From Sialis fuliginosa (Eukaryota; Arthropoda; Insecta; Megaloptera; Sialidae): a stretch of 64,000 nucleotides of DNA. The notes beneath the pieces are model-generated. The model was not told the origin of the DNA and ran no database searches. It was given only the letters and a program-made list of their open reading frames with translations. The stretch lies in NCBI GenBank assembly GCA_961205875.1, contig OY540813.1, positions 10,573,001 through 10,637,000 of the forward strand, in the 5' to 3' direction. Both the position numbers and the translations under genes were made by a program. Positions 1 through 64,000 of the stretch are shown piece by piece; within the stretch, counting starts at the first letter, position 1; every line of letters begins with the position of its first letter.

Positions 1-454
1 TTCAGGAATATTGTTTTTATTTCATTTCCTAATTGTGGAAAGTATCGAAAATATTAAATGATTTTTGTGAATTGTAGTAAACCGGGCCAACATCTTCAAT
101 ATTTTATTCCCCTTAATTGCAGCTTTACAATATTTCTTCCTGAAGTTTTTTTCGAATGCTACTTCTATACAGATCGAGTGTCCCAACTTCGTAGAACCAG
201 GCAATTTCTTTGAAAACGGCTTAACTGAAGGCCATTTCTCATAGTTTTTTGTCCTGATATATATATTTTATATATGCATATTTTATGTGGGGTTTAGCAG
301 GACCGGCAGAAGGATCACTTATTTATTTTTTCAAATTTTATCACTCTTTACACATCAAATCGTTGGGAAGCTGATTTATTTTGTTAGCTTACACCTATTA
401 TAATATTAAAGTTCTGTTATTAGGCAACTTTTAATATTTTTCGTAACTCTCATT

Positions 455-715
455 AGACCTTAGACAAGGAAAGATATGGTTGTTATCAATTTGCTCCGCA
501 AAAACGTGTTCCTTAAAGTCAATAGCGTATCGTTCAGATCTTAAAATAAATATCAGCTGTTTCTAATTATAAAATTAATTAATAATAAATGTTTTATATT
601 GCATCATTAACACAGAAACGTCTATTTGGAACCGTCATCTTTTACAGACCAAATTCAATTGCAATTTAAAGCATATTTGCATATTATAAATTTTCAACCA
701 ACGCGTCTAGGATAT
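455..715 (+). repeat. dispersed repeat, copy 1
   Basis: This block is a diverged copy of 15640-15850. Shared words include GACAAGGAAAGATA, GAAACGTCTATTTGGAAC and TTTAAAGCATATTTGCATAT, in the same order and orientation. No terminal repeats or coding capacity are seen, so the class is unknown. Confidence 0.6.
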
Positions 716-814
716 ATACGAGTACATTAAAAAATAATTTAAAAAATGGCTACCTTAATCTAAGCATTAGACATAGTAAAAGTTACCTAAAAAATAATCC
801 CCACAAAAGGGGGT

Positions 815-1052
815 TGACCATAGGCATAGAGCATGGACCACTCATTTTGTATTGTATGTATGTATATCCAAAACAGTGATAGAGATGCGGTAGCGTTTGG
901 GATATATCTATCTCTTTTTCTAATGAAAATTAAATAGACATTCCTGTTTAAAAAAGGACAAGTACCTATATCCCAAACCATTCTATCTCTTTCTTTTGAT
1001 ACGGCTCTGTTTTCGAGTCAGATGCGCAGTCCATTCTCTATGTTTATGGGGT
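815..1052. mobile_element. miniature inverted-repeat element
   Basis: The left end (CCATAGGCATAGAGCATGGACC) matches, as reverse complement and with several mismatches, the right end around 1028-1052 (TCCATTCTCTATGTTTATGGGG). A second inner inverted pair contains the word GGATATA/TATATCC. No coding capacity. Boundaries are approximate and no target duplication was identified. Confidence 0.4.
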
Positions 1053-1136
1053 TGACAGTGACAGTTCTAGTTTGAGAATCCGGGACTAAGGGAGGCCCGA
1101 TGCGGCGAGTCAAGGGGGCCATGAAAATATATATTT

Positions 1137-1317
1137 ACTAGCTGTTACTCGCAATTCCGTACGTACATACGGGACACAATTTTCGGAATACAAAGTAGCC
1201 TATGTCCTTCTTAAATATGCAAGCTATCTCCCTGCCTAGTTTCATCAAGATCGGTAGAGCAGTTTAGCCGTGAAAAGGTAACAAACAGACAGAGAGACAG
1301 ACACACTTTCGTATTTA
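1137..1317 (+). repeat. conserved insect interspersed repeat
   Basis: The order of words here (ACTAGCTGTTACTCGC, then ACAAAGTAGCCTATGT, then TTTCATCAAGATCGG, then GTGAAAAGGTAACAAACAGA, then CTTTCGTATTTATAA) is that of a repeat found in many insect genomes, usually annotated as a degenerate non-LTR or SINE-like 3' fragment. I recognise it from memory of that pattern; the exact class is not settled. Confidence 0.55.
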
Positions 1318-1702
1318 TAACACAGGCCTACAAAAAAATACTTTTGAACTGGTGTCTCTACTTCAATAAGTGATTTCGGAGGCTTTTGACGTGCTGAACC
1401 CGAATCCGTTTAGTTTATTTCAGTGAAAAAAAATCGTACAGTAGAAAGTAAAAATTTTTTTTAAAGAGGAAACATAGTACTACTTCTTACCATGAACGAA
1501 AACTTTAGAAGAAAATTACCTACTTGGTAATAAATTCTTAAATATTACCAAAATTGTCATTTTGGACACTTTTAGGTTAGGTTATATCAAAAACCTGACC
1601 TGATGGAGCAATTCGGGTGACGGATTCGGGTTCAGGACGTGAAAAGCCTCCGAAATCACCTATTTAAGTAGAGACACCAAAAATGATGTCGGCCTGTGTA
1701 AT
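1318..1702. mobile_element. TAA-flanked MITE (Harbinger-like)
   Basis: The element runs from CACAGGCC at 1321 to GGCCTGTG ending at 1699, with TAA on both sides (1318-1320 and 1700-1702). The arms continue inward as a long inverted repeat including GGTGTCTCTACTT, GTGATTTCGGAGGCTTTT and GAACCCGAATCCG. A 3-bp TAA duplication suits the PIF/Harbinger superfamily. No transposase frame is present. Confidence 0.6.
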
Positions 1703-4700
1703 AGTATGGATTTATTTCTGATCATCGCATATCGGTAAATAACTTCTTCCACCCTTGATATTTGAAAAAAGGGATTAAAATTTGCACGCCTCTGACTATC
1801 AGCAACAGCAGCAGCTGAAAGGAACTAGGAAGTACTGTTGTAGAGAGGTGGTGTAGTGAGTAGTGACCAGTGAAGCTAGTTCGCGATGCCAAGGCTAACT
1901 ACATTAGTTGCTGCGCCAAGGTCAATGTCAATTTATCATCTTCCTACGACCCACTTTGTATCATATGTGTATGTGTGTGTGTGCATTTTTTCCTTCGCCA
2001 TTATTTTTTTTAATATGCTATTGTTGTTAGCTCGGCTCAGCTGTTTTTTATTTATTTTGTATCGCTGCCTGAATAATAAGGCATCTTATTTTCCTTCTTC
2101 TTGTTCTATTCGTTCTAGCTTGTTTATTTTGTGAACGGAATAGATTACGATGTTTCGTGTGGGAAAAATGGTCCCATTAAATCAATTATATTTTAGTTCT
2201 ATTTTAATAATTTTAGTTGGCATGTATCAACATTTTAATGAGTGAATTTCTGGAAAAAAAACTTGTTAAAATAGACAAAACAGTATTATGTTATGGTATA
2301 TCGAATTTGCATTAGTTGCTCTAAATTCAGGGGATTGCCCTGAATGCAATATATAAAGCTTACAAATTGAAATTACTCTATGTCACAATGTATTAATCGT
2401 GAAATCAGTGCTTCTGTGCGTTAAAATTTATTTTTAAATACCATGTGTTTCTTCTTATTTAAGAAATCATATTTTTTTTGTACATTTTTAAAGCTCTGTT
2501 GCCAAGAAATTTCCTAAGAATTCTATCTATTTACAGCTGTGACAAAATTTAGCATTTAATTATTTTTGTAGTGGTAGTATTTAAATATAGTGCAGATTTG
2601 TACATTTTATAGAACTATTACATCTCAATTTTATCTCTGTAGGCCGACATCAGTCTTGAAAATATTAAATATGCATGAAATAAAAAAAAAATTGAATCAG
2701 GTTTTCAAGGCCGACGTTTCGTAATGTTACAATAGCCGTCTTTAAAATCCTCTTTTGAAATAGAAATAATAAACTGTTGTTTTAAAAAAACTATGACTTA
2801 ATTGCCAAAGGAGCATCTAATAACTAATAAAAAATAATATTTATGGTCTGAAGATATCAGTGTTGACAAAAAAACTGTAATTTGTCATTGTTAAAAATAA
2901 GATAAATTAGTTGTCAATATTTTTAGCGAAGAACGTATCATCGGCCCCAAGACAAAACCAAGAATGTATAAATTCCTAAAACCTTATCAGTGGCACGTAA
3001 TGATATTACGAAAATCGTGTCCGAGAGCAGATTCTTATTGTACTACCTTCAAAACCTAAAGAAAAATTTATTTCCGCATGGCGGCTGTGCGTTTGTCTGG
3101 ATGTATAATTTTCTTTCGTTCACGATAATTACTGTAAAAATCTACCGATCTGAATTATTTTTGGGGAAAATGTTTGTCACGGTGAGTACTCCAGACCTAT
3201 TGATTTTGGTGCTAATCGGATTAGGGGTTTTGGAAATATTCGAAATTTTGTAACTTTTATCGTCTAAAATGTGAACGTTGTGAGTATTATCTCACTACTT
3301 AATTTTGATAAGATTTGGTACATTTGTAGTTGAATTGAACCTAAGGGACATTTATTATTTGTACGTGCCTAAACAGCTATTGAAGGGGTGAGAACCACCC
3401 TCAAAATTTGAATTTTAAATACCAGGTAATACCAAATCCCATTGAAATTATTTAAAAAGATATTAAAGAACATGAAAGTCATGTATGATTCTCCATACCG
3501 ATATTTATTTTTGGGGGAAAAATGTAGTAGAAAATTTCAAAGTTTTTATGGACATTGGAAAATTTTTGATCATACAATAACAGAACCTTTTTTTCTCTTC
3601 AATTTATTTCGTAAAAAATTATTTAAAAAACAAAAAAGGACCTCACATTACACGGTTTGTAATTGTAAATAACAACATTCTTAAAATTATCGATGCACTA
3701 GAATTAAAACCAACCCACATTGTAATCGGTAATCCCATTGCAAATTCAACCTACAGAAGTCATACTATATCTTACATAATAAAGCTTCTCCTTTTTCAGT
3801 CACAATTAATATAGGTAGGTACGTGTAGACCTTCAAAACCGTTTTTTTTTCTTCCCGAGGATGGAAAAAATCACTAAACTCAACCGGCAGCATGTTATGC
3901 ACACGAGTGCATTTTGTGAATATGTCTCTTTCTCTTTCGTTGTTCCTGTCCTTGTCTCACGCCACCCTCAAATCTCGTCCTGCAATGTTCGGTTTTCGGC
4001 CAATAGCAGAGCAAAGCTCTGTACGTAAAGCGCACATAGCAACAGAACTTGACGGTAGATTTCAGAAAAAACCCTCGAATGTTTTTTATTTATAGTGAAA
4101 CCAGTGGTGAAATGTCAAGGGGGTGTAGAGGGGCTGTTTTTTTCATGCATGTATTACATAACAGTGTGTAGGAACTCTTAAAGGCGATGTATGTGAATAA
4201 AAAAATTAAAACAGTGTGTAAATATTGTTATGGTTTGGGGTGAAAAATCGAATTTTATGAATTTAGCATTGATATGGTTAAAAAAAACTAAATCTTAAAT
4301 ATTTTGATCAAATTAAATATGTAAAAAGAAAAACAGTTAGTAACTGTATATTTATTGTCAATCATCTATAAATCAAACCTTTATACTTCTTGGTAAATTC
4401 CTCGTCAATGCATTTCTATTGTAATAGAATACCTCTTCCCCATTTTCTCGAAGTTATAAATATTCTTTAACTTAACAATAAAAATAAACAAATAAATGAA
4501 ACCTATATATACAATTACAAAAAGAAATTACTCTTCCCCCCTGGGAATGTCGATGATTTTTTCGTTAAATAATTGATATACGTATAATAACAGTGTTTAT
4601 TTAAGAAAATTTTTCAACTGCATTTACCTTTTTTTTGCTCTACACTTAACTTTTTATATTTTGCAATTGCAATAACCTTTTATTTTTTTATTTTAGTTTA

Positions 4701-6542
4701 CATTTCTTATATTTTTCAATTACAATTGTACCTAAGTGAAAACCTCTTTTTTGCTTTGCACTTTTTATATTTTTCCTCATACAAATTTTCAATTACACAA
4801 ATTAGCTTTTACAATTACACTTTTCGAAGTTTGCAGAAACAAGCTACAACTACAGACTAAAATAACCCCTGTTATATGTATGTATAAATATCTACCTGCA
4901 TATTGAAATATTAGAATTTAAAAAGCATATAAAAAATAATTATCCGTAAAAAAACTCAATTAACGCGATTTCCAATTACGTATCGATCTTTTTAATTTGA
5001 TTGGCTTCTACCATTTATTCCACTTCGTTATGTAACGTATGTGCATAGCACAAACTATACGTGTATATACATATGTATGTATTTATGTATGTTGAATGTA
5101 CGTTAAACCAAGTTAACGTTTAATGTTTTTGATATGGAAGCAACCAATGGAAAAATAATGATTTATCAACTAATTAATAATTGTTATGTTTTATTTTGAA
5201 ACGTTTACATGAAAAATGACATGTTTGTTATGTAATTGATAAATAATTGCCCAGAAACTAATATTTGTGTACCTACAACCTACAACAACCCAGGCGTGTA
5301 CTATAATTGACTGTATATTTATATAGGTACTTCAAAATGTATTAAAAATACTGTATCATTTCCAAATATTGAATATAAATTCTATTTTAAGGTTATTCGA
5401 TCATTACAGCAATGTATAGATAAAAGTTCTAATTTTTAATATGTTATTTATAGATAGCTTTATATTTTACTTTTTTTTAATAAATAATATTGGACGTATG
5501 GTTTTTGAGTAATTGGATATTAATTAAAAATATAATTTTTATTAAACACCGATTATTCGAAACTTCAACCCTTTATACTATAAAAATTTTAAAACACATA
5601 CATTCACGTATAATTTCAGAACCAGGTTTATTCAAAGTAATGAAAAACTAGAAATACAACACTGCCATGGCAGCATGTTTGTAAAGACGCGTGAACAAAT
5701 CATCCGTAACAGTTATAGAGTGCGACTTACAGGCAGACAACGTGTGCGAGTGCAACAAGTCGGCGAGGCCCTAGTATATATTAAAGATACAGTCTTTATA
5801 CTGCGATCGCCAAATTATATCTAATTTTTTACTTTAAATTATTAACAAAGTAAAAAAATCCATTAAGAACTCGATGCAAATCTTTAAAAAAAATAGTTTT
5901 AAATAAATATAGTACATTTTAATATGTTTTTGTTTTAATATACTGTCTAATAATCCTAAACAAAAACGTTTTGAATGACGAAAGTTGGAAAACTATGTCT
6001 TTAATGAAAATGTATATCTATGGTTATATTAGGTAGAATATGGATATACATAATATAATCTCAACACAACATCATTCATTATTCATAAATCTGTCTGTAT
6101 ATTTAGAGCTATGTACTCTCCCACACAATCGACTCTTGGTTTTTTCATATCATTAACTTTATACGCTAAATTTTGTAATTTTGTACACAAATGTGTATAA
6201 TATTTTGTATATAAACATTTTGCTTTTTTAATACAATGTTTATTTTTAGGATACTATAATTACACTATATTGATTATATTAATTTATTTATTTAGTACTA
6301 CAATTTTAATTATAAATAGAACTAATTAATAGGGCCAATATAAAATGTTCACTAACGTCTTTTTAAAGAAATATTTTTACTATATTAATTTGACTTTTAC
6401 ATTGCTAAATGGCACAATAATTGTAATTTAAAACTGAGCAATTGGTAGCATTTTAAATATTATCAAAAAGGAGGCAGCACAATGTATTTTATATTTATTA
6501 TTATACTAAAATTTTCAGTTATTTACAAAAAAAAAGTGCTGA

Positions 6543-6837
6543 TAACACAGCTACACAAAAAAAAATGCGGAGCCAAAAAAACGACCTATATAATATTGTA
6601 GTATTGGTCGAGCATAGTCGAAATCCAAATTTTTGGTTTTCTGCTTACCAATTTTTTATTTGAGCTTGAATTATGGGTTTAGGTTGAATTTTTCCAAGTT
6701 GGTTAAACCCAAAATTCAAACTCAAATAAAAAAAACTGGTAAGCAGAAAATTCCAAAAATTTTGATTTAGACTATGCTCGACCAATACTACATTGCTATA
6801 TTTTTTGGCTCCGCACTTTTTTTGTGTAGCTGTGTAA
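6543..6837. mobile_element. TAA-flanked palindromic MITE
   Basis: The 289-bp element 6546-6834 is almost one continuous palindrome. Its ends are CACAGCTACACA and TGTGTAGCTGTG, flanked by TAA at 6543-6545 and 6835-6837. The arms include TGCGGAGCCAAAAAA and GGTCGAGCATAGTC and their complements. End sequence and target size are like those of the 1321-1699 element, although the interiors differ. A transcript would fold into one long hairpin. Confidence 0.65.
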
Positions 6838-7574
6838 TTTTACGTAGTATCATTTGTTCAGGTTTTTCTTACTCTTAATTTTAGGGAATTGGGTAGAAGA
6901 CAAAGAAAATTTAGGATTTTTTTGAAAATTTTTTCAACGATTAATAAGAACAAAACGTTTACACATTTAAATTTCTTAATTTGTCAGCTTTCATATTTAA
7001 TACCTCACTCACATGGATTGAATAAAAAATCTTGGTGATCCATTTCCCCCCTTTAATAAATGCGAAAATTTATTTTTAACTAGTGTCTCGGTCCACCATT
7101 ATACTAAATCTCAGCTTTTTACGAAACACTAATATAAAAATGTATAATTAAAAAAAATATTATTTGGCAATGCGATATACGAATCACCTGTATAGAGGGT
7201 GATCATGTCTCCGGTTTTGACCTGGAGTCTCAGATTTTACATACTGGATCTCCGGGCTCAGGGTTTGGGTGCAATTTCTCTGGGTTTTGCAAAAAATGAC
7301 GACTAAAAAAAAAAAAGATCGTCAAAAATACAGCAGAGGGCACAAAAGTGCAGATTGTAATAAATTTTATGAAAATAAAAATAAAAAACGGGTCTTCATT
7401 TACATGTCAGGGTTTACCAAAACTAAAATCTGGTTACCCTATCTGTATAAGAAAGTAAATTTCAGAATTCATTATTCTAATTTTCATGGCATATTCACTA
7501 TTATCGATTAAAACATATAGGTACAAAATTATAAATGCAAAATAGCTAACCTGTTAGTCATATTTTACAATCAC

Positions 7575-7835
7575 ATTTATCGTGTGCATTGGATCGATTC
7601 GTCGTGTTGCAGCGCGCCTCGTCGCGGCATAGGGACGAACTAATGTCAAGGTCATGTCTGCATCAAACGACAGTAACGACCATCTCCTCGCCGTTGCCGT
7701 TATCGTTTTGCACACACACTACGATCGTTGCACACGAATCAATTTCGGCAATAGGAATGAGGCTTGCGCGTGCAGACTTACACAATTTACACTCTTTTCA
7801 AATTGGGTCGTATATTATTCGTACCGAGGGATAGT
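7575..7835. promoter_or_regulatory. CpG-rich patch, possible promoter or 5' exon
   Basis: This ~260-bp block is markedly richer in G+C and CpG than its neighbours (for example GGATCGATTCGTCGTG, GCGCGCCTCGTCGCGGC, CTCCTCGCCGTTGCCG). Two overlapping open frames cross it, but neither looks like a protein I know. Preserved CpG in such AT-rich DNA could mark a promoter or a noncoding first exon of the downstream SH2 adaptor gene, or a recently inserted foreign fragment. The choice is open. Confidence 0.3.
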
Positions 7836-7985
7836 TTAGGAAATATGCTATAGTAAAATTGCCTTACATGAATCGAGATCTTTTTTTATTCAATTTATAA
7901 ATCGACATTATATTTGTGAAATGAGATTCTAAAAGTATAACAAAGAACATTTCAATCTAAATTCGTTTGATTGTTTTGAGATATA

Positions 7986-8501
7986 AGGTACTGGCACCAG
8001 TTATGGCCGCTATAAGAGCAAGGTTTACTGTTTTTGTGATTAACGGGTTTCTTTTTTTGTAATTCTCATGAACTCGTGTTACTAATAAATCAAGTAACTC
8101 TTTATTTTATCAATTTGATTACCAAAGTCCGCAAATATAGTTTGTTTCTTAAATTAAAGCCTTTTATTTCGTAATGAGCACGCAATGATGGACACTTGCT
8201 AATGATTACAAAATGATAAGTACTACGACACAAAAGATATAAAAGAAAGAATCATCAAATTTGAAACAATGTAAAGCAGTTGCTATGATAATATAATAAT
8301 TAATGAATAAATTTTACTAATAATTAGTTTAATTACCATTTTGACACCTATTGGCCGATTATCATCAAATCACGCTGTAAAATAGTTAAATGTATATAGA
8401 TTAATATTCAGAAATAGTAGTAATCAAATATCAACACATCAGTACATTTAATTAAAAAATAGCCATTACTGGAGTCATATCCAAGACTGGTGCTAGTACC
8501 T
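7986..8501 (+). mobile_element. TA-flanked MITE, family A copy 1
   Basis: The 516-bp element has inverted termini AGGTACTGGCACCAGT (left) and the complement of AGGTACTAGCACCAGT (right). TA dinucleotides flank it at 7984-7985 and 8502-8503, as expected for Tc1/mariner-type insertion. It has no coding capacity. Related copies lie at about 10717-11250, 50850-51358 and 61321-61793, in the opposite orientation to this one. Confidence 0.65.
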
Positions 8502-10716
8502 TATCTTGGTATAAAAAAAATTAACCTAACTTTAGGTATATGTTTCCCCCCTCTTGAAAATAGAGATCAGTAATTGTAAATAGTAAAAGAGACACAATAG
8601 TTTGACATGCTGACATAATAATTTAACTTCTATTAAATATCTCATTGTCAGTACACTTTATAAGCATTTTTACATCTTTATAGCAACGTAATCAATATTG
8701 TCACATTTTATATCATACGATTATAATTGTAATTCAAAATAAAACGACATTATTATTACTGTTTTATGTTTACGATGAAAATATGAAATGTAAGCAATCT
8801 TACTACACATGTAATACACAAGAACAAAATTAAAACTACAAGTTTTATGTGATGCTTTATGTCTTTGATTTCATCTTCTGCATAGTAACATTTCATAAAC
8901 TCATTTCAACGCTAAATTACTAACATCTTTCTGATGGGATGTTTTACAAGAACACATTTATTCAATACGAATTTTAATGCATAGGGAGTGGTCGGTTTTT
9001 TTTTTAAACATAAAGTAGTATAATGGCAATACAAATGACTATAATATTACAAATGCGCCTAATTTCTAAAAACAAACAATGAACCTTGATATTTCGAAAA
9101 CATGAAATTATAATATAAATATATATATATGGTACAGTCAAATTAAATGTGTTGTAGCACCCCAAGTTCTTGAGATTGAATATATCACAAATCGAATGTA
9201 TAATTTTCAGTTTTAAAACCGTCCGTGTGAAACGAATCTACTTGAAACTAGAAATCGTAAAGTTACTTATACAAAGTTCTTGTACCAATAAAGCAGAACA
9301 TATTAGATTCTATTCCATTTTCGAAATCATCTCACTGTTTCTAATGAACTTTTATAACTCTCAACTCTCAGCTCAAATAACATGTTTTAAATTATTTAAG
9401 TGATAAAAGAAACTAATGAATAAAGTAATTATTTTTGAGGCTTGTGTGGTGATTGATGTTTAAAATGTAATTTAGATTTTAGTTCTTGTAACATTGGAAA
9501 ATAACCTAACAGTTAAATGTGCTCAAAACCGCAAATATATGACAAAAAAGTGTGTTCTTAACAGGGCTGGATTGAGGTACAACTGCAATTAAATATATTT
9601 ATTGCAGTGGTTCAATAAAAAATAATGAAACCTTAAAATAAAAAATATAATAAGCTATAATATATTTAATTATCAAAAGTGTTATTTTATTAAAACATTT
9701 TTTACGAAGTACATCTTTTGAAATATGATACTTTATATTTAAACGAATCGCCAAACCCAAAACATGCATCTAAAAAAAAAAGTATGTGTACAAACAATAC
9801 GAATCAATTGTTGAAAGGCACCAGACGGAAAACGGAAGTGCATGTAAAGTCACCAAGCGCAAAAAACTTAAAACATTAACAGTGATGGGAAAAGTGAATG
9901 CATATCAAATTGCAGACAAAACTAGTATGAAAAAAAAATATACAACAAATGTCTTTTTAAATAAATATATCGCCACTTTTCTGTACAATAATAATATATA
10001 ACAAACAACAGACAACTATGGTTATGAATTATCAAATATAAATCATATATAAACCATAAAGATTGTCTAATCTTTAAGGTTGTCTTTATTTTTATTAGAT
10101 TTGTATTCGATAGTAATAATTTCAATTCGCACAAAAATTTGCATTTGCACTCAAACAAATTCTTTATAATACCGGCCATTAATGTATTAAATTCACACAA
10201 ATGACACACCACACATTGAAATATTCTAAAAATATAAAAATTAACTTTTCGATATAGAAAATTAAGTATCAACCCGGAATAAAAATACTATATTTTTATA
10301 AAAATAAAGTTTCTAAAGTCAGGCGAACGACGTCTTGAAAAGAAACTATTTTCCACAAAACTGAGCAGAATAACATCTGGAGGTATACGCAGTCTTATCA
10401 AAAAGTTTAATGTAAAAAGTACATGCATATACTATTAACTAAATACAAAAACTTTTATTAAGAACTATAACGAGCATGTTGTTAAAAGCTAATGTACCAA
10501 TTCTCGAATGAAAAGTTTATAATTTATAAATTAACGATGCTGCCATCTGGACGGCAAACAGAAGAAGTATTTTATACGTAGAACTGTTTAGATGCCAAAA
10601 CAACTAACTCCACTTCAGTACTGAAATATTTTTCACTATCTCATTGTTGATCAATGTTTTAACATTCATTTTAACGAATTTTTAATTTGCCTCATTTAAT
10701 AATTATTATCACTTAC

Positions 10717-11250
10717 TGGTACTGGCACCAGTCTTGGATATGACCACAGTAATGGCTATTTTTTAATTAAATGTACTGAATTAGAAATGAATATTAATCT
10801 ATATACATTTAGCTGTCTTACAACGTGATTTGATGACAATCGGCCAATAGGTGTCAAAATGGCGGACATTTAAACTAATTATTAATATAATTTATTTATT
10901 AATTATTATATTATCATAGCAACTACTTCACGTTTTTTCAAATTTGACGATTCTTTCTTTTATATCTTTTGTGTCGTAGTACTTATCATTTTGTAATCAT
11001 TAGCAAGTGTCTATCACTACGTGCTCATTACTGGTTTTACTTTATTCATTACTGGAGAAAAAACATAAATAAAATAAAAAGCTTTAATTTAAAAAACAAA
11101 CTATATTTGCGAACTTTGGTAATTAAATTGATTTAGTAAAGAGTAACTTGTTTTATTAGTAACATGAATTCATGAAAATTACAAAAAGAAGCCCGTAAAT
11201 CACAAACGGTAAATCAGTACGGTACTGACACCAGTTTTGGCTGCATTAAT
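10717..11250 (-). mobile_element. MITE family A copy 2, rearranged right end
   Basis: The left end GGTACTGGCACCAGTCTTGG and the interior (TTGATGACAATCGGCCAAT, CATTAGCAAGTGTC) match the family in reverse orientation. The right end is odd: instead of the expected inverted terminus it shows GGTACTGACACCAGTTTTGG in direct orientation. This suggests a rearrangement or a fused second copy. Confidence 0.5.
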
Positions 11251-12330
11251 CGTTATATTGCAATATTAAAAATGTAAAAATATATAATTAATTTTGATAT
11301 TCTAAACTATAACCGTAAAACAACAATGGCAAAATACATACACATGTACTCAAGGGAGTAAAAAATGTATTCAGCCAAACAAAAGTGTATTTTTTTCTGT
11401 AAGGCTCGCGAAGCTTCGGCGACCCATTATTATTTATAAATAAAACATAAAAAGTAATTACGCTTTGGCAATTTAACAGTTGTAACAAAAGTTTAAATAT
11501 TCTTTTTCTCTCCACCGTTCCAATATGCCAGCTGTTTGTATGTATGTATTGCTATTTTTATAAATCTCATAAAATGCAGCTACATAAAACTTAAATTTAT
11601 TTTTTACAGCATGGCGAATGAGTTTATTTTTGTAATTTATTTGACTTGAGACTTCTGTGGTGGTCATTGCAATAAAAATGTGACTTTCCTAGACACATGT
11701 TTTAAATATATGCATAACCTATATTTATCTATCTTTAATTTAAAAAAAAATCTGTTTTAAAAAATAAAACTGTTTTAAATGAAAATGTAATTTCAAATTT
11801 AATTACCACCATAAAAAAAATAAAAGATCGTTGGGATAATTGTGTAAAAAATAAATAAAAGGAAACCAAGTATATGTGTTACTATACTCATAAAAAAATA
11901 TATCGCAAGTTTTACGAACGTATCGTTTCAAGCCCTATAATTATGATCTATGAGTCATTTACTTGTAAAATCTGCTAAGCTGGAAGACCGGTTTTATGAA
12001 AATAAAAAATTATCCGTCCATCTCAAGTTCTTCTCTAGTTTTTTTGATAATATAATTTGCTCAAGTGTACAGAAACAAATTATACTTATATAAAATTAAT
12101 TATATCGTGAAATATAAATACTATTACTTCATGGGTTACATGTTTATATATTATTTATTTTAAAAAAATGTTGATGCTTTCTTGATAAGATATTTATAAT
12201 GAATTCATAATTACTGTTGTTATATAATAAAAGGTATATTTATTACTAGGCTATTTTATCTGTTATTACCTTTTTATATCTTCTTGCCCTTACTCATCAC
12301 AATAAAATCACAAGAAATATTAATTTATAT

Positions 12331-12548
12331 CAGAGGTTCCCAAAGTGTGCACCGCGACGCCCTGGGGAGTCTTTACAGGGGCGCCGTGGATCTGCAGGCT
12401 TATCCATCCCATTAGTTGAATGTTAATGTTAATGCAGTTTTTTGACTTACTCATTACAAGTTAATCATGTTTTGACTTAAGAAGAGCGCCATGGGAAAAC
12501 CTCAATTCAAAAAGGGCGCCGCGAATTAAAAAAGTTTGGAAACCTCTG
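12331..12548. mobile_element. hAT MITE with 8-bp TSD
   Basis: The 218-bp element starts CAGAGGTTCCCAAAGTGTG and ends AAGTTTGGAAACCTCTG. It is flanked by a perfect 8-bp direct repeat, ATTTATAT, at 12323-12330 and 12549-12556. CAGAGGTTCCCAAA-type termini with 8-bp duplications are standard for hAT nonautonomous elements. No coding capacity. Confidence 0.75.
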
Positions 12549-13085
12549 ATTTATATTATTAAATACAAAACTAAATATTAGATAATTATGTAAGATTTAT
12601 TACACTACTTATGATTTTTCTTTGTTAAACCGACTCTCGTAGAGGCATTTATAATTTCATAAACATTAAAAATTTATGCTGAAACCGACCCTGTTCAAGC
12701 ACTGTACTTCCGGGTGACCCTGAATATACATTGATTTTTCATATTACGGGTTGGTCTATTTTTTGGGAGAATATACTTTTGTATGTACCTTTTCATGTAA
12801 CAATTTCCTTAAATTTAATACTACATATTTAAATAGTAACAGAAAAACGTTTTGGAATTTTCATTCTTAACTGTCAGAATAAATTTTATAACCTTAAATC
12901 GTTCCGGTAAAAATTCATTGTTGAATATTTTCATTGTTTAAAATTAATTTATATTGTTAAAATATAATTTTCATGTAATTGTAAATAATTTGTTTGTTAT
13001 TTATACCTATCATTGTCATTAAGTGCATAAATTTATTTATTTAGTTTTACTGATGTAAGTAATAATTTTATACTTTTTTTTACAG

Positions 13086-13801
13086 GACGCTTTTCAACCT
13101 CGAGTCCCTATGGATTTCTCTGGAGGTGAAGGTTTCATTGTAAATGATAAAGAAGAAGCTCGTGCGATTGAAGTCGGAGAAGGTAGTTCTTGGAAGAGAC
13201 GCTGGAGACCACCAATGAGGTCGAATTCTTCATCTCCAGCTGAAGACAAAGATTCAATGATCAATAGAGTCCATATCAATAAACCATGGTTTCATAGTGG
13301 TTTAACAAGGGACAAAGCTGCAAAACTCGTATCCAAATATGGAACTGTCGATGGGTAAGTCATATTTTATAATATATTACCACATAAAAAGTCAGTAAAA
13401 AAACTGAATTGCACTTACACTCATTTCATTTTTTCGTATACTGTACCAAAATATCTCCTTCTAGCTAAAAAATGTTCAATCATATCATGCATTAGCTATC
13501 ATAATTATTAAATAGAATTTTTTTTAATTGCAGAGTGTTTCTTGTGAGAGAGAGCCGTTCGCACGCCGGTGCTTTTGTGCTTACGTACATATGCCAAGGT
13601 AAAGTAATGCATACGCAGATACAGACAATCAGAGATCCTGTCCAATGCACAAATGTTTTCTCCCTCGACGGTGGAAAAACCAAATTCTATGATCTCCTAC
13701 AGCTCGTTGAATTCTATGAATTGAACGCAGGAGGCTTACCTACCAGATTAACGCATTATATTATACAAAAGAATGACTACTCGCCGCCAGTTGGCTACTG
13801 A
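13086..13801 (+). CDS. Grb7/10/14-family SH2 adaptor, last two exons (partial)
   Basis: Two coding exons, 13086-13354 and 13534-13801, encode the C-terminal 178 aa of an adaptor that in this family binds activated receptor tyrosine kinases (insulin receptor and relatives) at the membrane. The first visible exon carries a BPS-like segment with MDFSG at its start, then the WFHSGLTRDKAAKL motif that opens an SH2 domain. The second exon carries FLVRES, whose Arg binds phosphotyrosine, a His in KVMHTQI, and the TKFYDLLQLVEFYELN stretch typical of Grb7/10/14. The exons join in phase 2 inside a Gly codon (acceptor CAG 13531-13533, donor GTAAGT 13355). Upstream exons for the usual Ras-associating and PH domains are not seen, so the gene continues left of the window or across a very long intron. 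The C-terminus ends soon after the SH2 domain, as usual. AATAAA words at about 14133 and 14291 are candidate 3' processing signals. Exact paralogue within the family is not assigned. Confidence 0.85.
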
Positions 13802-15639
13802 ACCAATGTTATAAGACTTATATATCTTGTAGAAAGAAAGATTACGGATGGAATCGCATATTTTTGTATTTCGAATATTGAATAAGTTTTATATGAATTT
13901 AAATTATTATTAAAATAATGTAATGAGAATGTTATTACAGTCATACCTTGTTCAACAGAACCTCGTATTAAATGTGTTTTCAGAAAGGCGTCCTGATTGT
14001 TAAAAGATGTATTAAAGCTAGAAATATCAACACGTTTTTTGATTCTATTTTAAAACTTTTATTCAGATTGATAATTGTGCAGTTTTAAAATTGTATTAAT
14101 ATATAAATGTTTCTACCTCTATTAACGATATTAATAAAGTAGTGTTCTGGATCGCATATACTTTGTTAAACAAGGTGTGATTATATTTTTAATTGATTGT
14201 TAATATTTAGTAGATAACGTGTTACTTACTATTTTCTCAGACGTACCTATTTTAAATCTTTGATATTTTTTTTTTTTTTTTTACTTTTCCAATAAAGCAA
14301 AATATGTGGATACAAATGTGTGAATATTATATAGAATGTGTGTTTTATATAAATGTATGTAGTAAACATATTACCGTGTATTATCCAATAATATCAACAT
14401 TACAAAACTATATTTTCTGCATTTGTTAGCAGTTCTTTATTTATTTTTTTAAATCTGAGACTAGAAATAACTACGGTATTCGTGTTTAAAAAGGTACTAA
14501 GTTAGAACGTAAATCTTCAGATTACGCCTCGATAACCCCCACCACCACTGTGCGTAGAAGACATTTTTTTTAAATTTAATTGTATATTTTTCAAATCATC
14601 AATGCCGGTTTTAATATTTTTGCTTTTAACTCGGATATGGCAGGATATTTAATGTTAAATTAATTATATGTTAATAATAAAATTATAAATTTTATGGTTA
14701 TTTTTTTACGACTATGATCCATTGTGCATTTGTATGCAGAATAAGCTGGAAGCATGTTTAACATTTGGTGGAGGTGTGCAAACTAATAAAAATACAGTAT
14801 CATAACTGTATTTATTCAAATTCTTATTTTAAGTATGACAATATTTGCATGTTTTTAAACAAATCATTATATTTAACCCTTTGCATATCTTTTCTAATAT
14901 AATAGCAATATAACATGGCTTGTTACCTTTTAATGTACAAACAACTGTCCACTTCTCAAAGGGCCTTTAAATATATGATTTACGCATCAATTAATATGCA
15001 ATAATTCTAGTCTCAATAATTTTGTAAATATTTTTTTTATGTTGAAGTTAACCGTAATTTATTTTTGTGCTAAGTATATTTCATATCGCTATTCACGAGA
15101 CTAAATAAATGTATTTATAACCATTTACGCATATATACAACAATAGCCATATAATAATAATTAAAGAGTCGAGTGTATGGTACTTCCACATATTTTGTAT
15201 ATTTAATTTTGTATTATTTAACTTTAATATTTTGAAAAGAACCGATGGTTTGCACAGTTCAAACGCATTTTATCAACAAATGTGAATTCTCAATATTACT
15301 ATAAGCACACAACTACTAAATTTAGTTATTATAGTTTACTTTAAGACATCTGTAGGATTATAAAATATTAATGTAGAAAATAATATACCAAATTCAATTA
15401 ATATCATAAAGTACAGGGATAAGTTGTATAATTTATGTATTTTACCTAGGATAACAAAACTGACATGATAAAAGACTTAAAATTGAATGTATATTTAAAT
15501 ATAATAAGGGTTTTACTGTTTATTAATGATTTTGTTATCCTCTATTAACAATGTTGATTGATTGCACTTTTTTATATCAAAACAAATATTGAAACCATTT
15601 TCAATATTTTAACCACAAAGTACTCTTGAACTATAAATC

Positions 15640-15850
15640 CTAAGACAAGGAAAGATAAAGGACAAATAACACATTACCTAGCGTTATTACCATTTCATTG
15701 GCATATCATTCAGATTTTAAAATAAATAAATTAAATAATTGATTAACAAAGAAACGTCTATTTGGAACTATCATCTCTCATACATACTAAATTTAATTGT
15801 AATTTAAAGCATATTTGCATATTATAAATTTTCAACTGACGCCTCTGAGA
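15640..15850 (+). repeat. dispersed repeat, copy 2
   Basis: Diverged copy of 455-715, in the same orientation, sharing GAAACGTCTATTTGGAAC and TTTAAAGCATATTTGCATAT among other words. Class unknown. Confidence 0.6.
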
Positions 15851-16762
15851 TAATATGCATAGAAATGATGATTGTGACATTTAAGAAAAGATGGCCGCCG
15901 TAAAATTTGGTAACAGTTTTATATACGTACTAGCATTGGTTGTTATGTATCCAGAATCTTTCCTAATCTAAATATAAATCACACAAACTTCAAAATAATC
16001 TTAAAATAAAAGAAGAGATCAAGTTTTATAGTGATGGAAGAAATTGAGAGCAAAAATTTTCACAAATGAAACAGAAATTAATAAATTAGAAATATAATTA
16101 GACCAATGTTTTTGGTTTCAAATTTTTATATTATCTGGATTATATAATGAACATTTTAAGACTATTTCAAAGTTTCTGTGACTTACAATTCCAAAATACT
16201 ATTTAATAAATTTTTAAACATACATTACAACCTTCCTAAACGTATATTATTTGAGATTATGTTTAAATTTGGAACAATGATTGTAGTTGTTGAATTTTTT
16301 TAAAAGGAAATATCACATACTATTCCTTTTCATTACAGCTCATATCAAAAATATACGCTCTTCGTTGACTGGACCCATATATGTATATACGAAATATCGA
16401 AAGGGTTAATATAAACCAAAAATAGTTAAACTTAAAACAACTTTATATTTTTATAGAATAAGTTTTTATCAAGTATGTGAGGGTAGAGAGGAAATATACT
16501 TTTAGAGAGGTTGTCAGGTCCCAAATGCATACGTTTAGGGAAGTTCTGTAATATAAAGAATGGATCAAATTCAGTTTTACATTTGCAAAAATGAAAGAAA
16601 TGATCTGCTGGACAGAATAAAAAACATTAATGCATATGGTCAAATGAAAGTGTATTCAGTAAAAGTCATATGATGCTTATTGTCTAAATTAGTTAAAACG
16701 AGAAATTCGTTTTAATGTTAGATCACTAACAAAATACATTTAACATAGTTCTTATTTTAAAT

Positions 16763-16993
16763 CGCTGGCACTTAACAAAAACGGAGACCGTCACCGTATC
16801 GACCTTGAAATTCTGTTATAAGAGTGACATTTTAGCACCGTCGAAACAGCACGGCGGGCTTTTAAAAAAAATGTTTTGCTGGCGTGTCAGACTGACATTT
16901 AAAAAAAAAAGGTGTCCGTCAAGCGCTGGAAATCTGTTCATTTGGATTTTATGCAAATGATACAGTAACGTTCTCCGTTTTTATCAAGTGCAG
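16763..16993 (+). mobile_element. MITE family B copy 1
   Basis: The left end CGCTGGCACTTAACAAAAACGG and the right end CCGTTTTTATCAAGTGCAG are imperfect inverted repeats. The interior contains GACCGTCACCGTATC and TCAAGCGCTGGAAATCTG. An inverted relative is at 36880-37132. No coding capacity, and no clear target duplication. Confidence 0.5.
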
Positions 16994-19503
16994 TATTGGC
17001 GAATGAACTTCATTCGCCTTCTCGAAATAGGCACAATGTTAAAAGTGCTGTAAATGAAAGTATTTTTGTCATTTAATGTAGGTTGGAAACAAGATTTGGT
17101 GCTGTGAATGTGAATGTTTTTAGAAATAAGGGATTTTCTATACTGCAAAATAAATCTTAAATTTTATTATCAAATTTTGCAATGTAGATTATAGCAATGT
17201 TATTTTATACTGACATATTTTTTTTAGATTTGTAATCGCACTATTTGAAAAAATGTATGTGATAAATGTAGCTTTTTGTGCGAAGTTAGTTATAAAATAT
17301 GTAATGTGTTAATAAATATACATTTGAAATGATTGTATATATTGTATAGGAAAATTTATTATGTACAAATAATATTTTCTTTCTCTATTTATACCATTTC
17401 TGTTTAAAAGAGAAGAAAATATTCTGTGGTATATTTTTATTTCATTTTTATTAGAATCATTTAGTTAAAATTATAAGTACATTTTAGATGTAATTTAAAA
17501 ATATATATTTTATATCATTATTAAATATTTTAAGATTAAAAGAAATCTATTAATGTGATAGCTAAATTATTTTAGGTATAAAATATGTTATTCAAATTAA
17601 TTTATTATAAATATAATAATATATATTTAGAACAAATACTAACGTATCTAACCAGTCATATATAGTTTTAATAATCAATTTATAATTAATATTTAATTAA
17701 ATTACAAATTAAAAGAAAATGAAGTAAAAATTGCCACTATGTATAACTTTTGCTAAATACAAACGGTTGAATAATTTTAGCAAAATTCTAGTCGTGAAAT
17801 GTATTTTTATTTTCTGCATTTTGTTGATATGTCAGTAACATTAACATTGTGTCAAGTGTGTATTAGAATATAGATTGGTTGGCACCTGAAAAAAGCCTGC
17901 ATGAAATGCATTTTATTTTATTTATATAATCTGCAGTGAAATATCCTAATAGTGTGTCTAATAAAATGTATTTGATGCGAGTTGATATATGAATATGAAT
18001 AAATTATTTACACTAAAACAATACTTTAATTTTGAGAATAATCAAGGCTAATAAAGAATCATAAAAAAGTGTAACTTCTTAAAATAAAATTAGTAAAAAA
18101 AACTTAATAGTTCACTTATCGATGATTGAAATAATTTAAAAAATGTTATATTCTATTTTAGCTAATAAGTTTCATAAATCAACTCACGCATTATAGTGAA
18201 TAAAATTATTGTATGTCTTTCTGAGGATATTTCACTGTATTTGTACATAATTAGTTGTATTTGATATACTATATATTAACATTCAGTATTATACAAAACA
18301 ACTCTTAGTTGAACAGGGTCTTTTTGTAGTGTAATATTTAATCGTATTTCTTGAGTTTTAGATTATAAAAAACGTAAATCTATCAGAAACAGAATTGGCT
18401 GTGGAAATTAAAAATTATTCGCTAAGTGGAAATGAAATTAATAAAATGTTTTAGTAAATTTCATGGTAATTTAACTTTTACATTTGTAAAATGGTCAATA
18501 ATTTTTAATCAAAGTATAATAAAGCAATTATAAATGTTTTTAGACCTAAATATCCTAAAAGTGAGTGTACTTTTTTAGATAAACTATACTATATTCATAT
18601 TTTAAACAGCTTCCTATGCCATATAATAGCAATAATGACAAACATTTTATTGACTATCGATACAGTTGTTTTTACTAAAACATACAAATTCTATGTATAT
18701 TAACGTATTAATCTTATGTATTTTTCTCTGAGAGTTGATTACACTATTAATTATAAAATTTTATTTTTATGTGTATTTATAGGTTTTAATTTTTCAATGT
18801 GTAATTTTAATCTTATATTTCATTTCCACAATAAATATACTGAAGCGAATTTGAAAAAATAGGAAATTGTTTCGCTAGTGTCAGGATATCATGTTAAATA
18901 GCAATATTGTACAAATAGTTTTGTAGTAAATTTGTGTTTGTAACTATCCACCCTAAAATAAATGTGAAATACTTAAATGTGAATATGTTGTCTTATTACT
19001 CACCTTTGTTTCATCCAACAAAATTATTTAATTTCAACTCTACGGATTCTAGAAATTAGTAAATCAACAAAAAGTGGACAATCATAAAGCATGTTGGCAG
19101 TTGGGTGATTCACGCATACAGAGTATGTTAAAATACCCATATTCAACTGATTGTATATAAATTCAAAAAATGCTATTGTACGACTGGTTATTCTAAACTG
19201 AATCGTTATTGTTTGATAGGCATGACTTCATCGCTTTACAAATGTAATTAATTAAAATGATTTTTAGATATTATATTTTCTTTTTGGGGCAAGCATACAA
19301 TTACCTACAGTAGTAATATGTGAAAATTGATATTTGCAAATATAAGAAGTACAAGGGTTTCTGCAGCCAAAAGGCATCACTTTTTTGGATACTTTTATTT
19401 GCCTAGGGGCGTCATGAAAAAAATCTGAACTAACTAAATTTTCTCATTTTTTTAATTTACGATTAGGCTACTGAAACAGTACATTTTCTGAAAAATATAT
19501 TAA

Positions 19504-19569
19504 GGGGTAACAGCACTGAATTTAAAAAAAAATGTTGAGCTCTTTTAAATTTTAAAGTGGTGTTACCCC
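19504..19569. mobile_element. 66-bp TTAA-flanked hairpin
   Basis: GGGGTAACAGCACTGAATTT and its near-complement AAAGTGGTGTTACCCC form the two arms. The unit is bounded by TTAA on both sides (19500-19503 and 19570-19573), the target of piggyBac- and Kolobok-type elements. It could be a tiny internal-deletion derivative, or a simple hairpin just 3' of the minus-strand gene. Confidence 0.4.
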
Positions 19570-19809
19570 TTAAATAATCATATTTAAAAAAAAAAAACAT
19601 TAAAAAAATTGTAACATATTTATTTATGAACTTATATACATTTATAATTTACAAAATGGAATAACTAATCTATCAAAAGTACAAAGTCATAATAATAATG
19701 AGAATAATAAATATTCGAAATAACCCAGTATATTTTATAAAATGCATTGTTATTCAAGTTACTCAATAGAATGTTACTTAAGTTTGCATTGTAAGAAACA
19801 TAACTTACT

Positions 19810-22800
19810 TTAATTTCGAATTGCTGGATCTTTTTGTCTTGCTCCCATTCGATCATTGTAATCTCCATCATCTATAAAACAAAATAATTATGGTTAAAAT
19901 CACTCAAAAGAGCTGAGCAGTGAATTAATTAGTTGCACAAGTCAAAAAAAAATGAGTACGAAAAAAAAACGAAATTACACGTTTTGAGGGTCCCTGAATC
20001 ATGTACGACCATTATATCAATGACATCTGTTGTCTGTCTGTCTGCGAATACTCTACAGCCAAAACGGTGAGACTTACAAACATGCAATTTTTAACGTAAG
20101 ATTCTTGTATACTGCAGATGTGCACCTCCTATTTTTAAAAACCATCACTAATCGTTGTTGTTTTACTGATGTCAATTTTTGAATTTTTCAAATTATTTTT
20201 TAAACTACGTATTAGAAAAAAATGTTTTTGATATTAGTTATAGAGAATATTATTATCTATAATTTTTGTTGTAATAATATTTCAAAAAAGTACTGACGAT
20301 GTGTAGACAGACATGGTAACGAATGATTATTGCGTTTCATAAAAATGACAGCTGCTTATAAATGGATGGCATTGAATTTAGCGGAAAAAAATGGTGATTT
20401 TACGAAAATGTAATGAAAATAAAGTAATTTATTTCTGCCTATTGCACTATCCTGTTTATAATGCATTTTTGATCCGATCCGCTCAAGAGCGTTACAATGA
20501 AGTTTCACTGTATATTGTGTATATAGATGTTTTTTCTCAGAAAAATATAAGGAATTTAATAAAATCATTTTTAGTCACTAGAACGTAGATGGTTGGTTGG
20601 TGTCATTTCTAAGCGAGTTAAACAAGGTAATCCGCTTGCCTATTATTATCGCCTATAACAATGTAAAAAATAAAACTTACCATCTTCTTCACCTTCTGGT
20701 TCAGCTTCTTCGAGTTGTAAATCTCCACCCTTGTCTTTATCGTATTCACCTTCCTCATAATTCATTCCATTTCCAATTCGAACACCTCGTCTTCCTAAAA
20801 CTGCTTTTCCTAACGTATCAATGTGCTGTTTCTTAATAATAGAATCAGGAACGTTGTTTTGTATGTCCATCATTCCAAACGGATCTTCTTGAACATCTTG
20901 CACATTATCTTTGTTGGGTACGTCAACAACTTCCATAGCATTGTTTTGGTTTATATTAGCTTCAGCAGGATTATCCCCAACTGCACCTCCCATATCAGGT
21001 TTAGGTTTTTTAAGAGGTTTCTGTAGATTGTTCTCTTCTTCTATAATACTATTACGGTACCGATTTGGTTGAGAATCTATATTCAAATCTTCAGGTTTGT
21101 TCGTATTAATGCCATTTGTTAAAGGTGTATCACCGATATTTTCAGGAATAACTACACCTTGCGGAATTGCTTTTCTCCGTGAAGCCATCAATTTTGGAAC
21201 AGGTAAAACGTTTCGTACGTTTTCATTAATGTTTGCCATTTTTTTGGACGTATTCTTTGTCGGTATTGTTGGTAAAACTAAAGGATTTGCATCATCTACT
21301 CTTTTTGATACTTGTACACTGCTTTTTGTTGTAATTTTTGAACTAGATATTTTCATCTCTTGTTCTTTCATATTAGGTTGTGGTAGAACATGTTTATTTG
21401 TGTTCTCATCCTTTTTACCATTTTTCTCTAAAACAGTAATCAAATTATCACCAGGTACAATAATTGCAGCATTTATAGGAGTATTATCGGAATTACTTAT
21501 TCGGTAAGTATCGTTGTGTATTTTCAATTGTTTTTCAAATGACAGATGATCACCTGGTGTTGTGTCACCAGCGTTGGATAAATATACAGACAACTGATCC
21601 ATTTCACCATGTTTTGCAGTATTGCAGGATAACTGTAACAAAAAAAAGTACGTTTATTATTAACTAGTTTTTATCTATTTAGTATCAAAAGTTATGTTGC
21701 AGTTTTGTTGAAAATATAAAATGAAAAATACTTTTGTTTGTAGGTTTAATTTAAAATAACATAAATAAATTTTTTTAAATACATATTAATTGATCATCTC
21801 TTGTAACATATCACTGCCTAAGAGAGATAAAAATAGGTTCAAGTTACTTATAAATAATGAGCTTGTCACATTTTGATATATAAATGAACCTCTGACATAT
21901 GAGCTCTTCAAAAGCCAAAGTGATTAACATTTTTTTCTAACTTCAATACCAAAATACTTTTCAGGGTACTTGACTATTAGACTATAAGTGTATATGCACA
22001 AGTAAATTAGAATGAAGTAGTCAATTAATGTTCGGTGTCATAAAGAATTTCGTCGAGACCAAAAACAAAAGCTATATATCTGCAGGGCAGTGTAGGGTAT
22101 TCAATTTAATTACAGTTCACTGCAGCTTTATGTGTATTTTTGTAAGGTACTGTATAAAATTGGATTTATGAAATTTTAAATAAAACTATTAAAATTCTTA
22201 GAAAGGATTGTTCAAAAATAAACTTTTTTCATGCAAAACATTAATTTATTAAACAATATTTTACAAAAATAAAAATTACATAATGAACATGCAATGCATA
22301 AAAATGTATATAACTATCCAAAAAAGTATTGTGAGTGGAAATAAATTATTGTATAGACATTTTTAATTAATCAAATTAAATTACTTTAATTTATTGTTTA
22401 GTTTTTATCAATAAAATTTTGATTATTTATATCAGATTGGTATTTACAATAGAAATGGTATTCAGTGACATGTTTATTTTTGAAACAATTAACAATTAAT
22501 ATTTATGTAGACAGAAGTTAATTTTATCGATAAGCCTATCATAAATTGCAAGATAACAACTACCTACATAATATTGTAACTTAGGCACAACTTGTATTTC
22601 AAACTATGAGAAATAATTTTAAAAGCGATATTTTGAAAACGTGTGTGTGTGTTTTTTATTTCATCTAGATTAATGTCTAGTATTACAACCTAGCTAACTA
22701 ATATTTGTAAGCTTGCAAACACTTTCAAACGGAGTATCAAACTTATATGAGAGTTTTCTGTGAGTTTTTGACAGATAGTTGCATGTGCAGTCAGTTGGTT

Positions 22801-24195
22801 TTTACTGTTTTTACTCAAAGTTAGTAAATAAATACACTTTAGTAAATATACTTTACATACTTTCGTTTTTACGTACTATGCATGCAACTTATCTGTTAAA
22901 AACTCCAAGAGAACTGTCATATAAGTTTGATACCCCGTTTGAAAATGTTTCCAAGCTTGTAAATATTTGTTAGCTAGGCTGTAATATCAGACATATATCT
23001 TTCAAGTAATGTTTTCCAATGTTTAAATTATAATTCATTAGTCTTCTAATTTGTCAATAAATAAAATAATGTTACTTTATTATTTAAATATTAAGATCAG
23101 TTTAGTTGAGTATACCCCCCTAGTATGTATTATATAAATAATAAGTTACATAAAACATTCTACCATACGTCTTGCAACCCTTTCACATAATGCTCTGAGA
23201 AAGACTGTATTAGAGTTAAGATATAATTTATATTTTACAATAAATAAATTTAAAATCTATGGAAAACATGATAATCAAAATGATTAATGAATTATACGAC
23301 TTGCACATTTTACCTTCAGATTATCTATTTCGTTTTTCAAGTGGAAGTTTTCTTTTTCGAGTATAAGAACATGACTCTCGTTGTCGTGTACACCATTTTG
23401 TATATTTTCTATTTCTGATCTAAGTCTATCTCTTTCATTTTGAAGTGCAACATAATCGCTCTGAAGAGTGAACCAATATTATTTATCAAAAAATATGTTA
23501 GTTTAAGATTACAGAAAATGTTCAACAAACCTTTAAGCTTTGGAATTGTTTATCTTTTTCTTCAATTACATGTTTTACGTGATCTCTTAATTCCTGTATC
23601 GATTTTTCTAATTGAATCTTTTCGTTTTGATATTGATTCTGTTTTTCTTTATAATCCTCATTTTGACTCTGAAACAAAGATAATTTTAAATTATATAAAA
23701 TATAATTAAACACAAATACTTCTTATTCAATTGTAACACATAAACAAGAACACGAAATGAAATACGACGTACTTGTGATAATTTATATTGCTGTTGTAAT
23801 GATGAATATCGAATATTAGCTTCCATATTATTTTTTTCATTTTTCATTTTTTCATTTTCTAGTTTTTGTTGTAAATCAATCCTAGTCTGTTTATGTTCAG
23901 ACTTTTCTGACTGAAGAGATTTTTCTAATCGATTCTTGTATTCAATTATTACTAAAAGAACAAATATATGCATAATTAGTTCCGTAAATCTTAAATGAAA
24001 AAGTAATCAAACGTTATAAGGCTATTTACCTTGCAATTGTGCTGATAATGATTCTTGCTGGTGATGGCACACTTCATTAGTTTTTTTAATAGCATCTATT
24101 TGTGCTAATGAATTATGATACAGTGCCATAAGGGCAATCAAAGCTAAAATTATGGCAACACATATAAAAGTACGACCTCTAACGTTCCGCGTCAT
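19810..24195 (-). CDS. Golgi type II membrane coiled-coil protein (GOLIM4/GOLM-like)
   Basis: Six coding exons on the minus strand (24195-24030, 23951-23773, 23668-23531, 23460-23314, 21632-20681, 19871-19810) join in frame into 547 aa. The protein starts with a short basic cytoplasmic tail (MTRNVRGR) and one membrane anchor at about residues 9-30. A long charged coiled coil follows (about 30-210; KSLQSEKSEHKQ, LEKENFHLKNEIDNLK). Then comes a low-complexity, Asn/Pro-rich luminal region and an acidic tail containing EEGEYDKDKG and EEDDGDYNDR. This order (signal-anchor, luminal coiled coil, acidic tail) is that of the GOLIM4/GOLM1/GOLM2 family, cis/medial Golgi proteins that cycle to endosomes and help retain or sort cargo. 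The start is the first ATG giving the anchor; a three-codon upstream ORF (ATG CAA TGA) begins at 24200. An AATAAA on the minus strand near 19619 may end the transcript. The family call rests on architecture more than residue identity. The gene faces CCDC50 head to head. Confidence 0.75.
20505..20650 (+). repeat. fragment of foldback family C in the last intron of the GOLIM4-like gene
   Basis: The stretch with TAGATGTTTTTTCTCAG, AATTTAATAAAATCATTTTT and TCATTTCTAAGCGAG matches 56235-56360, the right arm of the foldback element at 55052-56359. The insertion may begin further left, near 20300; only this end is clearly shared. Confidence 0.55.
21640..23310. other. intron 4 of the GOLIM4-like gene
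   Basis: A 1.68-kb AT-rich intron between minus-strand exons ending at 23314 and starting at 21632. Apart from the inverted-repeat element at about 22673-22995 I see no structured feature. Confidence 0.6.
22673..22995. mobile_element. MITE with ~120-bp inverted arms
   Basis: Left arm words ATTACAACCTAGCTAAC, CTTTCAAACGGAGTATCA and AACTTATATGAGAGTT recur as reverse complements on the right (GTTAGCTAGGCTGTAAT, TGATACCCCGTTTGAAAA). The arms are about 120 bp around a ~90-bp centre. No coding capacity. Superfamily unknown; ends approximate. Confidence 0.55.
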
Positions 24196-24746
24196 TGCAT
24201 CTAATTATTGTTATCCTATTTTATAAATATTAAGCTTTTCATTTCTATTCAAAATTCATTTTTGTAATCTGACATATTCTGTCACTATTGTGTTCACTAT
24301 TTTGTTCTGATGTGTTCTGAAGTTGCCAGAACCACAGAACAACCAACATTAATGGATACAAACATGAAGATACTATCTGCTTCACTCTTACAAACTAGTT
24401 CCCGTATATCTTGTTTCTTTTTAAACCTAAACAGGGAAATATTATTAAACAGGTGGACACGCGTCGTTTGCGTTTGCTATTTCACTTTAATGCACATACA
24501 TGATGTTTAAACAAATAAGGAACAAGAATAAAAGTAAGTTTACTTAACTATTTTTCATCTCTGTTCATTACATTGATAGAAACATTCAAGTTCTGTGTCA
24601 ACTTATTTATGGAAATTAGTATTCTACTCATTTTGTTTCAGTGTAGAAGTGAATGTGGTTGAGGTTTTTTAAGATTTTAAAATACTAATGTATTTATTAA
24701 TTTCTAAATGAAAATATAATATTATAAAAGTTAGAATTATGAAGAA
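24196..24746. promoter_or_regulatory. shared divergent promoter region
   Basis: This 551-bp gap separates the start codons of the GOLIM4-like gene (minus) and CCDC50 (plus). Both transcripts must start within it, unless noncoding first exons lie elsewhere, so it probably works as a bidirectional promoter. I see no convincing TATA box. The region around 24300-24420 is less AT-rich than the flanks. Confidence 0.5.
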
Positions 24747-27700
24747 ATGGCAGAAGCTCATTCATCTGAACAAAGAGATACGTTACCAAAGTCAGGAAGA
24801 GTAAATGAAGGTTTGTACTCAGTAATTTAAATTATAAATAAAAACTTTTAGGTGTTTTTTTCAATATAAAACCGAATTGGTATCTTTAGATAAATATTAC
24901 TTATTCATAATTATTTACTTTTCTTATATAAATACAATTTTATGAATAATCAACGCTAACATTCCCATGTCAAGTAATAACATTTATATGTACATTTCAT
25001 ACATCAATTAACAATAATTTAAAAATATTTAATCTAAAATTACATGAGATGAACATTTATGATTTCATATTTGGAATTTATAGTATGCCACGGGTCTGGA
25101 GTTTTACAAAAAACATTACAAACTGTTGAGTCACAAAAATTCTTATTCTGTTTTAGTTTTATAAAAATTGTTTTCATTTATTGGAATCAAAATAAATTAA
25201 TTAACCTTGATAATAATGTTATCTTGTTGTAGTTTGTTCCATTGATTTATATATTCAATTGATTACAATTGCTTATTAAATGATATGTTAAGTTTCATGA
25301 TACTTTTGTATTTTCACGTTGCAAACAGGTTTTATATAGTAGGTAATTATAAATAATACAGGAAATAGTAATTATTCGAATACTGTTTAAAATACGCGTA
25401 ACATGTTACTGATTTAGTTTTTTTTTAAATACATCTTTCTATAAAAATGTTTGCATATCTGTACAATTCTAAAAATCCCATTGTTCTATTCCTTTATTTT
25501 AATGCAAATTAATTAATTATTACCTCTATAGTACAATCACAGTAATGTACGGTTGTTGAGAAAAATGAATTAATTTCTAAAAAAAATAATAATGTACCGT
25601 TATTATACAAACACTTTTTGTATAATAGGTACGTTCATTTTAAATTATAATTAAGGTCACCTTTATAACATTTCTCACGTTAAACGGCGAAAGTATGTTA
25701 CTTGGAATCGAGAGCATCTTAAAAATAAAATAGCTTTTGCGGAATTTTTATTCATTATTAACATTTCTTTCTATATTGAGTACAATTACTATATATTTTT
25801 TTAAAAACATTACGACCCAAGGATGCAAATATACTTTGGAGGGCTGAATATTTAAATTTGGCCATATTGATATAGATAACATAATTATAATTAATAAATA
25901 ATAATGTTATGAAATAAAACTAAAGTAAATGTTTTCAGTTTGTAGAGAATGGCTAGTTAGAGAAGATGGGGCCCTTGCATATAAGTTACAAAACGAAGAA
26001 AGTAAGTATTTAGTTTATATTCTCTTACAACTTCCCTTTTATATAATACATATATTTTCCTTGAATAATTAGATAACAGAGGTATATTTTATAATTAAAC
26101 ATAATTTACACAACTTTTAAGTGAATATAAATTTTATGAAAAATAGGTCACTTCATAAAATTTAAAATTCAAATTTTTTTTAAATATACTCATTATATTT
26201 ATTATTCTGTGATACTCATTAAGTAATAATTATTTAATAATTTTCATATTATTTAAATACAATAAAACTATATAAGTGAAAGTTAATTTTGAATAAAATA
26301 ACTTCTTAAATAAATAATAAACAGGTACACAACATCTTTATAAATTACTGTTTTACTTGCACCTGCTTTGAGCACCTGATTATTTAATTGTATAAAATTA
26401 TAGGTGTAGTATATTATAGAAATTATAGTTAAATGTAATATACTATTTTTTTTTTATCGGTACTTAGTGCCCAATAACCATTATACATCTTTTTAAGACA
26501 TTTTATACAAAAAAATCATAAATCTATTATTAATGTACAGTGAGTCATAAAAAAACCTAATAAAACATAATTTGATTCATTAATAAGTTTTTGTAGCTTT
26601 CACTATTACAGTTGATTAAACAAGAACTGAAACTTTATATGAGTATGCATTAATAACTATTCATTTTTTTAGGTCCTCTTATGACACTTATTTTTACATT
26701 TAAAGTTTTTGTTTATTAAGTAGAGAAGAGGCGTACCCAACCAAAAAGTTACCAAAACCCCTTTATATTTCTAATACTAATCTGTTAGTTTTTGTGGATT
26801 GAATATTCTCACATTCCCCACGATAATACATATAATATAATGATTGTTTCAAGTAAGCCAACATCTATCTGGAAATAAAAATCGAAACGCTCAAGTAAGA
26901 GAAGACTTTCCATGTGCCTTATCTGAACAACTTAGAGAAAGACACGAAGCAGAAATGGCAGCTACACTTTATCATCAGATGGTAGCTGAACAGTATGTAT
27001 CATATATAATGCAATAATTCTTCAATTTTTTGATTATCCATGATTTTAAATAGATTTTTTCTCATAGTTAGTTTGTACTCTACGAAACATTGAAGGGGTT
27101 GTCCGTAAACTATGTCATGCTATTTTTATTATTTTTGACCCACACCTTCTGTCACAATCTTGTAAACATCCCTCTCAAAAATTTTGTCATAATATGTACC
27201 CTCCCCTACTTTGCATTAGTAGATGTCACATATTATTTTATCCCCTCCTATTCCCTTGTCACACTAAGCACTTCCCTCCCATAACATGTCTACATAGTTA
27301 ATAGACAGTTGCTAAAACTTGTTGCAACACTTTTTCAAATGACCCTTTGAATAATTAAATAAATATATATGTATACAGTGTGTTCCATGATAGATGTAAC
27401 AAGATGTAAAACTAACGTATACCAAAAATTAGTTGATTTGGTCTTTATAAGCAAAGTTGAAAAAAAAAATACTAAGAATAAAGCAACTTTTTCAAAATTA
27501 GAAAATAAATACTATGAAAATAAAGTTATAATGTAATTTTGACACCTCATACCCAATTTCAGAAATAACTAAAAAATTTAAATGAGACAAATTAAATAAA
27601 TTGTATTTATTTTGAATGATACAATAGAAATAAACATTTTCTGTTATTTTTTTAATACTTTGGTTTTGAGTTTGTTCAACATTGATGATAAATTAGAGAT

Positions 27701-29973
27701 AATGAGATTGACAAGATGAGACAGTCAATAACAACTAAATAATAATGCTTATGAAATATCATGTAGAAGACCAAATCAACTAATTTTTGGTATACGTTAG
27801 TTTTAAATCAAGTAGGACTCAATCCCCAATGTCATTCCAAAATTTGAAATTTTTTTGTTCATTACTACACCTCTTGTTACATCTATCCTGGGACATACTG
27901 TATATTAAGGAACTTGTCAGTCTTGAATTAACCTTTTATTTTTGCTTCTTTTTAGAGAAGAACGAGACGCCAAAGTAGCCGCTCGTATTGCAAAACGAAT
28001 AGAAGAAGAGGAAGAAATAAAACGACATTTAATTGAACAACGTGATAAAGAAATCGCAAGAAGACTTTTGGTAACTAATTTCTTCAATAACAACTGCATT
28101 AAAGACAAAATTAATAAGTGTGTATAATTTATAGAATGAAGAACGAATTAAAGTGCTAGAGAGAGCACGAATAGAAAATGCACAATATCCTGACACCTCG
28201 AATCATTTAAGATCTGCTCATTCTCATCGTAGACAAGCGCCTGCAATGCCTTTACCTGGTCAATATGAACAAATATCATTATGTTCATCATCGCCGCCGC
28301 CACCTTTACCGGAGAAAAAAGCACCAAAACCAAATTATATAAATGTGCCTATAAATAAGGGTGGATACAAGCCTGAAGAAATGTTGCATGAACGTCTTAA
28401 CCAATGTTCTTTGGATGATGTTGGTGTGCCTGTTGATGAAATTGAAGAAAGGAGATTACAAGAGTTGAAAGATGCTGTAAGTCATGTTTATATTTCTTTT
28501 ACAACAATAAAGAAGGACAGCTCAAATTTGTATCTGTGTCAGTTTGCGGGTGTTCTCTAGTGCATGGTTTATTTTACACATGACTAGAGTGACACTCGTA
28601 GATTGATTCAGAACTCTCTACAATGTTTAATGCTCTAGGTAGAAGTTCTCCATAAATTAATCATTTTTGATTGTATTACACATACCACACATATTGTAAT
28701 TTTAATAATTGTAGGAACTGGCACGACAGTTACAACAGTTAGAAAGTGAGAATGAAGCTTTACTTCAGTTAAACAAGGATAGATTGTTGGCAATCGAAGC
28801 GCAAGATAAAGAACTAGCTCGCGTTTTACAAGAAAGGGTAATCATTTCTATTGATTATAATTATTTTATTTTATCATCTATTAACCGTTATTTATAGGAA
28901 CGTGCAAAAGCAAAGAGAGCACGTGAACGAGCAAAACAAAAAGCTATAGCAAAAAAACAACAACGCCAGGAAATGTCAGGGCAAATATCTCCTGAAGACT
29001 CATATTCCGATCCAGTTGATTTGATCCCATCTCAACCATTAACAGAACCAGAACGTGTAGAGTTTCCGAGTCAAAATTTAAAACATAATTATTCGTTATC
29101 GACAATAGAAGACGATGTGAATTATAGCTATCCTATAGATGAAATTCCGGGATCTGGAAAATTAAAAAATGTTAATAGACCAAGTCAAGATGAAATTGTA
29201 GATGTGAATGTCCAAAGACCCGTCCACGGTGATATAATAAGAATTAGTCACGAAGAGAGAAAGTTAAAGAATGCAAATAAACCGAGCCAAGGTGAATTTC
29301 CTTCACCTCATAAACGTTATGTCGAAGACCCTTTTAATATATCTAGTCGTAAAAACGGTTCTCAGTGGAAACAGGAAGAAGAACACAGAACAAATTATAG
29401 AGTTAATGATTCTCCTCAAAAATATACGCATAACGATCATAGCAGTCCTAGTAAGAAGCGTGGAGATGCAAGTTTACCAAATAAAATGAATCCAATGTCA
29501 TCCTCATCTCCATCTAAATATATGACAGAGCCTTCCATGACAAGACCGACTCAGTTAGATTTACCAAAGGCAGTTGGAGATCGAATGAATATTGCAATGG
29601 CAATAGATCCAACGTACCGTCATTCAACTATTTGCAGTCCTCAGGATGTAACAAGTAGCAGTAGTATTAGCTCTCCTTCAGGAACTTTACCTTCACCATC
29701 AGGTAAAATATAATATTGATAAAAACAGTTATTTAATAACATTCAAAAATTATTTTAATTGTTATAATATTAGGTTATAATGTAAAAAACTGATTAAAAC
29801 TAGCATAGGTAGGTATATCATATAATACAAATTTTACTCTAGATTTGTCTGAATATGAAGAAGACACAAGCCCTGTTCCACCATATATGCCTATTCAAGG
29901 ACAACGAAGAACATTTTCTCTTGAGAAGAAACAAAAGAAAAGTAAAACTAAAGACGGATGCAAGCAACAATAG
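24747..29973 (+). CDS. CCDC50: CCDC50 (Ymer) homologue
   Basis: Eight coding exons (24747-24810, 25939-26001, 26854-26992, 27956-28070, 28135-28476, 28715-28837, 28898-29702, 29843-29973) join in frame to 593 aa. Human CCDC50 is a cytosolic ubiquitin-binding effector of EGF receptor signalling and NF-kappaB control. The N-terminus matches it well: VCREWLVREDGALAYKLQNEE (about residues 22-42), then EISQHLSGNKNRN, which parallels human EIEHHLASNVQRN. Ubiquitin-interacting (MIU-like) helices are visible as EDGALAYKLQNEE, RDKEIARRLLNEER (about 117-130) and QDKELARVLQERE (about 272-284). A basic Arg/Lys/Ala helix follows, then a long Ser/Pro-rich C-terminal half that looks disordered. The third exon uses a CAAG acceptor at 26850-26853; the alternative AG four bases later gives the wrong frame. 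The ATG at 24747 is chosen over an out-of-frame ATG at 24739 because only it reads into the conserved domain. Longer than human CCDC50, mainly through the tail. Confidence 0.85.
27075..27295. repeat. degenerate repeat of the 'GGGTTGTCCGTAAA' type
   Basis: Within CCDC50 intron 3, the words GGGGTTGTCCGTAAACTATG, TTTTTGACCCACACC and TAGATGTCACATATTATT follow the order of a widespread arthropod DNA repeat with pyrimidine-rich (CCCTCCC) interior. I recognise the pattern but cannot name the superfamily. Confidence 0.4.
27374..27902. mobile_element. TA-flanked Tc1/mariner-like MITE in CCDC50 intron 3
   Basis: Inverted ends TACAGTGTGTTCCATGATAG (left) and, as complement, TACAGTATGTCCCAGGATAG (right) bound 529 bp, with TA at 27372-27373 and 27903-27904. 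A second inner inverted pair of about 35 bp (CTAACGTATACCAAAAATTA and its complement near 27775-27805) extends the foldback. It lies about 50 bp upstream of the acceptor of exon 4. No transposase frame. Confidence 0.6.
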
Positions 29974-30414
29974 TTAAGTTAGTTTTTTTTATACATTTGT
30001 TATCCAAGAGATATTGAGATATTAGATTAAGATATTTCTGGTTATCTTTATTCCATTATTCTATACAAACGATGCAGTGAAAATCATTTAACACATGTAT
30101 CAAATATTTTATATAATATATATAACATTATGACTGAAATTATTCTTTTTGTTAAACGATTTTCCACTATACTCAATTTATTTGCTGCTCAGTGACAAAT
30201 TTCAGATAAAAAAATGAAGTTAGTCTCTATAAAATCAATCATTGTTTATTTTAATTTTATACAATTTTGAAATATTAATCAAGACTGAAATGACATAAAT
30301 CTTTTGATATTTAAATCAGCTTTTTACATAAATGTAATTTTCTAAACAAATTTATATTTTATATTAAAACTATACATCACCCAATCTGCAGGGCCGATTT
30401 GTAAAGGTAGAGAT

Positions 30415-31084
30415 TAGAGTTGTAACGGATATCCGCAACTGCGAATTATCCTCATTATTTTACATATCTTTATCTACAACTTTGAATTTTTTAAAATCCG
30501 CATCCTCATTTTTCTATCAGGATATAACGGATATATTCTACAAAACTACAAACTAATGTCAAATAACGTGTGACAACAATAAAAATTTGATTTCATAAAT
30601 TTTAATAAAATTGAAACATGTTGCTAAATTTGATATCAAAATTGATATTTAATTAACATTCTTTAAAAATTTTGTATAATCTTGAATATTTAACTGATTT
30701 TCAAAAATGTGATTATTGCAAATATGTTTTTAAAATTATCTATTGTAGCTTGTAGCGAATTTTAAAATGATTTCCATTTCTAATATGAAAAATTATATAA
30801 TTTTTTATACAGAAATTCTTATCACCTCCACCTGCTAGTGTTCCTAATGAACAACTTTTCAGCGGAGCAGGTTTGATCAATGACGAATTGAGAAGTCGTT
30901 TTAATTAAATATAATTTACCATTATTTAATTTTAAGTATTCATTTTTTTCTAAATTGACATTTACACAAAAATACAATAAATCTTATTTATCAAATAAAT
31001 TCCTAATTCACATCTGCATCCGCATCCCCAAACCCTACCTTCCCAATATCCACATTTGCTAAAATGACATCCGTAACATCCCTA
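30415..31084 (+). mobile_element. hAT element with 8-bp TSD
   Basis: The 670-bp element begins TAGAGTTGTAACGGAT and ends ATCCGTAACATCCCTA. A perfect 8-bp direct repeat, GTAGAGAT, flanks it (30407-30414 and 31085-31092). Subterminal GGATATCCGC- and GCATCCGCATCC-type words are typical of this hAT group. It retains a scrap of transposase at 30813-30908 and is otherwise internally deleted. Confidence 0.75.
30813..30908 (+). pseudogene. hAT transposase C-terminal remnant
   Basis: This 31-codon open stretch ending in TAA reads KFLSPPPASVPNEQLFSGAG and continues to a final RSRFN. Proline-rich SPPxSVPxEQxFSxAG is the core of the hAT dimerisation domain at the transposase C-terminus. No upstream transposase exon remains in the element, so it cannot encode an active enzyme. 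Confidence 0.75.
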
Positions 31085-31448
31085 GTAGAGATGTCAAATT
31101 GAGTGGTGTATACAGGCCTTAATATTTCAAATGTATTTAAAGTTGTATATATGTAAACAAATTTCAAAAATATTTTTATACGATTTTAGTAATCGATATT
31201 CGAAACTAATTATAAAATTCTTTAATAATTAAAGAATGAAGGTAAAATTTAAAAATATATTTTATAAATAACTTTAATGAAAATAATACATTGTGAGGTA
31301 CAAAAGTTAAATATAAATAGTTTTACTACTAAAAACTTTTACTAACATATAAATACATAAAATATAATATTCTACATTTTGACTAATATGGTTTTATTTC
31401 AAATTCATTTTCATTAAACAATATTATAAATACACATTAAAATTAACT

Positions 31449-34400
31449 TCAATTTTTAGAACGCTTAGAAGCTGCCCTAGTACGTCTTACAGGCACTTCT
31501 ATTTCTACAGTTTCAGTATCTAATAACTTTTTTCGTACAGATTTCGAAGACTGTCCTTCATTATTTGTTACTGTTTTTTTCACAGTTGTCGATTTATACA
31601 TTTTCGGTTCTAAAAATAACATTTTACTACAACTTGACGATTGATGATTCAAGTCCTTTTTGGGCTTTTTCCGAACTTCAGTTTTAGGCGTGTATATTTT
31701 AAACTTAGACTCTTCTAAAATCCTACCAGGAGTTTTATTTTTGAAAAATTTATTTGATTTTATGGGTGTTATTAAAATAGTAGGTATTTCAGAACTTTTA
31801 AATAACCCCATTGGTGAATTTTTCGATTCTTCATCACTTTTAAATGTTACCTTTGGTGAATAAATATTTAAATTATTCTTATCATTCAAAGTTATACTGT
31901 AAATTCTATCGCATAAGGTTTCAGTTTCATTGACAATATTTGCTTGTAAAATTGATTTGTTTAAATCAATTGCATGTAAAATTTTACTGTTCACTATTTC
32001 TTCAAAACCTTTGGCAGATTCTAATACCTCAATTAATAAATTATGTGCTTCGAGATTATTTTTTAAGATTATACTGTCAGCACAACTTGTAATAAAAGTA
32101 AAATAACTTATCATTAAAGGAGATTTGTAAAAACAAGATAAAGATCCAGTTGAAAATTGAGTATCTAATAACGAAAGCAAATTATTTTCAAAGATCAGAT
32201 TTTGTTTAAGCATTATTGAATTATATAATGACTTAATAGCCATATATGAATTTAAACAAATATCACTGTATTCCATTTGAATGGAAATATGAAAGCATTC
32301 AAAAGTTAGTTGTTGGTACATGATATTAGAACAATAATAACAGAAACAATTAATATGTTTTAAAAAATCTACCGTGTCAGCTCTGTTTGACTTAACTATA
32401 TCAAAATCAACATCATTCAAACACAATAATGTTTTCATGTGTTTAAATTTTATGTGACAATCATCTAATAAAATTCTCATGATATCGATCTGACTCATGA
32501 GATTTAACAATTGGCTTGTACGTAAGGGAAGAGCCAAATTGTGTGCAATTCTCACTTGGAATGATAATAAATGGTAAGTCTCTCGGGTTAAGTTCAAACT
32601 GATGTAAATATTACTTAATTCAACAGCAAAACTGAACATTTGGTTTATCTGTTTGACGTTTACATGGATATGATATTTTTGCGAACCTAAAAAACATAAA
32701 TTTTTTTAATTTAAAATAAATATCGATCAATTAAAGTACTTACTCATTTTCTTGAATAGCTTTATAATCTTGCCAAATATCTTTAAACTTAAATCAAATG
32801 TTTTATTATGATCTTTAATTTCCAGAGAACAAGGTAAACGAAAATATTTCAACTGTAAATAATTTATTTTTATATCGATCCATGATAAATTATCATTATT
32901 ACTATCAGCTCTTTGATTCAATGCATCTTCAAAAATAGTATATCCTAAATCGTATTTTTTATTTAAAAAGCAGCTAATACTTTTGCTCAACTTTATTGAT
33001 AACATCAATTCTTCACACGATTCTTGATCAGTGAAATCATTTATTAATAAATCCAATTTTTCTCTAACCCATTGACCTAGTTCTGAATCATAGTCAATAT
33101 TTTCTAAAATCATATTTAAAGACTTGATCATAGCAGACGTATCATTTAAAATTTTACCACATCTATAAAATAACAAATTTGTTCTCAATTTCATTATATC
33201 GTGGCCGTGAAACTCATAAAATGCAATCACGCATTCTAAAATATGTATAGTGTTGTTCTTTTTCAAATCATATGCAATATTTTTAGAATCCTCTTGTAAA
33301 ATCAAGTGCCAAATTTCTACTGCTTCATCTAAATAGCTTAAAATTTTAGATTCAGTTACAACATTTACGTTTTTTGATACAGATTCATTTCTAATTTCAT
33401 CATTCGTCTGTATATGTGCTTTCCTCAATATAATAGAAGTATCTGGTATTTCTTTTCGTATTTCGTACATGACCTGTTGATATTTACAACAATACATATT
33501 TGCCAAAAGTAGTTTGTTAGTTAAAGACTTTTGCTGAAAAATAAAAATAATTTAAAAAACAATTATAGATAAATCATACAATTTAAAATTTACGTACAAG
33601 CATAAGCAGTTCTTCAATTGTTTCATACATTAACGAAGCAAGGCACTCATCTTCAATTGGAATTATGATGTCCCACATAAGTATATAACTTCTAGCTTTC
33701 TCAACAACATCCGTACAATATCTCATCAAATCTTTCCATGTTGAAACCATACAACTTTTGTTTTGCCAAAATTGTTTATATGCCTCAAGTTCTAATAACA
33801 ATATCTTTATTACGTCAACAGTTTTCAAATCAAAATCATCTTTTATGTTTATAATATTCAATTTTTTAGATGTGAGTGACTGAATAATGTTGATATCCTT
33901 TATTTTTTCATTTTCCTCATTAATCGATCTGTATTTTAAATTCAAAATACATTTTATTATAGTTTTTCTGCTTGATTCGTACTTAACAAAACAAAAAGCT
34001 AAAGGAACTAGACTCTCTTCATATTCTTTTATTTCAAACAATGCAGTTGAATATTTTATTAGTATCGTTATTATGGATGATTCTACAGTTGTAATATTGT
34101 CCCCAAATGTTTTTTCCATTTTAAATATATAATTACAAAACTGTACACACAATGTCTTAACGTCAGCATATAAATTATGTTTTGATAAGAGGTTTATTAT
34201 GTTTGAAAACATTTTGATAATATTTTCATTCATCATTTGCCAAACAGTACATTTTAATTCACTGATTTGAAGTGATTTTAATATTTCAAGTGCTGTTTTC
34301 ATGTACGGTAATAATGAATCAGAGTTATCTAATTCATACATAAATGACTGTTGAGTAAACTTTATTATCGATTTTGAAATATCATAAATTGAATGAAAAG

Positions 34401-35586
34401 ATGTAAAACAATTTTTATCCGAAAAATAAATGCAATTTTCAATTCTTGTGTCTTTGATTTCTTCAGCAATAAGTAATAACATTTTTGATAATTCCAATTG
34501 TTTTTTTACAGGCATATATTTTTTCCAGTCTTCTTCTTTCAATGAAAAGTAATTATGATTTATGTAACTATATAAAACTGTAGCTAATTTTACACACATA
34601 TATTTGAAATTTTTTGTTCTTTTATATTTTTTAATTGAATTGGATAGATACTGCTGTGATTGCTGAATTGTATTAAAATTATTTTTATAATTTGTAGTAT
34701 AAAAATCAGTCGTTTCAATAAAAATATTTAAACATTTTGAATTATCACTTGATAAATATTTTTTAACCATATCTTTCAACATGCTTTTACATTGGTCAAA
34801 ATTGTTCAACGTTATCTGAGATTTGTTTGATACGAACATTGTAATTATGTTCAGTAAATTATTATACATATTCAACTGATTTTCTATGGCATCTGTATAT
34901 TCACAATATAGAATTGTAATAAAGGCAGTAAATACATTTTCCTTTTGTATTAATTTATTTATTTTTGATTGATATTCGATCAATAACAATAGTTTACATG
35001 CATTTTCAATAATAATTACTTTTGATGGATTTGCCATGGAATAGAATTTTAAAGTTATTACTGTTATCTCTATAATCAGTTTAGTCTCGATTTCATTCTT
35101 AATTTCAGTACAAAGTTTCTTGTTTATAAAATTAAATGTACTAGCGTAAAAAGATTGATATATATTTTTAAGCTCATCTTCAATTGAACTTAGTGGATTC
35201 CATGGTGGCAGTAAATATAATGACAGCTGTGTCATTTCTTGATAAAATCCCTTAAATATAGAAAAGTATAATTTGCTATAAATTCTAAAAAAGCTTTAAA
35301 TATGTATACTTACATTTTCCATTAAATTTTGGTAAATAAAATAAACGCATTTTAAATACTTGCTTTTCTCATCAACAGTAAAACTACTTATATTTTCACA
35401 ACATAGCAAGATAAATTCACAAAGTTCCTTACTTAAAATGTTTGGAGTTTTTATTAACTTTTGTATTTTGATTAACATATATAAATATTTGGGAGTTTTT
35501 TGATTGACAAATATTTTTTTTGCTTCTTTTAAAATTTTAGATGCATTGCCATTTTTTATTTCGTCTAACCAAGTGTCGTACAGCAT
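31449..35586 (-). CDS. separase N-terminal-like alpha-solenoid (Three rows-like)
   Basis: Four coding exons (35586-35314, 35250-33598, 33533-32744, 32686-31449) join in phases 0, 0 and 1 into a 1317-aa protein. The first ~1150 residues are nearly all helical repeats without catalytic motifs. Segments such as EAVEIWHLILQ, NYLQLKYFRLPCSL and LRTSQLLNLMSQIDIMRILL resemble the TPR/ARM-like superhelix of separase by eye. The last ~170 residues are basic and disordered, with Thr/Ser-Pro sites (NSPMG, ITPIK, KTPGR, YTPK) and end at RRTRAASKRSKN. There is no C-terminal peptidase C50 domain: the frame stops at TAA and nothing like a His/Cys protease follows. In Drosophila the separase function is split between Three rows (regulatory, 1379 aa) and Sse (protease); length and layout here fit the Three rows half. 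If correct, it would bind the protease and securin to control sister-chromatid separation. Very AT-rich codon use, as in neighbours. Another alpha-solenoid scaffold remains possible. Confidence 0.5.
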
Positions 35587-36334
35587 TTTGAATCGTTAAA
35601 AAATCACATTAAATTATATTTGTAATCATTTCATGCATTTCATTAACTAACCGTCACTTCAAAACTTCAAACTTCAAATGTACCATAGATAATGTAATAG
35701 TTGCAAAATCAAAAATGATCTATGGTAAATACAAAATAGGTCGGTATTGCAGAACGCTAACGAAATGTTAATGGGTTCTGTTCTTAGATGATAGATTGTT
35801 TATGGGGGACATTGGGGGAAATAAGATATTTGCAGTTGATTTTCTTAAAATATTATATAAATATAATTCCGTGTACAGATTAGTTTTGAAATTTTCATTA
35901 TAGGTATCTGCTATAGGTACATAAATAAATAAATGAAAAAATAATTATTAATGTTTATCTTTATTATTTATTTGTTTATATTTGTTAGTTAATATTTAAT
36001 ATTTTGTTATATAATTACTATATACAGTATTTGGTAAAATTATGATTTAATTAAAATTGTATACATCATAAACATATATGTATATTTGATTTATTAATAT
36101 GGAGATATCAGATATATACACAATTTGTTGTGTTATGTGTAGTTAAAACTAAATCTTCCCTTTTAAATTACAAATATAATATTTTGAACATTATTGTTGA
36201 AAATTATTGCTATTACTTACATATATTATACAATACAATAAACAAAATTAATAAAAATTTCAACAATTAATATATAGGTACTTAATTAAAATTTGTCACA
36301 ATACTCATAATAAACTATTTTTTTAGCATAACAT
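35587..36334. other. intergenic gap
   Basis: This AT-rich gap lies between two minus-strand genes. Its right part is 3' untranslated sequence of the tetraspan gene, and its left end must contain the promoter of the Three rows-like gene. I see no structured feature. Confidence 0.5.
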
Positions 36335-39300
36335 TTATTTTTTTACATCTGCTGTATCTTTCTTGTCATGATCACTATTTATTGACAACGATGTGTCAAC
36401 TCCGCTTTCATTGCTTCCTAAACTGTGTAGCGTTCTTGACTGGTCACAATGTTCTATGAATTCTTCAGCAATCGTTCTGTCTAAACCAGTGTATGTTTTA
36501 ACAACATCGGCTTCAGTTGGAGGTTTTTCTTCTACAGGTCTTTGTGGTCTCCTTTCTTTTTTATTTGTTGATAATGTGGATCGTATCTGTTGATCGCTTG
36601 GGTATCGGTAATGTTTATATGGCTGTAAGAACAAATAAATGATAAATATACATAATTAGACCTTTTCAGAATCCAGTGACTATTACAAAACAATATTAAA
36701 GTACTTCTAATTAGTTCAGTGGAATCCCGGCTGGGATGTGATCATGTGGTTTCCTTCACGAAAATATATTTAAATAAATATTATAAAATACAAAAATGAA
36801 CAAAGAAATTCTAAAAGTATTCACCCCCCACCCTCGCCAAAATTTTCATATTTTCTTTTGATGTAAAAACGTTGTTAAGCGCTGGAACTTAACAAAAATG
36901 GAGACCGTTACTGTATCATTTGCATAAAATCCAAATGAACAGATTTCCAGCGCTTGACGAACACCGTTTTTTTTTAAATGCCAGTCTGATTGAATTCGAG
37001 TTTACGACGCGCGACGGCCGTCGTTCTTACACGCCAGCAAAGCGTTTTTTCTAAACACCCGCCGTACCGTTTCCACGGAGCTAAAATATCACTCGTATTA
37101 AATCACATATAACAGATTTTCAAGTGCCAGCGCATAAAAGTCTGTTTAAAAAAATTCGTATCGATCTTTTTCTATTTTTAATTATGATACAATATTAAAA
37201 ACGAATCTTCTCTCCAATGATATTCTAATTCAGTGGTTCCCAATCTTTTTACCATGACGGACCGCCAAAAACTCACAACAAAAGATAGAAATATTTTTTA
37301 ATGAAAAACTTTTATACATATATTATACAAAATATATACAATCATTTAGAAGCGAAAATGACACACTGGAATTCACCGTAGACCACTTACGATAGTTTCA
37401 CGGATCCCCAGGGGTCTGTGGACCACATGTCGAAAACCACTGTTCTAATGTGTATGGCTTTTTTGATCATTTACCAACATTTTTATTGATACTTAATACT
37501 TACATCACAGTTTGATTTAATCCTTCTGGGTCTTCTGTGGGCATGTGGTGGCATCAAATAACCAGGTGGGGGGCAGCTATGCATCATGGGCGGTGGAGAT
37601 GGGACAGCATATAGCAACGTGGGCATCACCTGGCATGAAAACAATAAACAAATTAATTAAGAACTAACCAAAGTACTACTGGCTTATCTTGAGATATGCC
37701 TTGGAGGAAATCAAGGAAAGATATTGGATTGGCCATAACAATTTCCCAGTGCCATTTTGACTCAAAACCAAACAAACGATTCTCCCTTCCTCGAGCCCTG
37801 TGCCCCCGTCAGGGTTATGTTTCCTCAACCACTAATTACGCTTCTACATACAAGTTTTTCCGCCTTTACGAGTCAATTCGTAATCGTATCGCTGGCCCCC
37901 GAGCCAGGATTTTCGATAAAAAAAACCCAAGCTTGACCCTCGCCAGCCCCCTTTTTATGGGGGTCATAAAATCGCGTACAGATTTTCATGATTGTACCAC
38001 AATATGTTCTCCAGAAAATTTATAAAAATTAGTTTTGGCCATAATTTTCAAGAAGAATTTCCGGACGTATATTCTCATAAAGTTTATAACATCCTCGATT
38101 AAACACTGATTAATTTTTTTACATTCGTTATAAATCATCTGTATGTAGGTAATTACGACAAATCTTTAGTCGTAAAGACCAAATAACTGAAAGTTAGATT
38201 AAATTCTAATGTTAAAAACTAACCAATTGATTTTAAAATTAGCATATTTAATAATTATACCGTACAGTGATTGACAATTTTGACATAATTTAATACTCGA
38301 GCATCGAAATGATCATTATATTTTCACTTCCGCTGGAAAGCAGATAACTGATGTTTCTTAGTATTCGAACATCAGAGCAATTTCTACTACCGGTGTATAA
38401 TTATTATATCATTATATTTATATTTCTTAATTCCTTATATAGATACTAGTATCATTATATTAGATTATAATTATATATATGTACATACATACATATATGT
38501 AGGAACACTTGCATATTTATTAGGTATACATATTCAGTTTCGGTTCACGAAATTTAAATTGAACTAAAATTAAAGTTGTTAATAAAATTACCTACTTTTT
38601 GCGAATTTTAAAGTATATTTACAATTAACTATGTGTATAAGTACATATACTGTATAAACCATATATTAATATATTTAGCATATATTAAATATATGGCTCA
38701 TCCTATAATTTTAGTTATATATTAAATATTTGCACTATAGAATTATTAAAAACTTCCTTACTCTCTGTTGTAGATTATCCAATATACCTTATTTTCACTA
38801 GCATAATGCTAATCATTAGTACATATTATATTTTTTGTTGCATTAATATTGTGTTTTGTGCAATAACATTTTAACCCTCACATTTTTTAACATAAATATT
38901 TCAAATTACTTTTTTTTATATAATTACGTATTATGTACCTACAGAATAAACTGCTATAAAATTTTTTTTATTTTTTTTTATTAACATATTTATATTTTTA
39001 TATGCGTGTGTTTTTTATTTACGTAATTTGTAGTATTTATCCAGTCCGTTCATTCTTCTATCAGAATCTTTGAGGTTCTTTATAGTATAAATTATTCCTC
39101 AAAAATAAATTAATAATATATTAATTAACATTTGGTATTCAGATATTCTGACAAACACTTGTGTTTGTCAGAACATATGTATATATCTACCACATACTCC
39201 CAGCTCTATAATTATCAACCATACATTATTTCAAATGATTTATTTAACGTCTAAAATAACATGTAATTTTTCGCGTAGAAAAAAAAATGAAAACCCTTCA

Positions 39301-42300
39301 CGTGCCTCGAGAAGATCATTTTCAAAGACGGTATAAAAATTATCGTCGCTATTTACGCACTTTACACTGACTGACCGGTTTATATCAATTTCACTTTTGC
39401 TGTATGATGCCGTAAATTGAAATTCTGTAGGTCAATGTCGTCATTTCGATAAGAATTAAAGGCATCTGTAGCTTTCTCCTGTTTTGGGATAGTTTTCTAA
39501 TTAACATACGAAGAATTTTACTAGTATATGAACAATTTGCATAATTTGTGTAGCGATATGAAGTGGCCATGGACTCTAGACCATGAAAACAGAATATTTG
39601 TGTTTACGATTTGATGTAAAGAATGTGGGAGAGCCTTCGAGTTATTGCGCAGTATTTAAGAAAAGGAAAATTATTAAATTTATTTTAATTAATAACAATT
39701 AGGTATCTATATATACACAAGAACACAAGTATTGTTTATTGAACATTATTGTATATATTTTTTTAAATATTTTTCTTGTGAAATCTTTTAAAAATACATA
39801 TAATTGTATTAACAACAAAATCTGTGAAATTTTTAAATTAAGATTAATTTTTGGCATTTGGCATGACATTTTTCTTTAATACTTCCTCCAAATAGTATTT
39901 TACATTGATTTTTACGCCTTTTTCAATAATTTGCCCCTTGCACTGATGGCGCCCCAAACCATGACCGACGCAGCATTCTAGAATCTTGTCTTCCGGAATG
40001 TCCTCAATCCTAGCAGACCAAACTCTGTCATACTGAGAATTGTGGGACTGCTCCAAAACAGCGTGCCAAGCCATTTTTTAAATATTATTTTTCGATATAC
40101 TTTACTTTCATACTCGAAATTTTTATTAAAACTAATTTAAAATGCGTAATTATTTTACATTATATACTAGTTAACATAGCAGTACTTTTAATTGTTTTTT
40201 GGTAAAGAATGGGTTGCTAAAATAACGGTACATCGTCGATAAAGAGTTGTATCAGAATATAATTGTCACGGTGTATATTAGAAAAAGTAATCTCAATGTA
40301 GGTACTTAAATATTTTGGTGAATATTTTTAAAGTTAAAATTTATGTAGGGACTCATTTTAAAAAAACCTTTAAAATGGTATTTATTTGGAAAAATATATT
40401 GTTTTTCGTGTATCAATTAAACGCTCTGAAAATTATTCGTTTTATCTACTCCAAACCGAAAAAGCAATATAATGTTTAAATTCTTTTTATGTAAAGAGAA
40501 TGTCAATAAAAAAAAATACATACTAAATACCGTACGAACTTTTTCTCATCGAATCAATAGTAAATCTAGCGTATCGAGATATGTACTGGAATTTTAGCTA
40601 ACAAATAAAACTATTGTGTTTTTTGTACCAATGTCAATGACGTATTCAGGGCAGTATGAAGTGTTCGATTGCCACTTTATTATCATAAATTATATAAATG
40701 TATTATTTATTTCTGTAATCGATTAGAACCATATAGACATAGAGACATGGACTGTGCATTCTGTATTACCATAATGTGTAAAATTTGGTTCAAATAAATG
40801 AATATAAAGATATAACCAAATACGCAAACTTCATCTTTTTTTTAAATCATGTATAACCAAATACCCCTTTTATGACAATTCTATTTTGGATCAGTCCATG
40901 ATCTATATAAAATTATGTCTATAATTAGAACATTGTTTTCAAAAATAATGTAATTTACACGACAGTGGCGTCCATTTAACTCATATGTATTTACCCCCTC
41001 TCAAAAAATGTTCTTACTACGCCACTGACACACGAACCTCATTTTAAGTTTTTACAAAAAAATCAATCTATTGAAATGTTTACATATTTTATTCATACAT
41101 TTTCTATCGTTATAATGTAGATGAAATATTTTGGAAAAAACGTAACTTAAACTGAAAAGTTTACTTTCTTCATGCTTCATTCAATATAATTATAACGTAT
41201 GGACATTTAAATAGGTGTTGTATTATAAGTGAAATTTTTCAACGATATTTTGCCATATCCGTTGGAGATACTTTCGTTTGGATCTAATTCCCTCCAGGGC
41301 AAATGACTGGTCAACAGTTTATATGTGGGACAAAAATGTACGTTCACAAGTAGTATACTACAAAATATACGACAGACAATATTTACTAATAAACTATATA
41401 ATATTTGAAGGAAATAATCATCTTAGCCGTTCAGAGATCAATATCATAAAATTTGTTATTCCTGAACACAAACAGTGAATTTTAACAAATATGTTTTTCA
41501 GTACTTGATAAATAATTGAATTAAAATAGCAAACGATTTTTTCTGTATGTAGCAGTTACATCAACTGCCAATTTAGAAAATCGACAAAAAATAAGCAGGT
41601 TTGATGTATGAAGGACATATCTGAATTTGCACTACATTTTGAATATTGCATCTGGGTACTATGATTGCTTTGACAGGGGAGATAGTAATAAAAAATTAAA
41701 TAAAACGTTTTTTTTATAGATACATACATATTACATATATTGTAAAATATACGTTATTTATTATTATAAACATGTCGATTGGTTTTCATATTTAACAAGT
41801 AGTAGTAGTAAACTTTTTTACCCCCTTTTCTGGAAAGTATTTTGAGATTCTCATATTCTAGAATTTTTTAACGTAACCAACGTTTTGGTACGTATGTATC
41901 GAATAAAAACAAAATCTAAATAAAGTGTGACTTTTTTTATTTTTTTTTGTGGGCAAAATATTAACCTTATAAAAATAGCATATATGTTACTTACATTACT
42001 CGATCTGCTTGACCTGCCCAAACTGGACACGACGTACACATTCGCGAGGGGCGGCACGGGGCTTGGGGCGTACAGTGGCGGAATGGAGACCTTCCCCACA
42101 GGTGACACTGGTGGCGACGTGGACAACGGCGATATTTGGTGTTTCCCAAGCCAAGCCGACACCAACATATGCTTAGGGTTATGAGGTTTCCCTGTAGTGC
42201 CCTTATCTGTACAAAGAGGCCCGCATAGATACTGGGCGCCTTTCCATACGGCCACACAGCTAACTATAATCTGGCAACCTGAGCATACAGATAGACCCAA

Positions 42301-45300
42301 TCCAGATAAAACTGCGCCCCAGATTGTAGTCGATACTAAAGAACCTTGTTGAGCTTGACTTGTAAATTCTGAGTCCTGTAAATGTATTAAAAATAAAAAG
42401 TCAAGAAAAACGATATTTTCATATATAAACTTATAGGATATTTATGGAAAGTTTATCATCGTCTTAAGAAGGAATATAAGTACTATCAAAATATTACCTA
42501 ATGCATGATATACAGGTTGATTTACAATTAGTGTAAAAAAAATTAACAGTAGATCGAGGATTTTATTTTGATCAAAAAACTCCTTCTTCGTGAGGGAACT
42601 ACATCCTTCTAAAGATTTAACTCAAAATTAGTGTTTATTTAATATCTAGAGAACCCATTTTGGTACAGTTATGAAATTTGATACCCGGTTTAATGTTAAT
42701 AAGTGTTATCGATTCCTAGTATCAAACAATAATAATTTAAATCAGGAATGTACGAGGCCAGTGGGCCGTCGATTTTTAATTTTTATCTAGTATTTTTTTG
42801 TTTTTTAATTTTTTCCTGAATTGGGTTCTTGTAGAAGTTTATATGACACAGAATATACAAAAATACTATTCATTTTTTTACACTAGTTGTAAATCGTCCT
42901 GTATATTACAAAGTAATGAATCCATAACTTTTTATTTAATATATAGGTCAGGGCCGTATTAAAAACATTTAAAATTAATGGTTTACAAAAACTAAAATTT
43001 GTACATACGAGGGTCGCAGCCGTAGTAAATCTGAGTATCTAAATATTGCGCGATTAGGGGTTGGGGCGCGAAGCACCCAAAGGCCCTAGTTAATTAGTAA
43101 TCTTTTCAAAAGTTCTTCACTGTTATATTATTGTTAGATAGTACTTTTAATATTAATAGATTAACATCTATTTGAAAATATCCCGTTCTAAAATACTTCA
43201 ATGAAATATTCGAAATCAACACCTTTTAATACCAGTTTTTTAGAAATTTCAAACTCAATATACTTCTCTTTTGAAATTGAGTATCATAAAGACTTATATA
43301 TTTTACTTAATAGACATGATTATTATTAAATATACGTAATTTCTATTATTTAGATATATAATTATCGAAAGTATGTTTATGATTGTAAAAAGGGTGAAAG
43401 TAACGTTTTCAAATTTATTATTTGCTTTCAATCATGTATTTATTTTAAAATTTTTTATGATATAATTAATTCATAATTTATACCAGTGTAAGTTAATATT
43501 GAAAATACTATATATCTGCTGCTATTTGACTTTCTAATGTTCCTTTATTAATTGAAACAGCATTAACGATTATTGTTTCTTTGTTAGTATGGCATAATTT
43601 ATAAATATAAAAATGGAAATTGCACTGAACTAAATTTAGAAAAGTATACACTATTGTAATTAATTGTACATAGTTATTCTGTGCATTGTAGATATTACTA
43701 ACATTATAAAACCAGGAGAAGTATAGTTACACGTAAAACATCTTATACGCAGTGCCGAACTTAAAAAAAATGTCTCCCCTGGACAACAGAGTATGGGAGA
43801 ACTCTTCTACTATTATATTTGCAAATATAAATAAAACTGCAGTTGTAAAAGCTAATTTGTGTAGTTGAAAAATTACAAGTAGAAAGAAAAATATAAAAAA
43901 GTTGTCACTATTATTTGAAGAAATACACAAAGAGTATAGCAAAAAAAGAAGGTATTTGCAGTTGAAAATTTTTTTTTAAATAACTCCTGAAAAAACTTCT
44001 TGTATCTCATACATCAGTTAAAATGTATTAACATACCTCTCTATCATCAGGTATGAATACAACGACTTGTCTGTTGGAATCTCTTACAACGCCCGTAGCA
44101 GCTAGAGCCAATGCGAGGGACGCGAAGCCCAAAGCTGCTAGACTCAGCCCTAGGTGGAATGTCCGTGCTTGGTGGCCCTTCTTGCCGGCCTTCGCTGATG
44201 GCGCCAGACCTGCGAGGGACGCTGCTATTGCTACCAGTCCACTCCAAACTCCACAGTACACCTGGTAAAAATTAAATATTTATTTTAGTTTTTTCATGAA
44301 ATTATCATGTACGTATAAGTAGGATTAGTTTTTGTTTTATTTATATTGTTATTTGAAAAATGCATTGGTTATTTATTCTATTATATTTATTAGGGTGTGC
44401 CAAAAAAATCAACAAATTTTTTTTTTCAAAAAGTTCTTGAAATTTCGTTAGAAGATATCAAAATAAAAATTCAGTCAAAATTTGAGCCCTTAATATCAAT
44501 ATTTAGAGATCGCGAACTGAATTTTTCGATTTTTCATTTAATTAACACGGAAAAAAATTTCTAGAAAGTTTGGATTTTTATTTCTCTCGATTGAACGAAC
44601 TCCATCGAACGAACAATCAATATTCTTACAGGAAATTGAACGCTGAATAAAAAAGGTCTCTTATCATTTTTTGAAAAATTCAATCCTCCGAAAGTTATTC
44701 AAGGTTGAAGTTGAGCTTATTGCAAATTTGTGGATTATTTCACTTTTACGGTAAATTTATTATTGTTTAGAGGAAAATTGTTATTGATTTTTAAAAAATA
44801 TCCGATTCCGACAACATAGAATATCGAAATTGATAATTAGTTTAAAAAAATAAAAAAATAATCAATCAGCTAACATACATTTGGTAAAAAATTTTTGATA
44901 TTTAAAACAATAATGAAGAAAAAATATACTTGAAAGTCCCATTATTTTTTTAAACTAATTATCAATTTCGATATTCTATGTTGTCGGAATCGGATATTTT
45001 TTAAAAATCAATAACAATTTTCCTCTAAACAATAATAAATTTACCGTAAAAGTGAAATAATCCACAAATTTGCAATAAGCTCAACTTCAACCTTGAATAA
45101 CTTTCGGAGGATTGAATTTTTCAAAAAATGATAAGAGACCTTTTTTATTCAGCGTTCAATTTCCTGTAAGAATATTGATTGTTCGTTCGATGGAGTTCGT
45201 TCAATCGAGAGAAATAAAAATCCAAACTTTCTAGAAATTTTTTTCCGTGTTAATTAAATGAAAAATCGAAAAATTCAGTTCGCGACCTCTAAATATTGAT

Positions 45301-48300
45301 ATTAAGGGCTCAAATTTTGACTGAATTTTTATTTTGATATCTTCTAACGAAATTTCAAGAACTTTTTGAAAAAAAAAATTAGTTGATTTTTTTGGCACAC
45401 CCTAATATTTATACTTTATTTTTATTATATATTTTTTTTATATTTTGAACGACAGAAGTTAATAATAAATTCTAAAATAATTTTCCTAGTTATATCAAAT
45501 TAAAAAAAATAACAAAACCAAAGAATTTAACAGTTCCTTAGATTATAGAATTTTTAGCTGAGTATTTGAAACTTCGTGCCCATTTAGATTTTTATTCGGG
45601 AGAGTACAAGGAACAACATTCTAAAATTTCAAAAAATTGACCGAAAACCACTTTCCATAATATATATGGGGTGAGAGTTTATCCTATACCTCATGAAATT
45701 CGTGTTAACCAAATTATATGTACAACGTAAGCAAAAATAGTATTCTGTGGTAACTTTTATAACTTACTTAGGATGCATAGCACTCCCAGAATACAAAAAA
45801 GTCAGAACCTGAGCTATATTGGTATCTGTATGTATATCGCCCCCCAAAATATATTTCAGGCTACAGTATTGTGTTCTGACATTTTTTTTAGAGAACTTAA
45901 ACTATATAAAGACGTGCTTTTTATGTTGCTCATCAACAAACATGTATTTAAAATGGGCTTTCATTTAGGAATCTTACACAATTTATTTTGACTAATACAT
46001 AATGCACAAGTGTTAAGTTTAAAGGATCGAAGAACAATAAAAATTCTTTAGATAAAGGTATATTGAAAATACGTGTTCTATTTATCTTAACAACTTGTTT
46101 TATCTGTTATAAGAATCTAATCTAGGACGTAAATATTTGTTTCCTTCACGAACAGGTATTTTATGTTACACTTGTTGTAAAAAAAACTATATCATTACAT
46201 GTCGTATTGCAGTAGCGGACTAAGGAAGGTTGGTACCCGGAGCGGAATGTTAGTTATACACCCCTTCCCAAAAAGTGTATTTTTTTTAAATATAAAAAAA
46301 TATTTTATTTTGCCATCCCCGAAAGCTAACTTTTATGCCCTCTAGTAATTTTGTTGATCTTTTTTTTCGTTCTCGGTTCATTTTTTGTGGCATCCTGCAG
46401 TGAAGTCCTGTTTTTTTTAGCCCATATTTAACTTTTTAATCCTCATCAGCCTCTTCTACCTCGTTTTGCACTCGTCCCCCCCCCCTCTTAGATAAAGGGT
46501 CACGAATGTAAATACATATTATAAAATACTATTAAAAAAATCATAATTCGAATATACCTACTTACTTTTCTGAGAAACATAAATATTAACAAGGGCAAAT
46601 ACAGCATTATTTGGGGGAAGGGACAGCTAGATAATTTATAAATATCTTTGAAGATAATAAAAAAAACGTTTCGGAGGTGAACATAACATTTCTTGAAGAG
46701 GAGGGTAATTAGTCAAGGTTGCATTGTTTCATTATTATTTATTGTAATAATACTGGCGGGGGAACTCCTTCCACTTCTCTGGATCCGCCCTTGATTTATT
46801 ATCAAATAATCATATTATTATAATATCATCATCTCAAAAATGTATATTAATTATTCATTCGCTATAAATAATAACCATTGTTTGTCTATCACTTTATTAA
46901 TTGTCTATAGTTCTATACAATAGAATAAATACCCAGTAATCGAAAAAGTAATCAAACAGAATGAAATACCATTCTGTTTTATTCCGGAATCTGAATTCCA
47001 TTTTTTGTATTAATACGGAATGAGAAATCAAACTAACCGAACTAAAACGAATATTACCGGATTCAGGAAATACGATACAAATATAAGTCTATGGGTGCAA
47101 ATGACGCGAGTACAAATGTAAGTCTATGGGTGTAATTGACGCGTGATAAAATTAATATTTATTTAAATAATTTCACCTGAAATTTATTTTATACAATAAA
47201 TACACATTCAATATAATATTTTACAAAAAAACAACAATAAATACATAATATTCACATCATTTAATACATATATTGACATTTTTTTATAGGTTATGTAAAC
47301 AAGGATAGATATATTAGCATTGATATATCGAGCATGGGTGCAAAACAAAAATTAGTGGTTTTTAAACTGTTTTTACTTGTAAATTATATAAAAATAAGTT
47401 GAAATGATACCTAATATTTGATTTGGTACTGTTTTGTGCTTTGAAATAGTCATGCGCAATTAATCATATTTTAATACGATCAACTGATTTTTTAGTAAGC
47501 TTTTTTTTTTTTAAATTTTTCTGTTAACAATTTAGTAAAAAATAATACTTAGACGTTCGGTAAATAAGGAGTGTATGCGTGTCCCCTGTCAGAATTGTTA
47601 AAAATTACATATATAGTAATTTAGAATAGAGTTTATGCGCATGCATGACTAGAACATTTTTACCGTCATGTTTATTTTAATTGATAAAATTATTTTAAAA
47701 CAGTTTGTTGTGGCCGAGATTGATTCTCCGTTATTAACCTAACCGAACTTAATAAAAGCTAATCAACTCTAACCAAGGACAGTTAACATGTATATTATTA
47801 GAGCATCAACTCTATTCTGAATAATTATTTACGTGATTATTGATAAATCTGACAGCGGACACCCATACACTCCGTATTAGCCAGACATTCAAGTTATATT
47901 AATAGTTTCAAGATATTTTGTTAGAATAACGTTTTTTTGTCCTTAAAATTATCACTTTCACAGACGGCACCTGTTCGTTTCACTAGTTAAAGGTTAATAA
48001 TTAATCGTGGACTACGCTCGATGTACTGTTTTCTGCTCTCAAACTACTGGACTCCGTCAAAAATTCAACTGACATTCTTCATGTGTTATTAATATATAAA
48101 TTTCAATAATCACTTCTTATTTTCTTTGTCAGATTGGAAACTAAAAAAACATTTATTTGTTGAAAATTAATTATCTAAATAAAATTATGTACATATTATT
48201 GTTATAAAAAATTCCATAGCCCTTTACCTTTTATAATATATTGAAAATAAGAGAGATATCTTCATTTTTCTTGTATTCGAAAGTTCTGTAATAGTCAATC

Positions 48301-51300
48301 ATAACCAAGTAGAACGGAATATTTCAATTTTCAAAGTTCTGTGACCACAGTTTCCAGTTTCTCGTCACATTTTTGTCGAAACTTTAGTTCAATATAGTTT
48401 TAAAATCGAGTAAACTCATAATTATTTTTTAACACTATTTACAGAGTATAATACGGATAATACGTGTCGACATTAAGTAATTGCGTCATTTTAAGAAAAC
48501 AGAAAAAGCAAATGGTGTCTTCAATTGTATCAATGTTGTACTATTTTGCAAAACACTCTATTACCTCTTATATGCCAAACGACTCAAATTTTATCATGTC
48601 ATCCCCGTGATATAATAAAAAAAGGTGATGTAAACTATTAAATTAACGTTCAAATGCTACGTTTTGAAAATTACAATGATAATATCATTTCGTTATTAAC
48701 CGTATTCATTTAGTGCTGACATTCAGTAAACTGAATTTGTTTAATTACGATTCAGTTCCAAAAAACGTATTAAAACGAACATAGTTGAGAACCATAATGA
48801 TCCGTATTCGAAACCTCCAATCTGAATTCCTTAAAACATAATAAACCGGATTCAAAACACCGAACGTAATAATACGTATTGAATATTTTCAAACTGAATG
48901 TCGTTTACCGGAACGATACGGATTCAACATAATCATTCGAACTAAATCGGAATCAAAATTTACAGTTAAAAGAAAGGTTGGCAATGTGTATTGGTAAATT
49001 GTATCATGGATTGGTAGTACTGCAAACATCTTCAGACCGCTTGATCGTATTAAATCATAATTAAACAGATTGAAATTGTTACATTTGATTACGGAATTTA
49101 ACAGATTCCGGAATGAAACGTCAAAATATGATTCTGTTTGATTACTTTTTCGATTACTGGGTACCAACCGTTGGTAAATATTTTTACATACTTATTATAT
49201 TTTTTAATGATTTTGATTTAAAATTATTATTTACAGAAAAGTATTACCTGAATTTGACATTTTATTTATATTGATGTCAAATTTGAAATACGATTTTGTT
49301 GGTTACTGTTTCTTTAGTTGAATACATAATACCCATATAGGGACACAGCTAGTATTTTAATTAATAAATATAATCTTTCACCTTTTTTATCACATACCAA
49401 AATGCAGTTAATGAAAATATATGTAAATAAATACCCGTTATAAATACATAACATATATATAATAATAGTAATTACCCCATTTCTCCCCTTGTTTCATATT
49501 CCTCATAATTATTACGCCACCGATAACAATTAATTAAAAAAAAAAACTTGACCAATTTGATCATAAACACGTGCCTCAACGACCTTAACTAAACAGGCAA
49601 ATCTACAGAATCTACTTCACATATCTGTGAGATAATTCATTAATAATTTATTATGCAATCAATGTATATGAGCATATATGAATATATTAAAATACGCCCA
49701 AATACAGAATTACAATTGTAAAATACAAAACACTATGTGAGAGAAAATCACCTTTCAAATACCTGCGGCAAAAATACAAGTGGAATTCGAATCCAAGGGC
49801 AGGTATGTCACGTTTCTGTGTTCTTGCTATGTTATTAGACCGGACAAATGTCAAAGGAACGAACGGATTTAGTTATGTAAGGAAAATGTACGTACTACTA
49901 CGTGCATACAGATTAAAAAAACATTTTAGTTTGTTAGTATCTTTCAGAATGAACGCCCGCCCCCCCCTCGTCATTTTTCTGTGGTTCTATTTGAAAGCTT
50001 TATTTTGTATGAAACTTTCAGGGAATATATGATTCTAAAAAACGTGGTGCAAGATTGAAAAAAAGGTAATTAAAATTAGTTACAAGCGTAAAATTGTGGA
50101 TCGTGAAAAAGAGGTCTTAATTTTTTATATTTTGCATGTAATGAGGGCCCCTCGGCAACTTACTGCCTGGGGTCCCAGAACCTCTAGTTACGGCCCTGAT
50201 CTAAACATTAAATTTTTACTTTCCAAGGTAAACGAGAGGTCACCATTGAAATTTTAAATGGAAACCTATAACTTAAAAAAAAAATTAAAAGCTAAAGGAG
50301 AACAAATCAAAGGTGGTATCTATAAGTAATTTACTTCGGACCTATAAGACTATATATTTTATTCTACTGTAATTGTTAACGTTCTAACAAAATGCACTAA
50401 GAAGCTTCCACGGTGATCTTGATATGGATCGTGGCTTCTGGGTGTAACAAAAATTGACGTGACTTACACCCAGAAGCCAAGATCCACTGTTATACACAAT
50501 TTGGAAAGTCTTATTTGTTAGTAAAAAGTAATGCTTTTTCAATTGTCGATATTTTTGTACACAACTTTTTTTTATCTACAATCTAACATATATACATAGG
50601 TACAATTTCAGGAACAATGATTATTTTTAACAAATAATTTTATATTTATGCCATTTTGCATCTCAAATAAATATAAATATTTATTCTGAAAACCTTTACT
50701 AAAAAAATAATGATTTTTTCTTTTTTTATCGAAATATCTACTTCAGCTCTCATAACTTTCAACATATTCTAAATTCCAAATGCATATTTGAAAGTATTTT
50801 ATCTCAGACTTTATATTATATGGCTTTTATACATTGTAGTAGAGAAATAAGGTACTGGCACCTTTGAGCATACTCCAGTGTTGGATTCTTGTTTAATTAA
50901 ATGTACTAAATTAGAAATTTATATTGATATTTGATTACTGTCATTACTTAAACATAATCTATAATCACAACTGTAAAACGGCTTAATTTGATGACAATCG
51001 GCCAATGGATGTCAAAATATCATAGCATCTTCTTTACATTGTTTCTTTCACCATTCTTTATTTTATAACTTTTGTGTCGTAGTACTTATCATTTTGTAAT
51101 CATTAGCAAGTGTCCATCACTAGGTGCACATTACTATATAGTTTTACTTTATCCATTACTGGAGAAAAAACAAACAAAATAAAAGGCTATAATTTAAAAA
51201 AAATTATATTTTCGGACTGGGGTAATTATATTGATTTAATAAAACGGTACTTGTTGTATTAGTAACATGAGTTCATGAGAATTACAAAAAAGAAGTCCAC

Positions 51301-54300
51301 GAAGCTCAAAAAACAGTATACCTTGCTCTTAAAGTGGCCAAGACTGGCGCCAGTACCTTAGTATGGCAGATAAATTTTTTTATAAATCACATAAAAAACA
51401 GTAAACTGAAGTCAAAATTTGTTTAATAACAAAATAAGTTTACGTAGAAGGACTACCTCAACTAATCTACATAGACAAAATTAACTTCCCAAGAAATTCG
51501 CGTAAATGCGCTACTAACATTAATTAGTTACATCTAATATTATTTAATATCTATAACAACATGTATATACGGTACATATATGATATTAATAACAAATTAG
51601 TTTTATATACATAAGTTATTTTTAGTTTTTTTACATTTTATGGTCTGTTTCTTCCAATCAGAGCATGCTTAGTATTCTAAATTGAACTTCATTCTTAACA
51701 GATGTGCATTTCGTGAACGCGGTCAATGTGTTAATATAAACAATTTATTATTCTAAACTGAACCTATATATTACAATACATTTTTGCTAACATTAAAAAA
51801 ATATATGTTTAATCGTTTCTTAAATTAATAGAATGAGCGAGTTTCTAATCAATTTGTACACTGTCAAAAATTTTTTTAGTAATTTTACAAAAATGTGTAG
51901 GAAGTTTTTACGCACCACAATTTTCGGAATTATGGAACACAGTTTTGTAAATTTACTATACAATTTATCACAACTCAATTTTAAACTATTACAAATCATC
52001 TGTCGCAAAATTACTAATCATTTACTAGACTTATGTTTAGTAATATTACTGTACATTATTCGTAATTTTACTAAGCCAAATGTTTCTAATAATTTTAGTA
52101 ATTTTACAAAAATGTGTAGGAAGTTTTTACGCACCACAATTTTCGGAATTATGGAACACAGTTTTGTAAATTTACTATACAATTTATCACAACTCAATTT
52201 TAAACTATTACAAATCATCTGTCGCAAAATTACTAATCATTTACTAGACTTATGTTTAGTAATATTACTGTACATTATTCGTAATTTTACTAAGCCAAAT
52301 GTTTCTAATAATTTTAGTAATTTTACAAAAATTTATTGTAATTATACTAGACAATTTATACCAATTTAGTTTAGAAAAATTACAAACTATTTGTTGCAAT
52401 ATTATTAACCTTTATTAAAAAATTGTTTAGTAATATTACAATACAATAGTCGGAATTTTACTAAACAAATTAGATTAAATACATTTAGTAATTTTACAAC
52501 CATATATCGTAATTTTTCAACCCAACTAATACCAATTTAGTTTCGAAAAATTACAAACTATTTGTTGCAGTATTGAATTTTTACTACCCAACTTACATCA
52601 AGTCAATTTGAAAAAAATACAAACCGCTCGTTGCAATATTACTATGCATCGGGATATAACTTGCATAGCTTTATTTCAATATCAGACTGTAATTTTACTG
52701 AAAAAAATTGTTAAATCAATGAATGCTACAACAGCGTATTTTAGTGTTAAATATAAAATATTTATTAAATATTAATTTATTAATTATTTAATTAACAATT
52801 AAACATATGTCATTAATTATAACAGTGTTATCAATAATTTATATTATGAAAATAATAACATAATTTAATGCTAACACAAATTTTAAATTTTTTTTGAAGA
52901 TTATTCTGACGTTTTGATTGCCACATAATTAATTGCCAAATCACGAGTAATGTAGGCACGGAGTATCTTTCCAATATTCTTGGTTATATCTACTGTCTTG
53001 TTTATTTAGCATAACAATTTGTAAATCTAAAAAAAGAAAATTATTATTCATGTCTTATAAACGAATTATATAAAATAGGGCTTATATAAAAAAATAATTT
53101 TATTTGTGATTACTTACCAATTTTTTTTTAAAATCAACATCATTTTTAATTTTATCATTAAATTTAATAAAACTTTCTTCATTTTGTAGTGGAAGAATCA
53201 TGTCAAATTCACTCTCAGAGTTACTGATTTCGTCACTCAAAATGCTTGTTGAATTATGAAGTTTTTCAATGACATTTTCAAGGCTTTGTAATCTGGTTGA
53301 ATAATTGGTTAATTGACTTCCTAAATTTGACAAACGTTTGCCGATGCTTACAAAACAGCTCGATATGAATTGATGCAGATCTTCTGTAACAAAAAAAATC
53401 ACGTTTCCAATACACATTAAAGAAAAAAAAAACGATGTATGTTTTTACCTATTGTCATTGGTTGATTTGCACTGGTCTCGAGTTTTTCTTCAGCTTTTTT
53501 TTTTTACAATCCTTTTTGGATTTAATATATTGTTTGGATCTAATCCGTTAGTGTTGTCTTCATCACTGGAAAATTCCGTTGAAGTTGACTTAATGTCAGT
53601 GTCATCAGATGGGTGACAACTTGGGATTGAAATCGATTTAGAATTCAATTTTTTTCTTTTTGTGTGTTGACTTTTAGGATTAGATGAATCTAACATTAAA
53701 AAAAATATATTTGTTGCATATTTATAACAAAAAATTTTACCAAAAAAAATTAAAACTACTTACGAATTTTTATACCAAGATCGTCTGTCCATTTCAATGC
53801 TGCTTGACTAAATTGTTTGTTAATGAGCTCTTTATTCTTTGCAACAAATTTGCGCTTCAGAGCCTTCTTATCAGTATCTGCTTTTTTTTTGCAGATTCTT
53901 CATTTGCTGTCGAGTATACATATGGTTTTGTTTCTAACTCAACGATTTTATTTTCAGCTTCTTTATAAGTATCTAAAAAATTGATTAATAATATGTCAAA
54001 ATATTTTTTTTGCTCATCAAAAATTAATAAAATGTAAAAAAATTAATATTGTGGTAAAGAATTTATTTTAAAATAACATATCATTACTTACGAGCACTTC
54101 CGCGAATATCCACTAGAAATGTTGGCTATGTAGATTTGGGTGGTTCTAAATTTTTCACCATTTCTTGCAGTTCTTCGCATACATTTGGATCATCAAGCAG
54201 GCCTGGCATATATTTGCAATATACCTTATCAGAATCTTTTTCAAAATGAAGCCATGTATATATAATATAATATAATATAAGACGATATTTATGATCCATG

Positions 54301-57300
54301 TCTATAAAAAACAAAACAAAAAGTGGGTATGTGTACTTATGTACACGCGTTAGAAGTTATACTTATTTGTCGTGAAATTTTAAAACACTTATCAAAATTT
54401 GATTACACATTTCAAATATTAAAATCTTAGTTTTGGAAAAAAATTATTTGAAACAAGAAAATATTTCTTTTGCCTTAAAATTTTAACTCCAAAAATAAAA
54501 ATCATTTGTTTAGACAAATGGCTACAGCTTAAAGATGTAAGTAGGTGAAAAAGTTACCTGAATTATAACAGATATATATTCAATAAACGTTAAAAACAAT
54601 TATTGGATTAAACAATAGAATTATAAAAAATCACTTGTAGCAGCATCAATCTTTACACAACAAATTTTTAATAACGACAGTTCAAAAATCGTATTATTGC
54701 TCATACGCAGTAGCTTAGCATCGTGAGAAAATAAAATGTAACAAAATTTACCCCTTCCGCCAGCGCGTTCACATGAAACTATGTTCTATACCAGTATTTC
54801 TCAAACTTTTTGAATTGAATCACTCATAATTGTGATTAATAGCGAAATTTAATATCAATAATAATTAATAACAAGTTAATAACTTATCTCGAGTACATCT
54901 TTGAACAAAATATTATTTGTATATTTTTCGACATTAACTTAACTAACTAATTGAGTTTACTAAAAATATTTTAAATTAAATTTAATGTGATGAGTGAGCG
55001 CGGCTTTGTTTTGATGTTGGTCAGTACTGAAAATACCATTTCGTATAATAGGGCGAGCGGATTACAGCTATTTCGAGTACACTAACCAACCAATCGACGT
55101 TCTAGTGGCTAAAAATGATTTTATTAAATTCTTTATATTTTTCTGAGAAAAAACATCTATATACATGATATTTTTTTATGCGGTCCTTCAATAGGTACAC
55201 ACATTTTTTTGTTTAATAAATCTAAATCTGCATTAAAAAATCTGAAAAAATTATGTAAGCTTCATTGGATTAAAATAAACATTTTTTGTCTCATAAACTT
55301 TTTTTTTAAAGCTATAGTTTTGAAGATAAAAAATATTTTAACTTTAAAAATAGCGAAAAATTCGTATATTTGTGAATTTTTTTCTCGGTAACTAATTGTT
55401 CAATCAGAATAAAACATAAACAAAAAGAATCAGCCGACTTTAAACTATAATTAGATTTTTTTTCATTTTGATTATTACTGTAATTAAATGTAAAAACTTC
55501 ATTAGAGCCGAACTCACTCCTTGCGCCGTAAATCGATACCATGGCTGGCTACAATTTTCGTTTAATAGTTGAAATATTTAAATACTGGGATGAAAGTTTC
55601 AATAAAAACACTTTAGAATATTTTTATTGCACATTTATTTGTTACAATTATTTTCTTTATTGTTACACTTATCAAAACATCTACAAACTGAACAACATTT
55701 TAAATCTAAATCCAAACAAGAGCATGTTTTAGCTGTACAAGGAAATTTTCCGCAACAAGAACAGAAATATTTTTTGTAGATGTTCTGATAAGTATAATAT
55801 TATAATAAAGAAAATAATCGTGACAAATAAATGTGCAATAAAAATATTCTAAAGTGTTTTTATTGATGCATTCATCCCAGTATTTAAATATTTCAATTAT
55901 TATTAAATGAATGTTGTAGCCAGCCATGGTATCGATTTACGGCGCAAAGAGTGAGTTCGGCTCTAATGAAGTTTTTACATTTAATTACAGTAATGATGAA
56001 AATGAAAAAAAATATAGTTATAGTTCAAAGTTGGCTGATTCTTTTTGTTTTTGATTTATTTTGATTGAACAATTAGTTTCCGAGAAAAAAAATCACAAAT
56101 ATACGAATTTTTCGCTATTTTTAAAGTATAAATATTTTTTATCTTCAAAACAATTGATTTTAAAAAAAAGTTTATGAGACAAAAAATGTTCATTTTAATC
56201 CAATGAAGCTTACATAATTTTTTCAGATTTTTTAATGTATATAGATGTTTTTTCTCAGAAAAATATAAAGAATTTAATAAAATCATTTTTAGCCACTAGA
56301 ACGTCGATTGGTCGGTTATTGTCATTTCTAAGCGAGCTAGACTCGATAATCCGCTCGCCTATAAATAAGTTGGTTGCAAATGGCAAGAGAACTGTCATTG
56401 TTAATTCAGCGAATAGTGGACACTGTTTTCACACCAAGTAAAAAAGAATTGTTTGCTTACTAAACTCGGTTTATGTCATCAATTTTTCTGCGACCTTCCT
56501 AGGAGTCGCGACCCACACTTTGAGAATCACTGTTCTATACTTGTGTCGGCATGTCAAAAGAAACGCAACAATGATTTTTTCTATGCTGGTCGGGACTTGC
56601 AAATTCGAATAAAATTAAAGGTTGTTTTACACCGGCATATGGAGCATTTATAAAGGTTGTTTTAGGCATTTTGACCAGTTTATATATAATTCATAAATAA
56701 TAATTAGCAAAGATTTACTTACTTTCAAATATAAAAAATGTTGATATGCAGATTTGAACATACCCTATTACACTTACAATTAAATTTTATCACTATTTTT
56801 TACCACAGTGAATAATTCGGTTCTTTCACAATTTTTTTTATACACTTGATCGATTCTATGAGGTTTTTTTTATAAAACTAACATATTTCATATTCAGAAA
56901 CAACATGTATATTAAAACATTTTAATAAAAAAAAAATATTTTTTTATAATCTATACTTCATACTTGCAATTCAAGTATAAATGTTTGCTACTAATTTTAC
57001 TTAGAACTGCATTCAAATTAAATTTTAAATCTGCATAAGTCACAATTTTATAAAAATGCAAAATAAATATACCAAGTTTTATACTTGAAACTACACAGCA
57101 GAATTAGAAGATTACATAAAACTATATGATTGTAAGAGACACTAGTAAAAATATAAACAAATCTAAAGTAATTAAAGTTTTACAATTTTTCAATCACTTT
57201 TTGCAATTTGGATTACGTATTTCAGTTAGTCATTTTTTTGATAACTGTAGTAAGATTAGACTACAAATAGGTATAGAAATTTTACAAAATTTTAGACTTG

Positions 57301-59157
57301 AAATTACAAACAAGAATTGTAAAAATACATAGCGCTCATGACTTGAAAGAAATTTTGTAAAAATACAAACAGAATTTTCAAAAAAAAAGTAATGATTTGT
57401 AAATTTCCTGTAATTGTAACTGCAAGTTTCGGTTAGTAATTTTACTATTAATCTTGGTAAAATCAAAATCCGAATATGTGTAGAAATTTTACAAAGTTTT
57501 AGACTTGAAATTACAAATAAGAATTGTAAAAATACATAGCGCTCATGACTTGAATGAATTTTTGTAAAAATGCAAACAGAATTTGAAAAAATAAATAATG
57601 ATTTGTAAATTTCCAATCACTTCTTGAGATTGTAATTGCAAATTTTGGTTAGTAATTTTACAGATAAATGTGGTAAAATTAAATTCCGAATATGTGTAGA
57701 AATTTTACAAAGTTTTAGACTTAAAATTACAAACAAGAAATGTAAAAATACATAGCGCTCATGACTTGAATAAATTTTTGTAAAAATGCAAACTGAATTT
57801 GAAAAAATAAATAATGATTTGTAAATTTCCAATCACTTCTTGAGATTGTAATTGCAAATTTTGGTTAGTAATTTTACAGATAATTGTGGTAAAATTAAAT
57901 TCCGAATATGTATGGAAATTTTACAAAACTTTAGATTTAATTCTACAACTTTGAATGGTAAAATTACAACAAGTTTCTGACGAATACAAAAAATTTGTAA
58001 AATTGCAACCTGCTTAGTACTCTTGTTATTACAAATTGCAATATTACTACGAATGCGTTTGAAAATTCCAATACAATACGAGAGTTTGTAATTTTACAAA
58101 GCAACTGCTTAGTAAAAATGTAGTAAATTTACAAAAATTTTTAACAGTGTATATTTCTTATTGGAATAATTTCATATTTTAGTAGTTTTTTGTGAAAGTT
58201 GTGGTTTTTATGAGTACCTATAGGTATAAATATTGTTTACTCAAACGATAAAACATAATTTTTTAGTTAACTGTTAAAACATTTTATAATACAGGTACAG
58301 TCATCATAATGGGGAGCTGGACAGGGCTCTAGCCTGGGAGACCGCGGTTAGGGGAGGTCAATCAATTTTTTTAAGTTGTTAAATTAACTATTAGTAAGTA
58401 CCTTCGAAAAAATTTCATAAATTTATTATTGAAAAAGGGTACTTCAGAAATTCTGCCATTGAGGACTCAAGGTAAGATGTAGGGACACCCTCAGTCATAA
58501 TAATGTTCAGTCCTTTTTAGTCTTCTTGGTTTTATAGTTAAAACAATAATCAGAAATTCATAAAATGATATATTATTAAACTTAAAAATTCTCAAGAATC
58601 TTAAAAAACTTATTTCGCTATTCAAAAAAATCTTACCTGAGCTAAACTAGCGTTGTGGACGACCACAAAAGCTCCAAAAACAATCATAAGTAATCCAAAT
58701 AACATTTGTAACACGCAAACGTACACTATGGCATTTTTCTCACGCCTCCCCGACCGGAAATCGGAAGTAGATCCACTCACTTCGTCTAAAGGAAGTTTCA
58801 AATCCGGAGATTTGTTTATTAACATGTCAGTGGACAATTTTGTTGATATTGTAAGGTTGGCTAAATTTGAGTTATTTAATTTTAGTTGGTGTTCTGAATT
58901 AGTCGACTGTTTGTTCGTCATTTCATTTTCATTGTTTGGATTTTCTTTCATAATGGTGGTTGTTTCGACATAGCTTTTCTCTTGAAGATCTTCATTATTT
59001 TTAGTCGATGGCACTTGTTCAGAGGAATCGTTATTATTTTGTAGACAATCAAGAGTTCCAATTGATGTCATCATATCGTTGCTACAGCTAACGATATTAT
59101 CACTTGTACTATTCATACCACCGTCGTCCATTTTGCACGATTCAAAGAACGTTCATT
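36335..59157 (-). CDS. tetraspan membrane protein with PPxY motifs (ENTREP/FAM189- or CD20-like)
   Basis: Five coding exons on the minus strand (CDS 59131-58637, then 44261-44037, 42375-41995, 37629-37504, 36622-36335), all phase 0, encode 504 aa. Residues 1-132 are polar and Ser/Asn-rich, probably cytosolic. Four membrane spans follow at about 134-157, 168-185, 200-224 and 258-283. The first two carry LQMLFGLLMIVFGAF and VWSGLVAIAASLAGL, the pattern of CD20-like proteins. The cytosolic tail has two PPxY motifs, PPLY (339-342) and PPGY (388-391), binding sites for WW domains of Nedd4-type ubiquitin ligases. Four spans plus PPxY is the layout of ENTREP (FAM189) proteins, which activate such ligases; insect Sanpodo is an alternative that I cannot exclude. 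The coding exon extends to an acceptor at 59158-59159, so a noncoding first exon lies upstream, and a short upstream ORF (ATG AAC GTT CTT TGA) precedes the start. Intron 1 is 14.4 kb and full of transposons. The stop codon overlaps an AATAAA. Confidence 0.6.
36880..37132 (-). mobile_element. MITE family B copy 2
   Basis: Inverted relative of 16763-16993, in the last intron of the tetraspan gene. Ends are CGCTGGAACTTAACAAAAATGG and TTTTCAAGTGCCAGCG. The interior is unusually GC-rich (ACGACGCGCGACGGCCGTCG). No coding capacity. Confidence 0.5.
37231..37442. mobile_element. hAT MITE
   Basis: The 212-bp element starts CAGTGGTTCCCAATCTTTTT and ends CATGTCGAAAACCACTG. Flanks TTCTAATT (37223-37230) and TTCTAATG (37443-37450) match at 7 of 8 positions, fitting a hAT target duplication with one later change. 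It sits in the tetraspan intron just downstream of exon 4. Confidence 0.65.
39844..40074 (-). pseudogene. mariner/IS630-type transposase fragment, frameshifted
   Basis: The 76-codon minus-strand frame contains SQYDRVWSARIEDIPEDK and GVKINVKYYLEEVLKKNV, both characteristic of the central catalytic region of mariner-type transposases. Between them the expected VMVWGAIS core is found only in another frame, so a frameshift breaks the reading frame, which is restored by a second one before KGVKIN. Start and end of the enzyme are missing. This is a dead relic in the tetraspan intron. Confidence 0.7.
40963..41027. mobile_element. 65-bp hAT-like terminal-repeat scrap
   Basis: CAGTGGCGTCC at the left and ACGCCACTG at the right are inverted termini. 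The flanks TTACACGA and ACACACGA are similar at 6 of 8 positions. This would be an extreme internal deletion of a hAT-like element. Confidence 0.35.
44391..45404. mobile_element. hAT-like foldback element with ~460-bp arms
   Basis: The element starts TAGGGTGTGCC and ends GGCACACCCTA, and is flanked by a perfect 8-bp direct repeat ATATTTAT (44383-44390 and 45405-45412). Arms of about 460 bp (44391 to ~44857 and ~44940 to 45404) are almost exact reverse complements around an ~80-bp centre. The 8-bp duplication and TAGGGTG-type terminus point to a hAT-mobilised element. There is no coding capacity. Since it lies inside a transcribed intron, the pre-mRNA would form a very long double-stranded hairpin. 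Confidence 0.85.
46930..49163. mobile_element. 2.2-kb element with inverted termini
   Basis: The left end TACCCAGTAATCGAAAAAGT and the right end ACTTTTTCGATTACTGGGTA are exact reverse complements, and similarity continues inward (AATCAAACAGAAT). Subterminal words around ATTCCGGAATCTGAATTCC recur in altered form near the right end. No transposase-like frame is visible, so it appears nonautonomous. Flanks do not give a clear target duplication, so the superfamily is undecided. Confidence 0.6.
50425..50486. repeat. 62-nt hairpin with 23-bp stem
   Basis: Two 23-nt arms (50425-50447 and 50464-50486), with cores GGCTTCTGGGTGTAA and TTACACCCAGAAGCC, pair at 22 of 23 positions around a 16-nt loop. 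Size and stem quality are compatible with a small-RNA precursor, but a truncated inverted-repeat element gives the same picture. Confidence 0.45.
50850..51358 (-). mobile_element. TA-flanked MITE, family A copy 3
   Basis: The ends AGGTACTGGCACC and GGCGCCAGTACCT are bounded by TA (50848-50849 and 51359-51360). The interior shares TTGATGACAATCGGCCAAT and TCATTTTGTAATCATTAGCA with the other copies. Confidence 0.65.
51878..52315 (+). repeat. two perfect 219-bp tandem copies
   Basis: The unit beginning AGTAATTTTACAAAAATGTG at 51878 recurs at 52097 and starts again at 52316, where it diverges after about 15 bases. The two full copies look identical base for base. Because 219 is divisible by three the block stays open in one frame, but the peptide is a low-complexity by-product. 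It forms the left subterminal array of the CACTG element. Confidence 0.8.
52901..54302 (-). pseudogene. DUF4806-type gene, decayed
   Basis: Five minus-strand exons with normal splice sites can be traced (54302-54092, 53972-53764, 53689-53449, 53383-53118, 53026-52901). The last two carry the DUF4806-like pattern: LPLQNEESFIKFNDKIKND, then NIGKILRAYITRDLAINY shortly before the terminal stop. Function of this domain is unknown; such proteins are numerous in insects and often repeat-linked. The copy is broken: an in-frame TAG in the first exon (after EPPKST), one-base errors in the A-tracts at about 53881-53889 and 53500-53510, and an in-frame TAA in the last exon. The first exon begins at an acceptor, so an upstream exon is missing or unseen. 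It sits within the CACTG element and within the tetraspan intron, on the same strand. The homopolymer shifts could be assembly errors; the two stops are harder to explain that way. Confidence 0.6.
54792..56532. mobile_element. hAT element with perfect 8-bp TSD
   Basis: The element begins CAGTATTTCTCAAACTTTTT and ends CACTTTGAGAATCACTG, flanked by identical TTCTATAC at 54784-54791 and 56533-56540. The termini are standard for a ZBED-type hAT. Its centre is occupied by a foldback element (55052-56359), leaving about 260 bp on the left and 170 bp on the right. No transposase remains. Confidence 0.75.
55052..56359. mobile_element. foldback element, family C, ~1.3 kb
   Basis: The ends GGCGAGCGGATTA and TAATCCGCTCGCC are inverted, and almost the whole length is a palindrome centred near 55735. 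Each arm carries the same short open frame starting MAGYN (55541 rightwards, 55927 leftwards) followed by EIFKYWDE. The left arm has roughly 90 extra bases near 55165-55250. Flanking TATAATAG and TATAAATA are only roughly alike, so exact ends are uncertain. A relative is at 20505-20650. Confidence 0.65.
57240..58000 (-). repeat. right subterminal tandem array, ~207-216 bp period
   Basis: The marker AGCGCTCATGACTTGAA recurs at about 57331, 57538 and 57754, with similar surroundings each time (GAAATTTTACAAAGTTTTAGAC, CAATCACTTCTTGAGATTG), and a fourth partial unit follows. The unit length is near that of the left array. Open frames crossing it are repeat by-products. Confidence 0.7.
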
Positions 59158-62100
59158 CTGCAAAATAAGAAAGAAAATAATTATCAATTCAGACAGATAT
59201 TGTTTAGAAAAACATCAATGACATTATAGATACTAGAGACATTATAGGGGTAGGAGAGTCTTATGGCCCGGGCCTCTGAAGTCTCAGTAATCCCGGCACC
59301 CCGAAAATTATTTATATTTTATAAAAATATTTATAATTTATATTATCTTACATTTTTCAATTATTGATAGAATATTTTTCTGTTGCTTCTTCTTAGAGAA
59401 ACTTTAGTACCCTGAAAAGAGTAATTTTTTTAACAGATCGACAATGTCTCAGGTTTGTCAATCCTGAATATAAGTTGTGACTATGCACGAAAAGTTCATT
59501 TTTCAAAAATAATTAAAGAATTTACAAATTCTAAATTTAAAAAAAATATCATTAGCTTGTATGTTTTTTGAATTAAAAAAATATGTATTCTATTTATTCT
59601 TTAATTTAATATTAAATAAGTACAACAAAAAGTTGATTTTAAAAAAAAAATTTGGTTGTTAATTTTAGGTGTTTATACTTCATTTTTCTGTTTGTCCTCG
59701 GCCCCATCGAAGCTCTCTCAGGGCCTGGTTATAATACTTGTTAATACCTACTATTTTTTTAATAATGCAATTCGCAATAATAGATATACCTATATTTAAC
59801 GCCACAAAGATTTTGTTTTGTAATTTATAAAGTTACAGTTGCTTCAGAGTGATTTTTTTTATTTTTGTTTCATTTGTACACCTAATACCTGATATTTAAT
59901 GAAGCGTAAAATCGAATAGATTTGTTTGTTTCAAAAATAACACTTTCTCGTTTTTATATAAGCAACTTTATAAGTGCAATGACATATCTTGGTTTCTGGG
60001 TATAAATTGCAATGTATAGTTAAGTAAAGTTAGCTACTTCTCTAGTCAATAGGACTGATTTCTATCTAGATTACCGGAATTATCACTGAAAATGTGTCTT
60101 AGCACTAAAATCTACACTACGTTATTACTAAAATTTAGATATTAGCTATTTGTATGTTTATCGCCGTGTAAAACGGCCATAATTGTAAGAAGTATACTGT
60201 ATATTCTATGCATATGTATTTTAAAAACATAAATAAATTCAATAGATACAATTAAATAATCCAAGTGTTAAAAACGTTATACATACTACATACAAATATT
60301 TATTCATAAGAATAAACTGTTTTCATTATCATCCACGTATTTTATTTGTTCAAATAATATTTACCAATTCACACTTTTAATATTTCTTTTATTTGAGCAA
60401 CACTTAAACACTTATTGTAGATTGTAACAGCTTCTAACACCTGTTATATCAAAGCACTAAATGCTCAAATGTGATATTTGATTGTCTAATGCTGCATATT
60501 TTGTGTAGATGTCATATCGGGGGAGAAATTCAATTCGTTCGTTGCATCAATGTTGGTCAGGTGGGTAAGCATCGGCTTACAGCACGTTTGATGAAGAAAC
60601 CGTGTGTGGTTGAATATGGCATACATAATATTTGTATTTAAATGTAATGCAATATTGTCAACAGACATTAATACAATGCAATGAACCCACGGTTAACGCC
60701 TAGGCATACAACAAGGGCCGAAACTAAAAAGAGATTGCAAAGTTTGTAGTATAATCAGGGTCATAATTAGTAATGTAAGTAGACAAAACTGTTACCTCGG
60801 AGCCCGAGTTCTCTGGGGCTCTGGTAATTCAATTAAAAATAAATGTATATAATAATATGTATATACACGATTTATTGCAGAAAACAACTCAATAATGAAG
60901 ACTTTCAAATTTTAATTATTTATATTTTTTATAAACCATTAAAATTACAGCAGTAAATATTAAAAAAAAAAACAACAACAAACAATGATGCTCGAGGCTG
61001 TTTTAGTGTTTTTAAACCTTGTCGATTTCATTTAAAAGGGTAGGGGGCAGCAATTTTTTAGCGTTTTTCCCGAAAAATGTTTAAAATATATGCATAAAAA
61101 AAATCATGTATATAATTATATAATAAGCTTTCATTTAACACCCTACACGATGCCCTTATAAAAAAATTCCATTAAGCAATTAAATTATATATCTAATTTT
61201 TTGGGTATTTGTTTTTGGAAAATTTTCTCCGTGTTCAAACAAAATGAGTGACTCAAATGTTTTTAATTCGATTTTGTAAAAAAATACTCTCCTTGTTCGA
61301 GGGCCCCCTATGCTGACCCTGTACTAGCACCAGTCTTAGATCATACCCTAGTGTTAGACTCTTATTTACTAAATGTACTAAATTATAAATATTTGATTAC
61401 TGCCATTACTAATCATAATCTATAGACACTTCACTGTAAAACAGCTTAATTTGATTACAATCGGTCAATGGGTGACAAATTGGTGGACATTTAAACGAAT
61501 TATTAATGTAATATATTTATTAATTATTATATTATAACATCTGTTTTACATTGTTTCAAATTTTACGATTCTTTATTTTAAGTATAACTTTAGTGTCGTA
61601 GTACTTATCATTTTGCAAGTGTCCATCACTGGGTGCCCATTACAAAATAAAAGGCATAATTTAAAAAAAACATACTATATTTGCCGACTTTGGTAATTAA
61701 ATTGATTTAATAAAGAAGTACTTGTTTTATTAGTAACAAGGAGCCCATCAATAATAACAAGTATATCTTGTATCTTAAAGCTGTCAAGTACCTTACTTAA
61801 AATTATAAAATAGAATTTAGGAGTAGTATATTTGGGTTCTAAATAATTCATATCAGAGCAGACATTATACAATCCGATTATACCAAATCTAATAATATAT
61901 AAGTCACTTGCGCTTCACTTAAGTTATTTCCCCAAGTACACCACAATTACATTTTATATAATACTGATATACATATTGATATTTCAAATCAAATACGTAA
62001 CACATTGTGTAAATTCAGAATAATAAATAGCTCATATCAATGGAATATTAATTTAAATTTGATTGTGGCTGCGTATAATAATTTCTCTGAACAAATACAG

Positions 62101-64000
62101 ATATCACGTACAGATATAATACAATATTTTAGTAACAAAGAAAGTGTTATATAAAAACAATTATTGATACCGATTTACCGATGTGCATTCACTACATATT
62201 GAAATTAGAAACTAATTTACTAAACAGAAAATACGGTAAAATATAAATATATAAAAAATCTAGGTTTTTGAGTATAGCCCGAATTTTATTAACAATCTTT
62301 CTTCGTTTTAATTAATTTTGACAGTCTGTGAGTTTGGTTTGAAAATCTCATTAAATTAAAAAAAAAATTATATTAATTTCCAGGATTTAGCTTAAATTAC
62401 AGCCAAATGTTTATTAATTATGATGAAATGTCGAGGTTACTACGCCAAAATTCGCCCTCTACCATTTTTATATTAAATGTAATTATTATATGTTTATGAT
62501 AATTCGTTAATTAAATTTATAATTTTAAACACCTGTTAATTAAAAAGTAATGTTAAAATACATTACTTTTAAAAGTATACATGGTTACTTTACTATCGAT
62601 TTTTAAAACTGTAATTCCGTGATTGTAAGAACAATGCATTCAGGAAGAAAGATTTCATGAAGGAAGTACCTATAATCTGTAACTAATAATATATAATTAC
62701 CATTATTGGATCTACTAACCATGTAAATACATATCTAATTGGACAATTGCATCATGAGTTTTACATAAATTCAGGTGAATTTTATATGCAAGCTATTCTA
62801 ATCTACTGTGTTTCATTATTTCATGCTATAATGTTTATAATTTTTAACATAACATGTTTAGTACAAAATAAGAACGTAATAGTAGTGTGTATTGATATTA
62901 TATTATAGTAATAATATCGCGAAAGATATAGATGTCGGGTTATCTAAAATGAAACTTAAGAAGCCAAAAAAAAATGTATATACATATATTTTTTTTTATT
63001 CGTAATAAAAACATTCATTCAATTGATTGGCGTCTGTTGAGTGTTCACTAACTTTTTTAACTTTGAGCATTAAATATATTGTATTTGAGCAATAATATTT
63101 TGAATTCTGAGCATTATACTAAACATAAAGTGTGACATTAAAAATAATTTTTTTGAGCAATAACATTTTGTATTTCAGCATTAAAATTTTGTTTTGCGCA
63201 TAATATTTGCGTTCATTATTATTGTATAATTTAATTTTCTTTAATTTTATATAGTTAATTTAATACTCTTCACTATTTCTCATTTCATTTAAAATAGTGC
63301 GCGTTTAAGACAAAAACTATGGTTATGACTTATTTAATATTTAACATTTGTTTTTCGCACAGTTTAGACACACTTGACTAATTAAGTTACATCATTTTAA
63401 CCTGTGTTTCTCAACAAAATTAATGTATACACAAATACTTGGTACCTATAGGTTGGTGTATATGAAATTTCTGATTTTAATAGGAAATAAAATAAAATAA
63501 GTATATAGGTAAGTGATTTATTTATTTGTATTAAAAGTGGTCACTATTGGCTTTTACACATGATTTCTAACGATTAAATAAATAATTTATACCTTTGTAA
63601 TAAAAGTTAACATTTACGGAAGTAGAAAATTTATGAAATTATATTATATAAGTATATTATATTGTATAATTTTGTTGGGAAAAGTATAAAGTAATTCTCG
63701 GTAATACAACTCACAATAACAAACTTGTCAAATACTTATTTTATTTTATCAAACTGCATAGGCAGCAATTTTTCCAATTAATTTTAATAAAAATGTTAGG
63801 ATACACTGGTGTAAATCTATGTGCAATGTCGTTACTGTTTTTATTTGACTTCGTAATAATATTATGTAAAATAATATTGTACTACACAATTAAATTCGTT
63901 CACAGTTAATTACATAATGCAAATTTAATGAAGTGATTTTAATGCTTGTATAGACGCGAGTCTGGGATAATAGCGTGTGAAATTTGGAGACCGTCAAAAA
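59158..64000. other. upstream region of the tetraspan gene, no gene recognised
   Basis: No coding exon can be supported. The noncoding first exon and promoter of the tetraspan gene should lie here or beyond the window; the less AT-rich block at 60520-60620 is a candidate position only. A family A MITE copy is at 61321-61793. Fragments such as ATGGCCCGGGCCTCTG (near 59263) and CTCTCAGGGCCTGG (near 59715) look like ends of old DNA elements. The remainder is simple AT-rich sequence. Confidence 0.5.
61321..61793 (-). mobile_element. MITE family A copy 4, diverged
   Basis: The left end GTACTAGCACCAGTCTTAGA and right end TCAAGTACCT, followed by TA, are degraded family A termini. The interior keeps CAATCGGTCAATGGGTG and GTCGTAGTACTTATCATTTTG. 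Several internal deletions compared with copies 1-3. Confidence 0.55.

Follow-up and report, generated by a model that had tools for sequence, protein, structure and literature searches.

A probable Three rows-type half of separase, encoded apart from a short Sse-type protease gene, in a genome that is very unlikely to be that of a fly

Separase occurs almost universally and in most accounts consists of a single chain, as in human separase (ESPL1, PDB 7nj1), in which one polypeptide continues from the N-terminal half into the protease domain. In Drosophila, the two halves are separate proteins: Three rows (THR), with a length of about 1380 aa and without a protease domain, and Sse, a short protease of about 634 aa. 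THR is part of a complex with SSE and PIM (PMC4847790) and is itself a substrate of separase (PMC7529219); in an alternative view, Three rows supplies part of a securin made of two pieces (PMC1557759). Recent papers, including one of 2025 (PMC12540686), describe the split of separase as dipteran. Here, we describe a gene that, judged from its predicted protein, very probably encodes the Three rows-type regulatory half of separase, together with a gene on another chromosome of the same assembly that would encode the Sse-type catalytic half.

The stretch of DNA analyzed (the window, 64 kb) corresponds to C5:10573001-10637000 of a 392 Mb assembly of 20 contigs. The gene of interest lies on the minus strand of the window, from 35586 to 31449, in a model predicted from the DNA with splice sites picked by eye. 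Exon 1 (35314..35586, aa 1-91) begins with the ATG at 35586 and joins the next exon in frame from a GT donor. Exon 2 (33598..35250, aa 92-642) is an open frame of 551 codons encoding a helical segment, which forms the N-terminal part of the putative regulatory half of separase. Exon 3 (32744..33533, aa 643-905) contains the best match to human separase (aa 655-876 against human residues 684-915), and exon 4 (31449..32686, aa 906-1317), at whose start codon 906 is split by the intron, encodes the end of the helical part, a CxCxxC motif, a basic tail, and the stop.

The three introns (63, 64, and 57 bases) are all of the GT..AG type, and the four exons join in frame into 3954 nt, encoding 1317 aa plus the stop codon. 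The longest open frame around the gene extends over 570 aa from stop to stop, in a stretch with a GC content of 24-26%, whereas the maximum frames in 500 first-order Markov resamples of the region averaged 87 and never exceeded 182. A candidate polyadenylation signal, AATAAA (31393..31398, minus strand), is located 51 bases 3' of the stop; it is weak evidence alone, because 198 AATAAA occur on that AT-rich strand of the 64 kb. These results confirm that the gene is real, and that its four exons join as cleanly into 1317 aa as the preliminary description had claimed.

The predicted protein is mostly helical by periodicity. Residues 1-1160 contain 2% Pro+Gly, and their hydrophobic residues recur with a helix-like spacing: compared to 30 shuffles, the periodicity stands out with z = 3.6 at 100 degrees and z = 4.0 at 110 degrees. 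The tail lacks this periodicity. The C-terminal 187 aa have a basic composition (37 K+R versus 21 D+E) and carry five [ST]P sites, three of them TP, as compared to three [ST]P sites in the first 1130 aa. The earlier label of a basic, Thr-Pro-rich tail is thus fair, if modest in degree. Five matches to [DE]xxR (the E/DxxR separase cleavage motif) are present in the 1317 aa; the motif is so short that a few are expected by chance, and these sites were dropped as evidence.

The protein ends at its stop codon with no protease domain in the same chain, such as a full-length separase would carry. No Peptidase C50 was found in the three frames of the minus strand from 31448 to 1700, and a tblastn search of the whole 64-kb window with the human C50 core returned nothing significant (best E = 0.59). 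These results bear out the earlier statement that the protein stops without a protease domain, and in the minus-strand frames and the tblastn search no downstream C50 exon was found to which the gene could be spliced.

Several other features were observed in the window. A gene on the plus strand (open frames 28135-28557 and 28898-29710) runs toward the separase half, and a mir-279 microRNA precursor (28531-28614, plus strand; Rfam RF00754, 64.4 bits) lies within this gene or nearby. At 13059-13798, also on the plus strand, exons encode BPS and SH2 domains, a combination known from GRB7/10/14 adaptors. Two tandem repeats, one of 219 bp (51874-52332; 2.1 copies, 100% matches) and one of 216 bp (57225-57940; 3.4 copies, 88% matches), overlap long open frames and look like satellite arrays.

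Beyond the window, a search of the same genome for the Peptidase C50 family yielded one locus, C8:19229625-19230320 (87.9 bits, E = 9e-23); the search returned two rows, the second nested in the first, which count as one locus. The gene model built there has nine exons (C8:19227648-19230652) and encodes 590 aa, including YCGHGSG and LFGCSSVGL, in which the His and Cys motifs are intact; we take GHG and GCSS to be the catalytic motifs of separase. Residues 18-513 of this protein align with human separase 1579-2081 with a score of 447, where the sequence used for human residues 1686-1995 is provisional, and the alignment begins directly after the human inter-domain linker.

In addition, in-frame stops precede the ATG of the C8 gene. 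On the same strand, a gene that by eye resembles a cytochrome P450 terminates 1.2 kb upstream of the C8 gene. The stretch directly upstream of the short separase gene (C8:19210001-19226431) holds a cluster of P450-like exons, likewise recognized by eye, on that strand. The gene model, the upstream stops, and the P450-like neighbor together indicate that the C8 gene, the sole C50 gene found, is a short one. The short, separate C50 gene for which the preliminary description had recommended a search is therefore present in the same genome, and no full-length separase was found elsewhere in the 392 Mb assembly.

The two genes resemble the Drosophila pair in their division. Like THR, the window protein is a protein of its own, is of similar size, and lacks a protease domain, and the protease gene of its genome is short; unlike THR, it comes from an organism that is very unlikely to be a fly. 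This comparison with THR covers size and domain content. Like Sse, the C8 gene encodes a short C50 protease that begins after the linker and carries GHG and GCSS. It lies outside the window, on another chromosome from the regulatory half. A single assembly thus contains the two halves as gene models of their own, each with a clean end, on different chromosomes.

Whether the pair lies outside flies depends on the source organism. To our knowledge, telomerase is absent in Diptera. In the present assembly, TTAGG/CCTAA arrays were found at the start of 10 of the 14 chromosome-size contigs (C2-C9, C12, and C13), and no such array was seen at the start of C1, C10, C11, and C14. The pea aphid genome paper attributes a telomerase gene and TTAGG repeats to non-dipteran insects (PMC2826372). 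Taken together, these points make a fly a very unlikely source. A contig of 15,590 bp (C20) is mitochondrial-like, with the ancestral insect gene order (genes identified by eye) and the anticodon GCT in trnS1; this gene order and the mir-279 precursor in the window are compatible with an insect. The gene order and the anticodon do not single out an insect order. The COI of this contig seems unlike that of aphids, and an aphid was rejected as the source for that reason; a hemipteran, as suggested in the preliminary description, is one candidate. The proposal of a Three rows-like half-separase, apparently outside flies, is supported by the short C8 gene and the TTAGG arrays, along with the targeted alignment described below.

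The separation of the two genes may be real and still have arisen independently of the split in flies. Three papers date the fly split to the evolution of Drosophila or to Diptera (PMC4847790, PMC4735636, and PMC12540686), which favors a second event here, and we consider an independent origin a substantial possibility that falls somewhat short of probable.

For the helical part, a targeted Smith-Waterman comparison (BLOSUM50) aligned aa 655-993 of the window protein collinearly with human separase 684-1058, with a score of 98. When the helical part was shuffled, 1 of 400 local shuffles (62.5 ± 7.8) and 1 of 400 class-preserving shuffles, in which the hydrophobic pattern is kept (64.6 ± 8.2), scored as high. 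The significance depended on the matrix: with BLOSUM45, the observed score was reached by 4 of 400 local and 9 of 400 class-preserving shuffles, and with BLOSUM62 the alignment was weak (22 of 400 and 24 of 400, respectively). When the human sequence was extended to residue 1568, z ranged from 3.0 to 4.1 over four settings, and the score was reached by 1, 3, 0, and 2 of 200 shuffles. For the matched regions alone, the score of 98 was reached by 1 of 1000 shuffles.

The collinear placement was also distinct from the alternatives. In a 7 × 6 grid of 290-aa windows (42 pairs), the collinear cell scored 77 and every other cell 60 or less. The reversed human control scored 51 as compared to 98, and with looser gaps 136 as compared to 191 for the forward sequence. 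A semi-global alignment gave a weak signal, its score of 265 standing above the null (210 ± 22) but little above that of the reversed protein (242). Exon 3 alone gave a Smith-Waterman score of 91, a value attained by 4 of 5000 local shuffles and by 3 of 3000 class-preserving ones. Compared with human separase, its frame ranked first (91, z = 6.0; the second scored 64) in a set of 290 ORFs, each 60 aa or longer, drawn from the window and from 17 further stretches of the same genome. Neither aa 1-654 against human 1-683 (32 of 300 shuffles reached the score) nor the whole of aa 994-1170 (95 of 1000) gave a significant match.

Within aa 994-1170, DFLKHINCFCYYC aligned against NFLSHSPTCDCSLC of human separase. 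The CxCxxC motif in this region (CFCYYC, aa 1019-1024; 32331..32348, minus strand) was spotted by eye and then counted. It occurs once each in the window protein, in human separase 1-1568 (CDCSLC at 1146), and in worm SEP-1 1-817 (CVCNVC at 448), where the Cys contents predict 0.03, 0.05, and 0.01 occurrences, respectively. In the window protein, the motif stands C-terminal to the aligned block, in the same order as in human separase, and by eye about 150 residues separate it from the basic tail, a length similar to that up to the linker in human. Worm SEP-1 1-560 gave no significant alignment with either human separase (37 of 200 shuffles) or the window protein (78 of 200).

These comparisons, namely the targeted alignment, the rank of exon 3 among the ORFs, and the motif, support homology between the helical part of the window protein and the N-terminal half of full-length separase. 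The case combines the targeted test, the motif, and a C50 gene that is devoid of that half, each moderate alone. The resemblance to separase noted by eye in the preliminary description is significant in targeted alignment, although searches across whole databases do not detect it.

In the database searches, only chance matches were obtained for the joined window protein in Pfam, for exons 2-4 in NCBIfam, and for the joined protein, exon 2, exon 3, and 339 aa of exon 4 in the PDB, where the joined protein did not return human separase even at E = 10. For relatives of exon 2, the genome_contigs set gave nine pattern matches, none of them confirmed, and the viral_contigs set gave none. As a control, human separase 1-1087, in a sequence that agrees with PDB 7nj1 from end to end, was used as the query. 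It matched 0 Pfam families and, up to E = 10, returned human chains only from the PDB, missing worm 5mz6 as well as 5u1s, which we take to be yeast separase. The C50 core as a query recovered 5mz6, 5u1s, and 5fby, the last presumably Chaetomium separase. The human control indicates that, at such distances, the N-terminal half of separase escapes ordinary sequence search, and because the human half is equally blank, the blank Pfam and PDB results for the window protein say little.

The window gene might instead encode a basic-tailed helical-repeat protein unrelated to separase, the true N-terminal half being located elsewhere or lost. No database profile lends the protein separase support, and the similarity is significant in the targeted comparison only, in a matrix-dependent manner, as such a protein would lead one to expect. 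However, the collinear alignment with human separase spans more than 300 residues, exon 3 is the best of 290 ORFs, CxCxxC stands in the human order, the sole C50 locus found in the genome lacks an N-terminal half, and a database blank is expected even of a true member of the family. We therefore regard an unrelated protein as improbable. A single-gene separase whose apparent split reflects misassembly or wrong exon joining is scarcely credible even for a single assembly with splice sites picked by eye, since the halves sit on contigs of 35.4 and 23.9 Mb, the window gene closes with a stop and an AATAAA behind it, the C8 gene is preceded by in-frame stops and the P450-like gene, and a misjoin would need to have placed new start and stop codons precisely at the linker.

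For the preferred reading, in which the two genes encode the halves of a split separase, a mechanism can be proposed by inference from Drosophila. The helical half, the window protein, would fold around the C8 protease half into a heterodimer and would carry part of the securin-binding surface. Once securin is destroyed, the complex would cut the cohesin kleisin at anaphase. The basic tail with its [ST]P sites may be a remnant of the separase linker. Relative to human separase, the window protein would correspond to the N-terminal half, with aa 655-993 collinear with 684-1058 and CxCxxC in common, the human protein differing in that its single chain continues into the protease domain.

Split separases as a kind are known; a case outside flies appears to be new. 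Among the matches listed in the literature search, which covered the titles and abstract starts of largely open-access papers, none reported a split separase outside flies; annotated orthologues may nonetheless be present in gene databases such as OrthoDB without having been pointed out.

We lean slightly toward the view that the split is old in insects or recurrent, and that separase here, and perhaps in many insects, is an obligate two-gene heterodimer whose halves are encoded on different chromosomes. On this view, the printed statement that the N-terminal domain is fused in non-dipteran species would fail as a generality. A split pair outside flies would make the age and the number of such splits directly testable with existing insect genomes, and natural two-chain separases would offer a way to ask what role the regulatory half plays.
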